NCBI RefSeq assembly: GCF_029203285.1
Contig: NZ_CP115669.1
Span: 3,658,001 to 3,722,000, forward strand
DNA: 64,000 bases
Origin: Pseudomonas sp. PSE14
GTDB taxonomy: Bacteria > Pseudomonadota > Gammaproteobacteria > Pseudomonadales > Pseudomonadaceae
Reading direction: 5' to 3'
The notes beneath the pieces are model-generated. The model had not been told where the DNA came from, did not search any database, and saw only the letters and a list, made by a program, of their open reading frames with translations. This document shows positions 1 to 64,000 of the stretch, in pieces. Both the position numbers and the translations under genes were made by a program. How positions within the stretch are numbered: the first letter of the stretch is position 1; each line of letters starts with the position of its first letter.

Positions 1-206
1 TCCGGGGCGGCTGGCCGCCGCAAGAGCCCGGGCCAACTGTTCTTGTAAGTGTCGGAAACAGATGTCGGAAATCGCGTCACTATAACAAGGCAAGACCAAA
101 AGTCGATGCCGTGGTCTGTGACACAGGCCACGGCATCGGGCTCGAGTTGGCTTGCAAAACCGCCATCAAGTACTTGATCTGACGGGATCGTGCCGGAGGC
201 GACTAT
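1..206. other. Non-coding left edge with a terminator-like hairpin
   Basis: No complete gene is visible here. An 11-bp perfect stem, CGATGCCGTGG at 104-114 with CCACGGCATCG at 128-138, is followed on the minus strand by a short T-rich run. That fits an intrinsic terminator for the permease gene that ends at 207. Frame 1 reads open from base 1 to a TAA at 46-48, so a plus-strand gene may end here. Sixteen codons are too few to identify it. Confidence 0.5.
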
Positions 207-1550
207 TCAGTCGCCAACCGCCAGCGGCAACCCCTGGGCGCGGTTGCGGTACTGCCGCCAGGTGTACATCGGGATACCGGCCATGAACACCAGGAAGCCC
301 CAGAAGATCGCCTGCTCGCCGGTGCCGTACAGCGCCCACAGCGAGTAGAGGAAGCCCAGGCAACCGATCGCCAGCACCTGCGGACGCGAGCGCGGCGAGA
401 AGGACTCCGGCTTCACCGCCAGCAGTTGCAGCAGCGCCGCGGTGCAGAAGGCATAGGGCACGACGCCGGTCATGGTGCCGAGCAGGATGATGACGTTGAA
501 CACCTCCACCAGCTCGCCGTGACCGTCGACCATCACCAGCGCGGTGACCAGCAGGCCCGAGGCCAGCAGGCCGTTGGCCGGAGCGCCATTCTTGTTGAGC
601 TTGCCGAGGGACTCCGGGAACAGGCCGTCGCGGGCCGGCGCCACCGGGATCTGCCCCTGCAGCAGCACCCAGCCGTTGAGCGCGCCAAGGCAGGCGATCA
701 CCGCACCCGCCGCCACCAGGTAGTAACCCCAGTCGCCCAGCAGAATGCGCGCGGCATCGGCGAACGGCGAGGTGGACTTGGCCAGCACTTCCGGCGGCAT
801 CAGCCCCTGCACGGCGGTGATCGACAGGATGTACACCGCCGCAGCCGCCAACGTGCCGAACAGCGTGGCGCGGGGAATGGTCTTCTTCGGGTCGCGCACG
901 TCGTCCGCCGGCACGGTGGCCGACTCCAGGCCGATGAACGACCAGAGCGTCAGCGCCGCCGTGGTGGCGATGGCCTGGGCGTAGCCCATGTTCGGCAGCT
1001 CGCTGGGCGCGGGAATGGTCAGGTAATCGGGATTGAAGTGGAACCAGCCGAGAATGCCCACCAGCAGCAGCGGAATCAGCTTGAGCGCGGTGAGCAGGTT
1101 CTGCACCACCGCGAACGCGGTGATCCCGCGCAGGTTGATCAGCGTGCACAGCCAGATGGCGCCAATGGCGGTGGCGACCATCAGCAGCGGGTCGGCCAGC
1201 ACCGGGATGAACACCCGCAGGTAGCCCACCAGTGTCACGGCGATGGCCGCGTTGCCGATCCAGGCGGCCTTCCAGTAGGTCCAGGCGCACAGATAGCCGG
1301 CGAAACTGCCGAAGCCGTCGCGGGTATAGGCATAGGGACCGCCGGCCCCGGGATTCAGGCGCGCCAGCCGGGCAAAGGTGAAGGCCAGCAGGACCGCCCC
1401 GGTGGTCGACACCAGCCAGCCGAACAGGCTGAGCCCACCATACGCCGCGAGGCTCGACGGCAGCAGGAACACCCCTGAGCCGACCATGTTGCCCACCACC
1501 AGCGCGGTGCAACTCCAGAACCCCATGCTGCCCTTGTTCGCTCCCGCCAT
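207..1550 (-). CDS. APC-family amino acid/polyamine antiporter
   Basis: This is a 447-residue integral membrane protein of the amino acid-polyamine-organocation family. It has about 12 hydrophobic segments and the N-terminal family signature VVGNMVGSGVFLLP, which closely resembles AdiC/CadB/PotE antiporters. The ATG at 1550 is preferred over a GTG two codons upstream because AAGGAG lies five bases before it. A basic amino acid decarboxylase lies nearby on the same strand. By analogy with AdiA-AdiC and CadA-CadB, the pair probably exchanges the amino acid for its decarboxylation product across the inner membrane. The exact substrate (lysine/cadaverine or arginine/agmatine) cannot be read from sequence. 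A diguanylate cyclase/phosphodiesterase gene separates the two, so they may not share one transcript. Confidence 0.85.
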   Translation of the reverse strand: MAGANKGSMGFWSCTALVVGNMVGSGVFLLPSSLAAYGGLSLFGWLVSTTGAVLLAFTFARLARLNPGAGGPYAYTRDGFGSFAGYLCAWTYWKAAWIGNAAIAVTLVGYLRVFIPVLADPLLMVATAIGAIWLCTLINLRGITAFAVVQNLLTALKLIPLLLVGILGWFHFNPDYLTIPAPSELPNMGYAQAIATTAALTLWSFIGLESATVPADDVRDPKKTIPRATLFGTLAAAAVYILSITAVQGLMPPEVLAKSTSPFADAARILLGDWGYYLVAAGAVIACLGALNGWVLLQGQIPVAPARDGLFPESLGKLNKNGAPANGLLASGLLVTALVMVDGHGELVEVFNVIILLGTMTGVVPYAFCTAALLQLLAVKPESFSPRSRPQVLAIGCLGFLYSLWALYGTGEQAIFWGFLVFMAGIPMYTWRQYRNRAQGLPLAVGD

Positions 1551-1766
1551 CTGCACTCCTTAAAGTCTGCGGCTCTGTTCTATTGCTTCCAACCTGCCGT
1601 GCCGCTCATGGCGATGGCCTCCGGATTCGGACTCGAAGTTCCGATCTGCCCTACAGGGTAGACAGCACAGGGCCAAGGAGGAAACAGTTTCCGCCGCGAA
1701 TGTGCAAGCTTCGAGCGTTTTCCCGGAGCGAGATCAATCCACGCTGCGAAAATTCACCTCAGGTCG

Positions 1767-3953
1767 CTAGGCGGAGCCTGACTGGCGAGCACCGATGCCG
1801 AAGACCTGCTCGAACAGGTTGGCCGGCATCGGCTTGGCGAACAGGTAGCCCTGCCCCTCCGCACAGTGCTCGGCGCGCAGACGATCCCGCTGGGCCGACG
1901 TTTCAATGCCTTCGGCAATGGTCTCGAGGTCGAAGCTGCGGGCCATGTCGAGGATCGCCCGGATCACCGAGAGGTCCTGCTGGGATTCCAGCATGCCGAT
2001 CACGAAGGAGCGGTCGATCTTGATCCGGCTCAGCGGATAGGTTTTGAGCAGGCTCAGCGAGGCGTAGCCAGTGCCGAAGTCGTCGAAGGCGAGCCCCACG
2101 CCATGGCTGCGCAGCGTACGCAGGGTATTGAGCACCACGTCGTCGTGGTTGAGCACGATGTTCTCGGTGATCTCCAGCTCCAGCGCGTCGGCCGGCAGGC
2201 CGTGACGCTCCAGCACGTCGAGCACCTGGGAGACCAGGTTGCCCATGCGGAACTGCGCACCGAACAGGTTCACCCCGATGCGTATCTGCGGCATGCCGTT
2301 GCGGCGCCAGTAGGCGACCCGGGCGCAGGCTTCGTCGAGAATCCAGGCGCCAACGATGGCCGCCAGCGGTCCACCTTCCAGGGACGGCAGGAAGGCCGCC
2401 GGGGACAACAGTCCGCGCTGCGGGTGCTGCCAGCGAATCAGCGCTTCCGCCCCGCGCAGGGAACCGTCGCGCAGGCTCACCTGGGGCTGGTAGTACAGCA
2501 GGAATTCCCCGTTGGCCACGGCACGGTGCAATTCCATGCCATACAGGTGCCGCGCCGCCGCTTCCATCTTGAGGGCCGGAACGAAGACGAAGGCGTGGCC
2601 ACGGCCGCTGCTCTTGGCCTTGAACAGCGCCAGGTCCGCATCGCCGACCAGCTCCAGCGCTTCCTGGGCGTGCAGCGGCGCCAACGCCACACCACAACTG
2701 GCGGCCACCCGCACTTCGTGGGCATCGATGACGATGGGCTCGGCGATACGGGTAATGGCTGCCTGGGCCAGGCGCATGGCCTGCTCCGGCGAGATCAGGT
2801 TCGGTTCGAGGATGGCGAACTCGTCACCACCGATGCGCGCCACCGTGGCGCCGACGCTGGCCAATCGCTCCAGGCGCGCAGCGACCTCGCGCAGGATGCC
2901 ATCGCCCACCGCATGTCCCAGCGAGTCGTTGACGTCCTTGAAGCCATCCAGATCGATCATCAGTACCGCCGCCGGGCGCGACTGCACCAGGATGTCTTCC
3001 GTAACCCGGTAGAACCGGCCCCGGTTGGCCAGCCCGGTGAGCACGTCGACACTGGCCAACTGGCGCAGCGCCTCCTCTTCCTGATGCAACGCCGTCAGGT
3101 CCTTGAGCACCGCCTCGAACTTGAGCTTGCCCTTTTCCGTCCAGCAGAACAGCGTCAGCCCCAGGGCCAGCTCGGTGCCGTCCTGGCGCACGCCGGTGAC
3201 TTCCGCCGGCACGTCCATGCCGTCCAGCGAGGTAGCGTCGCTGGCGCGGTTGATCAGGCTACGGAACGCCGCGCGACCGCGCTCCGCCAGCAGCAGCTCG
3301 AATGCCTGCCCCGCCCCTTCATCCAGCGCGTAGCCGTAGAGATCGGCGGCCGCCTCGTTCCAGGCCACGATCTCGCCCCAGCAGTCGAACCAGACAACCG
3401 GCGTGGGCGAACTGCCGGCGTATTCCTCGAACAGCGGCCGGGTGCGCGCCGACATCACTTCGATACGGCGCAGCTCCAGGCGGTCAGCCGCCATGCGTGC
3501 CAGTTCGCGCAGGCGCTCCCGGTCGTCACCGGAGAAGTCCTCATGGGGCTGGCTGTCGATGATGCACAGGGCGCCCAGCGCATGGCCTTCCACCGACAGC
3601 AGCGGCACACCCGCGTAGAAGCGGATGCCCGAAGGCTGGGTCACCAGCGGGTTGTCGTGGAAACGCTCGTCAGTGCGGGCATCGGGCACCACCATCACCT
3701 CGTTCTGGGTAATGGCGTGGGCGCAGAAGGACACGTCGCGCCCCATGTCCACCTCGCCGATGCCCGTGGCCGCGGCAAAGAACACGTGATCGCTGCCGAT
3801 CATGTTCACTGCGGCCACCGGCATGCCGAACATGCGCACGGCAATCTGCACCACCGGGTCCAGGCTGGGCAGCAGGGCTTCATCGTCGAACCCGTAGTCG
3901 GAAAGTGCGCTCAGGCGTTCGCTTTCGTTCGGCAGTGCCGAGGGACAGCGCAT
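1767..3953 (-). CDS. GAF-PAS-GGDEF-EAL cyclic-di-GMP signalling protein
   Basis: This 728-residue cytoplasmic protein has an N-terminal GAF domain (about 20-165), a PAS domain (about 180-310), a GGDEF domain with the intact motif near residue 374, and a C-terminal EAL domain starting near residue 500. The EAL domain keeps EALIRW, the Asn in GVNLFG, ELEITEN, the DDFGTG metal ligands, the Lys in KIDRSF and EGQGYLF, so phosphodiesterase activity is likely. No RxxD inhibitory site precedes GGDEF, so synthesis of c-di-GMP would lack that feedback if the cyclase is active. The start at 3953 is chosen because GGGAGG lies seven bases upstream; a longer frame to 4088 would run back into the decarboxylase gene. 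No transmembrane segment is seen. The ligand of the GAF and PAS domains is unknown. Confidence 0.9.
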   Translation of the reverse strand: MRCPSALPNESERLSALSDYGFDDEALLPSLDPVVQIAVRMFGMPVAAVNMIGSDHVFFAAATGIGEVDMGRDVSFCAHAITQNEVMVVPDARTDERFHDNPLVTQPSGIRFYAGVPLLSVEGHALGALCIIDSQPHEDFSGDDRERLRELARMAADRLELRRIEVMSARTRPLFEEYAGSSPTPVVWFDCWGEIVAWNEAAADLYGYALDEGAGQAFELLLAERGRAAFRSLINRASDATSLDGMDVPAEVTGVRQDGTELALGLTLFCWTEKGKLKFEAVLKDLTALHQEEEALRQLASVDVLTGLANRGRFYRVTEDILVQSRPAAVLMIDLDGFKDVNDSLGHAVGDGILREVAARLERLASVGATVARIGGDEFAILEPNLISPEQAMRLAQAAITRIAEPIVIDAHEVRVAASCGVALAPLHAQEALELVGDADLALFKAKSSGRGHAFVFVPALKMEAAARHLYGMELHRAVANGEFLLYYQPQVSLRDGSLRGAEALIRWQHPQRGLLSPAAFLPSLEGGPLAAIVGAWILDEACARVAYWRRNGMPQIRIGVNLFGAQFRMGNLVSQVLDVLERHGLPADALELEITENIVLNHDDVVLNTLRTLRSHGVGLAFDDFGTGYASLSLLKTYPLSRIKIDRSFVIGMLESQQDLSVIRAILDMARSFDLETIAEGIETSAQRDRLRAEHCAEGQGYLFAKPMPANLFEQVFGIGARQSGSA

Positions 3954-4027
3954 GGGGAAACCTCCCTTTTTCCTCGTTTCTCCCTGTACCGATCCCGACA
4001 AGAATAGTTGGTCTTTTGAAAAGCGGC

Positions 4028-4048
4028 GGGCCCCGCGCGTCAGGGCCC
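4028..4048 (-). terminator. Hairpin after the decarboxylase gene
   Basis: Two GGGCCC blocks (4028-4033 and 4043-4048) can pair across a nine-base loop. On the minus strand the stem is followed within about ten bases by TTTT. It lies six bases past the decarboxylase stop codon. Confidence 0.45.
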
Positions 4049-4053
4049 TCCCG

Positions 4054-6306
4054 TCACTTGCAGCACTCCACGGTGTAGCGCCGCTCACCGTTCACCTCGT
4101 GGACCTGCAGGCCGTGCACGTCCGAGTCGAAGCCGGGGAAATTACGCTCGAAGCTCTGCGCGAAGGCCAGGTAGTCTAGGATCGAGCGGGTGGACTCGGT
4201 GAACCGCTCGCCCGGCATGATCAGCGGGATACCCGGCGGATAAGGCACCAGCATCACCGCCGCGATACGCCCCAGCAACTGATCGATGGGCACCGCCTCC
4301 ACTTCCCCGCGCACCAGCTGCGCGTAGGCATCGGCCGGGCGCATGGCGATTTCCGGCAGCACGGTGTACATGCGTTTCATCGCCTTGGCGGTGGCGTGGT
4401 CGCGGTAGCAGTGGTGGAGCTCGTCGCACAGATCGCGCAAGCCCATGCCGGCATAGCGCGCCCCGCCTGCCTGGGCGACGCTGGGCAGTGCATCGGCCAG
4501 CGGCTGGTTGGCGTCGTAGCTGCGCTTGAACTCCAGCAACTCGGTCACCAGGGTGCTCCACTTGCCCTTGGTCACGCCCATGGAGAACAGCACCAGGAAG
4601 GAGTACAGGCCGGTCTTCTCCACCACCAGCCCGCGCTCCCAGAGGAAGCGACTGACCACCGCAGCGGGAATACCCCGCGCGTCCAGCCGCCCGCCGGCGG
4701 TGAGGCCGGGCGTGGCCAGGGTGACCTTGATCGGATCGAGCAGTACGTAGTCCTCGACCGCGTCGCCGAAGCCATGCCAGTCGGCATTGGGCTCCAGCAC
4801 CCAGTCGCGGGTCCTCACCTCGTCGGTGCCCTCCACGCCCGGCGGCTGCCAGACACAGAACCACCAGTCGTCCTCGGCAAGGTTCTGCTGCACGTTGGCC
4901 AGGGCGCGGCGGAAGCTCAGCGCCTCGTCGAAGGTTTCCTGGATCAGCGAGCTCCCCGCCGGGCCTTCCATCATCGCCGAGGCCACATCCAGCGAGGCGA
5001 TGATGCCGTACTGCGGCGAGGTGGAGATGTGCATCATGAAGGCTTCGTTGAAGCGCGCCCGGTCAAAGCGCCGAGCGCCGCCGTCCTGCACGTGGATCAT
5101 CGAGGCCTGGCTGAAGGCGGCGAGCATCTTGTGGGTGGAATGGGTGGTGAATACCAGCGGGCCGCTGTCCTGGCGGCTCGTCCCCATGCCGTAGCGTCCA
5201 TCGTAGAAATCATGGAAGGCCGCATAGGCGTACCAGGCTTCGTCGAAATGCAGCACCTCGACACTGTCCCCCAGCGCCTGCTTGATCATCTCGGCGTTGT
5301 AGCAGAGGCCGTCGTAGGTGGAGTTGGTCACCACCGCCAGCCGGACCTTGGGTTCGCGCCCCCGCGCCAGCGGGCTGGCGGCGATCTTCGCGGCAATCGA
5401 CTCGCGGCTGAACTCGGACAGCGGGATCGGCCCGATGATGCCCAGTTCATTGCGTTCCGGCATCAGGTAGAGCGGAATCGCGCCGGTCATGATGATCGCG
5501 TGCAGGATCGACTTGTGGCAGTTGCGATCCACCAGCACCAGGTCGTCGCGGCAAACCATGGAGTGCCAGACGATCTTGTTCGCCGTCGAGGTGCCATTGA
5601 TCACGAAGAAGGTGTGGTCGGCGCCGAAATTGCGCGCCGCACGGGCCTCCGCCTCGGCCAGAGGGCCGGTGTGGTCGAGCAGCGAGCCGAGCTCCGGCAC
5701 CGAGACCGAGAGGTCCGAGCGCAGGGTGTTCTCCCCGAAGAACTGGTGGAACGCCTGCCCCACCGGGCTCTTGCGATAGGCCACGCCACCGCCGTGGCCG
5801 GGCGTGTGCCAGGAATAGTTGGACTGCGCGGTATGCTCCACCAGGGCACGGAAGAACGGCGGCAACAGGCCTTCCAGGTACTTGCGCGCGGCGCGGCTGA
5901 CCTGGCGGGCGAGGAAGGGCACGGTGTCTTCGAACAGGTAGAGGATGCCGCGAAGCTGGTGCAGGTCGGCCATGGACTCGGCCGGCGCGTTCTCGATGGT
6001 CATCTGCTCGCCGAGGGCGAAGATCGGCAGTTGCGGCGCCCTCACCCGCGCCATGCGGATCAGCTCCACCACATCCTGCAACAAGCGCTGGTTCTCCCCC
6101 GCCCCCTCGGCGGCAACCAGAATGCAGGCCAACCCATGGTGGGTCGAGGCGACGATGCGTCCCTCGGCGGAGCTGGCGGTAGAAAGAATGGTGAAGCCGT
6201 CCTGCTCCAGCTCGCGGGCGATGTCGCGGACGCGATCGCCGGCGACGGTGTCGGCCTTGATGTCGCGGTGAACGATGAGGATGGGGAACTTGAGGTCTTT
6301 ATACAT
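4054..6306 (-). CDS. ldcA: Lysine/arginine/ornithine decarboxylase (PLP-dependent)
   Basis: This 750-residue, fold-type I PLP enzyme removes the carboxyl group of a basic amino acid. It has an N-terminal receiver-like wing domain (about 1-130), the large PLP domain with HTPGHGGG near residue 170, the cofactor aspartate in HFDEAWYA, the Schiff-base lysine in THSTHKM near residue 391, and a C-terminal domain ending in TVECCK. Length and sequence closely match the P. aeruginosa enzyme encoded beside mltD-dnaQ, which decarboxylates lysine and is annotated LdcA. The symbol is given on that basis. A permease of the exchanger family lies downstream. The upstream gap carries a hexamer repeat tract and other palindromes. 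Substrate preference among lysine, arginine and ornithine is inferred, not read from sequence. Confidence 0.88.
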   Translation of the reverse strand: MYKDLKFPILIVHRDIKADTVAGDRVRDIARELEQDGFTILSTASSAEGRIVASTHHGLACILVAAEGAGENQRLLQDVVELIRMARVRAPQLPIFALGEQMTIENAPAESMADLHQLRGILYLFEDTVPFLARQVSRAARKYLEGLLPPFFRALVEHTAQSNYSWHTPGHGGGVAYRKSPVGQAFHQFFGENTLRSDLSVSVPELGSLLDHTGPLAEAEARAARNFGADHTFFVINGTSTANKIVWHSMVCRDDLVLVDRNCHKSILHAIIMTGAIPLYLMPERNELGIIGPIPLSEFSRESIAAKIAASPLARGREPKVRLAVVTNSTYDGLCYNAEMIKQALGDSVEVLHFDEAWYAYAAFHDFYDGRYGMGTSRQDSGPLVFTTHSTHKMLAAFSQASMIHVQDGGARRFDRARFNEAFMMHISTSPQYGIIASLDVASAMMEGPAGSSLIQETFDEALSFRRALANVQQNLAEDDWWFCVWQPPGVEGTDEVRTRDWVLEPNADWHGFGDAVEDYVLLDPIKVTLATPGLTAGGRLDARGIPAAVVSRFLWERGLVVEKTGLYSFLVLFSMGVTKGKWSTLVTELLEFKRSYDANQPLADALPSVAQAGGARYAGMGLRDLCDELHHCYRDHATAKAMKRMYTVLPEIAMRPADAYAQLVRGEVEAVPIDQLLGRIAAVMLVPYPPGIPLIMPGERFTESTRSILDYLAFAQSFERNFPGFDSDVHGLQVHEVNGERRYTVECCK

Positions 6307-6436
6307 TGTGAGCCCCTGAGGCGGACGCTCTGCTGGCGTCGATCCTCACTAGAGTATGGACTCACGAAATGTAGGGGAATGCGGTCGGCTGACGGCTGTA
6401 ATAAAACGTCGCGTGGGTGACAGGTGCAGCCCGTTA

Positions 6437-6976
<540 letters not shown>

Positions 6977-6977
6977 A

Positions 6978-7002
6978 AAAAGGCCCCTGTCAGGGGCCTT
7001 TT
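6978..7002 (-). terminator. dnaQ intrinsic terminator
   Basis: The stem AAAAGGCCCCTG (6978-6989) pairs with CAGGGGCCTTTT (6991-7002). On the minus strand it is followed by a T-rich run. It lies 19 bases past the dnaQ stop. Confidence 0.8.
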
Positions 7003-7020
7003 CTCATGCAACGCGAAGGA

Positions 7021-7758
7021 TCACTCCTTCGGCGCTTCCATCTGTACCCACAGCGGCGGAGCGCCGGCGGACTTCTCGATCACCGCCAGGCGTGCAATAT
7101 GGGCCTCCAGCTCTGCGTCGGTCGCCCGGATCACCCGGGTCAGGCCGCGCTCGGCCGCCAGACGACGAATCGCCGTAGCCGTGGCGCGACCACTGCCGTC
7201 CCCCTCTGCACCATTGCCGGCCAGCGACAGGCTGGTCTGCCCACCGGTCATCGCCAGGTAGACGTCGGCAAGGATCTCGGCGTCAAGCAGTGCGCCGTGC
7301 AGGTCGCGGCCGGAGTTGTCGACACCGTAGCGCTTGCACAGGGCGTCGAGGTTGTTGCGCTGGCCCGGATGGCGCTCACGGGCCATCAGCAGGGTGTCGA
7401 GAATCGAACAGTAGTCGGCGACTTCCGCACGCTCGGACTGCCCCAGCAGGGCGAATTCGTTGTTGATGAAGCCAACGTCGAACGCCGCGTTGTGGATGAT
7501 CAGTTGCGCGCCGTTGATGAATTCGAAGAAGTCGTCGGCCACTTCGCGGAAGCGCGGCTTGTCCTTCAGGTATTCGTTGGTGATGCCGTGTACCGCGATG
7601 GCGCCTTCGTCCACTTCGCGGTCGGGCTGCAGGTAGACGTGGAAATGCCGGCCAGTGAGGCGGCGGCCTTCGAGCTCGACGCAACCGATCTCGATGATCC
7701 GGTGACCGTCGGTGACCGGCATACCGGTCGTTTCAGTATCGAGTACGACGCTGCGCAT
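7021..7758 (-). CDS. dnaQ: DNA polymerase III epsilon subunit
   Basis: This 245-residue protein is the 3'-5' proofreading exonuclease of the replicative polymerase core. The DEDDh motifs are visible: DTETTG near the N-terminus (ExoI), HNAAFDVGF (ExoII) and the H-x4-D of HGALLDAEI (ExoIII). A basic and hydrophobic C-terminal tail would contact the alpha subunit. The start at 7758 gives the family length; extension to 7869 would run into the repeat element upstream. In enteric bacteria dnaQ is divergent from rnhA. Here, as in other pseudomonads, both lie on the same strand, and a MITE-like element fills the 214-bp gap between them. Confidence 0.95.
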   Translation of the reverse strand: MRSVVLDTETTGMPVTDGHRIIEIGCVELEGRRLTGRHFHVYLQPDREVDEGAIAVHGITNEYLKDKPRFREVADDFFEFINGAQLIIHNAAFDVGFINNEFALLGQSERAEVADYCSILDTLLMARERHPGQRNNLDALCKRYGVDNSGRDLHGALLDAEILADVYLAMTGGQTSLSLAGNGAEGDGSGRATATAIRRLAAERGLTRVIRATDAELEAHIARLAVIEKSAGAPPLWVQMEAPKE

Positions 7759-7831
7759 TCTGTGAGAAACCTTCTTTGCGGAGATGGCCCGAAACACTCC
7801 GGGCGACCTTGATCTTGATACCTGGATACCT

Positions 7832-7973
7832 AGAATCTGTTTACGATCTTGCGAGCTAGAGCAGAACAAGGCAAAAACAGGCGAGGAAGCGGAGTTTACG
7901 AGCTGTAAATGAGCATTCCGAGCCTGTTTTTAACGCAGTTCTGCCGACGCGCAGCAGATCGTAAACAGGTTCT
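7832..7973. mobile_element. MITE-like element with 18-bp terminal inverted repeats
   Basis: This 142-bp element has terminal repeats AGAATCTGTTTACGATCT (7832-7849) and the complement of AGAACCTGTTTACGATCT (7956-7973), with one mismatch. Internal arms also pair: GCAGAAC (7861-7867) with GTTCTGC (7938-7944), and AAAAACAGGC (7873-7882) with GCCTGTTTTT (7922-7931). The whole unit therefore folds as one long hairpin. It encodes nothing. Its right end touches the rnhA stop codon. TAG trinucleotides at both ends could be a target duplication. Confidence 0.7.
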
Positions 7974-8416
7974 TAGCGCGGCAGTTCGCTCACCCCACGG
8001 TTGGCGAGCATGTCGGCGCGCTCGTTGCCGGGGTGGCCGGTATGGCCGCGCACCCAGCGCCACTCGACATTATGCCGGTTCACCTGCTCGTCCAGCGCCT
8101 GCCACAGGTCGGCGTTCTTCACCGGCTGCTTGGCGGCGGTCTTCCAGCCGCGCTTCTTCCAGTTGGCCATCCACTCGGTGATGCCCTGCATGACGTACTG
8201 CGAGTCGGTGACGATGCGCACATCGCAATGCCGCTTGAGGGCGGCCAGGGCCATGATGGCGGCCATCAGTTCCATGCGGTTATTGGTGGTTTCCGGCTCG
8301 CCGCCCCACAGCTCGCGCTCGGCGCCCTTGTAGAACAGCACGGCGCCCCAACCTCCCGGACCCGGGTTACCCTTGCAGGCGCCGTCGGTGTAGATCTCGA
8401 CTTTCTCTTCGCTCAT
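7973..8416 (-). CDS. rnhA: Ribonuclease HI
   Basis: This 147-residue enzyme cleaves the RNA strand of RNA-DNA hybrids, removing primers and R-loops. All catalytic carboxylates are present: Asp in YTDGACKGN, Glu in NRMEL, Asp in VTDSQYV and Asp in ERADMLAN. The active-site His lies in RGHTGHPGN. The length is that of the E. coli enzyme. The ATG at 8416 was chosen because [12 protein letters not shown] starts where the family starts. It lies 11 bases after the methyltransferase stop, so the two are probably co-transcribed. The TAA stop overlaps the first base of a MITE-like repeat, so that insertion sits exactly at the gene end. Confidence 0.95.
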
Positions 8417-8427
8417 ATCGCTCGTGT

Positions 8428-9189
8428 TCAGGACTCGGAATCGCGGCGGCTGACCTTGGCCACCGGCAGCGGCACCAGTTGCCCGCGTGGCTCGCGGCGA
8501 GGTTGGCGCAGGGGTCTCAAACCGACCACCAGCTTGCGCGCCACCAATAGATAGAAGCCGGCGCCAGAGCCCTGCAGGACGGGGCCCCAGGTCTCCATGC
8601 GGGCCAAGCGGCCCTGCCATTTCGCCGATGCAAGCGGCGGACGATAACACCCGAAGCGGCGTTTCTCCAGCGCGAATCCCAGCAGGTTGAGCCAGTCGCA
8701 GACCCGCGTTGGCGAGATGCAGCGGGCACGGCGCAAGGCATCGCGGGCGAAGTAGTGGCGGATGCCCCAGGCGCTCCAGGGATTGACCCCGACCACCAGC
8801 AGGTGCCCGCCCGGTCGTACGCTGCGCGCGGCTTCGCGCAGCAGCCGGTGCGGCGACAGGCAGAAGTCCAGGCCATGCTGCAGCAGCACCACGTCGGCGG
8901 CATGTTCGCCCAACGGCCAGGCCGCCTCGTCACAGGCGATCTCCACCCCCGGCAGCGGCGGCCCCAGCCGCACGCCACGCTGGATGTTGCCGGTGCTGGC
9001 CGGCAACTCGGCGTGCGGGCCGTAATGCACCAGGTAACCACCGAAATAGCGTTCCAGCTCGTCGGTCAGCAGTTGCTGCTCTTCGGCGAGCATCATTCCG
9101 CCGATCGGACCGGCCAGCCAGTCACGCGCCTGGGCGATCAGCTCCAGCCAGTCGGCATCGGCCTGGGCGAAGGGTTCGGGTTCGATCAT
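8428..9189 (-). CDS. SAM-dependent methyltransferase (YafS-like)
   Basis: This 253-residue protein belongs to the class I methyltransferase group. The usual N-terminal glycine motif is weak. The later core is clear: [27 protein letters not shown] is the acidic and helical part, followed by [10 protein letters not shown], the beta strand typical of Methyltransf_11 proteins. E. coli yafS occupies the same position beside gloB, rnhA and dnaQ, so this is most likely its counterpart. The substrate is unknown. The ATG at 9189 follows a GGGGGT stretch. An 86-bp gap separates it from divergent gloB and should hold both promoters. Confidence 0.75.
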
Positions 9190-9275
9190 CACTACCCCCT
9201 GTGGGAGTGCGCGACACAAAAGTGCGTATCCGCACTACTATGCGCCAATGCCCACTACTTAGCGACTTTCCGGCC

Positions 9276-10055
9276 ATGATACAGATAGACGCGCTACCCG
9301 CCTTTTCCGACAACTACCTCTGGCTGTTGCAGGATGTAACCCGCCGCCAGTGCGCGGTGGTCGACCCGGGCGACGCCGGCCCGGTACTGGCCTGGCTGGA
9401 CACCCACCCCGGCTGGACCCTGACCGACATCCTGGTCACCCACCACCACGCCGACCACGTCGGCGGCGTCGCCGAGCTCAAGGCCAGGACTGGCGCCCGC
9501 GTGCTCGGCCCGGCCAGCGAGAAGATCCCCGCGCGCGACGAAGCGCTCAAGGACGGCGACCGCGTCGAAGTGCTCGGCCTCAGCTTCGAAGTCATCCATG
9601 TTCCCGGCCACACGCTCGGCCATATCGCTTACTTCAATCAGGACCACGAGCCGCCGCTGCTGTTCTGTGGCGACACCCTGTTCGCCGCCGGCTGCGGCCG
9701 CCTGTTCGAAGGTACCCCGGCGCAGATGCACACCTCGCTGAGCCGCCTGGCCGCGCTGCCGGGTCAGACCCAGGTCTACTGCACCCACGAATACACCCTG
9801 AGCAACCTGCGCTTCGCCTGTGCGGTGGAGCCGGAGAATCCCGAGGTCCGCGAGCGCTTCGAAGAGGTCAGCCACTGGCGCGAGCAGGGGAAGATCAGCC
9901 TGCCCTCCTCCATTGCCCTGGAACGGGCGACGAATCCCTTCCTTCGTGTGTCGGAAACATCCGTTAAGAAAATCGCCGACGAGCGGAATGGCCAGGAAAT
10001 CCGCACGCCGGACGAGGTCTTTGCGACCCTTCGCCGCTGGAAGGACCAGTTCTGA
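9276..10055 (+). CDS. gloB: Hydroxyacylglutathione hydrolase (glyoxalase II)
   Basis: This 259-residue metallo-beta-lactamase-fold enzyme hydrolyses S-D-lactoylglutathione to D-lactate and glutathione, the last step of methylglyoxal detoxification. The dinuclear metal motif [10 protein letters not shown] is intact. The further ligands are in [16 protein letters not shown] and CTHEYT. The C-terminal substrate-binding region (from about residue 170) is full length. The ATG at 9276 fits the conserved family start [14 protein letters not shown]. The gene is divergent from the methyltransferase, as in the enteric gloB-yafS arrangement. Confidence 0.95.
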
Positions 10056-10134
10056 GGGGTGGCGAAATCTTGACCAGGGCAACCACGGTTCCTAGAATCC
10101 CCGAAATTTTTGCCCCGGACATAGTCATCAGCCA

Positions 10135-11763
10135 ATGCCGCCAAAGACCAGCAAGACCTTCGATCTAGACGCATTGACTCGTGCTATCCGAGTTTCCGTG
10201 GTGCTGCTCGCCGCGGGCCTGGCCGGCTGTCAGTCGACCCAGCACGTCGCCACCGACAGCCAGGCCCGCAATGCCACCCGCGCCGTCGACGTGAAGTTCA
10301 ATCCGGCCTGGTCGGACGCCCAGAACGATATCTGGGAGCGCATGCGCGTCGGCTTCCAGCTGCAGGACCAGATCGACACCAACCCGCGCATCGAACGCCA
10401 GCGCCTGTGGTTCATGAGCAACCCGTCGTTCCTGGAAAACGCCAGCGAACGCGGCAGCCCGTACATGCACTACGTCGTGGAGCGCCTGGAAGAGCGCGAC
10501 ATGCCGCTGGAACTGGCCCTGCTGCCGGTCATCGAAAGCTCCTACAACCCGATGGCGGTGTCCCGCGCCCAGGCCGTCGGCCTGTGGCAGTTCATCCCCA
10601 GCACCGGCACCCACTTCAACCTGCGCCAGACCAACTTCTATGACGGTCGCCGCGACATCCAGGCGTCGACCAACGCCGCGCTGACCTACCTGACCCGCCT
10701 GCACGACATGTTCAACGGTGACTGGCTGCTCGCGCTGGCCGCCTACAACGCCGGCGAGGGCACCGTCAGCCGCGCCATCGAACGCAACGAGCGCCTCGGC
10801 CTGCCGACCGACTACTGGAACCTGCCGCTACCGCAGGAAACCCAGGATTACGTGCCCAAGTTGCTGGCGCTCTCGCAACTGGTGAACGCGCCGACCATCT
10901 ACGGCATCAACCTCAACCCGATTGCCAACGAGCCCTACTTCACCTCGATTCGCATCAAGCCAGGCCTCGACCTGTCGCGGGTCGCCGCCCTCGCCGACCT
11001 CGACGAGGATGAGCTGTACCAGCTCAACCCCGCCTTCAAGCGCAAGGTGACCCTCGACGGCCCGCACCATCTGCTGGTGCCCAAGGACAAGGCCGACACC
11101 CTGAAGGCCGGCATCGACACGCTGACACCGCAGCCGATCAGCGCCTACGCCTCGATCGCCTCCTCCGCATCGACGACCAGCAAAGGCCTGAAGCAGTACC
11201 GCGTGCGCAAGGGTGACAGCCTGCACAGCATCGCCCAGCGCTACCGCCTGACCGTCGCCGAACTGAAGTCCGCCAACCGCCTGAGCGCCAACCGCCTGCG
11301 CAATGGCCAGGTCCTGGTGATCCCCGGCCAACCGGGCCGCCCGGTCGTCGAACCGGAGAGCCCGCGTCAACTGGCACAGGTCGAGCGCACCTCCACTCGC
11401 GGCGCAGCCCGCACCTACACCGTGAAGAACGGCGACACCCTCTGGCAGATCGCCAAGAAGAACGACGTCGATGTCGCCGACATCAAGCGCTGGAACAACC
11501 TGGACAGCCATGGCGTCAAGCCGGGCCAGACCCTCAAGCTGCAAGGCGGATCCAGCGCCGCAACCCAGCAGGTGGCCTCGCGCAGCAAGAGCAAGCAGGA
11601 CAACGTGACCTACTACAAGGTCCAGCAAGGCGACTCGATGTACCTGATCGCCAAGCGTTTCAACGTCGAAATGCAGCACATCAAGCGCTGGAACCCGCGC
11701 AGCGGCAAGGCCCTGAAGCCGGGCCAGACCCTCACGCTCTACCTCGATACCGCCAGCCGCTGA
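10135..11763 (+). CDS. mltD: Membrane-bound lytic murein transglycosylase D
   Basis: This 542-residue lipoprotein cleaves peptidoglycan glycan strands in the periplasm to give 1,6-anhydromuramic acid ends. A signal peptide ends in the lipobox LAGC near residue 32, so it should be anchored in the outer membrane. The SLT domain has its catalytic Glu in PVIESSYNP and the signature GLWQFIPSTG followed by AAYNAGEG. Three LysM peptidoglycan-binding modules follow, beginning near residues 352, 423 and 486 (QYRVRKGDSL, TYTVKNGDTL, YYKVQQGDSM). Start and length match Pseudomonas MltD. It lies upstream of the npp-like importer genes, with a 111-bp gap. Confidence 0.95.
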   Translation: MPPKTSKTFDLDALTRAIRVSVVLLAAGLAGCQSTQHVATDSQARNATRAVDVKFNPAWSDAQNDIWERMRVGFQLQDQIDTNPRIERQRLWFMSNPSFLENASERGSPYMHYVVERLEERDMPLELALLPVIESSYNPMAVSRAQAVGLWQFIPSTGTHFNLRQTNFYDGRRDIQASTNAALTYLTRLHDMFNGDWLLALAAYNAGEGTVSRAIERNERLGLPTDYWNLPLPQETQDYVPKLLALSQLVNAPTIYGINLNPIANEPYFTSIRIKPGLDLSRVAALADLDEDELYQLNPAFKRKVTLDGPHHLLVPKDKADTLKAGIDTLTPQPISAYASIASSASTTSKGLKQYRVRKGDSLHSIAQRYRLTVAELKSANRLSANRLRNGQVLVIPGQPGRPVVEPESPRQLAQVERTSTRGAARTYTVKNGDTLWQIAKKNDVDVADIKRWNNLDSHGVKPGQTLKLQGGSSAATQQVASRSKSKQDNVTYYKVQQGDSMYLIAKRFNVEMQHIKRWNPRSGKALKPGQTLTLYLDTASR

Positions 11764-11874
11764 CCATCGTCACGCGCCGTGACGCAAATGTCCCGGCGCG
11801 CGGCTTCTGGCGGCACGGACAAGCTGCTACTGTACGGAGCCATTCGCCCAGCCAAGGATCGGACCCTACGCCCG

Positions 11875-13704
11875 ATGCGTCGCCTGCCCCTCCTGCTCCT
11901 CGGCCTGCTGCTCAGTCTGCCCGCTTCAGCCCAGATCACTGAAAGCCACGGCTACGCACAGTTCGGCGACCTGAAATATCCCGCCAGCTTCGACCATTTC
12001 GACTGGGTCAATCCCAAGGCTCCCAAGGGCGGCACCCTGCGTCTGATGGGCCTGGGGACCTTCGACACGCTCAATCCCTATACCTTCAAGGGCAGCCCGC
12101 CGATCAGCACGGCCGACTTCCTGCAGTACGGCGTCAGCGAGCTGAACGAGCCACTGATGGTCGGTACCGGCCTCTATGACCCGTCGGGCGACGAGCCCGC
12201 CTCCAGTTACGGCCTGATCGCCGGCAGCGTGGAGTACGCCGAAGACCGCAGCTGGGTGGTATTCAACCTGCGTCCGCAGGCACACTTCCACGACGGCAAG
12301 CCGATCACCGCCTACGACGTGGCGTTCTCCTATCGCACCCTGCTCAAGCACGGGCATCCGATGTACCGCACCGCGCTGCAGGAGGTGCAGCGGGTCGATA
12401 TCCTCTCGGCCCAGCGCATCCGCTTCGTCTTCAAGCGCCACGACAACCCGCTGCTGATCCTGCGCCTGGGCGAAATGCCGGTGCTGCCGCAGCATTACTG
12501 GAAGAATCGCAACTTCCAGGCCACCACCTTCGAGCCGCCCCTGGGCAGCGGTCCCTACCGGATCAGCGAAGTCAGCCCTGGCCGGCGACTGGTGTTCGAG
12601 CGGGTGAAGGACTGGTGGGGCGCGGACCTGCCGGTCAATCGCGGCAAGTACAACTTCGACCGCGTCGAGGTGGAGTTCTACCGCGATGCCGGTATCGCCT
12701 TCGAAGCCTTCAAGGCCGGCGAATTCGACTTCTACATCGAGCACCAGGCGAAGAACTGGCGCAGTGCCTATCACTTCCCGGCGCTGCGCCGGGGCGATGT
12801 GATTCGCGCGGAAATCCCGCACAAGATTCCCACCCAGACCCAGGCGCTGTTCATGAATACGCGCCGTCCGACCTTCGCCGATCGCCGCCTGCGCGAAGCC
12901 CTCGGCATGATGTTCGACTTCGAGTGGACCAACCGCGCGCTGTTCAACGACGCCTACGTGCGCGCCAGCAGCTACTACCCCAACAGCAACTTCACCGCCA
13001 CCGGTGTGCCCCAGGGCCAGGAGTGGCTGCTGCTCTCCCCCTACCGCAAGCAATTGCCGGAGGAGCTGTTCACCCGTCCCTTCACCGTACCGGTCACCCA
13101 AGGCCATGGCATTCCAAGGGAAACCCTGCGCCAAGCATTGGGTCTATTGGCCGACGCCGGCTGGAAACTCTCCGGCGACCGCCTGCTGGACGCCAGCGGC
13201 AAGCCCTTGCGTTTCGAAATCCTGCTGGTCAACCCAAGCCTGGAACGGATTCTCCAGCCATACCGCGAGAATCTCGCCAGCATTGGTATCGATGCGCGCT
13301 TGCGTACCGTGGACCGAGCCCAGTACAAACAGCGTCTGGACCAGTTCGACTACGACATGATTCTGATGACCCTGCCCCAGACCCTGAGCCCCGGCCTCGA
13401 ACAATGGCAGTACTTCCACTCCAGCCAGGTGACGGTGAAGGGCAGCAAGAACTATGCGGGCATCGCCAACCCCGTGGTGGACGCGATGCTCGACAAACTC
13501 CTCGGCGCCACCGACCGCGACCAGCAGGAAGCCGCCGCCCGCGCCCTGGACCGAGTGCTGCTCTGGCAGCACTACAGCATTCCCAATTGGTACCTGAACA
13601 AGCATCGACTGGCGTACCGCAACCGCTTCGCCTTCGTCACCACGCCGCCCTACACCCTGGGCCTGCGCGCCTGGTGGCAGAAAAATCAGGAGAACACCCT
13701 ATGA
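11875..13704 (+). CDS. nppA1: ABC transporter solute-binding protein 1 (NppA1-like)
   Basis: This 609-residue protein of the SBP_bac_5 extracytoplasmic family has a signal peptide (MRRLPLLLLGLLLSLPASAQ) cut near residue 20. It binds substrate in the periplasm and delivers it to the inner-membrane permease. The family block GGTLRLMGLGTFDTLNP and later [11 protein letters not shown] are clear. It resembles E. coli YejA. The same gene set in P. aeruginosa is NppA1A2BCD, an importer of peptidyl-nucleoside antibiotics and probably peptides. The ATG at 11875 places the signal peptide at the N-terminus. The gene overlaps the next, paralogous binding-protein gene by four bases (ATGA), which indicates translational coupling. 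Confidence 0.88.
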   Translation: MRRLPLLLLGLLLSLPASAQITESHGYAQFGDLKYPASFDHFDWVNPKAPKGGTLRLMGLGTFDTLNPYTFKGSPPISTADFLQYGVSELNEPLMVGTGLYDPSGDEPASSYGLIAGSVEYAEDRSWVVFNLRPQAHFHDGKPITAYDVAFSYRTLLKHGHPMYRTALQEVQRVDILSAQRIRFVFKRHDNPLLILRLGEMPVLPQHYWKNRNFQATTFEPPLGSGPYRISEVSPGRRLVFERVKDWWGADLPVNRGKYNFDRVEVEFYRDAGIAFEAFKAGEFDFYIEHQAKNWRSAYHFPALRRGDVIRAEIPHKIPTQTQALFMNTRRPTFADRRLREALGMMFDFEWTNRALFNDAYVRASSYYPNSNFTATGVPQGQEWLLLSPYRKQLPEELFTRPFTVPVTQGHGIPRETLRQALGLLADAGWKLSGDRLLDASGKPLRFEILLVNPSLERILQPYRENLASIGIDARLRTVDRAQYKQRLDQFDYDMILMTLPQTLSPGLEQWQYFHSSQVTVKGSKNYAGIANPVVDAMLDKLLGATDRDQQEAAARALDRVLLWQHYSIPNWYLNKHRLAYRNRFAFVTTPPYTLGLRAWWQKNQENTL

Positions 13705-15560
13705 AGAGCCCCTGCCGCGCCGCGCTGTTCGCCGGCCTGTTGCTGGGACTGCTGGGCAGTGCGCAGGCCGCGCCGCAGCACGCCATCACCCTCTATGACG
13801 AAGCGCCGAAGTACCCGGCCGACTTCAAGCACTTCGACTTCGTCAATCCGGACGCACCCAAGGGCGGCACCCTGCGTCTCTCCGACTTCGGCGGGTTCGA
13901 CAGCCTCAACCCCTTCATCGCCAAGGGCAACTCCGCGCCGCAGATCAACCTGATCTACGACACCCTCACCTTCCACTCCCTCGACGAGCCCTTCACCGAA
14001 TACGGCCTGCTTGCGGAAAAGATCGAGAAGGACCCGGAGCACCGCTTCGTGCGCTACTTCCTGCGCCCCGAGGCGAAATTCCAGGACGGCACGCCCGTCA
14101 CCGCCGAGGACGTGGTGTTCACCTTCGAAACCCTGATGAAGGACGGCGACCCGATGTACCGCAACTACTACGCGGACGTCGACAAGGTGGTGGCCGAAGA
14201 CAAGCTACGGGTGCGCTTCGACTTCAAGCACGGCAACAACCGTGAGCTGCCGCTGATCCTCGGCCAGCTGTCGATCCTGCCCAAGCACTGGTGGGCCACC
14301 CGCGACTTCAACAAGACCGGCATGGAGCCGCCGCTGGGCAGCGGTCCGTACCGCATCGCCAAGGTCGACGCCGGCCGCTCGATCCGCTACGAGAAGGTGA
14401 AGGACTGGTGGGGCGAGAAGCTGCCGGTGAACCGCGGCTTCAACAACTTCGACGCAGTGGTGGTGGACTCCTACCGCGACCTCACGGTCGCCCTGGAGGC
14501 GTTCAAGGCCGGGCAGTTCGACTTCAACGACGAGCGCATCGCCAAGAACTGGGCCACCGCCTACGACTCCCCGGCGGTGCGCGACGGCCGCATCGTTCGC
14601 GAGGAGCCGGTCAACGGCAACCCCTGGGGTATGCAGGGCTATGCCTTCAACCTGCGCCGTCCGGTGTTCCAGGACCCGCGCGTGCGCGAAGCGATCACCC
14701 AGTTGTTCGACTTCGAGTGGACCAACAAGCAGCTGTTCTTCGGCTCCTACCTGCGTGACGGCAGCTACTTCGAGAACTCCGAAATGGCCGCGCACCAACT
14801 GCCCGACGCCGAGGAGTTGAAGATCCTCGAACCCCTGCGCGACAAGCTGCCGCCGCAGGTCTTCACCCAGGTCTACGTGCCGCCCACCAGCGACGGCAGC
14901 GGCATCATCCGCGATCAGAAGCGCAAGGCCTACCAGTTGCTGCTCGATGCCGGCTACAAGATCGAGAACGACAAGATGGTCGGCCCCGACGGCAAGCAGC
15001 TGAGCTTCGAGTTCATGCTCGCCCAGGCCGACTTCGAGCGCGTGCTGCTGCCCTTCAAGCGCAACCTCGCCGAGCTGGGCATCGACATGCAGCTGCGCCG
15101 GGTCGACGTCTCGCAGTACGTCAACCGCCTGCGCTCGCGGGACTACGACATGATTGTCAGCAGTTGGCCGCAGTCCAACTCTCCGGGCAACGAGCAACGC
15201 GAGTTCTGGCACTCCAGCAGCGCCGACAAGCCAGGCAGCCGCAACTTCATCGGCCTGCGCGATCCGGGCATCGACGCCCTGGTGGACCAGTTGATCAACG
15301 CCGACTCCCGCGAGAGCCTGGTACGCCACGCCCGCGCCCTCGACCGCGCGCTGCTCTGGGGCCACTACGTGGTGCCCAACTGGTACCTGGGCACCTGGCG
15401 CATCGCCTACTGGAACCGCATCGCCCACCCGGAGAAATTGCCGCCCTACGGCTATGCGCTGATGACCTGGTGGCAGGCCCGTGACCAGGCAGTGCCGACC
15501 AAGACCGACGCCACCGCACAAGCCCCGGCGAATGACGCCCAGGCAGAGGACGCGCACTGA
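13701..15560 (+). CDS. nppA2: ABC transporter solute-binding protein 2 (NppA2-like)
   Basis: This 619-residue SBP_bac_5 protein is clearly paralogous to the one encoded just upstream. Both share [11 protein letters not shown]-type and [11 protein letters not shown] blocks, the VKDWWG motif and LWQHY/LWGHY near the end. A signal peptide ends in SAQA near residue 23. Unlike its neighbour it has an Ala/Asp-rich tail of about 25 residues. Its start overlaps the first binding-protein gene (ATGA), and its stop shares a base with the permease start (TGATG), so the genes form one operon. Two binding proteins for one importer would widen the range of peptide-like substrates. Confidence 0.88.
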
Positions 15561-16642
15561 TGCTCGCCTACATCCTGCGGCGCCTGCTGCTGATCATCCC
15601 CACCCTGTTTGGCATCCTGCTGATCAACTTCATCATCATCCAGGCCGCCCCCGGCGGTCCGGTGGAACAGATGATCGCCAAGCTGGAGGGCTTCGACGCC
15701 GCCAGCGGCGGCGCCACCGGGCGCATTTCCGGCGGTGGCGGCGAAGTCGCCTCGGCCGGCTCGCACTACCGCGGCGCCCAGGGCCTGGACCCTGAGCTGG
15801 TGAAGGAAATCGAGCGCATGTACGGCTTCGACAAGCCGGCGCCCGAACGCTTCTGGATCATGCTCAAGAACTACCTGCACCTGGACTTCGGCCAGAGCTT
15901 CTTCCGCGACGCCAAGGTCACCGACCTGATCGTCGAGAAGCTCCCCGTCTCCGTCTCCCTCGGGCTATGGAGCACGCTGATCATGTACCTGGTGTCGATC
16001 CCACTGGGCATCGCCAAGGCGGTTCGTCATGGCAGCCACTTCGACGTCTGGACCAGCTCGGCGATCATCATCGGCTACGCGATTCCGGCCTTCCTCTTCG
16101 CCATCCTGCTGGTGGTGCTGTTCGCCGGAGGCAGCTACTGGGACTGGTTCCCCTTGCGCGGATTGACCTCGAACAACTTCGACGAGCTGAGCCTGGGCGG
16201 CAAGATCCGCGATTACTTCTGGCACCTGGCATTGCCCATCACCGCGCTGGTGATCGGCAACTTCGCCACCATCACCCTCCTGACCAAGAACAGTTTCCTT
16301 GACGAGATCGGCAAGCAGTACGTGGTCACCGCCCGCGCCAAGGGCCTCACCGAGCGCCGCGTGCTCTATGGCCACGTGTTCCGCAATGCCATGCTGCTGG
16401 TCATCGCCGGCCTGCCCTCGGCGCTGCTGGGCATCTTCTTCACCGGCGCGCTGCTGATCGAGGTGATCTTCTCCCTCGACGGCCTCGGCCTGCTCAGCTT
16501 CGAAGCGGCGCTGAACCGCGACTACCCGGTGGTGTTCGGCACGCTGTTCATCTTCACCCTGTTCGGTCTGATCATGAAGCTGGTCAGCGACGTCCTCTAC
16601 ACGCTGGTCGATCCGCGCATCGACTTCGAGAACCGGGAGTAA
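15560..16642 (+). CDS. nppB: ABC importer permease (YejB/NppB)
   Basis: This 360-residue inner-membrane permease of the DppB type begins with [19 protein letters not shown], the usual first membrane segment. Five more segments follow from about residue 130. The EAA loop that docks to the ATPase is visible in [14 protein letters not shown], followed by [15 protein letters not shown]. An insertion near residues 40-80, rich in Gly and Ala, is typical of YejB. It starts on the last base of the second binding-protein gene and is followed four bases later by the second permease gene. Confidence 0.92.
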
Positions 16643-16646
16643 ACCG

Positions 16647-17666
16647 ATGCGCCTGTCTCCCATCAACCAGCGCCGCTGGGCGCGCTTCAAGGCCAACAAG
16701 CGCGGCTGGTGGTCGCTGTGGCTGTTCCTCGTGCTGTTCATCGCAAGCCTGGGCGCCGAGCTGATCGCCAACGACAAGCCGCTGGCCATCCGCTACGACG
16801 GCAACTGGTACTTCCCGGTGGTCAAGCGCTATCCGGAAACCGCCTTCGGCGGCGAGTTCCCCATGGAGGCGAACTACAAGAGCCCCTACATGCGCGAACA
16901 GATCGCACAGAAGGACGGCTGGATTCTCTGGCCGCCGATTGCCTACAGCTACGACACCATCAACTACGACCTGCGCGTCCCCGCCCCCTCCCCGCCCACC
17001 CGCGAGAACTGGCTGGGTACCGACGACCAGGCGCGCGACGTGCTCGCGCGGGTGATCTACGGCTTCCGCATCTCGGTGCTCTTCGCCCTCACTCTCACCG
17101 TGCTCAGCTCGATCATCGGCGTCACCGTGGGCGCCCTGCAGGGTTTCTACGGCGGCTGGATCGACCTGCTCGGCCAACGCTTCCTGGAAATCTGGTCGGG
17201 CCTGCCAGTGCTCTACCTGCTGATCATCCTCGCCAGCTTCGTGCAGCCTGGCTTCTGGTGGCTACTGGGGATCATGCTGCTGTTCTCCTGGATGAGCCTG
17301 GTGGACGTGGTGCGCGCCGAGTTCCTTCGCGGCCGCAACCTGGAGTACGTGCGCGCCGCACGGGCGCTGGGCATGCGCAACGGGGCGATCATGTTCCGCC
17401 ACATCCTGCCCAACGCGATGATCTCCACCCTGACCTTCATGCCGTTCATTCTCACCGGCGCCATCGGCACCCTGACCTCGCTGGACTTCCTCGGCTTCGG
17501 CCTGCCCGCCGGCGCCCCCTCGCTGGGCGAGCTGGTGGCCCAGGGCAAGTCCAACCTGCAGGCGCCCTGGCTCGGCATCAGCGCCTTCGTGGTGCTGGCG
17601 GTGATGCTCAGCCTGCTGGTGTTCATCGGCGAAGCCGCCCGTGATGCCTTCGACCCGAGGAAGTGA
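16647..17666 (+). CDS. nppC: ABC importer permease (YejE/NppC)
   Basis: This 339-residue DppC-type permease has an N-terminal membrane segment near residues 24-45, then a long periplasmic stretch (PVVKRYPETAFGGEF) characteristic of YejE. About five further segments begin near residue 140. The ATPase-contacting EAA loop is VRAARALGMRNGAIMFRHILPN. It should pair with the DppB-type permease encoded four bases upstream to form the channel. The ATPase gene starts one base after this stop codon. Confidence 0.92.
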   Translation: MRLSPINQRRWARFKANKRGWWSLWLFLVLFIASLGAELIANDKPLAIRYDGNWYFPVVKRYPETAFGGEFPMEANYKSPYMREQIAQKDGWILWPPIAYSYDTINYDLRVPAPSPPTRENWLGTDDQARDVLARVIYGFRISVLFALTLTVLSSIIGVTVGALQGFYGGWIDLLGQRFLEIWSGLPVLYLLIILASFVQPGFWWLLGIMLLFSWMSLVDVVRAEFLRGRNLEYVRAARALGMRNGAIMFRHILPNAMISTLTFMPFILTGAIGTLTSLDFLGFGLPAGAPSLGELVAQGKSNLQAPWLGISAFVVLAVMLSLLVFIGEAARDAFDPRK

Positions 17667-17667
17667 G

Positions 17668-19281
17668 ATGACCCACAGCGAAAACCTCATCGAAATCCGC
17701 GACCTCTCGGTGGACTTCCTCTGCGGCAACGAGACGGTCCATGCGGTCGAGAAGATCAGCTTCGACATCCGCAAGGGAGAGACCCTGGCGCTGGTGGGCG
17801 AAAGCGGCTCCGGCAAGTCGGTGAGCGCCCACTCCATCCTGCGCCTCTTGCCCTACCCCACGGCCAGCCATCCCAGCGGCAGCATTCACTACGCCGGCAA
17901 GGACCTGTTGAAGCTGCCCGAAAGCAAGCTGCGCGGCATTCGCGGCAACCGCATCGCCATGGTGTTCCAGGAACCCATGACCTCACTCAACCCGCTGCAC
18001 ACCATCGAGAAGCAGATCGGCGAAGTCCTGGCCCTGCACAAGGGCATGAACACGACCCAGGCGCGGGCGCGCACCCTGGAGCTGCTCGATCTGGTCGGCA
18101 TCCCCAACCCGGCCAGCCGCCTGAAGGCCTACCCGCACGAGCTCTCCGGCGGCCAGCGGCAACGGGTGATGATCGCCATGGCACTGGCCTGCGAACCGGA
18201 GCTGCTGATCGCCGACGAGCCAACCACCGCGCTGGACGTCACCGTGCAGCTGAAGATCCTCGACTTGCTGCGTGACCTCCAGAAGCGTCTGGGCATGGCC
18301 TTGCTGCTGATCACCCATGACCTCAACCTGGTACGCCGCATCGCCCACCGCGTGTGCGTCATGCAGCACGGCTGCATCGTCGAGCAGGCGCCCTGCGAAA
18401 CCCTGTTCGAGTCGCCCCAGCACCCCTACACCCGGGAACTGCTGGGCGCGGAGCCCAGCGGCAATCCGGCCGACAACCCGCCTGGCCCGGTGCTGCTGGA
18501 CGTGAACGATCTGCGGGTCTGGTTCCCGATCAAGAAAGGCGTGTTCCGCCGCACCGTAGATCACGTCAAGGCGGTGGACGGCATCGATTTCAGCCTGCCC
18601 CGTGGGCAGACCCTGGGCATTGTCGGCGAGAGCGGTTCAGGCAAGTCCACCCTGGGCCTGGCCATCCTGCGCCTGATCAACAGTCGTGGCGGCATCCGCT
18701 TCGAGGGCAACGACCTGGAGGACATGAACCAGAGCCAGGTACGCCCCTTGCGGCGCGAAATGCAGGTGGTCTTCCAGGACCCCTTCGGCAGCCTCAGTCC
18801 ACGCATGTCCGTGGGCCAGATCGTTGGCGAAGGCCTGGACATCCACGACATTGGCACGCCTGAAGAGCGCGAACAGGCCATCATCGATGCGCTGAAGGAA
18901 GTCGGCCTCGATCCGGATACCCGACACCGCTACCCCCACGAATTCTCCGGCGGACAGCGGCAACGCATCGCCATCGCCCGCGCGCTGGTGCTCAAGCCGG
19001 CGCTGATACTGCTGGACGAGCCAACCTCGGCACTCGACCGCACCGTGCAACGCCAGGTGGTGGAACTGTTGCGCCGGCTGCAGGCCAAGTACAACCTGAC
19101 CTACCTGTTCATCAGCCACGACCTGGCGGTGGTCAAGGCGCTGAGCCATCAGCTGATGGTGATCCGCCATGGCAAGGTGGTCGAACAAGGCTCGGCGCAG
19201 CAGGTCTTCTCCGCGCCGCAGCACGCCTACACGCAGCAACTGCTGGAAGCCGCCTTCATGGTTCCGGCGCAACCCCACTGA
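17668..19281 (+). CDS. nppD: ABC importer ATPase, two nucleotide-binding domains (YejF/NppD)
   Basis: This 537-residue protein fuses both ATPase domains of the importer. Domain 1 has Walker A GESGSGKS near residue 45, signature LSGGQRQRV and Walker [13 protein letters not shown]. Domain 2 has Walker [12 protein letters not shown] near residue 320, signature [10 protein letters not shown] and [11 protein letters not shown]. Each domain is followed by the oligopeptide-transporter C-terminal motif ([16 protein letters not shown]). The fusion is usual for YejF. The ATG at 17668 is preferred; the frame upstream of it overlaps the permease. Confidence 0.93.
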
Positions 19282-19301
19282 GACCGGAAGGAGGACCACC
19301 C

Positions 19302-20099
19302 GTGGGATTTCTTGCAGGTAAACGCGCGCTGATCGTCGGCGTCGCCAGCAAACTCTCCATCGCCTCCGGCATCGCCGCCGCGATGCACCGTGAAGGCGCG
19401 GAGCTGGCATTCACCTACCAGAACGACAAGCTCAAGGGGCGCGTCGAGGAATTCGCCTCCGGCTGGGGCTCCCGCGCCGAGCTGTGCTTCCCCTGTGACG
19501 TCGCCAGCGACGCCGATATCGAAGCGGTGTTCACCGAATTGGGCAAGCACTGGGACGGTCTGGACATCATCGTCCACTCCGTGGGCTTCGCCCCCAGCGA
19601 CCAGCTCGACGGCGACTTCACCGAAGTCACCACTCGCGACGGCTTCAAGATTGCCCACGATATCAGCGCCTACAGTTTCATCGCCCTGGCCAAGGCTGGC
19701 CGCGGCATGATGAAAGGCCGCAACGGCAGCCTGCTGACCCTCTCCTACCTCGGTGCCGAACGCACCCTGCCCAACTACAACGTGATGGGCATGGCCAAGG
19801 CCAGCCTGGAGGCCGGCGTCCGCTACCTGGCCAGCAGCCTCGGCCCGGAAGGCACCCGCGTCAACGCCGTTTCTGCCGGCCCCATCCGCACCCTGGCCGC
19901 CTCGGGGATCAAGAGCTTCCGCAGGATGCTCGCCGCCAGTGAACGGCAGACACCCCTGCGCCGCAACGTCACCATCGAGGAGGTCGGCAACGCCGGCGCG
20001 TTCCTCTGTTCCGACCTGGCCAGTGGCATCAGCGGTGAAATCCTCTATGTCGACGGTGGCTTCAACACCACAGCCATGGGACCTCTGGAAGACGAGTAA
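19302..20099 (+). CDS. fabI: Enoyl-ACP reductase (NADH)
   Basis: This 265-residue short-chain dehydrogenase-type enzyme reduces trans-2-enoyl-ACP in the last step of each fatty-acid elongation cycle. It is the triclosan/isoniazid-type target. The catalytic residues are Tyr149 (LSYLGAER), Tyr159 and Lys166 ([12 protein letters not shown]). The NAD-binding segment [15 protein letters not shown] lies at the N-terminus. Translation starts at a GTG preceded by GGAGGA eight bases upstream. The gene stands 20 bp after the importer ATPase gene and is followed by a strong terminator. It is convergent with ppiD. Confidence 0.96.
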
Positions 20100-20105
20100 C
20101 CCACG

Positions 20106-20132
20106 AAAAAGCCGCCCGATGGGCGGCTTTTT
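20106..20132 (+). terminator. fabI intrinsic terminator
   Basis: AAAAAGCCGCCC (20106-20117), a GAT loop, then GGGCGGCTTTTT (20121-20132), starting six bases after the fabI stop. The T-run follows the stem on the plus strand, and A-runs make it potentially bidirectional. Confidence 0.9.
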
Positions 20133-20144
20133 GTAGGCCTTGTT

Positions 20145-20221
20145 GTAGGAGCGAGCTTGCTCGCGAACCCGCTTGGCGCTGGTGCCACCGGGAATTTGTT
20201 TGCGAGCAAGCTCGCTCCTAC
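20145..20221. repeat. Inverted pair of Pseudomonas REP sequences
   Basis: GTAGGAGCGAGCTTGCTCGC at 20145-20164 and its inverted partner TGCGAGCAAGCTCGCTCCTA at 20201-20220 form a classic two-REP unit. It sits between the convergent genes fabI and ppiD and between their two terminators. REP units of this type are dispersed by RAYT transposases. Confidence 0.85.
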
Positions 20222-20240
20222 GAAAAACCACCTGCCCATG

Positions 20241-20268
20241 AAAAAAGGCCGCATCTGCGGCCTTTTTT
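20241..20268 (-). terminator. ppiD intrinsic terminator
   Basis: AAAAAAGGCCGCA (20241-20253) pairs with TGCGGCCTTTTTT (20256-20268). The A-run on the left becomes the T-run for minus-strand transcription from ppiD, whose stop is at 20311. Confidence 0.85.
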
Positions 20269-20310
20269 CTTTTCCAACACCAGGCTGCGGAAGGCAGCCC
20301 GGGTCGATCA

Positions 20311-22197
20311 TCACTTGGCGTTGTCGAACTTCTCGACTTTCGCCTGCGCCTCCAGTTGGCGGCGGAAGGCAGCGAAGTCTTCCTGGCCGCTGCGCGACGC
20401 GAGGAAGCGCTGGTACATGGCCTTCTCTTCGTCGGTCATCTTGGCTTCCGGCTCGCTGACACCGGAGAGACGCACCAGCACGAAGTCGCCATTGGGCAGC
20501 GCCACGCCGGACAGGCTCGGCTTGTCGGCCGAAGCCGGATGGGCCATGCGGAATACGCTCTGCAGCACGACCGGCTCGACGCCTTCCTGGCTGCGGGAAG
20601 CGGCTTCCACCACTTTCCAGCTCTGGCCTTCCTGATCCTGGTTCAGCGGAGTCTTGCCATCGCGCAGACTGGCAAGCAGCGCTTCACCGCGCGTTTTGGC
20701 ATCGGCAGCGGCATGTTCCTGCTGCAGACGGGTGCGGATGGTCGCGCTCACCTGCTCCAGGGTTTCCTGCTCAGGCTTGTGATGCTCCTTGACCCGCAGC
20801 ACGACCACGGTGTCCGGATCCAGCTCGATGGCGCCGCTGTTGGCACCGTCTTCCATTACCTCGGGGCTGAACGCCGACTGGATGACCTGACGGTTCGCGG
20901 TCACGCCCTCGCCGCCTTCGCGACCGAACGGTTTGCTGGTCTGTACCTTCAGCCCCATGTCCTGGGCCGGCTGGGACAGATCGGACGCCTCGTAGGCGGC
21001 GCTTTCCAGCTGCTTGGTAGCATCGACGAAGCGCTGCTCGACGAGCTGGGTCTTCACTTCCTGCTCCAGCTTCGGCTTCAGGCTGTCGAAGCTCGGAACG
21101 TCCGGCGCCTCGACGCCCAACAGCTTGATCAGGTGCCAACCGTAGGGGGTTTTCACCGGGGCCGAAACCTCGTCCTTCTTCAACGCATACAGTGCGTCTT
21201 CGAAGGCCGGGTCATACACACCACGGCCGGCGTAGCCCAGATCGCCACCATTGGCAGCGGAACCGACATCGTTGGACAGCTCTTTCGCCAGCTTGGCAAA
21301 GTCCTCGCCCTTGTCCAGGCGGGCCTTGATCTCGTCAATCTTGGCCTTGGCCTGCTGGTCGTTCTGCTTGTCGTTCACCTCGATCAGGATATGCGCGGCG
21401 TCACGCTGCTCGGCGAGACCGGCGATTTCCTTCTGGTACAGGGCATCGAGGTCTTCCTTCTTCACCGAGACCTGATCGAAGAAAGCGGACTTCTTCAGCT
21501 CGACGTAGTCGATGGTGACCTGCTCGGGGGTCATGAACTCGGTGCTGTGGGCGTCGTAGTACGCCTTGATCTCGCTGTCCTCGACCTTGCTCTTGGACGG
21601 ATCGGCCTTGAGGGTCAGGGTCGCGAAGTCACGGGTTTGCTTCTCCAGGCGGGCGAAGGCCTTCAGCTCGTCGTCGGTGACGAAGCCGGTGCCCGCGATG
21701 CCCGCACGCAGTTGGCCGATCAGCATTTCCTCGCCGAACATCTGGCGGAACTGCATGCGGCTGTAGCCCATCTGGCGAATGACCTGGTCGAAGCGGTCAG
21801 CGTTGAACTTGCCGTCCACCTGGAACTCCGGGGTCTGCAGGATCAGTTGATCCAGCGCCTGCTGCGAGAAGGCGAACTTGTCCTTCTGGGCGGCCTGCAG
21901 GACCAGCTTGCGCTCGATGAGCGACTTCAGTGCGGAGTCCTTGAGCAACTTGTCGTCGAGCATGGAGGCATCGAAGTCCTTGCCCAGACGCTGCATCAGC
22001 TGGCGACGCTGCATGTCCACGGCCTGCTGCACCTCAGGCAGACCGATGTCGTCACCATTGACCTGAGCGGCGACGTTCTCGTGGTGGGTTGCGCGAATGA
22101 TCTGATCGAACCCGGTCAAAGCCATGAGGACAACGATCACCCCCAGGATGGTCTTGGTGATCCAACCCTGAGAATTGTCCCTGATGTTTTGCAGCAT
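20311..22197 (-). CDS. ppiD: Peptidyl-prolyl cis-trans isomerase D
   Basis: This 628-residue chaperone is anchored in the inner membrane by one N-terminal segment (about residues 13-32) with the bulk in the periplasm, where it meets proteins leaving the Sec translocon. A SurA-like N-terminal chaperone region (about 35-225) is followed by a parvulin domain near residues 265-355 with AAHILIEVND and GDLGYAGRG. A second, degenerate C-terminal module follows. The start MLQNIRDNSQGW at 22197 is the family start; seven residues further upstream are not conserved. It is the gene after hupB on the same strand, as in other gamma-proteobacteria. Confidence 0.93.
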   Translation of the reverse strand: MLQNIRDNSQGWITKTILGVIVVLMALTGFDQIIRATHHENVAAQVNGDDIGLPEVQQAVDMQRRQLMQRLGKDFDASMLDDKLLKDSALKSLIERKLVLQAAQKDKFAFSQQALDQLILQTPEFQVDGKFNADRFDQVIRQMGYSRMQFRQMFGEEMLIGQLRAGIAGTGFVTDDELKAFARLEKQTRDFATLTLKADPSKSKVEDSEIKAYYDAHSTEFMTPEQVTIDYVELKKSAFFDQVSVKKEDLDALYQKEIAGLAEQRDAAHILIEVNDKQNDQQAKAKIDEIKARLDKGEDFAKLAKELSNDVGSAANGGDLGYAGRGVYDPAFEDALYALKKDEVSAPVKTPYGWHLIKLLGVEAPDVPSFDSLKPKLEQEVKTQLVEQRFVDATKQLESAAYEASDLSQPAQDMGLKVQTSKPFGREGGEGVTANRQVIQSAFSPEVMEDGANSGAIELDPDTVVVLRVKEHHKPEQETLEQVSATIRTRLQQEHAAADAKTRGEALLASLRDGKTPLNQDQEGQSWKVVEAASRSQEGVEPVVLQSVFRMAHPASADKPSLSGVALPNGDFVLVRLSGVSEPEAKMTDEEKAMYQRFLASRSGQEDFAAFRRQLEAQAKVEKFDNAK

Positions 22198-22264
22198 GCG
22201 GCCCCCGAACGCGGCCACGGCCTGCCGTCAATGGCGGCGCGGCGTGGAAAAGGCGGATATAAGA

Positions 22265-22288
22265 AAGGCGCATCCGAGGATGCGCCTT
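22265..22288 (-). terminator. hupB intrinsic terminator
   Basis: AAGGCGCATCC (22265-22275) pairs with GGATGCGCCTT (22278-22288) over a two-base gap. On the minus strand it continues into TTTCTTAT. It lies in the 225-bp gap between hupB and ppiD, in which I see no gene. Confidence 0.8.
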
Positions 22289-22422
22289 CTCGTAACTGGT
22301 GGAGCTTGCGGGCATTTGCCCGTGACCCCTGACGATTCCTACCAGCCAAAGCCCGTAGGGTCGTCGCTCCGTGATCGACTCAACCGAAGCTGAGCCGATC
22401 CAGGTCTAGTCCAAAAAGACGC

Positions 22423-22695
22423 TTAGTTTACAGCATCCTTGAGGGCTTTACCGGCCTTGAAGCCCGGGATCTTAGCAGCAGCGATCTTGATCGGCTTGCC
22501 GGTTTGCGGGTTACGACCGGTGCGAGCAGCACGCTCTTTCACGGCGAAGGTGCCGAAGCCGACCAGTACGACGGAGTCACCAGCCTTCAGGGCGCCAGTT
22601 ACAGACTCGATCACCGCGTCCAGAGCGCGACCGGCAACAGCTTTCGGGATATCAGCAGATGCGGCGATAGCATCGATCAGTTCCGACTTGTTCAC
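22423..22695 (-). CDS. hupB: DNA-binding protein HU-beta
   Basis: This 90-residue nucleoid protein bends and compacts DNA as a dimer. It is the usual HU length, with [11 protein letters not shown] at the start and the conserved [21 protein letters not shown] arm region, whose Pro intercalates into DNA. Translation starts at GTG (22693-22695) preceded by an AAGGGGA stretch. A good sigma70 promoter lies about 95 bp upstream. The position between lon and ppiD matches other gamma-proteobacteria. Confidence 0.96.
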
Positions 22696-22788
22696 TCTAA
22701 GTCCCCTTATTTCTGTTGAGTATGTTTCTATGTGTTAGGTGTAAGCAAAAGCAGGTGCTGGTTTGCCAACTGACAAAGCAAGTGCCGC

Positions 22789-22818
22789 TTTATAACAAGG
22801 GCTCAAAAACAGTGTCAA
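22789..22818 (-). promoter_or_regulatory. Sigma70-type promoter of hupB
   Basis: Read on the minus strand, TTGACA (22818-22813) is followed by a 17- or 18-base spacer and then TTATAA or TATAAA (22795-22789). It lies in the lon-hupB gap and points at hupB. Confidence 0.65.
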
Positions 22819-22831
22819 GAAAGCCCCCCAA

Positions 22832-25228
22832 CTAATGCGTGCTGATTCGCTCCTTGGAATCAGACTCGCGTTTCTCATCCTTTGCAACCATCTCGGGAGC
22901 CGCATCGGGCAAGGGCTCCGGCGCGTATTGCAGCGCAATTTGCAGGACCTCGTCAATCCATTTAACCGGTTTAATAACGAGATCGGCCTTAATATTATCC
23001 GGAATTTCCCTAAGATCTCGGACATTTTCCTCAGGGATGATCACGGTCTTGATTCCACCCCGGTGCGCAGCCAGAAGTTTTTCCTTCAGGCCACCAATGG
23101 CCAGCACCTGACCCCGCAGGGTGATTTCACCCGTCATGGCAACATCGGCCCGAACCGGAATCTGGGTAATGGCAGAAACCAGCGCGGTGCACATACCGAT
23201 ACCGGCGCTCGGACCATCCTTCGGCGTAGCGCCTTCGGGCACGTGAATATGGATATCGTGCTTTTCGTGGAAGTCCGCCGGAATCCCCAGGCTCTTCGCC
23301 CGGCTGCGCACAACGGTCAGCGCGGCAGTGATGGATTCGGCCATCACGTCGCCCAGCGAGCCGGTCTTGGTCAGCGCGCCCTTGCCGGGAACGATGGCCG
23401 ACTCGATGGTCAGTAGCTCGCCGCCCACCTGGGTCCAGGCCAGGCCGGTCACCTGACCGATCTGATCCTGCTGCTCAGCCAGACCATAGCGGAACTTGCG
23501 CACACCCAGGTAGTTTTCCAGGTTTTCCGGAGTCACCTTGGCGTCGATACGCTTGGCCTTGATGCCCTCCTTCACCGCCTTGCGGCAGACCTTGGCGATC
23601 TGGCGTTCCAGGCTCCGCACACCGGCTTCACGGGTGTAGTAGCGAATGATGTCGCGGGTCGCCGCCTCTTCGAAGGTCAGCTCGCCCTTCTTCAGACCAT
23701 TGGCCGCAGTCTGTTTTGGCACAAGATATTTCGAAGCGATGTTGACCTTCTCGTCTTCGGTGTAGCCCGGCAGACGAATCACTTCCATGCGGTCCAGCAG
23801 CGGCGCCGGAATGTTCATGGAGTTCGCCGTGCAAAGGAACATCACGTCGGACAGGTCGTAGTCGACTTCAAGATAGTGATCGTTGAAGTTGTGATTCTGT
23901 TCCGGGTCGAGGACCTCCAGCAGCGCCGAAGCCGGATCACCGCGCATGTCGCTGCCCATCTTGTCGATCTCGTCGAGCAGGAACAGCGGGTTGCGCACGC
24001 CCACCTTGGTCATCTTCTGGATCAGGCGACCGGGCATGGAGCCGATATAGGTACGGCGGTGACCGCGGATTTCAGCCTCGTCACGCACGCCACCCAGGGC
24101 CATGCGCACGAACTTGCGGTTGGTGGCGCGAGCGATGGATTCCGCCAGCGAGGTCTTGCCCACGCCGGGCGGACCAACCAGGCAAAGCACCGGCCCCTTG
24201 AGCTTCTTCACGCGCTTCTGCACGGCGAGATACTCGAGAATGCGTTCCTTGACCTCTTCCAGGCCGTAGTGGTCCGCATCGAGGATGTCCTCGGCCTTCT
24301 CCAGGTCGTGGCGCACCTTGCTCTCGGCCTTCCACGGCACATTCACCAGCCAGTCGATGTAGGAGCGCACGACGGTGGCTTCGGCCGACATCGGCGACAT
24401 CTGCTTGAGCTTGTTCAGTTCGGCAGTGGCCTTGGCCATGGCCTCCTTGGTCAGGCCGGCGGCGTCGATGCGCTTCTTCAGCTCCTCGACTTCGTTGTGG
24501 CCTTCGTCGATGTCACCCAGCTCCTTCTGGATGGCCTTCATCTGCTCGTTCAGGTAGTACTCGCGCTGGCTGCGCTCCATCTGCTTCTTCACGCGGCCGC
24601 GGATGCGCTTCTCGACCTGCAGGAGGTCGATTTCGGCATCCAGCATGGCGAGCACGTGTTCGACACGGGCGGACAGCTCGGTAATCTCGAGGATTTCCTG
24701 CTTTTGCTCGATCTTCAGCGCCATGTGAGCAGCCATGGTATCTACCAGGCGGCCGGGTTCATCGATGCTGTTGAGCGAGGACAGAACCTCCGCCGGGACC
24801 TTCTTGCCCAGTTGTACGTACTGCTCGAACTGGCTCAGCAGGCTGCGGGTGAAGACTTCGGACTCGCGCTCGCCAATGGAAGCCTCGTCAATGATCGAAA
24901 CTTCCGCGCGGCAGTAGGCTTCCTCATCGATGAAGCGCTCTACCTGGCCGCGCTGCTCACCCTCGACCAGCACCTTGACGGTGCCGTCGGGCAGCTTAAG
25001 CAGTTGCAGGACAGTGGCCACGGTACCCATGCGATACAGGCCGTCTGCACCCGGGTCGTCGTCGGCCGGGTTCTTCTGCGCCAGCAACAGGATCTGCTTG
25101 TCGCCGGTCATGGCGGCCTCGAGGGCCTCGATAGATTTCTCACGGCCCACGAACAGCGGGATGACCATGTGCGGATACACCACTACGTCACGCAGGGGGA
25201 GCAGGGGCAACTCGACGAGTGTTTTCAT
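22832..25228 (-). CDS. lon: ATP-dependent protease Lon
   Basis: This 798-residue cytoplasmic AAA+ protease degrades misfolded and regulatory proteins. It has the N-terminal substrate domain from [15 protein letters not shown], Walker [13 protein letters not shown] near residue 355, Walker B in [10 protein letters not shown], and a C-terminal Ser-Lys protease domain. The Ser is in [10 protein letters not shown] near residue 675 and the Lys in [14 protein letters not shown]. The length is that of Pseudomonas Lon. A sigma32-like promoter lies 59 bp upstream, matching its heat-shock control in E. coli. The C-terminus is charged and variable. Confidence 0.96.
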
Positions 25229-25286
25229 GATATTCGGCTCTACAGCGGCACTTGGCCAAAACGATGGGATTGGACCCTTCGGCCTA

Positions 25287-25315
25287 AGATGGGGTTAGGA
25301 CTGGGAAAAAACAAG
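25287..25315 (-). promoter_or_regulatory. Sigma32-like promoter of lon
   Basis: On the minus strand CTTGTTT (25315-25309) is followed after 14 bases by CCCCATCT (25294-25287), close to the heat-shock consensus CTTGAAA-N11-16-CCCCATnT. It lies 59 bp upstream of the lon ATG. Confidence 0.6.
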
Positions 25316-25335
25316 CGCGGTAGATGGGAAGAAAA

Positions 25336-25355
25336 AAGGGGCCCTAGGGCCCCTT
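25336..25355 (-). terminator. clpX intrinsic terminator
   Basis: AAGGGGCCC (25336-25344) pairs with GGGCCCCTT (25347-25355). Minus-strand reading continues into TTTT. It sits seven bases past the clpX stop. Confidence 0.85.
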
Positions 25356-25361
25356 CTGGTT

Positions 25362-26642
25362 TCAGGCGTCAGGTGCAGCCTTGGCCGGCTGCTCGCTGTT
25401 CTCGTAGATCAGCAGCGGTTGGGAGGAGCCATCGATGACGCTTTCATCGATAACCACCTTGCTGACCTCGGTCTGCGAGGGGATCTCGTACATGGTATCC
25501 AGCAGGATGCCTTCGAGGATCGAACGCAGGCCACGGGCTCCAGTCTTGCGGTCCAGCGCCTTGCGGGCCACGGCCTTGAGCGCGTCCGGACGGAACTCGA
25601 GGTCCACGCCTTCCATTTCGAAGAGCTTGGCGTACTGCTTGGTCAGCGCATTCTTCGGCTCGGTCAGAATCTGCATCAGTGCAGCCTCGTCGAGCTCGTC
25701 GAGAGTCGCGATGATCGGCAGACGACCGACGAATTCCGGAATAAGACCGAACTTCACCAGATCTTCCGGCTCGACCTCACGCAGCGCCTCACCCACCTTC
25801 TTGCCTGCTTCCTGACTGCGAACTTCGGCGTTGAAGCCGATGCCGCCCTTGGTGGAACGGTTCTGGATGACCTTTTCCAGGCCAGCGAACGCGCCACCGC
25901 AGATGAACAGGATGTTGCGGGTGTCGACCTGCAGGAACTCCTGCTGCGGGTGCTTGCGGCCACCCTGGGGCGGCACGGAGGCCACGGTGCCTTCGATCAG
26001 CTTCAGCAGGGCCTGCTGTACGCCTTCGCCGGAAACGTCACGGGTGATCGAGGGGTTGTCCGATTTGCGCGAGATCTTATCGATTTCGTCGATGTAGACG
26101 ATACCCATCTGGGCCTTCTCGACATCGTAATCGCACTTCTGCAGCAGCTTCTGGATGATGTTCTCGACATCCTCGCCCACGTAACCCGCCTCGGTGAGGG
26201 TGGTCGCATCGGCGATGGTGAACGGAACATTGAGCAGGCGCGCCAGGGTCTCGGCCAGCAGCGTCTTGCCCGAGCCGGTCGGCCCGATCAGCAGGATGTT
26301 GCTCTTGCCCAGCTCGACGTCGTCCTTGCGCTCACGCTGATTCAGACGCTTGTAGTGGTTGTAGACCGCTACCGCCAGCACTTTCTTCGCACGTTCCTGG
26401 CCGATCACGTACTGATCGAGGATGGTGCGGATCTCTTTCGGCGCCGGAAGCTTGTGCGCACTGCTCTCTGCCTGTGCCTCCTGCACCTCCTCGCGGATGA
26501 TGTCATTGCACAGGTCGACGCACTCGTCGCAGATAAAGACCGAGGGGCCGGCAATCAACTTGCGCACTTCGTGCTGGCTCTTGCCGCAGAAGGAGCAATA
26601 CAGCAGCTTGCCGTTGTCCTCGCCGTTGCGGGTGTCAGTCAT
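25362..26642 (-). CDS. clpX: ClpXP protease ATPase subunit
   Basis: This 426-residue AAA+ unfoldase feeds substrates to ClpP. The N-terminal zinc-binding domain has Cys16, Cys19, Cys38 and Cys41 (CSFC and CDEC). Walker A is [12 protein letters not shown] near residue 120, Walker [11 protein letters not shown], and the ClpP-docking IGF loop appears as [10 protein letters not shown] sensor-2 motif (TGARGLRS) completes the ATPase. The ATG at 26642 gives the family start [12 protein letters not shown]. The gene lies 108 bp after clpP on the same strand, as in E. coli. Confidence 0.96.
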
Positions 26643-26750
26643 TCGATCGTTCCAATCGGGGATATACGTGAAGGACAAGATGAAGGCATTCGCAGGCATT
26701 TTCAAGCCCGCGAAGCGGCCGGATTACCGGCCGCGGTATTGCGGAGAAAC

Positions 26751-27389
26751 TCAGCTGGCGGAAGGACGCTGAGTGAAGACCTGGTCGATCAGGCCATAGC
26801 TGACCGCCTCTTCGCCGCTCATGAAGCGGTCGCGATCGGTGTCACGGGCGATGACGTCCAGCGGCTGGCCAGTGTGGTGCGCCAGCACCTGGTTCAGGCG
26901 CTCCTTGATGAAGAGGATTTCCTTGGCGTGAATCTCGATGTCCGAGGCTTGGCCCTGGAAGCCGCCCAGAGGCTGGTGGATCATCATGCGCGAATGCGGC
27001 AGGCAGTAGCGCTTGCCAGCGGCGCCGCCGGCCAGCAGCAGGGCGCCCATGCTGCACGCCTGACCCACGCAGATGGTGGACACGTCGGGCTTGATGAACT
27101 GCATGGTGTCGTAGATCGACATGCCAGCAGTCACGGAGCCGCCCGGGGAGTTGATGTAGAGGTGGATGTCCTTGTCCGGGTTCTCGGCCTCGAGGAACAG
27201 CAGCTGGGCAACCACCAGGTTGGCCATGTAGTCCTCGACCTGGCCGACCAGGAAGATGATCCGCTCCTTCAACAGGCGCGAATAGATGTCGTAGGAACGC
27301 TCACCGCGGGCGGATTGCTCCACCACCATCGGCACCAGACCACCAGCAGCCTGGATGTTCGGAACTTGCGGCATATAAGGATTATGCAT
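26751..27389 (-). CDS. clpP: ATP-dependent Clp protease proteolytic subunit
   Basis: This 212-residue serine protease forms the double-heptamer chamber of ClpXP/ClpAP. The catalytic triad is Ser113 ([10 protein letters not shown]), His138 (SRMMIHQP) and Asp187 (DTDRDRF). The oxyanion GGSV segment is in [11 protein letters not shown] short N-terminal propeptide is expected to be removed. It lies between tig and clpX, the standard order. The gap to tig is 93 bp and holds a hairpin. Confidence 0.96.
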
Positions 27390-27433
27390 GTCCGACGATC
27401 ACTCCCTAATAAAAAGTCATGTCTCTATAGACG

Positions 27434-27461
27434 CACAAGCCAGCCCGAAGGCTGGCTTGTG
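27434..27461 (-). terminator. Hairpin between tig and clpP
   Basis: CACAAGCCAGCC (27434-27445) pairs with GGCTGGCTTGTG (27450-27461) around a CGAA tetraloop. On the minus strand no T-run follows the stem. It is therefore either a weak terminator allowing read-through into clpP or an mRNA-stabilising 3' structure for tig. Confidence 0.55.
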
Positions 27462-27482
27462 ACAATCGAACGAAGCGATGGA

Positions 27483-28793
27483 TCAGGCCGCTTGCGGAGC
27501 TTCAGCAGGCTTGACCGCGTCTTCGTAGGATACCTGCTTGTCGGTCACATTGGCCTTCTGCAGGACAGTATCTACAACTTGTTCTTCCAGTACAACCGAG
27601 CGAACTTCGTTCAGTTGCTGGTCATTTTTGTAATACCAGGCAACAACTTGTTCCGGCTCCTGGTAAGCGGAAGCCATTTCTTCGATCATTTCGCGAACGC
27701 GGGCTTCGTCAGCCTTCAGTTCGTGCTGCTTGACCAGCTCGGCGACGATCAGACCCAGCACAACGCGGCGCTTGGCCTGCTCTTCGAATAGTTCAGCCGG
27801 CAGTTGGTCAGGCTTGATGTTGCCACCGAACTGCTGGACAGCCTGCACGCGCAGACGGTTGACTTCGTTGCCGATCAGGGCCTTCGGAACTTCGATCGGG
27901 TTGGTCTCGACCAGACCTTCCATCACCTGGTTCTTCACCTTGGATTTGATGGCCTGACGCAGTTCACGCTCCATGTTCTTGCGAACTTCGGTGCGGAAAC
28001 CTTCCAGAGTGCTTTCCTTCACGCCGAACAGAGCGAAGAACTCTTCGTTCAGTTCCGGCAGCTTCGGCTCGGCGACGCTGTTGACGGTAACGGCGAACTC
28101 GGCGGCTTTGCCAGCCAGGTCCAGGTTCTGGTAGTCCTCGGGGAAGGTCACGTTCAGAACGCGCTCTTCACCAGCCGTGGCGCCGACCAGGCCTTCTTCG
28201 AAGCCCGGGATCATGCGGCCGGAGCCCAGCACCAGCAGGGTGCCCTTGGCGGAACCACCAGCGAAGGCTTCGCCGTCGATCTTGCCGACGAAGTCGATGT
28301 TCACCTGGTCGTCGTTCTGAGCGGCGCGGTCAACGGCTTCGAAACGGGTGTTCTGCTTGCGCAGGATGTCCAGCATGTTGTCGAGGTCAGCATCGGCCAC
28401 TTCGGCCTGCAGGCGCTCGACCTTGATGCCGTCGAAACCGGCAACCTGGAACTCGGGGAAGACTTCGAAGGTAGCCACGTACTCGAGGCCCTTCTCCTTT
28501 TCGAACACTTTCGGCTCGACGGACGGAGCACCGGCCGGGTTCAGCTTCTGCTCGACCACGGCTTCGTAGAAGGTTTCCTGGATCAGGTCACCGAGAGCTT
28601 CCTGACGAGCGGAGGCTTCGTAGCGCTGACGGATGACGCTCATCGGCACCTTGCCGGGACGGAAGCCGGGAACCTTGGCGCGACGAGCGGTCTGCTGCAG
28701 ACGCTTGTTGACTTCGGTCTCGATGCGCTCGGCCGGCACGCCAACGGTCATGCGGCGCTCAAGAGCGGAGGTGCTTTCAACGGAAACTTGCAT
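27483..28793 (-). CDS. tig: Trigger factor
   Basis: This 436-residue ribosome-associated chaperone binds nascent chains at the exit tunnel. The N-terminal ribosome-binding signature GFRPGKVP is present near residue 45. The FKBP-type PPIase domain (about 150-245) includes [16 protein letters not shown], and the C-terminal arms are helical. The ATG at 28793 matches the conserved [14 protein letters not shown] start. The longer frame to 29057 is an artefact, because it reads through the tRNA-derived attachment site into prophage DNA. Prophage integration therefore lies 142 bp upstream of this start and leaves at least that much native upstream sequence. Confidence 0.96.
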
Positions 28794-28935
28794 GGATATT
28801 CCTCGTGGCACAGACGTAAGCCGGTCCTCCCGGCTCCCAGAATCAAGGGCAAGCATTCTAGTAGCTAGAAATGCAGAAGTCACCAAGACCGGAAGCTGCG
28901 GGAATTCACGGATGCGAGAGCTAATGGAGAGAAGA

Positions 28936-28961
28936 TGGTGCGGACGGAGAGACTCGAACTC
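28936..28961 (-). other. Prophage attachment site: 3' end of a tRNA-Leu gene
   Basis: On the minus strand these 26 bases read as the T-arm/acceptor 3' end of a class II tRNA, with the T-loop TTCGAGT and the terminal CCGTCCGCACCA. They match the 3' end typical of tRNA-Leu. The sequence further to the right does not continue as a tRNA, so only the duplicated 3' piece is here. The reconstituted gene should lie beyond the right end of the prophage, outside the window. Core chromosome is on the left and phage genes on the right. Confidence 0.8.
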
Positions 28962-29118
28962 ACCAGAAGGAGCTGGCTCTCGCTGGGGGGCGCATTCTGC
29001 CTGAGCCCGAGAGCGGGTGCCAGCGTGTTTTTGTTCCCAGAGTGTTCCCAGCGCCAAAGAGTGTGGCGGTGAGGAAGCCCCTCAAACCCCCCCCTCCCAG
29101 CTGAAACCCCGGATTTAT

Positions 29119-29428
29119 GTTGACCCCTAAAAATTGGGTAATTTTGGTAATTTAATTTTCAAACCACTATTTTTACCTTTATTTTCAATGGCTTACGTGA
29201 CTTTCTTAAGGGTAATTTTACGGTAATTTTGTGGTAATCGAATTACCTTTCCCAAGGGTAATCTCTCGGTTTTCTGAACCCCTTGTAAATCAAGGACTTA
29301 CGGAAAAATTACCTTTTCAATTACCTCAAATTACCTTTCAAGGTAATCGCTGAAACCCAGTAACGACGCGGCTTCCAGGGGCGTTCAGACACCGAATTAC
29401 CAAAATTACCTTTTTCTGAGGGGTCAAC
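29119..29428. repeat. Array of 13 GGTAAT motifs bounded by inverted repeats
   Basis: This AT-rich, gene-free stretch holds GGTAAT, or its complement ATTACC, 13 times. Plus copies start at 29137, 29146, 29211, 29222, 29233, 29257 and 29342. Minus copies start at 29242, 29308, 29320, 29330, 29396 and 29405. Several are extended to GGTAATTTT. Spacing within clusters is 9-12 bp, close to a helical turn. Perfect 10-bp inverted repeats, GTTGACCCCT (29119-29128) and AGGGGTCAAC (29419-29428), bound the block. It lies between the attachment site and cos. It looks like a protein-binding array, perhaps integrase arm sites or an iteron-like element. Confidence 0.75.
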
Positions 29429-29591
29429 CGAAAACACAGCCTCGGGAGGGCCTCTGCCGCGCCCAGGAAAAGGGGCTCAGGCGCAGGGATTCGCAGGTGT
29501 TTCCCGCCACCGAAACACGCGGCCAGCGCCCAGCCTGGGCCGCCTGGAAGGCTCCGCAGGCGCGAAGAAAAAGAGCCCCCTTTAGCCCGCA

Positions 29592-29610
29592 GGCGTGGCG
29601 GGGGGACGAC
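29592..29610. other. Putative P2-type cos site
   Basis: GGCGTGGCGGGGGGACGAC followed by CGCGCGC resembles the 19-base cohesive ends of P2 and 186 as I recall them (GGCGnGGCGGGGAAAGCAn followed by GCGC-rich DNA). It lies between the attachment site and the capsid genes, as in phiCTX. The terminase encoded further right would cut here. The surrounding 29429-29692 has no gene and is GC-rich. Confidence 0.65.
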
Positions 29611-29692
29611 CGCGCGCGCCAAGGGCGAACGGTCGCCGTCAGCTTGACCTGGTCGGGTAGAATCCCCGCCCTCGTAGAACGGGAGACACCTG

Positions 29693-29947
29693 ATGAGCTG
29701 GAACCTTGCAAACCGCCCCGCAGACGAACGCCAGGCGATGGAAGACGAGAAGGCACGGCTATTCGACTTCTGGCAACAGAACTTGGATCGCGCCAAGGCA
29801 GAGGCTGGCAAATTGTTCGGCGAAAGGTCGAAGCGAAAGGGGAAATGGTCGGAATGGGTACAAGATGAGCTGAGTGCCCTCACCCCGCCCGAATTCCAGG
29901 CGATGGTCAAGCGTGAAGTCGAGCGCCTCGTTGGCGTCGAGAAGTAA
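29693..29947 (+). CDS. Small phage protein of unknown function next to cos
   Basis: This 84-residue, highly charged protein (start MSWNLANRPADERQ, end KREVERLVGVEK) is predicted helical with no membrane segment or signal peptide. It is supported by the upstream GGGAGA eight bases from the ATG and by filling the interval between cos and the SRAP gene exactly. Its stop codon abuts that of the convergent SRAP gene (29948). I do not recognise the family. A position beside cos suggests either a packaging-related role or a late-acquired cargo gene. Neither is proven. Confidence 0.6.
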   Translation: MSWNLANRPADERQAMEDEKARLFDFWQQNLDRAKAEAGKLFGERSKRKGKWSEWVQDELSALTPPEFQAMVKREVERLVGVEK

Positions 29948-30628
29948 CTACTCCAGCCGCCGAATCAACTGCGGCCCCTTATGAGCCGAGCTGTTCACCT
30001 CGGTGCTCACGCGGTACCACTCGAATGCCTCCGCCGGCTCGCCTTGGTGCAGTAGCATCTGCTCTGCCCGCTCAGCCGGCGTGGACGGATCCAACCATTC
30101 GGCAACCAGATCCGGCGGCAGCACTACTGGCCGCCTGTCATGCACGTCCACCAGCCCTCCCAGGGCCTCGTCCGTGACGATCGCGCAGCCATCGTGTTCA
30201 CGCGCATCCTGTGTGCCTGATGGGTACTGCCCGATGGTTGCAGCCAGGCAAGGCTGTCCATCCGCCCGCCTTATATAGAAAGGAAGTTTCTTCTTCGGAT
30301 CGGCCTCATCCTTCACCCACTCAAACCACCCATCAATGGGTGCAATGGCCCGGTGTGGCCAGATCGCCCGCCAGTAGGAGCTATGCGCCACCCCCTCCAG
30401 TCGGGCATTCGACGGCAGACGGTTATCTTTCGCCCAGTGCGGCTTCCATCCCCACCGCACCAGGTCTTGCACCAGAGAATCGCCTTCGACGTGCAGAAGA
30501 CGAAGCGGTGACTGCGGCGGAATGTTGTACCGCGCCTCCGCTTGCTGCCGTTCTTCTGCCGGCCCGGGCCAGCGCAATAGCTCCACGATCTCCCGGAACG
30601 TCCCGAACTGCGCTACCCGTCCACACAT
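29948..30628 (-). CDS. SOS response-associated peptidase (SRAP, YedK/HMCES-like)
   Basis: This 226-residue SRAP-domain protein probably covalently traps abasic sites in single-stranded DNA. Cys2 (MCGRVAQFG), which forms the thiazolidine crosslink after Met removal, is present. So are the Asn in ARYNIPPQ, the Glu in DGWFEW and the His in VDVHDRRPVVL. The start at 30628 leaves Cys at position 2 as required. It is transcribed divergently from a UmuD-like gene, and the 89-bp gap carries a LexA box, so both may be damage-induced. SRAP genes are often found beside SOS genes in phages and plasmids. Confidence 0.9.
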   Translation of the reverse strand: MCGRVAQFGTFREIVELLRWPGPAEERQQAEARYNIPPQSPLRLLHVEGDSLVQDLVRWGWKPHWAKDNRLPSNARLEGVAHSSYWRAIWPHRAIAPIDGWFEWVKDEADPKKKLPFYIRRADGQPCLAATIGQYPSGTQDAREHDGCAIVTDEALGGLVDVHDRRPVVLPPDLVAEWLDPSTPAERAEQMLLHQGEPAEAFEWYRVSTEVNSSAHKGPQLIRRLE

Positions 30629-30684
30629 CGTGATGCCCTCCGCCCGTCACTCTCCCCATTGTAGGAGGCACTGACAGTCTATTA

Positions 30685-30700
30685 CTGTATTTATATACAG
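30685..30700. promoter_or_regulatory. LexA (SOS) box
   Basis: CTGTATTTATATACAG fits the gamma-proteobacterial LexA operator CTGT-N8-ACAG exactly. It lies 18 bp before the umuD-like ATG and 57 bp before the divergent SRAP ATG. It could repress both promoters until DNA damage inactivates LexA. Confidence 0.9.
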
Positions 30701-30717
30701 TAATTAGGACGAATCCC

Positions 30718-31149
30718 ATGCTCCATGACGTCGTTGCACGCCTGCTGGCCCGTAGTCGCCCCCTTCCTCTTTTCGCTTTCCGGGTCCCTGCCGGCTTCCC
30801 GTCCCCCGCTCAGGACCACCTTGAGCGCGAAATCTCGCTTGACGAAATCCTGCAGATTCGCGCACCTCACACCTACCTGGTGCGCTCCGGCGGCGACAGC
30901 ATGATCGGCGCGGGCATCCACGACGGCGACCTGCTCGTCGTCGATCGCTCCCGCGAAGCAGAGCCTGGCGACATCATCATCGCCGCCGTGAATGGCGAAC
31001 CCACCGTCAAGCGCCTGGCCAGGGAAGGCCGCCAGGTCGTCCTGCGCGCCGAGAATCCCAAGTATCCGCCCCGCTACATCCTTGAAGGCGACGAGATGCT
31101 CGTCTGGGGCGTCGTCGGCTACAGCATCCGGTGCCACGACCATGGCTGA
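30718..31149 (+). CDS. umuD: UmuD-like S24 protease, polymerase V accessory subunit
   Basis: This 143-residue peptidase S24 protein matches UmuD in length and layout. The self-cleavage site appears as [10 protein letters not shown] near residue 25. The Ser of the Ser-Lys dyad is in GGDSMIGAG and the Lys in GEPTVKRL. After RecA-stimulated cleavage the C-terminal part would join UmuC to form an error-prone polymerase. A LexA box lies immediately upstream. The gene overlaps umuC by eight bases, so the two are coupled. It lacks the helix-turn-helix domain of LexA, so it is not itself a repressor. Confidence 0.92.
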
Positions 31150-32410
31150 GCGCGCCATTGCCCTCATCGATTGCAATTCGTTCTACGCAAGCTGTGAGCG
31201 CGTCTTCCGCCCTGATCTGGCACGCACCCCCATCGTCGTTCTTTCCAACAACGACGGTTGCGTCATCGCCCGCAGCGCCGACGCCAAGCCACACATCGCC
31301 ATGGGCGAGCCCTACTTCAAGATCAAACACAGGCTGCAGAAGCTCGGCATCCTCGCCTTCTCCAGCAACTACGCGCTCTACGGCGACATGAGCGCGAGAG
31401 TGATGACCATCCTTGAGGAGATGGCTCCGGCAGTTGAGGTCTACAGCATCGACGAATGCTTCGCTGACCTCACCGGCATACCCGGCGACCTGGTCCGCAT
31501 CGGCCGCGAGATGCGCGCCCGCGTCCTCCAGCGCACCGGCATTCCCGTCGGAGTTGGTATCGGAACATCAAAGACCCTTGCCAAGCTCGCCAATCACGGC
31601 GCCAAGAAATGGCAGTCCCAGACTGGTGGCGTGCTCGATGTGCGCGCCCCATCCCGGCGTGACCGACTGCTGAAGGCCTGCGATGTCAGCGACGTCTGGG
31701 GTGTCGGCCGGCGCATGACCGAACATCTCAACGCGCAGGGAATCAGAACCGCCTGGGACCTTGCCCAGGCAGACGCCTGGACACTGCGCAAACAGTTCAA
31801 CGTTGTCATCGAGAAGACCGCCCGTGAACTGCGCGGCATCGCGTGCCTGGAGCTGGAAGAAGCCGCCCCACCCAAGCAGGAAATCTGCTGCAGCCGCATG
31901 TTCGGAAAGCGGCTGCATGACCTACCTCCGATCCGTGAAGCGGTTGCCACCTACGCCGCCCGTGCCTGCGAAAAGCTCCGCGCCCAGGGGTCCTACTGCA
32001 AACGTGTGCAGGTCAGCATCCGCACCGGAATGTTCAACCCCGACGAACCCAAGTTTTCCAAGGGCATGAGCGTCGAGCTCCCCTACCCGACCGACGATAC
32101 CCGGCTCATCACCAAGGCAGCCACAGACGGCCTCGAGCTGGTCTTCCGGGAAGGTTTCGCGTTCAGCAAAGCCGAGGTCCTACTGCTCGACCTGCGGCAA
32201 CCTGGCGAGTTCACCGATGACCTGTTCTCGCCCGTTCAGCCCGAGCGTGCCACCCAGACCATGGCGGTGATGGACGCTATCAATGCGCGCTGGGGCAAAG
32301 GCACCGTCCGCCCTGGCGGGGTACCCGCTGAACCAGATTGGGGGATGCGCCGCGATCTCATGAGCCAAAGCTTCACCACCCGATTGGAGCAACTCTGGCG
32401 CGTCAAATGA
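31142..32410 (+). CDS. umuC: UmuC-like Y-family DNA polymerase V catalytic subunit
   Basis: This 422-residue translesion polymerase is the same length as E. coli UmuC. The catalytic acidic residues are in ALIDCNSFY and [10 protein letters not shown]. The helix-hairpin-helix region includes DVWGVGRRM, and the little-finger domain and C-terminal tail are present. The ATG at 31142 lies inside the umuD-like gene (ATGGCTGA overlap). With UmuD' it would copy damaged templates after SOS induction, raising survival and mutation of phage and host. Its presence in a prophage accessory slot points to horizontal cargo. Confidence 0.93.
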
Positions 32411-32443
32411 TTACAATATGCCACCAACCCAAAAGGAGCTCCG

Positions 32444-32953
32444 ATGAAACTGACCGTTAAGCGTTCTCGCTTGAGGGAACTGGTAGCCAGGTGTCTTCGA
32501 GAGTTGTGCGTGTCATTTGTTGTTGGAGGCCTTCCCCTGCTGCTCCAGTCGAGGAATCCCAAGCAGGTCGACGAGGCTGTAAACGCCCTGCTCGCTCCTG
32601 AGTTTCTGATGTCCTACTACCTCTATCTAGTGATTGCGTTCGGGTTCATCAGCATCGTGTACCTCTACCTCCGGTCAGCCTCGGAGGAGGCTCAGCATTG
32701 GATCACAGCGACACACAAATTCATGACCGAGGTCGGCTGCGGTTTCCTGACTGCTATTCGCATGGGACTCGGGGCTACGATCGGCTTTCTTATCTGGGTC
32801 TTTGCAACACAGCAGGCATACCTGGGAAAGGATGTTGCGGCATTAACCGCCTGGGTTTGCTTCGGAATTGCAGCATCGGTCTGCCTTGCATACATCGACG
32901 AAAAGCTCCGCAACCCGAAGGAAGCAGTGGCCGAAGCAAGACGTCGAGCATGA
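32444..32953 (+). CDS. Membrane protein of unknown function, prophage cargo
   Basis: This 169-residue protein has three clear hydrophobic segments: around YLYLVIAFGFISIVYLYL, GATIGFLIWVFATQQ and AWVCFGIAASVCLAY. A possible weaker one lies near residue 25. The N-terminus is basic (KLTVKRSRLREL) and the C-terminus charged (NPKEAVAEARRRA). AAGGAGC sits five bases before the ATG, giving good start support. It follows umuC by 33 bp and precedes another small membrane protein, in the slot where phiCTX carries its cytotoxin gene. I do not recognise the family. A superinfection-exclusion or defence role is possible but only inferred. Confidence 0.7.
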   Translation: MKLTVKRSRLRELVARCLRELCVSFVVGGLPLLLQSRNPKQVDEAVNALLAPEFLMSYYLYLVIAFGFISIVYLYLRSASEEAQHWITATHKFMTEVGCGFLTAIRMGLGATIGFLIWVFATQQAYLGKDVAALTAWVCFGIAASVCLAYIDEKLRNPKEAVAEARRRA

Positions 32954-33005
32954 GCTACTGCACCATCACCATCCGCTCTATCGCGACCAAGGAACGAGGT
33001 ATTTC

Positions 33006-33419
33006 ATGAGCAATGAGCGAGGATTAGCGATCCATCTCGCCTACCTGGACAGCATGCATAAGTTTGACCACTTCTTGCTGGGGGCGAGCCTCGCAGCATG
33101 CGCCTATCTTGCACAGACGAATCCGTTCGGGAAGGTCGGATGCAACGTGGAGACTATGTACCTCATCGCCCTTGCTGCCCTCGCTTTTAGTTCCTACGCG
33201 GGATTTCGCCGGCTGGAGGCAGTAACGGCTGTCCTTAGAATGAACTCCGAATATCTCGAAGCTCCTCTCACCCCTGCAGGCAGGAAACATGCCGCCAAGC
33301 TGATAGACAAGGTGAGCGAGAGGACCAACCGGTGGTACAAAATCAGAAACGGTTTTCTCTATGCAGGTTTTCTCGCTTACATAGGCACCAAGGTCATTGC
33401 CACCTACCTCCAACCATAG
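33006..33419 (+). CDS. Small membrane protein of unknown function, prophage cargo
   Basis: This 137-residue protein has three hydrophobic segments: HFLLGASLAACAYLAQ, MYLIALAALAFSSYAGF and GFLYAGFLAYIGTKVIA. A hydrophilic loop of about 60 residues lies between the second and third. The ATG at 33006 is chosen because GAGG lies six bases upstream. A longer open frame to 32868 overlaps the preceding gene and has no ribosome-binding site. It follows the 169-residue membrane protein by 52 bp and ends at a hairpin, so the two probably form a unit. The family is not recognised. Confidence 0.65.
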   Translation: MSNERGLAIHLAYLDSMHKFDHFLLGASLAACAYLAQTNPFGKVGCNVETMYLIALAALAFSSYAGFRRLEAVTAVLRMNSEYLEAPLTPAGRKHAAKLIDKVSERTNRWYKIRNGFLYAGFLAYIGTKVIATYLQP

Positions 33420-33442
33420 AAAGCCGCCTCGCACGCGGCTTT
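33420..33442. terminator. Hairpin between convergent cargo and portal genes
   Basis: AAAGCCGC (33420-33427) pairs with GCGGCTTT (33435-33442). It follows the membrane-protein stop by one base and the portal gene stop (minus strand) by 11 bases. It probably stops transcription from both sides. Confidence 0.65.
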
Positions 33443-33453
33443 GATTTGGAAGA

Positions 33454-34503
33454 TCAGCGCTTGTCCGGCAGCGGCGGCGCGACTTCCTTGAATCGAATAA
33501 CCTCCTCCCCTGCCCATTCGTTCACCTGGCGCAGCCGCGCCTGCATGGGCTCCAGTTCGTTGGTGGTCCACACCTCCGCCGCCTCCTTGATCGACCCGAA
33601 CCCGCCGGCGTTCTGCGGTACCACCCCCAACAGTTGCGGGTAGACACGCAACGCCGCGAGCTGGTCATCACGGCTGATGTTCTTGATCGCCCCGAAGTCA
33701 TCCTTGGCCGCCACTTCGCTGACTGGAATCAGCTGGATGCCCTCCTTCTTGCCGTTGGGCGCGTAGACGAACAGGTTGCGGAAGTTGCCCGGGCCCTTCG
33801 CGTTCTTCAGCGCGGTCCGCAGGTTGTCGATGTCCGCTTGATCCTGGGCGGCATCGGTCATGTAGAGGATGAAGCCGGCGTGACTGCCGTTGTTGTAGTA
33901 CTTCCGCCGGAACAGCGTGGCCGACTCGTTGAGCAGCGCGCTCTGCAGGGCGCAGAACCACTCCGGGATGCCATAGAGCTCCTGGTTGACGTCCGCCTCT
34001 CGGAGCTGGAATACGCTACCGGCCTCGAATTCGTGCTCATCCTTCCAGCCCAGCACCTGGAAGTAGACGCCGTCCTCGACGCCGCGGCGCATGTACTTGG
34101 CCAGCGGTGGCTGCAGTGACAGGGTGTTCATCATCCGCGCGCGGCGCTTCTCGAGGTAGCTATTGCCGAAGGTCAGCCAGTCAAGGCTGAACTGCTCGAA
34201 TGCCGCCAAGCTCAGCAGGCGGTGCGGGATGAAGGTCTTGGCCAGCATGTTCCGCTTGAACATCAGCGCCGACTGGACGTAGGGGCTCGAGCGCATGCCC
34301 TTGGCCAGGCCGTACATCGACAGGGGCGGCTCGTACCAACGTCCGTTGGACCAGCATTCGACGTAGTCGAGGATGCCGCGGCTATCCAGTACCGGAGTCG
34401 GCTCCCCGAAGGTGAAGGCATCCATCGACGCCTGACGCGGAAGTAATTCGCCCTGGGCGGTGTTCGAATTGGTGGCCATGTCCTGGCGGGTGGCGGTGCT
34501 CAT
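33454..34503 (-). CDS. Q: Phage portal protein (P2 gpQ)
   Basis: This 349-residue protein forms the dodecameric ring at the capsid vertex through which DNA enters and to which the tail attaches. Family features include GMRSSPYVQSALMFKRNML, LTFGNSYLEKRRAR, YYNNGSHAGFILYMTD and the C-terminal RVYPQLLGVVPQNAGG motif of the PBSX/P2 portal group. The ATG at 34503 overlaps the terminase stop (TGATG), so P and Q are coupled, as in P2. The operon is divergent from the capsid operon ONML. Confidence 0.93.
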   Translation of the reverse strand: MSTATRQDMATNSNTAQGELLPRQASMDAFTFGEPTPVLDSRGILDYVECWSNGRWYEPPLSMYGLAKGMRSSPYVQSALMFKRNMLAKTFIPHRLLSLAAFEQFSLDWLTFGNSYLEKRRARMMNTLSLQPPLAKYMRRGVEDGVYFQVLGWKDEHEFEAGSVFQLREADVNQELYGIPEWFCALQSALLNESATLFRRKYYNNGSHAGFILYMTDAAQDQADIDNLRTALKNAKGPGNFRNLFVYAPNGKKEGIQLIPVSEVAAKDDFGAIKNISRDDQLAALRVYPQLLGVVPQNAGGFGSIKEAAEVWTTNELEPMQARLRQVNEWAGEEVIRFKEVAPPLPDKR

Positions 34504-36263
34504 CAGTAGCTCTCCATGAATCCGGTGTTGGCCTTGGTCTGGCCCTCGAGCGGTTCGTTGTGCAGGGCGTGGAACAATGCCCACGCCAGGTCGGCGTGGC
34601 CGGTGTTGTCGTTGCGGCCGGCGGTGTAAGTGAACTGCCGCCCGCCAGCGGTCATGGTCTTGCGGATGGCCATCAGCGACGACGCCAGATCCGTCCAGCC
34701 GGCGTCGAACTCCAGCCGTCCGTTCTTGATCACGTCCCAGGCCTTCATCACCAGGCGCACTTTCACTTCGGGCGAGTAGCTGAAGGTGGTCAGGCCTGGG
34801 AAGAAGTTGCGCACCAGCTGGGCTACACCGGTCCCCATGCCGGTGGTGTCGATGCCGATGTAGGTTACCCAGTAGCGCTCGGTGACCTTGCGAATGAACT
34901 CGGCCTGGGCGGCGAAATCCATCCCGCGGAACTGGTGGCGCTCGAGGACGCGGAACTTTCCGCCTGGTACCAGCGGTGGCGCCACCACCACCAGGCCAGC
35001 GCTGTCGCCATTCTCCGCAGGGTCATAGCCGACCCAGACCTGCCGGTCGCCAAAGGGGCGCAGCGCGAAGGGTTTGTAGTCCTCAGCCCACTCGACCCAG
35101 CTGTCGACCATCCCAGGCTGCAGCATGGACAGCGGGAAGATGCTCGCGCCATCGTCGACGAACTGGCACATGAGCAGGTTCTGGAACGCCTCGGCGTCGT
35201 ACTCACGCCGAAGCTCCTCAATGTCGAACAGGTCGCAGCCGCGACCCTCGGCGTCGAGGATCGTGACGATCTGCCGCCAGATGCTGTCCTCGCACAGCCG
35301 GCCAGGGCCCAGAGCATCGTGCGAGACATCGATCTTGACGTGCTGTGCAGTCGGTTTGCCCTTGTTGAACCGTTCGCCGGTCCAGAAGGTGTAGGCCTCA
35401 TGGGCCATGCTCGAGGGCGTCGAGAAGTAGGTCCGGCGGTACTGCTTCTGCATCGCCATACCGGACGCGACCTTGTTCAGCTCGTTGAACTTGTAGGTCC
35501 AGAAGAACTCGTCGAAGTAGAAGTTGCCGTGGTAGCCCTGGGCGGTGCGGGCGTTCGTGCCGAGGAAGTACAGGTTGGCGCCGTTGGGCAAGGTGATCGG
35601 GTCGCCGGTCAGCTCCACTCCCACCACTTCGCGGGCGAAGGCCTGGATATAGGCCTTGAAGATGTGTGCCTGATTTTTGCTGGCAGACAGGAAAATCTGG
35701 TTGCGCCCGGTGACCAGGGCGTCGATCAGCGCCTCACGGGCGAAGTAGAAGGTGGCGCCGATCTGCCGGGACTTCAGGATGACCCGCGTACGCATCTCGC
35801 CAGCGCGGTACCAGTCCTTCTGGTAATCGAAACTCTGGTCGAGGAACGCCTCGATCAGCTTCTCGACCAGATCCTCGTCGATATCGTTACGCTTGGGCTT
35901 CCGCTTGGGCGCCGCGTTGCGCTTGGCCAGTTCGGGGTTGAGATCCGTCTCGGTTCCGCCATCCTGGTAGCGCTGGATGCGCGCCTGGCGCTCCAGCTGG
36001 CGGTGCAGCAGATCGATTTCCTTGAAGTCTCCGCTGGTCTTGCCGTCCTTCAGGATCAACTGGACGAGACGGGCTTCCAGCGCGCCGCCAATCCGTTCTA
36101 CGCTGTCGGCCCGATCCCAGCTGTCGCGATCCTTCCAGCTGTGAAGGGTCTTCTCCTTCTCGCTCAGGAAGTCGGCGATATCGCAGACACGCCAGCCCAT
36201 CCAGTACAGGAATTTGGCCTGGCGGCGGTTGTCTCGGACAGGGATTTCGGCGGTCACATTCAT
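34503..36263 (-). CDS. P: Terminase large (ATPase) subunit (P2 gpP)
   Basis: This 586-residue protein powers DNA packaging. The ATPase core has the adenine-binding and Walker A-like region LKSRQIGATFYFAREA near residue 165 and Walker B YFDEFFW near residue 250. The C-terminal nuclease-like domain contains VGYDPAENGDSAGLVVV and YIGIDTTGMGTGV with acidic residues. An N-terminal helix-turn-helix stretch (MGWRVCDIADFLSEKEKTL) may recognise DNA. The size matches P2 gpP. It acts with the small subunit encoded by M and the cos site near 29.6 kb. Confidence 0.94.
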   Translation of the reverse strand: MNVTAEIPVRDNRRQAKFLYWMGWRVCDIADFLSEKEKTLHSWKDRDSWDRADSVERIGGALEARLVQLILKDGKTSGDFKEIDLLHRQLERQARIQRYQDGGTETDLNPELAKRNAAPKRKPKRNDIDEDLVEKLIEAFLDQSFDYQKDWYRAGEMRTRVILKSRQIGATFYFAREALIDALVTGRNQIFLSASKNQAHIFKAYIQAFAREVVGVELTGDPITLPNGANLYFLGTNARTAQGYHGNFYFDEFFWTYKFNELNKVASGMAMQKQYRRTYFSTPSSMAHEAYTFWTGERFNKGKPTAQHVKIDVSHDALGPGRLCEDSIWRQIVTILDAEGRGCDLFDIEELRREYDAEAFQNLLMCQFVDDGASIFPLSMLQPGMVDSWVEWAEDYKPFALRPFGDRQVWVGYDPAENGDSAGLVVVAPPLVPGGKFRVLERHQFRGMDFAAQAEFIRKVTERYWVTYIGIDTTGMGTGVAQLVRNFFPGLTTFSYSPEVKVRLVMKAWDVIKNGRLEFDAGWTDLASSLMAIRKTMTAGGRQFTYTAGRNDNTGHADLAWALFHALHNEPLEGQTKANTGFMESY

Positions 36264-36309
36264 GGCGCCGATGCTGCCGCCCGCGCGCGAGGCCCCCTAG
36301 CGCCACACC

Positions 36310-36330
36310 CTGTAAGGCTGCCCGCTACAG
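36310..36330. promoter_or_regulatory. Late-promoter dyad between P and O
   Basis: CTGTA-N11-TACAG, followed by GGG. The same dyad recurs at 43201 and 48485. P2 places the divergent promoters PP and PO at this site, each activated by Ogr at a TGT/ACA dyad centred near -55. Here the centre is about 95 bp from the O start and 57 bp from the P start. Confidence 0.7.
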
Positions 36331-36414
36331 GGTCGAGTCGTTGCCCGCCCTGCCCCACCTACCGACCATGCCCTCAACGCCACGGCATCCGCCGCAACGC
36401 ATTGAGGACAGCAC

Positions 36415-37266
36415 ATGTCGACCCCCGCCAAGAAATTCCGCTCCAACTGGTTCCGCGTCGCCGTAGAAGGTGCGACCTCGGACAAACGCATCATCAAGCG
36501 CAGCTGGCTGGAGCAAGCCGCCAAGAACTTCGACCGTAGTGTCTACGGCGCCCGCATCTGGATGGAGCACTTCCGCAGCCTGCTGCCGGACAGCCCGTTC
36601 CGTGCCTACGGCGACGTCCTGGCGGTAAAGGTTGAAGAGGTCGACATCGCCGGCCAGAAGAAGCTGGCCCTGTTCGCCCAGGTCGAACCGACCCCCGACC
36701 TGATCGCCATGAACAAGGCGAAGCAGAAGATCTACACCTCCATCGAAATCGACGACTCCTTCGCGGACACCGGCGAGGCCTACATCGTGGGCCTCGCCGT
36801 GACCGACTCGCCCGCGAGCCTGGGCACCGACGTGCTGGCGTTCTCGGCGCAGAAACCGGAGTCCAGCCCCTTCAAGGACCGGCACTACTCCGAAACCTCC
36901 ATGTTCACCGAGTCCATCGAAGTCGAGGGCCTCGCCTTCGAGGAAGTGGAAGACCCGAAAACCGGGGTCGGCGCCAAGCTGCTCAGCAGCGTGAAAGCCC
37001 TGCTCAGTGGCAAGCAGGCTCAGACCGACGAGCAGTTCAGCCAGGTCGCCGAAGCCGTTGAGGCAGTGGCCGATCACGTCAAGGACCTGCCGGAGAAGTT
37101 CGCCAGCCTGGAAGGCAAGCAAGGAGAGCAGGACGGCAAACTCGTCCAGCTCAGCAAGGACCTGGACGAGTTGAAACAGAAACTCAGCCACACCCCCGAT
37201 CCGAAGCAGATCCAGCGCCCCGTGGCAACCGGCGGCGACAACTCGGTCGAGAAGACCGACTGCTGA
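36415..37266 (+). CDS. O: Capsid scaffolding protein with protease domain (P2 gpO)
   Basis: This 283-residue protein serves as scaffold for procapsid assembly and as maturation protease. The N-terminal serine-protease part (about 1-140) carries the Asp in GATSDKRIIK, the His in WMEHFRS and the Ser in TDSPASLGT, the P2 gpO triad. The C-terminal half from about residue 185 is a long coiled coil rich in Glu, Lys and Gln, which is the scaffold. The start at 36415 is the first ATG of the conserved region. It opens the ONML operon downstream of the dyad. Confidence 0.92.
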   Translation: MSTPAKKFRSNWFRVAVEGATSDKRIIKRSWLEQAAKNFDRSVYGARIWMEHFRSLLPDSPFRAYGDVLAVKVEEVDIAGQKKLALFAQVEPTPDLIAMNKAKQKIYTSIEIDDSFADTGEAYIVGLAVTDSPASLGTDVLAFSAQKPESSPFKDRHYSETSMFTESIEVEGLAFEEVEDPKTGVGAKLLSSVKALLSGKQAQTDEQFSQVAEAVEAVADHVKDLPEKFASLEGKQGEQDGKLVQLSKDLDELKQKLSHTPDPKQIQRPVATGGDNSVEKTDC

Positions 37267-37302
37267 CCCACCACGACCGCCCTATCGCTACGGAGTAGCC
37301 CC

Positions 37303-38316
37303 ATGCACAACGATACCCGCCGCTTGTTCAACGAATACCTCGGCCAGCTCGCCGCGCTGAACGGTGTAGACGACGTCACCACGAAATTCTCGGTCGACCC
37401 GACTGTCGCCCAGACGCTGGAAACCCGCATTCAGGAGTCGAGCGGCTTCCTGCAGCAGATCAACATCCTCGGCGTCACCGAGCAGTCGGGCGAAAAAGTC
37501 GGCCTTGGCGTTTCCGGCCCGATTGCCAGCACCACCGACACCACCGCGCAAGACCGTCAGACCCGTGACGTGACCGTCCTCGACAACCTGGGCTACCTCT
37601 GCACCCAGACCAACTTCGACAGCCACATCACCTACAAAAAGCTCGACGCCTGGCGCAAGTTCAAGGACTTCCAGGCTCGCATCCGTGACGCGATCCTGCG
37701 CCGCCAAGCCCTCGACCGCATCATGATCGGCTGGAACGGCACCAGCCGTGCCGCCACCTCGAACATCGCCACCAATCCGCTACTGCAAGACGTCAACGTC
37801 GGCTGGCTGGAGAAGATGCGCCTCACCAACGCGGCACGCGTGATGTCCGAGGGTGACAAGGAGGCCGGCAAGATCCTGATCGGCGCTACCGGCGACTTCA
37901 AGAACATCGACGCCCTGGTCTACGCGATGGTCAACGAGCTCATCGAGCCCTGGTACCAGGAAGACTCCGAGCTGGTGGTCGTGTGTGGCCGCGAGCTGCT
38001 GGCCGACAAGTACTTCCCGCTGGTCAACAAGGATCAGGCCCCGAGCGAGCAACTGGCCGCCGACGTCGTCATGAGCCAGAAACGCATTGGCGGCCTGCCG
38101 GCCGCACGGGTTCCTTTCTTCCCGGCCAAGGGCCTGATGATCACCCGCCTCGACAACCTGTCCATCTACTGGCAGGAAGAGAGCCGCCGCCGTCAGATCG
38201 TGGACAACGCCAAGCGCGACCGCATCGAGAACTACGAGTCGTCCAACGACTCCTACGTGATCGAGGACAACGGCTGCGCCGCGATGGCCGAGAACATCGA
38301 ACTGCAGGTCGCGTGA
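37303..38316 (+). CDS. N: Major capsid protein (P2 gpN)
   Basis: This 337-residue protein builds the icosahedral head (HK97 fold). P2-family features include the start MHNDTRRLFNEYL, LQQINILGVTEQSGEKVGLG, LDAWRKFKDF and LDNLSIYWQEESRRR near the C-terminus. The first 25-30 residues should be removed by the gpO protease during maturation. A GGAG motif precedes the ATG. It lies 36 bp after the scaffold gene. Confidence 0.95.
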   Translation: MHNDTRRLFNEYLGQLAALNGVDDVTTKFSVDPTVAQTLETRIQESSGFLQQINILGVTEQSGEKVGLGVSGPIASTTDTTAQDRQTRDVTVLDNLGYLCTQTNFDSHITYKKLDAWRKFKDFQARIRDAILRRQALDRIMIGWNGTSRAATSNIATNPLLQDVNVGWLEKMRLTNAARVMSEGDKEAGKILIGATGDFKNIDALVYAMVNELIEPWYQEDSELVVVCGRELLADKYFPLVNKDQAPSEQLAADVVMSQKRIGGLPAARVPFFPAKGLMITRLDNLSIYWQEESRRRQIVDNAKRDRIENYESSNDSYVIEDNGCAAMAENIELQVA

Positions 38317-38327
38317 GGTAGATCGCC

Positions 38328-39167
38328 ATGAACCTCTGCCGTCGCCATTACCAGCGCGTCACCGCCGCCCAAGCGGCGGCGGAGGCCGCTGGCCCCACCC
38401 AGACCATGGCCGGTCTGACCGCTTACGAACTACAGCTCGCCCAGCTCATCCAGGACAAGGCTCGCTTAAAGGGCATCCAGTCCACCGAGGGGAAGATCGA
38501 GCTCAAGCGTGTGCTGTTGCCTGCCTACGCCCCCTACGTCGAGGGCGTGCTGTCGGCTGGCAAAGGTGCGCAGGATGAGGTCCTGGTCACCGTGATGCTC
38601 TGGCGGATTGACACTGCCGACTATGCCGGCGGCTTGGACGCTGCGGCCTACGTTTTCCAGCATGGCCTGCTGATGCCGGATAGCTTCAATCGCTCCATCG
38701 GTTGCGTGGTAGCAGAGGAAGTAGCCGAAGGCGCGCTCAAAGCCCTGAAAGCCGACCAACCCTTCGACATCGATGTGCTGCTGCGCACTGCCGAACTCAC
38801 CGCTGAGCAAGACATGCCGGACCAGGCTCGGGCCAAGCTGTTCCTCGCTCTCGGCCGCGCCACCTTGTATGGCCTGGACGTCGAGGCCCCTGGCAAGCCT
38901 GGCCAAGTCGCAGAGGGCATTGCGCTCCTGAGGCGCGCCATTGAGCTGCACGACAAATGTGGCGGCAAGAAGGACCTGGAATCCGCCGATCGGCTGCACA
39001 AGAAACTGGCCGACGCTGCTACGGCAGCTGCTCCGACTTCGACGGGGCTGCCACCGACACCCCCGCCGCCTTCGACCGCCCCGGCTGACGAAAAGCCTTC
39101 TGTGCCTCCGAAACCGTACGGCAAGGGAAGCCGGAAGAACCGAAAGAATCCGCCCAGCAAGGGCTGA
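38328..39167 (+). CDS. M: Terminase small subunit (P2 gpM)
   Basis: This 279-residue protein is the cos-cleaving and DNA-recognition subunit of the P2-type terminase. The N-terminal part (NLCRRHYQRVTAAQ) and central region (VLLPAYAPYVEGVL, VLVTVMLWRIDTADY) match the family. The C-terminus is a Pro/Lys-rich tail (PPTPPPPSTAPADEKP). Together with gpP it would cut at cos. It starts 11 bp after the capsid gene. Confidence 0.9.
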   Translation: MNLCRRHYQRVTAAQAAAEAAGPTQTMAGLTAYELQLAQLIQDKARLKGIQSTEGKIELKRVLLPAYAPYVEGVLSAGKGAQDEVLVTVMLWRIDTADYAGGLDAAAYVFQHGLLMPDSFNRSIGCVVAEEVAEGALKALKADQPFDIDVLLRTAELTAEQDMPDQARAKLFLALGRATLYGLDVEAPGKPGQVAEGIALLRRAIELHDKCGGKKDLESADRLHKKLADAATAAAPTSTGLPPTPPPPSTAPADEKPSVPPKPYGKGSRKNRKNPPSKG

Positions 39168-39270
39168 CCGAGCGCCCCGCGCACCCACGCCGGCTCGGGG
39201 CCGATCTGCCTGGTGACTCCTTCCAGCGCAGTGACGCCCCGACCACCGGCGACCTATTCAAGGCAGGACC

Positions 39271-39735
39271 ATGAGTGCATTCGTAGCCAGCGGCGACGTG
39301 GCCGCCGGCGTGACCATCAACAGCGACGAATTCTGGCCGGGCATCGACGTCGACGACCTGCGCGACGACATGCGCATCGGCGCCGACGTCAGCCCGGCCA
39401 AGCTGGAGACAGCAGTGGTTGCCGCCCTGCTGAACGTCAACCGCCAGCTCGGCGAATGGCAGTCCCTGCAGGAAGACCAGGGCTACACCACCCTCAGCCA
39501 GGTACCAGCCAAGCAGGTGGCGGGAAAATCCGCCCTGGTCCAGCACTACCAGCGCGCAGTGTGCTGCGCCACGGCCGCCGAGCTGCTCGAGCGCTACCGC
39601 GGCTACGACACCACCAACATCGGCAGCCAGAACGCCGAAGAACGCACCCCGACCATCGACGAGTACCGCCGCGACCTGTCCTGGGCGCTCAGCGACCTGG
39701 TCGGCCGTCCGCGCTCCACCATCGAGCTGATCTGA
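39271..39735 (+). CDS. L: Head completion protein (P2 gpL)
   Basis: This 154-residue connector protein stabilises filled heads and prepares them for tail joining. The features FWPGIDVDDLRDDMRI, HYQRAVCCATAAELLERYRGYD and TIDEYRRDLSWAL are typical of gpL. A GGACC stretch precedes the ATG; the preceding 103 bp after M holds no obvious gene. Its stop shares the base A with the start of the tail X gene (TGATG), showing coupling. Confidence 0.92.
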   Translation: MSAFVASGDVAAGVTINSDEFWPGIDVDDLRDDMRIGADVSPAKLETAVVAALLNVNRQLGEWQSLQEDQGYTTLSQVPAKQVAGKSALVQHYQRAVCCATAAELLERYRGYDTTNIGSQNAEERTPTIDEYRRDLSWALSDLVGRPRSTIELI

Positions 39736-39947
39736 TGGCCGCTCTCCTCCGCACTCAGCAGTACGACACCGTCGAGGCCCTGTGCTGGAGGTACTACGGC
39801 CGGACCGGAAGTGTCACCGAGGCCGTGCTCGAGGCGAACCCAGGACTGGCCGACCACGGCCCGATTCTGCCGCAAGGCATCGAGGTAACCATGCCCGATG
39901 CCCAGAACACCGCACCCACACAACAGGTAGTGAACCTGTGGGATTGA
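39735..39947 (+). CDS. X: Tail protein X (P2 gpX, LysM-like)
   Basis: This 70-residue, LysM-like small tail protein matches P2 gpX in length. The signature YDTVEALCWRYYGRTGSVTEAVLEANPGLA is followed by LPQGIEVTMPD. The GpX family contributes to the tail or baseplate centre. It starts on the last base of L, a TGATG overlap that makes translation dependent on L. Confidence 0.93.
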   Translation: MAALLRTQQYDTVEALCWRYYGRTGSVTEAVLEANPGLADHGPILPQGIEVTMPDAQNTAPTQQVVNLWD

Positions 39948-39968
39948 CCAACAAGGGAAGTAGTAGCC

Positions 39969-40331
39969 ATGGCTGATCCAACCACCACCGCGGCCGGCGG
40001 TCTTCTGATGGGGCTCGGGCTGGGCGCGACCCTCCCGGTAGACGGCGGCGTGCTGTTCGGCGCGCTGCTGGGCGCCTGGCTGGCCACCAGCACCAAGCAC
40101 GACCTGAAGGCCTGGGCGCGCCTGCTGGCACTGATCCCGCCGACTTGTGTGGGATACCTGTCGTCTGGGCCGGCACTAGCCCAGTTCCCCTGGCTCACCA
40201 CTCGCGAATTCGCCGCTATTCCCTGCGCCCTGCTGGTCATCCCGGTCAGCCTCAAGGCCGCCGCCTGGATCGACGGTGTCGATTTCGCCGAGCTCGTCCG
40301 CCGAATCCGGCAGGTACTGGGAGGTAGCTGA
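39969..40331 (+). CDS. Putative phage holin, 120 residues
   Basis: This hydrophobic protein has three likely membrane segments (about residues 10-42, 50-68, 82-98) and a short amphipathic C-terminus. It is located directly before a second small membrane protein and the endolysin gene, which is where P2-like phages encode holin gpY. It would form lesions in the inner membrane to release the endolysin. The sequence is not similar enough for me to name a family, so the assignment relies mainly on position and topology. Confidence 0.7.
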   Translation: MADPTTTAAGGLLMGLGLGATLPVDGGVLFGALLGAWLATSTKHDLKAWARLLALIPPTCVGYLSSGPALAQFPWLTTREFAAIPCALLVIPVSLKAAAWIDGVDFAELVRRIRQVLGGS

Positions 40332-40332
40332 C

Positions 40333-40605
40333 ATGCTTGCGCTCATCGTCCCCCTCATCACCGCCGTCGCCTACCTGATGGCCGCCCTTCGCCTGGCCTG
40401 CTTCAAGCGCGATGGCGCCCGCTATCGCCGGGGGATGTCCCTGCTGGCGAGCCTGCTGGGCGCATCCATGGCCATCAGCGGCCTGGAAATCCTGCTCTAT
40501 CGCCCACCGGTCAGCATCTGGCACGGCGTCACTGCCTGCCTGTTGTGCCTGCTGATCTTCCGTTCCCGCGGCAACGTCGCCGCTCTGCTGAGGCCTTCCA
40601 CATGA
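40333..40605 (+). CDS. Second small holin-like membrane protein
   Basis: This 90-residue protein has three hydrophobic segments (residues 2-22, about 33-55, and 62-80) and a basic middle (CFKRDGARYRR). It matches the pattern of the phage holin/antiholin family found before endolysins in P2-like Pseudomonas phages. The ATG at 40333 follows GAGGTAGCTGAC. The gene overlaps the endolysin start by four bases (ATGA). Whether it is the holin or an antiholin partner of the preceding protein cannot be told. Confidence 0.7.
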   Translation: MLALIVPLITAVAYLMAALRLACFKRDGARYRRGMSLLASLLGASMAISGLEILLYRPPVSIWHGVTACLLCLLIFRSRGNVAALLRPST

Positions 40606-41441
40606 CCATCCTTCGCCACGGCGACCGCGGACAGGATGTCCGCACCCTGCAGAACCGGCTCAACGACCGCCTCAAGGCTGGCCTGGACGCCACCGGATTG
40701 TTCGACGACGCCACCGAGGCTGCCGTCCGCACCTTCCAGCGCGGCGCCGGCCTGGTCGACGACGGCATCGTCGGGACCAAGACACAAGCCGCCCTCACGG
40801 GTGTGGGTACCACCCTGCTGCTGGGTGCCGGCAACCTCGCTGCAGCCGCCCAACGCCTTGGCCTTCCGTTGGCCACCGTCTATGCCGTCAATGAGGTGGA
40901 ATCGGCCGGCGCCGGCTTCCTGGCCAACGGCAAGCCCAAGATCCTCTTCGAGCGGCACCAGATGTATCGCCAGCTCTGCACACCCCGGAGCCCCGACGAC
41001 GATGCGGCGGAGCTGAAGCGCCACGCCGATGAGCTGGTCGCCCTGTCCCCGTCCCTGATCAACCCCACACCGGGTGGCTATGCCGGCGGTACTGCCGAGC
41101 ATCAGCGGCTGGCACAGGCCCGCATGATCGACGACACCGCCGCCCTGGAGTCCACCAGCTGGGGCGCCTTCCAGATCATGGGCTACCACGCCACGCGCCT
41201 GGGCTATGAGAGCGTGCAGGACTTCGCCGCCGCCATGGCCAGCGGCGAGCCAGCCCAGTTCGACGCCTTCGTCCGCTTCATCGAGGCCGACCCGGCCCTG
41301 CTCAAGGCCCTGAAGGCCCGCAAGTGGGCCGATTTCGCCAAGAGCTACAACGGCCCGGCCTACGCCCGGAACCTCTACGACGTGAAGCTCGAACGGGCCT
41401 ACGCCCGCCACACCGAAGCCATGGGAGAGAAAGCGGCATGA
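40602..41441 (+). CDS. Endolysin: peptidoglycan-binding domain plus N-acetylmuramidase
   Basis: This 279-residue lysis enzyme has an N-terminal peptidoglycan-binding domain (about 1-65, GDRGQDVRTLQNRLN and DDGIVGTKTQAAL). A muramidase domain follows with the catalytic Glu likely in NEVESAGAGFL, then ILFERHQMYR and SWGAFQIMGYHA. No signal peptide is seen, so export depends on the holin. The ATG at 40602 overlaps the holin-like gene. The next small gene overlaps its stop by four bases. Confidence 0.9.
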   Translation: MTILRHGDRGQDVRTLQNRLNDRLKAGLDATGLFDDATEAAVRTFQRGAGLVDDGIVGTKTQAALTGVGTTLLLGAGNLAAAAQRLGLPLATVYAVNEVESAGAGFLANGKPKILFERHQMYRQLCTPRSPDDDAAELKRHADELVALSPSLINPTPGGYAGGTAEHQRLAQARMIDDTAALESTSWGAFQIMGYHATRLGYESVQDFAAAMASGEPAQFDAFVRFIEADPALLKALKARKWADFAKSYNGPAYARNLYDVKLERAYARHTEAMGEKAA

Positions 41442-41680
41442 GCCAGGCCACCGAAACCGAAGGCAGATTCCCCTACAAGGAACTCTTCGAGCGCATGGTT
41501 GCGCTTCGCGCCACCCCTTCCACTGTCATCGTGCTCCCAGAAGGAACGCCCACCCACGAGGCGGAGAAAGTTGCCAACGCGCTGAAGATGCTTTTGCCCG
41601 TGCCCCCGCTGGTAGTTGTTGGGGACGTGCGCTGCCTGGACGTCGGGCAGATGAACGACGCCGGCTGGTACCGGGCGTGA
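41438..41680 (+). CDS. Small protein of unknown function within the lysis cassette
   Basis: This 80-residue soluble protein (start MSQATETEGRFPYKELFERM, then a VIVLPEGTPTHEAEKV stretch) has no membrane segment. Its ATG overlaps the endolysin stop and its stop overlaps the GTG start of the spanin gene, so it is locked into the coupled lysis operon. I do not recognise it. A role in lysis timing is conceivable from position alone. Confidence 0.7.
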   Translation: MSQATETEGRFPYKELFERMVALRATPSTVIVLPEGTPTHEAEKVANALKMLLPVPPLVVVGDVRCLDVGQMNDAGWYRA

Positions 41681-42120
41681 GCACGCTGCGCCAGGCGCTT
41701 TACAGTATTGCGCTGCTGGGCGCCTTGGGCCTGCTGCTATGGGGCTACCACCAGCGCGATCAGGCCGCTGCCGCCACCCTGGCCCTGACCGACCAGCAAC
41801 GGCAGGATGCCGAAGCCCGCACCGAACGGCAGGCGAAAAGTATCACCGCGCTGAGCGACAGCCTGAAGGCCGAACGCGAGGCGCAGGCCACCCTACGCAC
41901 CACGCAAAACCAGCTCCGCCAGGGGCTGGCCGACCGACAACGTCAGATCGAGGACTTGAAGCGTGAGAACCAGGAACTACGCGAATGGGCTGATCAGTTG
42001 CTGCCTGATGCTGCTCGCCGCCTGCGGCAGCGCCCCGCCCTCACCGGAGCAGACGCCTATCGCGACTGGCTGTCCGGTCGTGGTGCCCTGCCAACTGCCG
42101 GCGACCGCTCCCAGCCGTAA
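41677..42120 (+). CDS. lysB: i-spanin (Rz/LysB-like)
   Basis: This 147-residue type II membrane protein has one N-terminal segment (about residues 7-23) and a long periplasmic coiled coil (about 30-110, rich in Gln, Arg and Glu). Inner-membrane spanin subunits have this layout and pair with the outer-membrane lipoprotein encoded in an overlapping frame. The start is GTG, overlapping the preceding stop. It disrupts the outer membrane as the last step of lysis. Confidence 0.85.
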   Translation: MSTLRQALYSIALLGALGLLLWGYHQRDQAAAATLALTDQQRQDAEARTERQAKSITALSDSLKAEREAQATLRTTQNQLRQGLADRQRQIEDLKRENQELREWADQLLPDAARRLRQRPALTGADAYRDWLSGRGALPTAGDRSQP

Positions 42121-42238
42121 CGGCGAACTGCTCGACGACGCCGACCGCGCCGAGGCCGCCTGGGCGGACTGCGCCGCCCAGGTCGACACGATCTACCGCT
42201 ACCAGCAGGATCATCCCCAGCATGTACAAGCCCGATAG
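41963..42238 (+). CDS. lysC: o-spanin lipoprotein nested in the Rz-like gene
   Basis: This 91-residue protein, read in the +1 frame relative to the i-spanin and mostly inside it, has a lipoprotein signal ending in the lipobox LAAC near residue 21. The short mature part is rich in Pro and Cys. This is the Rz1/LysC pattern: an outer-membrane lipoprotein that binds the i-spanin coiled coil. A GTG at 41963 is the likely start. The end overlaps the tail completion gene by 17 bases. Confidence 0.82.
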   Translation: MRTRNYANGLISCCLMLLAACGSAPPSPEQTPIATGCPVVVPCQLPATAPSRNGELLDDADRAEAAWADCAAQVDTIYRYQQDHPQHVQAR

Positions 42239-42755
42239 CCTCCGCGCCACCTTGTTGGCCTCGGTACCGCAGCTCAAGCACGACCATGAGCGACTGCTGA
42301 TGTTCATCGACCAGGGTAGCGTCCGCTGCACCGCTGCCGCGTCCCTGTCGTATGAGTACGCCTACAGCCTGCAGATCATCCTCACCGACTTCCCTGGCTC
42401 GCCAGACGCCGTGATGCTGCCCCTGCTCGGCTGGCTGCGCGAGCATCAGAGTGAGCTGCTGGCCAACCTCGACAAGGTGGACAAAGGCATTGAGTTCGAG
42501 GTCGACATCCTCGACAAATCCAAGGTCGACATGGCCATCACCCTGCAGCTCACTGAGCGGGTGGTCGTCAAGCGCCTTGAGGACGGCACCTACAGCGTCA
42601 CTCACGCCCCTGAGCCGCAGTACGAGGCCTACGAGAACTACGGCCCCATGCAGTTCATCGCCAACGGCGAGCTGCTGACAGAGTGGACGCCACCGCCGGC
42701 GCCAGACGCCATGGCGCTTGTCACTCCGAACCCGCGCCGCCCGAGCGATGGCTGA
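42222..42755 (+). CDS. R: Tail completion protein (P2 gpR)
   Basis: This 177-residue protein of the P2 gpR family is needed to finish the tail so that it can join the head. The start MYKPDSLRATLLASVPQL and the core YAYSLQIILTDFPGSPD, LLGWLREHQSELL and AITLQLTERV match. It starts inside the o-spanin gene and its stop overlaps the following S gene by eight bases. Confidence 0.92.
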   Translation: MYKPDSLRATLLASVPQLKHDHERLLMFIDQGSVRCTAAASLSYEYAYSLQIILTDFPGSPDAVMLPLLGWLREHQSELLANLDKVDKGIEFEVDILDKSKVDMAITLQLTERVVVKRLEDGTYSVTHAPEPQYEAYENYGPMQFIANGELLTEWTPPPAPDAMALVTPNPRRPSDG

Positions 42756-43206
42756 TCCGCTCGACACCCTGGAAGACTGGGCCGGCCCCATTCTGCGAGC
42801 CCTGGAGCCGGCACAGCGCAAGAACCTGGCTGCCGACCTGGCGCGCCGCCTGCGCCGCAGCCAGCAGAAGCGCATCGCCGAACAGAAGAACCCAGACGGC
42901 AGCCCCTACACCCCTCGAAAGCCGCGCAACCTGCGGGGAAAGGTCGGGCGCATCAAGCGCCGCGCCGCGATGTTCACCAAGCTACGCACCGCCCGCTACC
43001 TCAAGGCCAAGGGCAACGCCGAAGCTATCGTCCTCAGCTTCGCCGGCCGCATCTCGCGCATCGCTCGCGTCCACCAGTTCGGTCTGAAGGACCGCGCCGA
43101 ACGAGGCGCACCGGACGTCCGCTACCCCGAGCGGAAGCTGTTCGGCTTCACCGACACCGACCTCGACCTGATCCGCGACGGCCTGCTCGAGCACGTCGAG
43201 CTGTAA
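42748..43206 (+). CDS. S: Tail completion protein / virion morphogenesis (P2 gpS)
   Basis: This 152-residue protein has a highly basic middle (RRLRRSQQKRIAEQKNPDG) and ARVHQFGLKDR, hallmarks of the gpS/virion morphogenesis family. It acts with R at the tail terminus. The ATG at 42748 overlaps R. Its last codons, CTG TAA, lie inside the late-promoter dyad that precedes V, so coding and regulatory sequence are shared here. Confidence 0.92.
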   Translation: MADPLDTLEDWAGPILRALEPAQRKNLAADLARRLRRSQQKRIAEQKNPDGSPYTPRKPRNLRGKVGRIKRRAAMFTKLRTARYLKAKGNAEAIVLSFAGRISRIARVHQFGLKDRAERGAPDVRYPERKLFGFTDTDLDLIRDGLLEHVEL

Positions 43207-43221
43207 GCGCCGCCGCTACAG
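43201..43221 (+). promoter_or_regulatory. Late-promoter dyad upstream of V
   Basis: CTGTA-N11-TACAGGG, the second copy of the dyad, overlaps the S stop codon. P2 has its promoter PV here. With a centre near -55, transcription would start close to 43266, almost at the V start codon. Confidence 0.7.
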
Positions 43222-43267
43222 GGTCGGGCGGCTGCGTCGCGCGCGCGTGGGCGCCATGCTCGGCGCC

Positions 43268-43840
43268 ATGACTGACTTCGCCGAACTCTCCCGCCTCATC
43301 GAAAACCTGGTCCGTGTCGGCACCATCGCCGAAATCGACCTGGTGAAAGCCCGCGTGCGCGTGCGGACCGGCGAACTGCTCACCGGCTGGCTGCCCTGGA
43401 CGGCGGCGCGTGCCGGCGCAGACCGAGACTGGGACCCGCCTACCGTCGATGAGCAGGTGCTACTGCTGAGCCCCTCTGGCCAATTGGCGAACGGTGTGGC
43501 CATCACCGGCCTGTTCAGCACCCAGCACCCCGCCAACGGCGACCGCGCAAGCCTACACCGCCGCACCTACTCCGACAGCGCCGTAATCGAGTACGACAGC
43601 AAGGCCCACCACCTGCGCGCCCATCTGCCGGCCGGCGGCACCACCGAGCTGATCAGCGACGGTGGCGTCCACATCGTCGGAGACGTCACCCTCGAAGGCG
43701 ACCTCATCCAGACCGGCAACCAACAGGTCACAGGGAACGTCCAGGTGAGCATCGACGTGGTCGCCGCGGGTATCAGCCTGGTGCACCACGTTCACGGTGG
43801 GGTGCAGGGCGGTGGTTCCAATACGGGGGTGCCGAAGTGA
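43268..43840 (+). CDS. V: Baseplate spike protein (P2 gpV)
   Basis: This 191-residue protein forms the trimeric membrane-piercing spike at the baseplate tip. It has an OB-fold N-terminus (GTIAEIDLVKARVRVRTG, LLTGWLPWTAARAGADRDW), a beta-helical middle (GDVTLEGDLIQTGNQQVTGNVQV) and the metal-binding apex HVHGGVQGGGSNTG with paired His. The ATG at 43268 matches the P2 start; two upstream in-frame ATGs at 43247 and 43256 lack conserved residues. No good ribosome-binding site is seen. Confidence 0.9.
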   Translation: MTDFAELSRLIENLVRVGTIAEIDLVKARVRVRTGELLTGWLPWTAARAGADRDWDPPTVDEQVLLLSPSGQLANGVAITGLFSTQHPANGDRASLHRRTYSDSAVIEYDSKAHHLRAHLPAGGTTELISDGGVHIVGDVTLEGDLIQTGNQQVTGNVQVSIDVVAAGISLVHHVHGGVQGGGSNTGVPK

Positions 43841-44181
43841 ACCGCACCACTGGAAGCACCATCGGCACCCTCGCCCACATCCGCCAATCCATTGCGGACA
43901 TCCTCACCACCCGCATCGGTACTCGCTGTATGCGCCGTGAGTACGGCAGCCAGTTGCCGGAGCTGGTCGACCAGCCCTTCAACGACGCCACCCGCCTGCG
44001 TGCCTACTCCGCCACCGTCATCGCCCTGATGCGCTGGGAGCCCCGCATCCGCATCAGCCGGGTGCAGTTCAACGGCATCTCCCTGCAGGGCTCCGTGGTG
44101 CTGGAGCTGGAGGCAACGCTGGTGGACAGCAACGAACAGCAGAACATCAGCATCCCGCTGAGCATGGGCGCCTCGGTATGA
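43837..44181 (+). CDS. W: Baseplate wedge protein (P2 gpW, gp25-like)
   Basis: This 114-residue protein of the T4 gp25-like lysozyme-fold family initiates sheath assembly at the baseplate. The signature IRQSIADILTTRIGTRCMRREYGSQ and the later EPRIRISRVQF are intact. It starts at GTG, overlapping the V stop by four bases, and its own stop overlaps J. Confidence 0.93.
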   Translation: MNRTTGSTIGTLAHIRQSIADILTTRIGTRCMRREYGSQLPELVDQPFNDATRLRAYSATVIALMRWEPRIRISRVQFNGISLQGSVVLELEATLVDSNEQQNISIPLSMGASV

Positions 44182-45092
44182 GCATCACCTTCTCCGCTAT
44201 CGATCTGAGCCAACTGCCCATCCCGGAGGTGGTCGAGCAGATCGACTTCGAAACCATCCTCGCCGAGCGCAAGGCCTACCTGGTCAGCTTGTACCCAGCG
44301 GACCAGCAGGAGGAAATCGCCGCGCGGCTGGAGCTGGAATCCGAGCCGCTCACCAAGCTGCTGCAGGAAAACGCCTACCGCGAATTGGTCTGGCGGCAAC
44401 GGGTCAACGAGGCTGCGCTGGCCAACTTGCTGGCCTACGCAGCCGGCAGCGACCTCGAGCAGCTCGCCGCGAACTACAACGTCAAGCGCCTGGTGGTCAC
44501 CCCAGGTGATCCCTCTGCTGTGCCACTGGTCGCGGAGGTCCTCGAGGACGACGACAGTCTGCGCGAGCGCGCCCAGATGGCGTGGGAGGGACTGAGTACC
44601 GCGGGCCCACGCAACAGCTACATCTTCCACGCCCGCGCAGCTGACGGCCGGGTCGCCGACGCTACGGCGACCAGCCCGTCACCTGCTGTGGCCGTGGTCA
44701 CCATCCAGGCGATGGCCGGGGATGGGACCGCGCCACCCGATCTTATTGCCGCCGTTCAGGCCTACCTCAGCGATGAAGATCGCCGCCCCGTGGCCGACCG
44801 GCTGACAGTCCAGGGTGCGCAAGTGCTGCCGTACAGCGTCACCGCCACGCTCTACCTGAACACCGCAGGCCCTGAGTCAGAGCCAATCATGGAGGCAGCC
44901 GAAGCCGCCCTGCTGGCCTTCGTTCATCAGCGCCGCCGACTCGGATTGGAAGTCTCCGAGTCGGCCATCCACGCCGCCCTGCACGTCGAAGGTGTGCGCA
45001 AAGTCGTGCTGACCGGATGGGTCGATGTCACTGCCACCGAGGCCCAGGCCCCCTACTGCACCGGCGTGACCCTTTCTCTGGGGAGCGAGTGA
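44178..45092 (+). CDS. J: Baseplate assembly protein (P2 gpJ)
   Basis: This 304-residue protein is a baseplate wedge component. The N-terminus (ITFSAIDLSQLPIPEVVEQ), the conserved middle RERAQMAWEGLSTAGPRNSY and the C-terminal VTGWVD-type region match gpJ of P2 and T4 gp6-like proteins. It overlaps W (ATGA) and shares one base with the I start (TGATG). Confidence 0.93.
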   Translation: MSITFSAIDLSQLPIPEVVEQIDFETILAERKAYLVSLYPADQQEEIAARLELESEPLTKLLQENAYRELVWRQRVNEAALANLLAYAAGSDLEQLAANYNVKRLVVTPGDPSAVPLVAEVLEDDDSLRERAQMAWEGLSTAGPRNSYIFHARAADGRVADATATSPSPAVAVVTIQAMAGDGTAPPDLIAAVQAYLSDEDRRPVADRLTVQGAQVLPYSVTATLYLNTAGPESEPIMEAAEAALLAFVHQRRRLGLEVSESAIHAALHVEGVRKVVLTGWVDVTATEAQAPYCTGVTLSLGSE

Positions 45093-45715
45093 TGCCAGCC
45101 ACGCCGCTGCTCCCGGGAAATGCAACGCTGCTGGAACGGCTCGCCGCGCAGGCGTTGGCCGATATCCAGCGCGTGCCGATTCCGCTCCGACAACTGGTCG
45201 ACCCCGATACCTGCCCAGCCACGCTACTGCCGTACCTGGCCTGGGCCTTCTCCGTCGACCGCTGGGATAGTGCCTGGCCGGAAGCCGCGAAGCGCGCCGC
45301 CATCCGCGCTGCCTACTTCATCCACTCGCGCAAGGGGACCATTGGCGCCCTACGCCGGGTGGTCGAGCCGCTGGGCTACCTGATCGAGGTCCGCGAGTGG
45401 TGGCAAATGGCGCCGGCCGGCGTGCCTGGAACCTTCGCCCTGGTGGTCGGCGTGCTCGATTCCGGCATCACCGATGAGATGTATACCGAACTCAGCTGGC
45501 TGATCGACGACGCCAAGCCGTTGACCCGCCACCTGGTAGGGCTCGACATCAGCCTCGAAGTACAAGGCCACGTCCCTGTATCCGCAGCGCACTACGACGG
45601 CGACACCCTCACCGTCTACCCGTACATCCCCGAAACAATCGAGGTCATCGGCAGCGTGAGCATGCCAGGCCGCGAACACACCATTGACACTGTGAGCGTC
45701 TACCCATGGCAGTGA
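45092..45715 (+). CDS. I: Tail protein I (P2 gpI)
   Basis: This 207-residue protein of the P2 gpI family joins the baseplate to the tail fibres. Recognisable parts are LLPYLAWAFSVDRWDSAWPE, AAIRAAYFIHSRKGTIGALRR and DDAKPLTRHLVGL. The end TIDTVSVYPWQ overlaps the fibre gene by ten bases. Confidence 0.92.
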   Translation: MPATPLLPGNATLLERLAAQALADIQRVPIPLRQLVDPDTCPATLLPYLAWAFSVDRWDSAWPEAAKRAAIRAAYFIHSRKGTIGALRRVVEPLGYLIEVREWWQMAPAGVPGTFALVVGVLDSGITDEMYTELSWLIDDAKPLTRHLVGLDISLEVQGHVPVSAAHYDGDTLTVYPYIPETIEVIGSVSMPGREHTIDTVSVYPWQ

Positions 45716-47595
45716 CCTACTACGCGATTCTCACCGCCGTCGGCGCGGCAAAGCTGGCCAATGCCGCCGCCCTCGGCACCTCCCTGCAGATTAGCCAGAT
45801 GGCTGTTGGCGACGGGGGCGGCAACGTGCCGGTGCCCGATGCGAACCGAACCACCTTGGTCAATGAAGTGCGCCGGGCACCGCTGAACCAACTGAGCATC
45901 GATCCGGGAAACGCTTCGCAAATCATCGCCGAGCAGGTCATTCCCGAATCGGTGGGCGGCTGGTGGATTCGAGAAATGGGTCTACTGGACAATACCGGCG
46001 CGCTGATTGCCATCGCGAACTGCGCGCCGTCCTACAAGCCCCAGCTCGCCGAGGGCAGCGGCCGCACCCAGACCGTCCGCATGGTACTGATCGTCAACAA
46101 CACCGGGTCCGTCGAGCTGAAGATCGACCCCAGTGTCGTGCTGGCCACTCGCGAATATGTCGACACCGCCATTGTCACCGCGATCAATCGCCAGGACGCG
46201 AAGGCGTCGGTGCGCGTGGGCACCACCGCGAACATCGCCTTGAACGGCCTGCTGACTGTCGATGGGGTGGTGCTGGCGGCGGGTAACCGGGTGTTGGTGA
46301 AGAACCAGAACACCGGCAGTCAGAACGGCATTTATGTGGTGTCGGCCGGAGCCTGGACACGCAGCGCGGACGCCGACGAGAACGCCGAGGTAACCCCGAA
46401 CCTCACCGTCGCGGTCGAAAGCGGCACCACGCAAGCAGACACCGTCTGGCAGCTGATCACCGACGCGCCTATCGTTGTGGGCACCACTGCTCTGGTCTTC
46501 CAGGACATCACCAACGGCCTGGCGCGTCTGGCATCGCCAGCATTCACCGGCAACCCAACCGCGCCGACTCCCGCCCCTGGTGACAACGACACGTCCATCG
46601 CGACGACGGAGTTCGTGCAGCAGGCCATCGCCCCGAAGGCGCCACTGGCCAGCCCGGCCTTTACCGGGAACCCAACCGCGCCGACCCCGGTAGATGGGGA
46701 TAACGACACGTCTATCGCGACGACGGCGTTCGTGCAGCAAGCCATAGCCCCGAAGGCACCGCTGGCCAGCCCCGTCTTTACCGGAAACCCTACTGCGCCA
46801 ACGCCGGCAGGTGGGGACAACGATACATCCATCGCGACGACAGCGTTCGTACAGGGTGAGATCGCGGCCAAAGCCCCATTGGCCAGCCCGGTATTCACTG
46901 GTAACCCCACCGCGCCCACGCCAGCCCAGTTCGATAACGACACGTCGTTGGTCACGAGCGCCTTTGTGCAGCGAGCGCTGGGCAACATCCAAGGTGTGAA
47001 GACGATCAATGCCAGCCAGGCGCTATCGATGGCCGATGCCGGCATGCTGATCAACGTCAACACCGGCGGCGGCGACGTTACCCTGACCATGCCGGAGAAC
47101 GCCCCGCCTGGCGTGGTGTTCCGTATCACCAAGCTGTCCAGCAACGCAAACCGCGTCATTATCACCAGCGCGCAGAACTTCATCGGTCAGGGGTCGTACA
47201 ACTCAGGCACCCCGTCCGGCACCATCGTTCTGCGCAATTTTGACTCGGTGGAGCTGACCTCGTTTGGTCCGGGCTCGTCGTGGATTGCCGGTGGTGGCGT
47301 TGGCACCGGATTCCTCGCGGCGAACGGCTACAAGCGCGACGCATCCGGAATGATGATCCAGTGGGGTGTAGGCAACGGCTCCACCAGCGGTCCGGCCACG
47401 ATCACATTTCCTATCGCTTTCCCCAACTATTGCGCGGCGGTTGTCCCATGCCCAGGGAACCCCTCCGCTTATGTAGCGACCCTGGCTCAAAGCGCTTCGC
47501 TGAGCTTGACCGACTTTCAAGTTAACTGCTGGTCCATCGGCAGCACTCCCGCCAGGTCGACCGCTGGTTTCTCCTACATCGCGATTGGTTACTGA
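45706..47595 (+). CDS. H: Tail fibre protein (P2 gpH-like)
   Basis: This 629-residue receptor-binding fibre has an N-terminal baseplate-attachment domain (about 1-160) beginning MAVTYYAILTAVGAAKLANA. A linker of about 100 residues precedes four tandem 39-residue repeats (residues 275-430) with the core FTGNPTAPTP and DNDTS. A beta-rich shaft and a short C-terminal knob (FLAANGYKRDASGMMIQWG to the end) follow. The repeat array may vary by recombination. The gene is followed by a fibre assembly gene. No reverse transcriptase or template repeat is present, so it is not a diversity-generating target. Confidence 0.9.
   Translation: MAVTYYAILTAVGAAKLANAAALGTSLQISQMAVGDGGGNVPVPDANRTTLVNEVRRAPLNQLSIDPGNASQIIAEQVIPESVGGWWIREMGLLDNTGALIAIANCAPSYKPQLAEGSGRTQTVRMVLIVNNTGSVELKIDPSVVLATREYVDTAIVTAINRQDAKASVRVGTTANIALNGLLTVDGVVLAAGNRVLVKNQNTGSQNGIYVVSAGAWTRSADADENAEVTPNLTVAVESGTTQADTVWQLITDAPIVVGTTALVFQDITNGLARLASPAFTGNPTAPTPAPGDNDTSIATTEFVQQAIAPKAPLASPAFTGNPTAPTPVDGDNDTSIATTAFVQQAIAPKAPLASPVFTGNPTAPTPAGGDNDTSIATTAFVQGEIAAKAPLASPVFTGNPTAPTPAQFDNDTSLVTSAFVQRALGNIQGVKTINASQALSMADAGMLINVNTGGGDVTLTMPENAPPGVVFRITKLSSNANRVIITSAQNFIGQGSYNSGTPSGTIVLRNFDSVELTSFGPGSSWIAGGGVGTGFLAANGYKRDASGMMIQWGVGNGSTSGPATITFPIAFPNYCAAVVPCPGNPSAYVATLAQSASLSLTDFQVNCWSIGSTPARSTAGFSYIAIGY
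46528..46995 (+). repeat. Four 117-bp in-frame repeats in the fibre gene
   Basis: Copies begin at 46528, 46645, 46762 and 46879, each encoding 39 residues with LASP(A/V)FTGNPTAPTP followed by DNDTS. The first three end in FVQ-x-x-IA-x-KAP; the fourth diverges at its end. Synonymous differences exceed amino-acid differences, so the repeats are old but conserved. Confidence 0.9.
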
Positions 47596-47605
47596 GGTCC
47601 AACAC

Positions 47606-48112
47606 ATGCCTTATGCATCTGCATCTACTCGGGGTTTCTATGTCGAGGAAATCCATGGCTCCAGCATCCCAGACGACGCGATTGAGATTTCCGAAGAGCT
47701 GCACTCGGAGCTATTGAATGGGCAAGATAGGGGCTTGCTGATCGATTGGAGCAGCGGCATTCCTACTCTTGCCGCTGCGCCGGAAACTCCGCCGACATTG
47801 CGCATCGCTGAACGCCGCTACCAAGCCGAAACCGCCGGCATCACCGTCAACGGTATGGCCTTGCCCACCGACCGCGACAGCCAGGCCCTGGTGACAGGCG
47901 CCGCCCTCGCGGCCGTGATCGATCCGAACTACACCTGCCAGTGGAAGACTGCCGAGGGCTTCGTCGACATGAGCGCTCAGCAGATCATCGCCCTGGCCAG
48001 CGCCATGCGCGCACACGTTCAGGCCTGTTTCGACCGCGAGGCTGCACTGCTGGCCGCCGTGGATGCCGGTACCTACTCTGGCGAACAACTCGACCAGGGC
48101 TGGCCAGCATGA
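47606..48112 (+). CDS. Tail fibre assembly / DUF4376-type protein
   Basis: This 168-residue protein follows the fibre gene, as fibre chaperones (P2 gpG) do. The central and C-terminal part, from RYQAETAGITVNGMALPTDRD to TCQWKTAEGFVDMSAQQI, is the DUF4376 domain common in Pseudomonas phage fibre chaperones. The ATG at 47606 follows GAGG by eight bases; an earlier start at 47585 would overlap the fibre gene without a binding site. The next gene overlaps its stop. Confidence 0.8.
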   Translation: MPYASASTRGFYVEEIHGSSIPDDAIEISEELHSELLNGQDRGLLIDWSSGIPTLAAAPETPPTLRIAERRYQAETAGITVNGMALPTDRDSQALVTGAALAAVIDPNYTCQWKTAEGFVDMSAQQIIALASAMRAHVQACFDREAALLAAVDAGTYSGEQLDQGWPA

Positions 48113-48477
48113 GTCGCTTCCTGACCGCCCTGCAGGTTGAGCTGCAGGGTGATCGCACAACCTGGAAGCTGCTGAGCGAGTTCGTCTATGAGGACGCCGA
48201 GCACGGGCGCATTGCGGTCGCCCGCGGCTTCGAGACGGACTTCGCCAGCGTGCCGCGCATCCCGGTCGTCTTCGACCTGGTCGGCGCCTACGGCCACGCC
48301 GCCGCCACCTTGCACGACTGGCTGTACTCTAGCGGCCTGGTGCCGCGCGCGAGCGCTGACAGGATCTTCCGCGAAGCCCTGCGCGCCACGGGTATTGCCC
48401 GCTGGCGGGCCTGGCTGATGTGGGCAGGCGTCCGTCTCGGTGGTTCGTCGCACTACCGTCACCCCGCGTCCTTCTGA
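48109..48477 (+). CDS. DUF1353 phage protein
   Basis: This 122-residue protein has the DUF1353 signature RGFETDFASVPRIP, then AATLHDWLYSS and ADRIFREALRATGI. The family is common in phage tail and fibre regions and resembles zinc-peptidase-like folds, but no function is established. The ATG overlaps the preceding stop (ATGA). It ends just before the FI promoter dyad, closing the V-H operon. Confidence 0.8.
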   Translation: MSRFLTALQVELQGDRTTWKLLSEFVYEDAEHGRIAVARGFETDFASVPRIPVVFDLVGAYGHAAATLHDWLYSSGLVPRASADRIFREALRATGIARWRAWLMWAGVRLGGSSHYRHPASF

Positions 48478-48484
48478 GCTGACC

Positions 48485-48505
48485 CTGTAGCGCCCGCCGC
48501 TACAG
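48485..48505 (+). promoter_or_regulatory. Late-promoter dyad upstream of FI
   Basis: CTGTA-N11-TACAGGG, the third copy, lies eight bases after the DUF1353 stop and about 80 bp before FI. P2 has its promoter PF here. A strong stem (CCCTGTAGCG/CCGCTACAGGG) means the same bases could also act as a hairpin at the end of the previous operon. Confidence 0.7.
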
Positions 48506-48577
48506 GGCGCGGCGCTCGCTCCGATCACGCGCGCGCGGCAGCCTGTGCAGTGTCATCCACCCGCACAGGCACCTACC

Positions 48578-49750
48578 ATGGCAGGCGAATACCATCACGG
48601 CGTGCGCGTCGTCGAAATCAACGAAGGCACTCGGCCGATCCGCACCATCAGCACCGCCATCATCGGCCTGGTAGCGGTTGCCGAGGACGCCGACGCCACC
48701 CTCTTCCCCCTCGATACCCCTGTACTGCTCACCAACGTGCAGTCCGCCATCGGCAAGGCCGGCACCAACGGCACCCTGGCGCCCAGCCTGCAGGCCATCG
48801 CCGACCAGACCAACGCCGTCACCGTCGTGGTGCGCGTGGCCAAGGGCGCAGACGATGCCGCCACCACCAGCAACCTCATCGGCACCACCACCGTCGACGG
48901 CAAATACACCGGGATGAAAGCGCTGAAGACCGCCAAGACCAAGTTCGGCGTTACCCCGCGCATCCTGGGCGTGCCAGGGCTGGACAGCGAGCCCGTGGCC
49001 ACCGCCCTGGTCGCCCTGGCCCAGCAGATGCGCGCCTTCGCCTACGTCTCCGCCGCCGAGGCGAAAACCAAGGAAGAGGCCACCGCCTACCGCGAGGGCT
49101 TTGGCGCCCGTGAAGTGATGGTGATCTGGCCAGACTTCCAGCGCTGGGACACCGTCGCCAACGGCACCGTTGTGGCGCCGGCGGTGGCCCGTGCCCTGGG
49201 ACTGCGCGCGAAGATCGACCAGGAAGTGGGCTGGCACAAAACCCTGTCCAACGTCGCCGTCAACGGCGTGACCGGCATCAGCGCCGACGTGTACTGGGAC
49301 CTGCAGAGCACCGCCACCGACAGCGACTACCTCAACGAGGCGGACGTCACCACCCTCATCAACGCCAACGGCTACCGCTTCTGGGGCTCGCGCACCTGCT
49401 CGGACGATCCGCTGTTCGCCTTCGAGAACTACACCCGCACCGCCCAGGTGCTGGCCGATACCGTCGCCGAAGCGCACCTGTGGGCGATGGACAAGCCCAT
49501 GCACCCGACCCTGATCCGCGACATCATCGAGGGCCTCAAGGCCAAGGGCCGCGAGCTGGTCGCCAACGGGTACCTGATCGGCTTCGACGCCTGGTACGAC
49601 GAGACCCTCAACGACAAGGACACCCTCAAGGCCGGCAAGCTGAAGATCGTCTACGAGTACACCCCGGTGCCGCCGCTCGAGGACCTGACCTTCAACCAGA
49701 AGATCACCGACACCTACCTGGCCGACTTCGCCAACCGTATCAACGCTTGA
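48578..49750 (+). CDS. FI: Contractile tail sheath protein (P2 gpFI)
   Basis: This 390-residue protein forms the contractile sheath. The start MAGEYHHGVRVVEINEGTRPI, VNGVTGISADVYWDLQ, NGYRFWGSRTCSDDPLFAFENY and the C-terminal PPLEDLTFNQKITDTYLADF are characteristic of P2-type sheath proteins. It begins the F operon behind the dyad. In-frame codons upstream of 48578 are not conserved. Confidence 0.95.
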   Translation: MAGEYHHGVRVVEINEGTRPIRTISTAIIGLVAVAEDADATLFPLDTPVLLTNVQSAIGKAGTNGTLAPSLQAIADQTNAVTVVVRVAKGADDAATTSNLIGTTTVDGKYTGMKALKTAKTKFGVTPRILGVPGLDSEPVATALVALAQQMRAFAYVSAAEAKTKEEATAYREGFGAREVMVIWPDFQRWDTVANGTVVAPAVARALGLRAKIDQEVGWHKTLSNVAVNGVTGISADVYWDLQSTATDSDYLNEADVTTLINANGYRFWGSRTCSDDPLFAFENYTRTAQVLADTVAEAHLWAMDKPMHPTLIRDIIEGLKAKGRELVANGYLIGFDAWYDETLNDKDTLKAGKLKIVYEYTPVPPLEDLTFNQKITDTYLADFANRINA

Positions 49751-49804
49751 TCCCGCGCCCTCCCTGCGCGGGAGGGTTTGCGCTGAACCCCGGAGAGCCC
49801 AGCC

Positions 49805-50320
49805 ATGGCCATGCCGCGCAAACTCAAGAACATGAACCTCTTCAACGACGCCAACAGCTTCCTGGGCGTCTCCAAGTCCGTCACCCCGCCCAAGCTGGCC
49901 CGCAAGATGGAGGCCTACCGTGGCGGCGGTATGAACGGCCCGGTAGAGGTCGACCTTGGCTTCAGTGACGACGGCCTGGTGGTCGAGTTCTCCCAGGGCG
50001 GTCTCGACGTGATCACCATCAAGCAGTTCGCCGCCGCCACCGCCACGGCGGTCCCTCTGCGCTGGACCGGCGCCTACCAGCAGGATGACACCGGCGAAAC
50101 CGTACCCGTGGAGATCGTCGCCCGTGGCCGTGTGAAGGAAATCGACATGGGCGAAGCCAAGCCCGGCGAGGACACCGAGCACAAGTTCACCGTCACCTGC
50201 AGCTACTACAAGCTGATCGTCGACGGCGAAGAGATCCTCGAAATCGACCACCTGAACTTCATCGAGAAGGTCAACGGCGTTGACCGCCTCGCCGAGCAGC
50301 GCAAAGCCATCGGCATCTGA
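49805..50320 (+). CDS. FII: Major tail tube protein (P2 gpFII)
   Basis: This 171-residue protein polymerises into the inner tail tube. The start MAMPRKLKNMNLFNDANSFLG and the later RWTGAYQQDDTGETVPVEIV and ILEIDHLNFIEKVNGVD match the family over its full length. It lies 54 bp after the sheath gene. Confidence 0.95.
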   Translation: MAMPRKLKNMNLFNDANSFLGVSKSVTPPKLARKMEAYRGGGMNGPVEVDLGFSDDGLVVEFSQGGLDVITIKQFAAATATAVPLRWTGAYQQDDTGETVPVEIVARGRVKEIDMGEAKPGEDTEHKFTVTCSYYKLIVDGEEILEIDHLNFIEKVNGVDRLAEQRKAIGI

Positions 50321-50403
50321 CCCCATAACCCCCACCGCACCCTGCGGCCGTTCCGACGCTCATGGCGCCCACGGCCGCCCCCTTTCGCAACCAAGGAGCC
50401 CCC

Positions 50404-50751
50404 ATGGACGATCTCGAACCCCAAGCTGAAAACCAGTCTGTAGCCCCGCAGGAAGAAGCTATCCCCGACAACGTCGTCGTGCTCGATACCCCGCTCAAGC
50501 GTGGTACCAGCCAGATCGACCGCCTCACCCTGCGCAAGCCGGCCGCCGGCGAGCTGCGCGGCCTGCAGATGGCCAGCCTGCTGCAGATGGACGTGGCCAG
50601 CACCATGAAGCTGCTGCCGCGCATCAGCTCCCCCGGCATCACCGAGCCCGAGGCAGCCGCGATGGACCCGGCCGACCTGCAGGCCTGCGCCGCGAAGATC
50701 TGCGGTTTTTTGCTGCAGAAGCGCGAGAAGGCGGCATACCTGCTCGCGTAG
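50404..50751 (+). CDS. E: Tail assembly chaperone (P2 gpE)
   Basis: This 115-residue protein is the unshifted product of the E/E' pair, which chaperones the tape measure protein during tail assembly. The conserved part runs from LRKPAAGELRGLQMASLLQMD to CGFLLQKREK. The ATG at 50404 follows a GGAGC stretch. Near its end the heptamer TTTTTTG lets a fraction of ribosomes shift to the -1 frame. Confidence 0.9.
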   Translation: MDDLEPQAENQSVAPQEEAIPDNVVVLDTPLKRGTSQIDRLTLRKPAAGELRGLQMASLLQMDVASTMKLLPRISSPGITEPEAAAMDPADLQACAAKICGFLLQKREKAAYLLA

Positions 50752-50879
50752 AGGACGCCATGGCCGACCTGGCCGTGGTCTTTCACTGGGCGCCGGCCGA
50801 CATGGACCGGCTGTCCCTCTCGGAACTGATGGAGTGGCGCGAGCGCGCCCGGGTAAGGAGCTCCGCCGATGGCGAATGA
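50404..50879 (+). CDS. E+E': Frameshift fusion E+E' (tail assembly chaperone, long form)
   Basis: A -1 shift on TTTTTTG (50706-50712), which lies exactly in zero frame as T-TTT-TTG, joins 103 residues of E to 55 residues of a second frame ending at TGA 50877-50879. The E' part reads DAMADLAVVFHWAPADMD and LSLSELMEWRERARVR, the conserved short P2 GpE/E' domain. P2 uses the same slippery heptamer. The ATG within E' (50760) could also start a 39-residue product. The fusion overlaps the tape measure start at 50869. Confidence 0.85.
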
Positions 50880-53637
50880 CCTGCAGCTGCGAGTGTTGCT
50901 CGGCGTGATCGACAAGGCCCTCGGCCCGTTGAAGAAGATCACCCAGGGCAGCGGCGACACGGCCAAGGCCCTGAAGGCTGCTCGCGAGCGGCTCAAGGAA
51001 CTCAACGCCACGCAGGCCGACACCAGCGCCTGGCGTACCCAGCGCGCCGCGCTCGAGCAGACCAGCCGCGCCATGGCGGCCAATCAGGCGAAAATCTCCG
51101 AGCTGGCCCGTTCCATGGCTGCCGCCGGGCCGCCCACTCGGGCGATGACCCGCGACTACCAGCGGGCCATCCGCCAATCCCAACGCCTCAAGCAACAGCA
51201 TGACAGCCAGAGCCAGGCCGTGCAGGCGCTGCGCACGCGCTTGGCAGCGGCAGGCATCGATACCCGCAACTTCCGCGAAGGTGAGCGCGCGCTACGCCAG
51301 CAGATCGAGGCCACCAACGCCAGCATCAGCGAGCAGGGGCGGCGCCTGCAGGACGTCAATCGCAAGCAGCAGGCGATGGCCAAGGCCCGTGGCGAGCTGG
51401 ATCGCGCCCAGCGCGTAGCAGGTGGCATGGCCGCATCCGGCGCCGCTGCTCTGGGCGTCGGCTACGCCGCCAGCCGCCCCCTGAATGCTGCGGTTCAGGC
51501 CTTCGCCCCCAACGAGGACGCCGCCACCCAGCTGAAGGCATCCATGATGGTCGCTGATGGCAGCGTCCCGGCCGAGTTCCAGAAGATCACCGACCTCGCC
51601 ACCCGATTGGGCGACAAGCTGCCGGGCACCACGGCCGACTTCCAGAACATGATGACCATGCTGCGCCGGCAAGGCCTGAGCGCGCAGTCGATCCTTGGCG
51701 GTACCGGCGAAGCGGCGGCCTACCTGGGCGTACAGCTGAAGATGCCGGTGGAAGCTGCGGCGGAGTTCGCGGCCAAGATGCAGGACGCCACCCGCACGCC
51801 CGAGAAGGACATGATGAAGCTCATGGACAGCATTCAGCGGGCGTTCTACCTGGGCGTGGACCCCACCAACATGCTGCAGGGCTTCAGCAAGATTTCCCCG
51901 GCGATGGACATTCTCAGGAAGCAGGGCCTGGAAGCCACTGAGGCCTTCACCCCGCTGCTGGTGATGATGGATCAGGCAGGCCTGGAGGGCAGCGCCGCCG
52001 GCAACGCCTTCCGCAAAATCTTCCAGGGCTCGCTGAACGTCGACAAGATCAAGGACGTCAACGAGATGTTCCAACTGCGCGGCTCGAAGATCCGTTTCGA
52101 CTTCAGCAACGGCAAGGGCGAGTTTGGCGGCATGGAGAAGATGTTCGCCCAGCTCGATCAGTTGAAATCACTGACTACCGAAGACCGCCTGATGGTGGTC
52201 AAGGACCTGTTCGGCGATGACAGTGAAACCCTCACCACCCTCAACACCCTGATGAATAAGGGCCTGGCCGGCTACCGTGAGGTCGCGGACAAGGTCAAGA
52301 CGCAAGCCGACCTGCGCACCCGCGTCGATTCGCAGCTCAAGACCCTGACCAACGTCATGGAGGCCGCCCAGGGTAGCTGGACCAACGCCATGGCCGAACT
52401 CGGCGCCACCATCGCCCCAGAACTCAAAAGCCTCATCAACTGGCTGGGCGAAGTGGCTAACGGTGTCGGTGCGTGGACCAGGGCGAACCCTGGTCTGGCC
52501 AAGGGCGTGATGCTCACCGTTGCGGCGGTTGCTGCCTTGTTCACCGTCTTCGGCACTCTGACCGTCGCGCTCGCGGGCTTCCTCGGGCCGCTCGCGGTGG
52601 CGCGCTACGGCCTGGCACTGTTCGGTATCCAGGGCGGTTCCCTATTCGGGCTTCTGCGCGGCATGGTCGGCGTACTGACCGGCCCTCTGGTCGCGGGAAT
52701 CCGTACCGTCAGCATTGCGCTCTGGGGACTGGCCGCCAACCCGGTGGTGCTGGCCATCGCCGCTGTCGTGGCCGTGCTGGCCGGCGCTGCCTACCTCATC
52801 TACACCCACTGGGACCAGGTGAAGAGCTACCTGCTGGGCATGTGGGCAGAGATCAAGGCGGGGTTCGACGGCGGCATCAGCGGCATCGTTCGCCTGATGC
52901 TCGACTTCTCTCCACTGGGCCTGTTCTACCGCGCGTTCGCGGGCGTCATGAGCTACTTCGGCGTCGAGCTGCCCGGCAAATTCACCGAGTTCGGCAACAT
53001 GATCCTCGATGGCCTGATCAACGGGATCACGTCGAAGCTCGGCGCCGTCAAGGACGCCATCAGCCAGGTCGGCGACAGCACCATCACCTGGTTCAAGGAG
53101 AAGCTCGACATCCACTCGCCGAGCCGCGTCTTCGCCGAGCTGGGCGGCTTCACCATGGCTGGCCTCGCTCAGGGGCTGCTCGCGGGTCAAGGTGGCCCCT
53201 TGGCAGCTATCACCGACATTGCAGCGCGCCTTGCTGCGGCCGGCTCCGCGGCCATCGGCATTTCCGTACCGGTAACGGCGGTCGGTAATCGCCCCACCAC
53301 GCTGCCGGACAACTCGGCCCAGGCGTCACCGCAACGGGCCCTTGCTGCGAAACAGGACGGTCTGCTCGGAGCCCTCGCTGACTTTGCCGCACGCCTGACT
53401 GCGGCCGGCGCCCTGGTGGTCGGTACCAGCACTCCAGCGGTGGCCATCGACAACCGCCCTCCGATCAGCGCTGTCAGCCCGGCGCCGGTGATCCAGGGCG
53501 ACACCTACCAGATCACCATCCAGGCCGGCCCCGGCACTGACACGGCATCGCTGCGCCGCATGCTCGAGCAGATGCTCGACGAGCGCGAGCGCGCCAAGGC
53601 GGTGCGGGTACGTTCACGCCTGGCCGACAGGGAGTAA
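50869..53637 (+). CDS. T: Tail tape measure protein (P2 gpT)
   Basis: This 922-residue protein sets tail length and helps DNA cross the membrane. The N-terminal 200 residues are coiled coil rich in Gln, Arg and Ala. The tape-measure domain lies at about 210-450 (TKLGDKL-type LATRLGDKLPGTTADFQNMM, EAFTPLLVMMDQAGLEGSAAG). Hydrophobic segments lie at about 545-650 (LAKGVMLTVAAVAALFTVFG, VVLAIAAVVAVLAGAAYLIY). The C-terminal part carries the MxxSPSRVFxELGGFTMxGLAxGL-type repeat seen as DIHSPSRVFAELGGFTMAGL. It is the longest gene of the F operon. Confidence 0.94.
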   Translation: MANDLQLRVLLGVIDKALGPLKKITQGSGDTAKALKAARERLKELNATQADTSAWRTQRAALEQTSRAMAANQAKISELARSMAAAGPPTRAMTRDYQRAIRQSQRLKQQHDSQSQAVQALRTRLAAAGIDTRNFREGERALRQQIEATNASISEQGRRLQDVNRKQQAMAKARGELDRAQRVAGGMAASGAAALGVGYAASRPLNAAVQAFAPNEDAATQLKASMMVADGSVPAEFQKITDLATRLGDKLPGTTADFQNMMTMLRRQGLSAQSILGGTGEAAAYLGVQLKMPVEAAAEFAAKMQDATRTPEKDMMKLMDSIQRAFYLGVDPTNMLQGFSKISPAMDILRKQGLEATEAFTPLLVMMDQAGLEGSAAGNAFRKIFQGSLNVDKIKDVNEMFQLRGSKIRFDFSNGKGEFGGMEKMFAQLDQLKSLTTEDRLMVVKDLFGDDSETLTTLNTLMNKGLAGYREVADKVKTQADLRTRVDSQLKTLTNVMEAAQGSWTNAMAELGATIAPELKSLINWLGEVANGVGAWTRANPGLAKGVMLTVAAVAALFTVFGTLTVALAGFLGPLAVARYGLALFGIQGGSLFGLLRGMVGVLTGPLVAGIRTVSIALWGLAANPVVLAIAAVVAVLAGAAYLIYTHWDQVKSYLLGMWAEIKAGFDGGISGIVRLMLDFSPLGLFYRAFAGVMSYFGVELPGKFTEFGNMILDGLINGITSKLGAVKDAISQVGDSTITWFKEKLDIHSPSRVFAELGGFTMAGLAQGLLAGQGGPLAAITDIAARLAAAGSAAIGISVPVTAVGNRPTTLPDNSAQASPQRALAAKQDGLLGALADFAARLTAAGALVVGTSTPAVAIDNRPPISAVSPAPVIQGDTYQITIQAGPGTDTASLRRMLEQMLDERERAKAVRVRSRLADRE

Positions 53638-53643
53638 CCCACC

Positions 53644-54084
53644 ATGATGATGGCCCTCGGCATGTTCGTCTTCAGCCTGCACACCCTGGCGTATCAGGAG
53701 CTGCAGCAGGAAACCGAATGGCGCCACCCCAGTACCAACCGTGTCGGCGCCGCACCGGCACGGCAGTTTGTCGGCCGTGGAGACGACACCATCACCCTCC
53801 CCGGCGTGCTGCTGCCGGAGCTGGCGGGCACGATGCTCAGTCTGGATACCCTTCGGCAGATGGCCGACACCGGCAAGGCCTGGCCCCTGGTTGAGGGTAA
53901 CGGGCGCATCCGGGGTCTGTGGGTGATCGACAAGATCAGCGAGACCCGCACCCTGTTCTTCGCCGACGGTGCGCCCCGCCGCATCGAATTCAGCCTCTCG
54001 CTCAAGCGCATCGACGACGGCCGCGTCGACCTGCTCGGCGCGCTGACCGGCAGCGCCGGCAGCATCCTGCAGGCCGTCCTGTGA
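53644..54084 (+). CDS. U: Tail protein U (P2 gpU)
   Basis: This 146-residue protein of the P2 gpU family is needed for tail assembly. Recognisable parts are TLAYQELQQETEWRHPSTNRVG, RGDDTITLPGVLLPEL and LFFADGAPRRIEFSLSLKRI. The ATG at 53644 lies six bases after the tape measure stop. The stop overlaps the GTG of D. Confidence 0.93.
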   Translation: MMMALGMFVFSLHTLAYQELQQETEWRHPSTNRVGAAPARQFVGRGDDTITLPGVLLPELAGTMLSLDTLRQMADTGKAWPLVEGNGRIRGLWVIDKISETRTLFFADGAPRRIEFSLSLKRIDDGRVDLLGALTGSAGSILQAVL

Positions 54085-55346
54085 GCCTGCTCGACAGCGT
54101 CACCGGGTACGTCCGGGATGTCGCCGGCCAGTACCAGCAGGAAGCGGACTACCCGGTACCGGCCTTCCGCATCAGCGTCGACGGCAACGACATCGCCCAG
54201 TTGATCAGCCCGAGGCTCATCAACCTGGACCTCACCGACAACCGCGGCATCGAGGCCGACCAGCTCAACATCACGTTGAGCGACCACGACGGCCTGCTCG
54301 CCATCCCGCGTAAGGGTGCGGTTCTGAGGCTGTGGCTGGGCTGGAGCAATACCGGACTGGTGGACAAGGGCACCTATACCGTCGACGAGATCGAGCACAG
54401 CGGCGCGCCCGATCTGCTCAGCATCCGTGCCCGTAGTGCGGACCTGCGCAAGGCGCTGAAGGTGAAGCGCGAGCGCAGCTGGAGCGAAACGACCCTCGGC
54501 CAGGTGCTGGCCGACGTGGCCCAGCGCAACCAGCTGCAGTTGCGCATAGCCGACACGTTGAAGGATCAGGTTATTCCCCAGCTGGACCAGGCCAACGAAT
54601 CCGACGCCAACCTGCTGACCCGCCTGGGCGAAGACTTCGACGCCGTGGCCAGCGTCAAGGCTGGATGCCTGGTCTGCATGCCCGCCGGCGGCGGTCGCAG
54701 CGTGAGTGGCTTGGCCTTGCCGCACATCACCTTGGTGCGCGCCGACGGCGATGGCCACCGCTACCTGCTGGCCGATCGCGACAGCTACGACGGGGTCAGG
54801 GCGTATTACTACGACATCAACAGCGCCAAGAAGCAGGAAGCGATCGCAGGCGGCGGCGAGAACCTCAAGAACCTGCGCCACACCTACAGCGACCAGCAAA
54901 GCGCCTTGCGCGCCGCTCGCTCCGAATGGCGGCGGTTGCAGCGCGGCACCGCCACCCTGACCTACAACCTCGCGCGCGGCCGGGCAGACCTTATCCCTGA
55001 ACTCACCTACACCCTGCAGGGGGTGAAGGCGGACATCGACGCCATCATCTGGTACGGCGGCAATATCCAGCACCGGCTCAGCGCCGACGAGGGCTTCGTC
55101 ACCAGCCTGGAGCTGGAGAGCAAGTTGCCCGAAGACCTGGTCGAGGACCTGGCCACCGACAACCCGGGCAACTACACCGGCATCGTCGCCTTCTACCGCG
55201 ACAAAAAGACCGGCACCGAGAAGAAGGTCACCGCCGGTGATCAGACCCACCCACGGCGCCTGCGCCACCTGTATGTGAGCCAGAAGAACGCGCAGCGGGC
55301 GGCAGATCGAGAGTGGAAGCGGCTGCAGCGCAGTGCCAGCGATTAA
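54081..55346 (+). CDS. D: Late control protein / baseplate hub (P2 gpD)
   Basis: This 421-residue protein of the gpD family, structurally like T4 gp27, forms the baseplate hub carrying the spike. The parts PVPAFRISVDGNDIAQLISPRL, SDHDGLLAIPRKG, YTVDEIEHSGAP and SLELESKLPEDLVEDL match. The start is GTG overlapping the U stop (GTGA). In P2 the activator gene ogr follows D. Here an accessory region follows instead, and the Ogr-like gene is at 60068. Confidence 0.93.
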   Translation: MSLLDSVTGYVRDVAGQYQQEADYPVPAFRISVDGNDIAQLISPRLINLDLTDNRGIEADQLNITLSDHDGLLAIPRKGAVLRLWLGWSNTGLVDKGTYTVDEIEHSGAPDLLSIRARSADLRKALKVKRERSWSETTLGQVLADVAQRNQLQLRIADTLKDQVIPQLDQANESDANLLTRLGEDFDAVASVKAGCLVCMPAGGGRSVSGLALPHITLVRADGDGHRYLLADRDSYDGVRAYYYDINSAKKQEAIAGGGENLKNLRHTYSDQQSALRAARSEWRRLQRGTATLTYNLARGRADLIPELTYTLQGVKADIDAIIWYGGNIQHRLSADEGFVTSLELESKLPEDLVEDLATDNPGNYTGIVAFYRDKKTGTEKKVTAGDQTHPRRLRHLYVSQKNAQRAADREWKRLQRSASD

Positions 55347-55478
55347 AGGTTCGCTGGCTGCTCCCTGGGACGCGGGCCGCCAACGGCAGTGTAATAGCTA
55401 GCCATTTGCGTCAGCATGGACAGTAGCTTGTGAAAAGATAAAAATTAGCCCTGCGAAAAAGATTTCAGTGGAGTGAAA

Positions 55479-56243
55479 ATGGAATACGCAAAGGACTTTC
55501 TAGACATTCTCAGCGCGCTCAGGACATATATAGTCGACAGTATCGGAGTACTATTCACTCTATTTGGTGGCGCAATTGAATTTCTTAAGTCCCATGACGG
55601 CTTTGGAAATTTCCTGACAGGCTTGATAGGCGCCGCCATCGGTGGATTCTTTACGCTAAAGGGTGCTGAAAAGGCCCATATTCTTGAGCAAGAAAACGCT
55701 AGAGCGGATGAGGACAAGCTGCTCGACAACACATTGGCGATGCTCAAGGTCGAGATAAATAGTGCATGGGAAATTTACTGGATCGAGTACGGAAAAGATT
55801 TGGTAGAGCTTGATGATACAGAGCCACTTCTATCAACCTTCCCGATTGGCGAAGACCCATTTACAATATTCAACTCAGCGCCAGAAGCCCTCGCAATGGC
55901 ACCCCGCGAGATTGCAAAGGATATTGTTTATTTCTACATGCGGGCCAAGGGGCTGGTTGCCATGGTGAAGGAGAATAGCTCTGACACAGAAGAATGCCGG
56001 CGCTACGCATTCGATTCAATGATGCAAAAACGCCATGATCCAGCCTTCCTAGAACTTACTAATGATGCCTTTGCAAAAAAGCTTGAGGAACATTATGTAG
56101 CTTGCATAGACGAAATGTCCGCTCGCCTATTGATGGTATCAACAGCTACTGGAATGAAAATACTGACTCAGGAACTTAAAGAAGTTGTCGAGAGGCTGAA
56201 TAACTCCATCGACAAGTACCTGATTGATCGCGCTCGCGCCTGA
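55479..56243 (+). CDS. Membrane-anchored protein of unknown function (accessory)
   Basis: This 254-residue protein is AT-rich compared with the flanking phage genes. Two hydrophobic segments lie near residues 17-36 (IVDSIGVLFTLFGGAIEF) and 45-60 (FLTGLIGAAIGGFFTL). A largely helical soluble part of about 190 residues rich in Glu, Asp and Lys follows. GGAG lies five bases before the ATG at 55479. It has no overlap with D, so it is probably expressed on its own. I do not recognise the family. Single membrane-anchored cargo genes at this site often mediate exclusion or abortive infection, but nothing here proves it. Confidence 0.7.
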   Translation: MEYAKDFLDILSALRTYIVDSIGVLFTLFGGAIEFLKSHDGFGNFLTGLIGAAIGGFFTLKGAEKAHILEQENARADEDKLLDNTLAMLKVEINSAWEIYWIEYGKDLVELDDTEPLLSTFPIGEDPFTIFNSAPEALAMAPREIAKDIVYFYMRAKGLVAMVKENSSDTEECRRYAFDSMMQKRHDPAFLELTNDAFAKKLEEHYVACIDEMSARLLMVSTATGMKILTQELKEVVERLNNSIDKYLIDRARA

Positions 56244-56477
56244 GGTATAAAGCCCCCCGGCACAACACAGGGGCCCGCTCAGCTTTCCAGTTCCGTGAGT
56301 GCTGCCAGACACCTATCAACTTGAATATCATCGCCTGATCCTGGGGCCTCGAGGGCCGGAAGCGGCGCAGAGACGACCATGCTGCTGCCTAGCGACACCA
56401 GTGGAGCAAGAACGCCACCCACAGCGACTGCGTCACCTGTAGGTGAGCCAGAGGAACGCGAAATCGCAAATAACGAA
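56244..56477. pseudogene. Decayed partial copy of the 58.05-kb gene end
   Basis: On the minus strand, 56279-56372 closely resembles 58051-58144: shared blocks are TTCCAGTTCCGTGAG, ATCAACTTGAA and GATCCTGGGGCCTC. It is the 3' end of the small gene at 58051-58230, but substitutions and indels break the frame and the rest of the gene is missing. The two copies bracket the 56.4-58.0 kb cassette, suggesting that it was inserted by recombination. No other gene is visible in this gap. Confidence 0.6.
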
Positions 56478-57038
56478 TCATTTCATGCGTAGCAATGAAT
56501 GCAGGCGCTTAACTATCATCACGATAGTCAACAGCAAATTAACACAAACCACTACGGCAATCGGCGTAAAGAACAGTTTTGACAAAACAAGGGAAAAAGA
56601 CGTTTTGGTTTTATCGACTATAAAACTGTCTGCAACAGAGAACGCAAAGCAAATAGCAATAAGGACAAGAGAGGAAAGAATAGAAAAACTGATATTGTAA
56701 TAGAGCTCATCCAAAAGTTTTTTCTTTGCTGGATACAGACTATCCACAGGCCTTTTCAGATCTATATCTCTCTGGCGCCTTTCATCAAGCTTACTTTCTT
56801 GATCATAAACAAGTACCAAAACAGAAAGTAGCAAAGCTGTAAAAATTGCACCAAAGTTAACGAGCAGCGACGAAATATCCTTTGTCAGCAAAAAACCGGA
56901 AGCAATACTGAGAAAGCCAAAGAGCACGGGAACACAACAAAAAGTCACGAAGTCCAACCATGACCACCCGCCATCAACATCACCCAGCGTTCCGAAGTGC
57001 CCCAGCACGATTTCCTTTATGTTAATCTTGCTGCTCAT
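56478..57038 (-). CDS. Multi-pass membrane protein of a two-gene cassette
   Basis: This 186-residue protein has four likely membrane segments: near residues 30-50 (FVTFCCVPVLFGFLSIASGF), 58-80 (LVNFGAIFTALLLSVLVLVY), 115-138 (SFSILSSLVLIAICFAFS) and 150-176 (KLFFTPIAVVVCVNLLLTIV). A charged cytoplasmic loop (DQESKLDERRQRD) lies between the second and third. The ATG overlaps the stop of the upstream gene (ATGA), so it is translated with that partner. The sequence is AT-rich and foreign to the phage core. I do not recognise the family. By analogy with two-part phage defence systems it could be the membrane effector. Confidence 0.75.
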   Translation of the reverse strand: MSSKINIKEIVLGHFGTLGDVDGGWSWLDFVTFCCVPVLFGFLSIASGFLLTKDISSLLVNFGAIFTALLLSVLVLVYDQESKLDERRQRDIDLKRPVDSLYPAKKKLLDELYYNISFSILSSLVLIAICFAFSVADSFIVDKTKTSFSLVLSKLFFTPIAVVVCVNLLLTIVMIVKRLHSLLRMK

Positions 57039-58021
57039 ACCTTTATGCCCATCCCAGGATATATAGTTGAGAGAAACTCATTCAAAAGAACCTTACACCA
57101 ACTATCAAATTCCTTCATATTAGGATTTCCGGCAGTAATTGTAACCTTATCTTCATCAACATCAATCTCGCAAACTTGATTACTTGGATTTGCACCAAGC
57201 CTAAAAGTTCGCTTCCTGCCGTTCATTTCCACAACCGTCTTCACCTGAGTACACAATTGCGTGAGCATTTCGATAGTCGCGCTCTGCTCCGTGCCGGCTT
57301 TTAAATAGTCAGCAAATACACCAAGATTTTTACGACGCGGCGCTTTGATTATATAGGTGTGCTCCGCCTCATTATGACCAAGATTTTTTATTTGATCCTC
57401 AATAGCATTCATCCCGCTGAACCGAACCAACTTAATTTCTTTTGCAGTAGCCTTTTTCCATTCCTCGAAAGCCTTCTCATACGACAGAGGATTCATTTGC
57501 AGAACGCGACCACCAGTTACGCGTGACAACTCCGCACGCAACAACTCATGAAGCAATGTCTTAATACCGATATTTCGCTGATTATGCAGAAGAGCTACAC
57601 CTTCATCGAGCTTCTCGGGAATGTAGAAGCGCACATAGTGCTTAAGCACTTCCGCATTCTTTTCAAGACGCTGAAAATCCACATTCCCAGTTTCAATATT
57701 TACAATATCGGTTCTTGAACCATAGCTGCCTGCCTTCATGATCCCTCGAAACTCACGCTTGACATCATCAAACTTGAAAGAGGAAAAGGCATAAATCTGC
57801 TTACTATCTTCTACAATTTGATATTTATCACCCTTAGAGGCGATGAAATCTTTAAAAACCTTGTACATGTCAAACTGACCAATACCCCCAAGCGGGGAAT
57901 ACGAGTTCTTGACCTGTTTGCCTTTCATCACCGGATCAAAGCATCGAATTGTATATGGCGAGACGGTATTCAAATTTAAGCACCCTAAATTATATTGTTC
58001 TGCAAATCCTTGAAATTTCAA
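57035..58021 (-). CDS. Soluble protein of unknown function, first gene of a two-gene cassette
   Basis: This protein of up to 328 residues has no signal peptide or membrane segment. Distinct stretches are SSFKFDDVKREFRGIMKAGSYGSR, VLKHYVRFYIPEKLDEGVALL, RNIGIKTLLHELLRAEL and KAPRRKNLGVFADYLKAG. Mixed alpha/beta content and many Lys/Arg are consistent with nucleic-acid binding, but no catalytic motif is evident. No ATG lies near the N-terminus. The frame opens at a TTG at 58021. A TTG at 57973 behind AGGG, or an ATG at 57928, are alternatives. It is translationally coupled to the membrane protein that follows. Codon use and AT content mark it as transferred. The function is not known to me. Confidence 0.75.
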   Translation of the reverse strand: MKFQGFAEQYNLGCLNLNTVSPYTIRCFDPVMKGKQVKNSYSPLGGIGQFDMYKVFKDFIASKGDKYQIVEDSKQIYAFSSFKFDDVKREFRGIMKAGSYGSRTDIVNIETGNVDFQRLEKNAEVLKHYVRFYIPEKLDEGVALLHNQRNIGIKTLLHELLRAELSRVTGGRVLQMNPLSYEKAFEEWKKATAKEIKLVRFSGMNAIEDQIKNLGHNEAEHTYIIKAPRRKNLGVFADYLKAGTEQSATIEMLTQLCTQVKTVVEMNGRKRTFRLGANPSNQVCEIDVDEDKVTITAGNPNMKEFDSWCKVLLNEFLSTIYPGMGIKV

Positions 58022-58023
58022 AA

Positions 58024-58045
58024 CCCCCGACTAATAAGTCGGGGG
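58024..58045 (-). terminator. Intrinsic terminator of the small gene at 58.05 kb
   Basis: CCCCCGACT (58024-58032) pairs with AGTCGGGGG (58037-58045) around AATA, followed on the minus strand by TTTT. It isolates the two-gene cassette from transcription coming from the right, so that cassette must have its own promoter. Confidence 0.85.
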
Positions 58046-58050
58046 TCGGC

Positions 58051-58230
58051 TCAGTTTTCCAGTTCCGTGAGCGCTACCAGGCCCTCCATCAACTTGAACA
58101 CCGTCTCCCGATCCTGGGGCCTCAGGCATCGGAAGCGGCGTAGAAGCACGGATTCCAGTGCACTGAGTCGTTCAACAGGCTGCCACTTCTCGGCAATAAG
58201 AGTGGCTACCACCAGTTTGCATTGCTCCAT
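58051..58230 (-). CDS. Small conserved phage protein, unknown function
   Basis: This 59-residue protein (MEQCKLVVATLIAEKWQPVE to LMEGLVALTELEN) is supported by GAGGGAG eight bases before the ATG and by a terminator directly after the stop. It is predicted helical and has no membrane segment. A decayed copy of its 3' half lies at about 56.28 kb. The function is unknown. Confidence 0.65.
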   Translation of the reverse strand: MEQCKLVVATLIAEKWQPVERLSALESVLLRRFRCLRPQDRETVFKLMEGLVALTELEN

Positions 58231-58372
58231 GGGTCGTACTCCCTCACATCCTCGGGCGCCCGTCAGCACCTTGCCGACGTCCAACCGCCCGGGGGGAGTG
58301 GCCCATTCTCAGCACAAAGACGCGTGCCACTAGCCTGCCTTCGCTATAGCGACGGGTATGCCCCTTTTATGT

Positions 58373-58837
58373 TCAGCAAGGCACCTCGCCGGTTTTCAGC
58401 AAGTGCAAAAGCTGTTCTTCGGTAACGATGAAAGCGCCCGCCTCCCGTGCATCCTCCACCTTGGAGGGGCCAGCGTTGTAGCCGATGCACAGCACTGCAA
58501 GGGATCTGCCGGCAGTCTTCATCACGCGAAAACCACTTTCGGCTGAGAGTGTTTCAAGGCGTTGTCTATCAGCCGCCTTGAAACCCGTGAAAAGAACCTG
58601 GGGGCGAGTATCAGGCTGCACCTTGGGTGCAGGTTCTGGAGCCGGTGGAGCGTTATCGAAGAGGAGCTGATCCGCGCCCACCAGGTACTCGATTACCCGG
58701 TCTTTGCGGAAGGTCCTCGGAAGGCTATCGGCATCGCCGCGGCCCTGGATGTAGCGGGAGTTTTCTTTCCAGCGAGTCAACAGCCAAGTGGCGATATTGC
58801 CGCTGGCATCTCGGTATACGAATTGGATTGGATTCAT
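58373..58837 (-). CDS. BRCT-domain phage protein
   Basis: This 154-residue protein has a C-terminal BRCT domain (about 78-150): QVLFTGFKAADRQRLETLS, then LCIGYNAGPSKVEDAREAGAFIVTEEQ, which resembles the BRCT of NAD-dependent DNA ligase. The N-terminal 60 residues (IQFVYRDASGNIATWLLTRW, YIQGRG and a RTFRKDRV motif) resemble the WYL-type fold. A Pro-rich linker joins them. AAGGAG lies seven bases before the ATG. BRCT domains bind DNA ends or phosphopeptides, so a DNA-repair or nick-binding role is plausible but unproven. Confidence 0.8.
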   Translation of the reverse strand: MNPIQFVYRDASGNIATWLLTRWKENSRYIQGRGDADSLPRTFRKDRVIEYLVGADQLLFDNAPPAPEPAPKVQPDTRPQVLFTGFKAADRQRLETLSAESGFRVMKTAGRSLAVLCIGYNAGPSKVEDAREAGAFIVTEEQLLHLLKTGEVPC

Positions 58838-58920
58838 CGCTATCTCCTTGCGACCAATCGACTACATCAGTCCGTTCCGTATGATTTAGATGGCCCGACA
58901 CCAGCCGGGCGGAACAGAAG

Positions 58921-59271
58921 TCAGTCGGCGGCGGACTGGGCCACCAGGAACATGCCCTTGGCGACGCGTAGGAACGACACCTGATCGTCCGGCGCCATGC
59001 CCTTGAAGAAGCGCAGCAGGTCCAGTTCGGCAGAGCTCAGAGCCTCCAACTCCGCTGGAAGCCGGCGCCCGGTCACTACATACAGGACGTCCACGCCAAG
59101 GCCTGCAGCAGCGCCTAAGACAGTTGCGCCAACGTCACCACTCCCACCTTCGTAGCCAGCAAGAGTTCGCTTGGCGACCCCAATGTGCTGCGCAAACTCA
59201 TCCTGATTGAGGCCGAGACGCTTGCGCTCTTCTTGCAGCCGCGCGCCAGTTGCCTCACGTGTTAAATGCAA
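58921..59271 (-). CDS. C: Phage repressor, Cro/C1-type helix-turn-helix
   Basis: This 116-residue protein has an N-terminal HTH_3 domain (about 8-62): RLQEERKRLGLNQDEFAQHIGVAKRTLAGYEGG. A short helical C-terminus for dimerisation follows. It has no S24 protease domain, so it would not be self-cleaved by RecA. It is divergent from the Cox-like gene across a small operator region, the position of P2 repressor C. Its likely start is TTG (59271) with GGAG nine bases upstream. Confidence 0.85.
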   Translation of the reverse strand: MHLTREATGARLQEERKRLGLNQDEFAQHIGVAKRTLAGYEGGSGDVGATVLGAAAGLGVDVLYVVTGRRLPAELEALSSAELDLLRFFKGMAPDDQVSFLRVAKGMFLVAQSAAD

Positions 59272-59289
59272 AATTTTTCATCTCCAGCC

Positions 59290-59354
59290 TTGACTGGTGC
59301 AGTTATGTGCATCATTCTGCGCTTGTCATCACACGAAATTGCACGAATTTGCAC
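59290..59354. promoter_or_regulatory. Lysis-lysogeny operator/promoter region
   Basis: Between the divergent repressor and Cox-like genes lie repeated half-sites: TTGCAC at 59339-59344 and 59349-59354, GTGCAT at 59307-59312, and TGCA near the repressor start. A possible early promoter is TTGACT (59290-59295), a 17-base spacer and CATTCT. These are likely repressor and Cox-like binding sites. Confidence 0.45.
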
Positions 59355-59355
59355 T

Positions 59356-59568
59356 ATGCCGAACGCCTACCCCACGGAGCAAGCCCGCGAGGCTGCCCGA
59401 CAACGCATATACGAGCAGGGCCTCACCGTCAGGGAGTGGGCCGACAAGAACGACCTGGGCGAAAGCACCGTCTACGCGGTGCTCAACGGACAGAAGAAAT
59501 GTCTTCGCGGTGAAGCTCGCCGCGTTGCTGTCTTGCTTGGCCTCAAGGTCGGCGTGATCCCACAGTAG
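59356..59568 (+). CDS. Cox-like DNA-binding regulator (BcepMu gp16-type)
   Basis: This 70-residue protein contains a helix-turn-helix reading QGLTVREWADKNDLGESTVYAVLNG, followed by RGEARRVAVLLGLK. That is typical of the BcepMu gp16 family found beside phage repressors. It would oppose the repressor and favour lytic growth or excision, as P2 Cox does. The ATG at 59356 lies just after the operator half-sites. A longer frame to 59266 would overlap the repressor gene and is less likely. Confidence 0.75.
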   Translation: MPNAYPTEQAREAARQRIYEQGLTVREWADKNDLGESTVYAVLNGQKKCLRGEARRVAVLLGLKVGVIPQ

Positions 59569-59597
59569 TGGCAGCGGTTCCAGGGGGGAACCAGAAG

Positions 59598-60071
59598 ATG
59601 AAACGCAACTTCCTAGACAGCCGCCGCAAGGTCGTCCAAGCCATCATCGGGGCCTTCCCCGGCGGTCGTGAGTGCGCCGCAGCCCGCCTGGGCATGGACC
59701 TCAAGAAATTCGACAACCACGCCTACGAGTCCGCCGGAAGCCGCCCGCTCACCGACGAACAACTGCGGGTGCTCGAGCAGGATGCCGGCAGCACCTTCCT
59801 GCCGGAATACCTCGCCAACCTCTACGGCGGCATGTTCGTGCAACTGCCGGACCCTGAGTCGCTCGACAACATCGACCTCTACAGCCGGTCGGTGCGCGCC
59901 TCGGTGAAGCGCGGCGCCGTCGACCTCATCATCGAGAAGGCCCTGGAAGACGGGGTGATCGAACCCGCCGAAGCCAAGCTGATCCTCAAGGCCCACGCCG
60001 ACTACATGGCCGAGCGCCACGGCGAGGTGCTCTCGGTGATCGCCGTTCACAGCGACGGGGGCAAGGCATGA
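59598..60071 (+). CDS. CII-like phage regulatory protein (YmfL family)
   Basis: This 157-residue protein belongs to the phage regulatory CII/YmfL family common in P2-like phages. The start MKRNFLDSRRKVVQAIIGAF, then FPGGRECAAARLGM, EQLRVLEQDAGSTFLPEYLA and IIEKALEDGVIEPAEA match. The ATG at 59598 follows AGGGGGGAA. It is the second early gene and its stop overlaps the Ogr-like gene (ATGA). Its exact role is unproven. Confidence 0.85.
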   Translation: MKRNFLDSRRKVVQAIIGAFPGGRECAAARLGMDLKKFDNHAYESAGSRPLTDEQLRVLEQDAGSTFLPEYLANLYGGMFVQLPDPESLDNIDLYSRSVRASVKRGAVDLIIEKALEDGVIEPAEAKLILKAHADYMAERHGEVLSVIAVHSDGGKA

Positions 60072-60367
60072 GCGTCTACAAGCTGGTGTGCCCCGCCTGC
60101 GGCGGCAAGCTGCGTATCCGAAACAGCGAGGGCGAAAGCCCGATCTTCCGCAGCATCTACGGCCAGTGCATGAACGTCGCCTGTGGCGCCACGTTCGCAG
60201 GCTCCCAGTCCTGGGAATACGAACTCAGCCCCTCCGGCCTGGACAAACCGCGTGTGCAGCTACCTGTCGCGCCCTCGGTTACACGGATGAAGGCCCTGCG
60301 CGACTCCCGCGCCGAGACCGACCAGCTCGACCTGCTCGACGACCTGCCCATGGAGGCGCTGGCATGA
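60068..60367 (+). CDS. ogr: Ogr/Delta-type late transcription activator
   Basis: This 99-residue protein has the zinc motif Cys8-X2-Cys11-X22-Cys34-X4-Cys39, exactly the spacing of P2 Ogr and P4 Delta. The core is CPACGGKLRIRNS followed by YGQCMNVACGATF. It should bind the CTGTA-N11-TACAG dyads before O/P, V and FI and recruit RNA polymerase to the late genes. It differs from P2 in being in the early operon between the CII-like gene and small genes, instead of after D. The C-terminus is longer than P2 Ogr and acidic. Confidence 0.88.
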   Translation: MSVYKLVCPACGGKLRIRNSEGESPIFRSIYGQCMNVACGATFAGSQSWEYELSPSGLDKPRVQLPVAPSVTRMKALRDSRAETDQLDLLDDLPMEALA

Positions 60368-60675
60368 CCACTCACACCATCAACGCTGATGACTACCGCA
60401 CGTCCATGCAGCGCGCGGCGCTGGACTACCTGAAGCGCCACAAGGACCAGCACCTGGCCGAGTCGGATCTGCTGTTCAACGCCTGCGTACACCACCTGGT
60501 GAATGCCCTCGGCGTCCCGGTCTTTCTGTCGCAATCCCTGGTGCAGCGCGCCTGGGATGACCTCTTCCCCGAGCCAAAGCCAGACGTCGTCTGGATCGGC
60601 GTCGACATGGCGGCCGGTGAAGCACCCTGCTTTGTCTCCGATCGCCTGATCAGCAAGCACCCGAAACACCCCTGA
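60364..60675 (+). CDS. Small early phage protein, unknown function
   Basis: This 103-residue protein (start MTTHTINADDYRTSMQRAA) is predicted soluble with a helical middle (LLFNACVHHLVNALGVPVFLSQ). The ATG overlaps the Ogr-like stop (ATGA), so it is part of the coupled early operon. No domain is recognised. Confidence 0.75.
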   Translation: MTTHTINADDYRTSMQRAALDYLKRHKDQHLAESDLLFNACVHHLVNALGVPVFLSQSLVQRAWDDLFPEPKPDVVWIGVDMAAGEAPCFVSDRLISKHPKHP

Positions 60676-60742
60676 TTCCCTGATCCCAAGCCCTCCTCCC
60701 GTGGGTTTGGGCGAGTTACGCCCTGAATTCGAGGTATCCGCC

Positions 60743-60979
60743 ATGAGTGGCGAAATTTCCATCAACGTGACTGTCGATCGAGAGCAGGCAGAGAGCTACC
60801 TGCAATGGCTGGTCAGTCAGTACGAGCTGGCCATGACGGAGTTCTGGTTCGACGACCGCTACCGCTTCACACCCCAGGGCTTCCGGGCAAAACGCATCAT
60901 CGCGGACCACCCGCACATGGTCGGCCTGGTGCGCAGCATGCGCGAACTGCGCACCCAACTTCGGGGGCTGCCGGCATGA
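60743..60979 (+). CDS. Small early phage protein, unknown function
   Basis: This 78-residue protein (MSGEISINVTVDREQAESYL to LRTQLRGLPA) is preceded by GAGG eight bases before the ATG. Its stop overlaps the replication gene start (ATGA). It is probably an early replication-associated protein by position. No domain is recognised. Confidence 0.7.
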   Translation: MSGEISINVTVDREQAESYLQWLVSQYELAMTEFWFDDRYRFTPQGFRAKRIIADHPHMVGLVRSMRELRTQLRGLPA

Positions 60980-63699
60980 GGGACATGGATAACGACCTGC
61001 GCCAGGACGTCCTGAGCAAGCTGCAGCTGCAGTTCGGCCTCAAGCCCATGAAGGGCACGAAGTACATGCGCAAGGGTGAGTGCCCGGCCTGCCTGAAGAA
61101 GGAGCTGTTCACCCTGGTCGACAACCCCTGGTTTATCCGCTGCGGTCGGGAGAGCAAGTGCGGCGAGAGCTGGCACATCAAGGAAATCTACCCCGAGCTG
61201 TTCGACGACTGGAGCAAACGCGCGCCGTCCAGCGACAAGGAGCCGACCGCTTCGGCCAAGGCCTACCTCAGCCATGCCCGTGGCTTCGATCTGAAGCTCG
61301 TCGAAGGCTGGTACACCCAGGAACAGTACTGGGACCGCGACCTCGGCATCGGCAGCGCCACCGTGCGCTTCGCCCTGGCCAAAGGCGGCTACTGGGAACG
61401 CCTGATCGACCAGCCCGCGCGCTTCGGCAAGAAGAAGGCGCGCTTCAAGCCAGGCGAATCCTACAAGGGCGTCTGGTGGTGCCCGCCCTGCGTCGACCTG
61501 CTCGAGGTGAAAGACCTGTGGATCGTCGAGGGCATCTTCGACGCCATCGCCCTGCTGCACCACGGCATCGCCGCCGTCTCCGCGATGTCGTCCAACGCCT
61601 TCCCCGAGGAGTCCCTGCGCGACTTGGCACGCGCCCGTGGCGGCAAGCTGCCGAAACTGGTCTGGGCCCTGGACAACGAGCCGGGCGCGCACCACTACAC
61701 CCGCCGCTGGGTCAAGGAAGCCCGCGCCCTGGGCTACAACTGCGAGGCCGCACAGATCGGCCAGCGCGGCAACCGTAAAACCGACTGGAACGACCTGCAC
61801 CAGCGCTGGATGTTCATCGACGACGCCGGGCAGCGTGAGGACCAGATCGAGAAGGACCTCAAGGCCGCCCGCCACGAAGGCGCCCTGCTGATCGCCGAGA
61901 GCGCGGCCGAGAAGGCCCTGCTGATGTACGACTGGGGCAAGCGCGGCGAATTCCACTTCCGGTTCGGCAACCGCCTGTACTGGTTCAAGCTGGACATCGA
62001 GAAGTTCAACAAGGCGATGCAGAGCCTGGAAGACAGCGAGGACCACGACGACCAGCTGCTCAACCAGAAGCAGATGCGCGACAAGGCCCTCCAGCAGGCC
62101 GGCGGCGTGGTGGAAATCGCCAACTGCTTCCCGCAGGCCCTGTACTTCCAGCGCAACGAGGTGACCGACGAGAGCTGGTACTACTTCCGCGTCGACCGCC
62201 CCGACGACGAGCCGGTGAAGAACACCTTCACCAGCGCCCAGGTGGCGGCCGCCAGCGAGTTCAAGAAACGCCTGCTCGGCGTGGCCGCCGGCGCCATCTA
62301 CACCGGCAGCGGCGTGCAGCTCGACCAGATCATGAAGCTGCAGCTCACCGGCCTGAAGACGGTGGCCACCATCGACTACCTGGGCTACAGCCGGGAGCAC
62401 GCCTGCTACGTCCTGGGCGACGTGGCGGTACGTGGCGGCGTGCTGGAGAAGGCCAACGCCGAGGACTACTTCGAATTCCAGAAGCTGCGCCTGAAGACCC
62501 TGCAGCGCTCGATCAAGCTGCAGATCGGTACCGACGACAACACCTACCGGGCGGAGTGGCTCGACTGGCTGTGGACCTGTTTCGGCGCCAAGGGCCTGGT
62601 CGCCCTGGCGTTCTGGTTCGGCTCGCTGTTCGCGGAGCAGATCCGGGCGGAGTACCAGTCCTTCCCGTTCCTGGAAGCCACAGGCGAGGCCGGCGCGGGT
62701 AAGTCGACGCTGATCACCTTTCTCTGGAAGCTACTCGGCCGTGCCGATGAGGAAGGCCAGGACCCGTCGAAGATGACCAAGGCGGGCCTGCGCCGCTGGC
62801 TCACCCAGCTGTCGAACATGCCCATGGTGCTGCTCGAGGCCGACCGCAGCGACAACAGCCGGGCCGGCGGCGCCGCCAAGGCCTTCGACTGGGACGAGTT
62901 CAAGCCGCTGTTCAACGGCCGCTCCCTGGGCGTCACCGGTCAGAAGACCGCCGGCAACGAGACCTATGAACCGCCCTTCCGCGGCACCCTGGTGATCAGC
63001 CAGAACGCCACGGTGCTGGCCTCCGAAGCGATCATGACCCGCATCGTGAAGTTGCACTTCATGCGCCCGGAGATCACCCGCGACAGCCAGGCCGCGGCGG
63101 ACAACCTCAACCATCTGGGCGTGATGGACGTCAGCCACTTCCTGCTGAAGGCGATCCGCGCCGAAGGCCAGGTGCTGGAGTGCTTCCGCGAACGCATCAA
63201 GGTCCACACCGCCACCCTGCGCGGCCTGAAGCAGGTCCGCATCGAGCGCCTGATCCTCAACCACGCCATGTTGATGGCCCTGGTGGACGGCCTGCGCCTG
63301 GTGGTGCCGCTCACCGACACCCAGCACGCCTGCGCGCAGCAGGCCCTGCTGACCATGGCCCTGGAGCGCCAGTCCGCCGTCAACGCCGACGCGCAAGAGG
63401 TGGCGGAATTCTGGGAGGTCTACGAGTACCTCGAGAACACCCAGGACGGGCCGGTGCTGAACCACAGCAAGAAGCCGGAAACCATCGCCATCAACCTCAA
63501 CGAGTTCGTAAAGCTGGCCGCCGAGCACCGCCAGAAGGTGGCCGACGCCACGACCCTGCGCGAGCTGCTGAAAGAGTCCCGGCGCCACAAGTACCTCGAC
63601 TACAAGGCCGTCGACAGCGCGGTGCGCGCCGCACAGGCCGTCAACAACACCATGTTCGCGAAGCCCAGCACGGTGAAGTGCTGGATTTTCGAAGCCTGA
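60976..63699 (+). CDS. Replication protein: zinc finger, TOPRIM primase and ATPase/helicase
   Basis: This 907-residue protein probably primes and unwinds phage DNA. An N-terminal zinc finger (Cys36, Cys39, Cys56, Cys62) is followed by a TOPRIM domain near residues 175-250 (LWIVEGIFDAIALLHHG with the metal Glu, then KLVWALDNEPGAHHYTRRW). A C-terminal P-loop ATPase has Walker A EATGEAGAGKSTLI near residue 572 and Walker B-like MVLLEADRSD. P2 itself uses a rolling-circle nickase (gpA) here. This organisation is closer to P4 alpha-type primase-helicases. The ATG at 60976 overlaps the previous stop. Confidence 0.88.
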   Translation: MRDMDNDLRQDVLSKLQLQFGLKPMKGTKYMRKGECPACLKKELFTLVDNPWFIRCGRESKCGESWHIKEIYPELFDDWSKRAPSSDKEPTASAKAYLSHARGFDLKLVEGWYTQEQYWDRDLGIGSATVRFALAKGGYWERLIDQPARFGKKKARFKPGESYKGVWWCPPCVDLLEVKDLWIVEGIFDAIALLHHGIAAVSAMSSNAFPEESLRDLARARGGKLPKLVWALDNEPGAHHYTRRWVKEARALGYNCEAAQIGQRGNRKTDWNDLHQRWMFIDDAGQREDQIEKDLKAARHEGALLIAESAAEKALLMYDWGKRGEFHFRFGNRLYWFKLDIEKFNKAMQSLEDSEDHDDQLLNQKQMRDKALQQAGGVVEIANCFPQALYFQRNEVTDESWYYFRVDRPDDEPVKNTFTSAQVAAASEFKKRLLGVAAGAIYTGSGVQLDQIMKLQLTGLKTVATIDYLGYSREHACYVLGDVAVRGGVLEKANAEDYFEFQKLRLKTLQRSIKLQIGTDDNTYRAEWLDWLWTCFGAKGLVALAFWFGSLFAEQIRAEYQSFPFLEATGEAGAGKSTLITFLWKLLGRADEEGQDPSKMTKAGLRRWLTQLSNMPMVLLEADRSDNSRAGGAAKAFDWDEFKPLFNGRSLGVTGQKTAGNETYEPPFRGTLVISQNATVLASEAIMTRIVKLHFMRPEITRDSQAAADNLNHLGVMDVSHFLLKAIRAEGQVLECFRERIKVHTATLRGLKQVRIERLILNHAMLMALVDGLRLVVPLTDTQHACAQQALLTMALERQSAVNADAQEVAEFWEVYEYLENTQDGPVLNHSKKPETIAINLNEFVKLAAEHRQKVADATTLRELLKESRRHKYLDYKAVDSAVRAAQAVNNTMFAKPSTVKCWIFEA

Positions 63700-63744
63700 C
63701 CAGGGCGCGGCAACGCCCGGTCATCAACCCCAAGGAGAAGCACC

Positions 63745-64000
63745 ATGCATAAGCACTCCAGTACTCCCCCTGCTCTGCGAGAGGAAGGTGTAGACCAGCT
63801 CACCTGCACGACCACCTACCGCGGCTTCCCCATGATCTGCTTCAAGGATCAGTACGGGGCGGTTTGCTCCCTGCAGATCAGCAGCCTAGCGGAGCCAACC
63901 TGCTGCTGGTTCGGCGTCGACAACCCATCCATCCAGGTCATGGAGCCGGGCAAAGGCTGGCAGCCGGTGAAGCTGCCTGCGGGAGCCGTGGTAAGCAACC
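63745..64000 (+). CDS. Partial early phage gene running off the right edge
   Basis: The frame opens at an ATG with AAGGAG eight bases upstream and reads without stop for the last 85 codons of the window. The start is MHKHSSTPPALREEGVDQ, and the protein contains TTYRGFPMICFKDQYG and CCWFGVDNPS. It is probably a small phage protein. No domain is recognised, and the 3' end is missing. Confidence 0.6.
   Translation, partial: MHKHSSTPPALREEGVDQLTCTTTYRGFPMICFKDQYGAVCSLQISSLAEPTCCWFGVDNPSIQVMEPGKGWQPVKLPAGAVVSN

Follow-up and report, generated by a model that had tools for sequence, protein, structure and literature searches.

A pair of AT-rich genes in a prophage of Pseudomonas sp. PSE14 is likely to be a RexAB-type exclusion (abortive-infection) module, in which the product of the first gene (A) would act as the sensor and that of the second (B) on the membrane. 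The pair lies in the window, the whole stretch of 64,000 nucleotides that was analyzed. A soluble sensor with a membrane effector, serving phage defense from a prophage cargo slot, had already been proposed from the letters of the DNA, and this is now the best reading of the pair, as a candidate defense system in a slot that proved to be variable. The same sequence-only reading knew of no named system that matched. This has changed, because A resembles lambda RexA in its modeled fold and a RexAB-type Pseudomonas pair was published in 2026 (PMC12894663). Our reading builds on what was computed here: the two genes and how closely they are linked, their mobility and purifying selection, the RexA-like fold of the A model and the four-helix hydrophobic nature of B. 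By analogy with lambda RexAB and with the Pseudomonas putida pair RexABpp, A would form dimers, bind DNA and activate B, and the membrane would be damaged.

The gene pair and its place in the prophage

The sharp difference in base composition from the phage core was apparent in both genes. GC was 0.42 for A and 0.41 for B (GC3 0.44 each) over a backbone near 0.66, the tape-measure gene having a GC of 0.66 and a GC3 of 0.85. Tape measure, tail protein and D genes flank the pair on the left, and repressor-like, DNA-binding and CII-like genes and a primase on the right, which is the location between late gene D and the immunity region that had been described before. A similar backbone was seen in phage Dobby (Citexvirus, Peduoviridae): of a 9.3-kb query taken around the slot 20% matched, and identity was 77% across the tape-measure end, the tail protein and D. 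Between D and the XRE repressor, Dobby has four different genes (a LuxR-type regulator and three hypotheticals), which shows that the content of the pair's cargo slot varies. A similar D-like gene is present on the phage contig L001, where it and the pair converge as they do in the window. The slot also holds another AT-rich cargo gene convergent with the pair (55473-56243, plus strand), coding for 256 residues with a hydrophobic stretch near the N-terminus as judged by eye. Its product had no match at E 1 in Pfam, PADLOC or NCBIfam and only weak ones among PHROG families (best E 0.005). On the other side, the gene at 58373-58837 (minus strand) codes for a 154-residue protein matching the short phage DNA-ligase family phrog_2561 (E 1.7e-41) and also positions 574-654 of NAD-dependent DNA ligase (phrog_3869, E 3.3e-5); this ligase-like product is too short for a complete ligase.

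Gene A had been read as up to 328 residues from a TTG at 58021 (open frame 57035-58021, minus strand). We have corrected the start, most likely the TTG at 57973 to judge from the relatives, giving 312 residues. When the longer version was used as tblastn query, the matches started at residue 10-17 in six of eight loci (L001, L003-L006 and L008) and later in the distant L009 (residue 52) and L007 (residue 72). In L001 a TTG, preceded by sequence unrelated to that of the window, occupies the position equivalent to 57973; the other relatives compared have an ATG at or near it. Most relatives start there as well when the start codon nearest to the first position of the profile is picked by script. 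Besides, the 16 extra codons cover a perfect TATAAT. The match starts, the start codons of the relatives and this motif together led us to the shorter protein, which has 35.6 kDa, a pI of 9.0 and a charge of +6.9 (lambda RexA: pI 8.6, +3.1). Net charge was positive in 29 of the 43 A members and not positive in the other 14.

No -35 box was found at standard spacing to the TATAAT. The promoter scan gave a weaker overlapping candidate (TTGAAA-16-AACAAT, 9/12 consensus) and a total of 6 promoter-like sites, compared with 2.8 expected in shuffles. The terminator that had been assigned to the right of the pair stands only in part. The hairpin is present, between the pair and the upstream ORF 58051-58284 (minus strand), just past the end of that ORF, but its tail has only four T on the minus strand and a terminator scan that required at least 5 T in 8 did not list it.

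Table 1. Features of the gene pair and its slot, in window coordinates.
Feature	Position	Strand	Basis
Cargo slot between tail gene D and repressor region	55347..58050	.	Other genes there in phage Dobby
Gene B, RexB-like four-pass membrane protein, 186 aa	56478..57038	-	Model pLDDT 89.7, hydropathy
Gene A, soluble RexA-like protein of 312 aa, most likely starting at TTG	57035..57973	-	Start from relatives, model, fold matches
TATAAT 15 nt ahead of the TTG start, candidate -10 box of a promoter dedicated to the pair	57989..57994	-	Consensus match only
GC-rich hairpin, 9-bp stem, 4-nt loop, then TTTT; possible terminator	58024..58045	-	Read from sequence

The structure model of A (pLDDT 83.7, pTM 0.73) had 8TWQ as its best structural match, and RdgC-fold proteins matched too. 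It has the split globular domain, interrupted by a four-strand, four-helix dimerization domain, by which the RexA fold is recognized. The modeled fold of A points in this way to lambda RexA, and the pair looks RexAB-type. Five unnamed phage proteins matched A by fold in BFVD at 9-20% identity (A0A6J5Q1Z2, A0A8S5S8L2, A0A8S5MSR5, A0A8S5QGP5 and A0A8S5PCY0), and on the strength of the model they may be further RexA-like proteins.

The coupling of the two genes and the four membrane passes of B, both claimed before, were seen again. The stop of A and the start codon of B overlap as ATGA, and B showed four hydropathy peaks (19-residue windows from residues 33, 59, 118 and 158). Its model has five predicted helices, the last four of them long enough to cross a membrane. 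Conserved residues of B fall mostly within the helices and the loop following helix 2, and conservation is strong along that helix and loop (consensus SLLVNFGAIFTALLLSVLVLVYDQESK in the B alignment), which makes this stretch a natural candidate for a pore-lining or A-contact region.

Pairing, conservation and carriers

Lack of co-occurrence in other genomes, or strong homology of either protein to a structural or metabolic family, had been named beforehand as possible refutations of a defense role. Such homology was seen for neither protein, and the pair was intact in every locus tested, with A directly before B on the same strand in all 92 records found with B queries. These records, window included, represent 84 distinct protein pairs, 4 of them common to viral and genome records. 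Searches with the B alignment gave 23 loci in genome contigs, 48 in viral contigs and 63 in a second viral scan that added, by name comparison, 16 contigs to make 64 distinct viral contigs; among Pseudomonadaceae, 5 of 298 genomes were positive, the window's own included. The arrangement was the same by subset (71/71 and 66/66 loci) and in a recount with repeat contigs included (138/138). Cover of the A profile was partial in seven of the 92 records (L018, L057, L069, L073, L074, L147 and L179) and that of the B profile in four (L030, L080, L082 and L160), some of these matches being cut by contig ends. In the opposite direction, A as query gave 7 clear matches in 348 genomes of one genus, all 7 with B adjoining (one had also been found with B; the count leaves out a 45-residue fragment and two matches at E 0.2-1). 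What is kept together is a RexA-like gene next to the gene of a multi-pass membrane protein with four hydrophobic helices. The protein distances of A and B were correlated over the 43 loci present in both alignments (r = 0.905, reached by none of 5000 permutations, kinship being ignored). Comparison with 5 relatives indicated purifying selection on both genes, with dN between 0.11 and 0.36 and dS above 2 or saturated.

The carriers are diverse. Pseudomonas P2-like prophages have the pair in the window and in L001. Among 50,697 phage records only two carry it, that of the filamentous Pf phage PfAC16 and one related to it. Both genes are annotated as hypothetical in the PfAC16 record, and the consulted part of its authors' description gives TA and PfsE as the only defenses of that phage. 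Six of 72,556 plasmid records were positive: four Acinetobacter plasmids of 14-44 kb (three of them examined) and mobilizable plasmids of Serratia and Kluyvera of 5.4-5.7 kb. In two of the Acinetobacter plasmids (L004 and L005) the pair lies alongside BrnTA and genes predicted to give resistance to macrolides or tetracycline. A search of 5426 E. coli genomes with a single E. coli pair found it on the chromosome of 36. The three E. coli prophages examined (L090-L092) are Rac-like and carry it beside hokD, antisense to the surrounding lytic genes; the shared position suggests a standing cargo slot of Rac-like prophages. By label, 21 of the 23 genome-contig loci belong to Gammaproteobacteria, the other two being metagenome bins named Alcaligenaceae and Phycisphaerae. 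Within the class A is rare, matched in 3 of 274 genomes drawn (the window's own included).

Neither A nor B of the window had a credible match in Pfam, NCBIfam or PADLOC 2.0.0, and inventories built on these models would overlook the pair. Matches were scattered and weak for both the 43 A members (Pfam and PADLOC) and the 47 B members (PADLOC), the best being PDC-M18B for 2 B members (E 1e-4). The PHROG families matched, phrog_15676 by A (E 2.8e-13) and phrog_15250 by B (E 1.1e-15), are both of unknown function. Open-licence PMC texts (without supplements) mentioned none of six accessions of E. coli homologues, and a search for the PHROG families and RexABpp gave the RexABpp paper and two unrelated ones, with nothing on the A/B family. 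As the sequence family is unnamed in the libraries and literature searched, we take it as a newly recognized, widespread family of the RexAB type, a kind of system that is itself known. We lean, by a little, towards seeing in it a large and so far unnamed Rex branch that moves as a stand-alone cassette through P2-like, lambdoid and filamentous phages and plasmids down to 5 kb, mostly in Gammaproteobacteria.

Proposed role and alternatives

By analogy with the known Rex systems, A would have the RexA/RdgC fold and would probably form a dimer and bind DNA without sequence specificity. In the lysogen it would be inactive; infection would provide the signal, in the form of phage-made DNA or DNA-protein structures recognized by A. 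Triggered A would then activate B, a four-helix inner-membrane protein that would oligomerize into a leak or channel, and the damage to the membrane would stop growth and make the infection fail.

The roles could be reversed as in phage Butters, with A as a toxic effector and B as the membrane anchor that silences it until infection. Gene kinds and layout are shared with Butters gp30/gp31, to which PMC12894663 gives this role, and the conserved residues of B, in its helices and in the loop after helix 2, fit an anchor as well as a channel. However, the same source describes the membrane protein as the effector in the lambda, CarolAnn, Sbash and P. putida systems, and we consider the reversal unlikely.

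The company of toxin-antitoxin genes could suggest a toxin-antitoxin or plasmid/prophage maintenance module in place of anti-phage defense, given that plasmid copies lie near BrnTA or NadS/RelE genes and that hokD adjoins the pair in the three E. coli prophages. Those elements, however, already have toxin-antitoxin genes of their own, and A is a RexA-like protein of 300 residues and no small antitoxin, all of which makes such a module quite improbable.

Kiwa, in which a membrane sensor (KwaA) works with a DNA-binding protein (KwaB), had been suggested for comparison. It also joins a membrane protein to a soluble DNA-binding partner, and the sizes are similar (KwaA 172-207 aa and KwaB 288-324 aa in the Kiwa loci fetched). 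Nevertheless, none of the 43 A members matched PF16162 (KwaB) at E 0.1, and PADLOC Kiwa models matched none of the 43 A and 47 B members at the same threshold. In hhalign, A reached a probability of 0.1% with 11 KwaB proteins and B one of 0.8% with 10 KwaA proteins. The gene order is opposite, the soluble gene coming first in the window and KwaA preceding KwaB in L093 and L094. Domain content, profiles and gene order do not support Kiwa, and a variant of it is very improbable. Hardly to be expected either is a role in phage physiology, with A adjusting the lysis-lysogeny decision (a side role of RexA) or, in an RdgC-like way, recombination, and with B doing something other than defense: lambda RexA is reported to be able to bias the switch without RexB, the cassette is close to the repressor region and the A model has RdgC-fold matches, but the pair is also found on plasmids and filamentous phages, A is always accompanied by B, and RexApp left its repressor promoter unaffected (PMC12894663).

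If the RexAB-type reading and the branch proposed here are right, Rex exclusion would be a common mobile immunity module and not a lambda peculiarity, and its diverse homologues could reveal what RexA senses. The exclusion of T4 rII by Rex is about 70 years old and, to our knowledge, its trigger is still unknown. The family offers dozens of compact pairs with a well conserved membrane partner, carried among others by Pf filamentous phages and by three plasmids between 5.4 and 14 kb, and such pairs make comparative tests of sensing and of RexA-RexB matching practical. The 2026 paper counted only five RexAB-like systems (PMC12894663).

Comparison with known systems

The closest comparison is RexABpp (PP_5643-5644) of P. 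putida prophage P1 (PMC12894663). It consists of a RexA-fold DNA-binding protein and a four-pass membrane protein, both required against certain phages. Overproduction of RexA made RexB arrest growth and permeabilize a fraction of the cells, without measurable depolarization, and two-hybrid tests did not detect binding between RexApp and RexBpp. Like it, the window pair comes from a Pseudomonas prophage and has a soluble RexA-fold protein, comparable in size, with a four-pass membrane protein encoded after it (RexBpp has at least 181 residues); for both, 8TWQ was the best structural match and BLAST gave no function. HHpred linked RexApp to RexA and gave nothing for RexBpp. RexABpp is part of the repressor operon; the pair described here lies outside that operon, possibly under a promoter of its own. 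RexBpp itself was looked for among the fetched loci and is not one of them, as no fetched B carries all of W25, F35, L55, T103, S145, G153 and Y181; the best of 47 aligned B had 2/7 at fixed numbering, the best with free offsets, in a scan of 95 frames and in further loci, had 3/7, and unrelated frames reach 4/7.

The pair also differs from lambda RexA/RexB. No sequence similarity to RexA or RexB was detected with the thin lambda profiles of two sequences each (hhalign probability 0.1% for A-RexA and 0.1% for B-RexB). RexB has 144 residues compared to 186 in B. In lambda, rexAB follows cI immediately; the window pair forms a cassette of its own. A pair of similar layout in four of four loci (L095-L098), a DUF4747 gene of 280-300 residues followed on the same strand by a hydrophobic gene of 170-210, is so far unnamed and possibly another sensor-membrane defense pair. 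It has no profile similarity to A or B (PF15931 in 0/43 A members at E 0.1; hhalign probability 0.1% against 4 DUF4747 proteins), and 7 of its 8 proteins, scanned against PADLOC, gave no match. Actinobacteriophage pairs (Sbash gp30/31, CarolAnn gp44/43 and Butters gp30/31), as far as the descriptions consulted go, share with the window pair a cytosolic RexA-like protein, a membrane protein and a prophage location.
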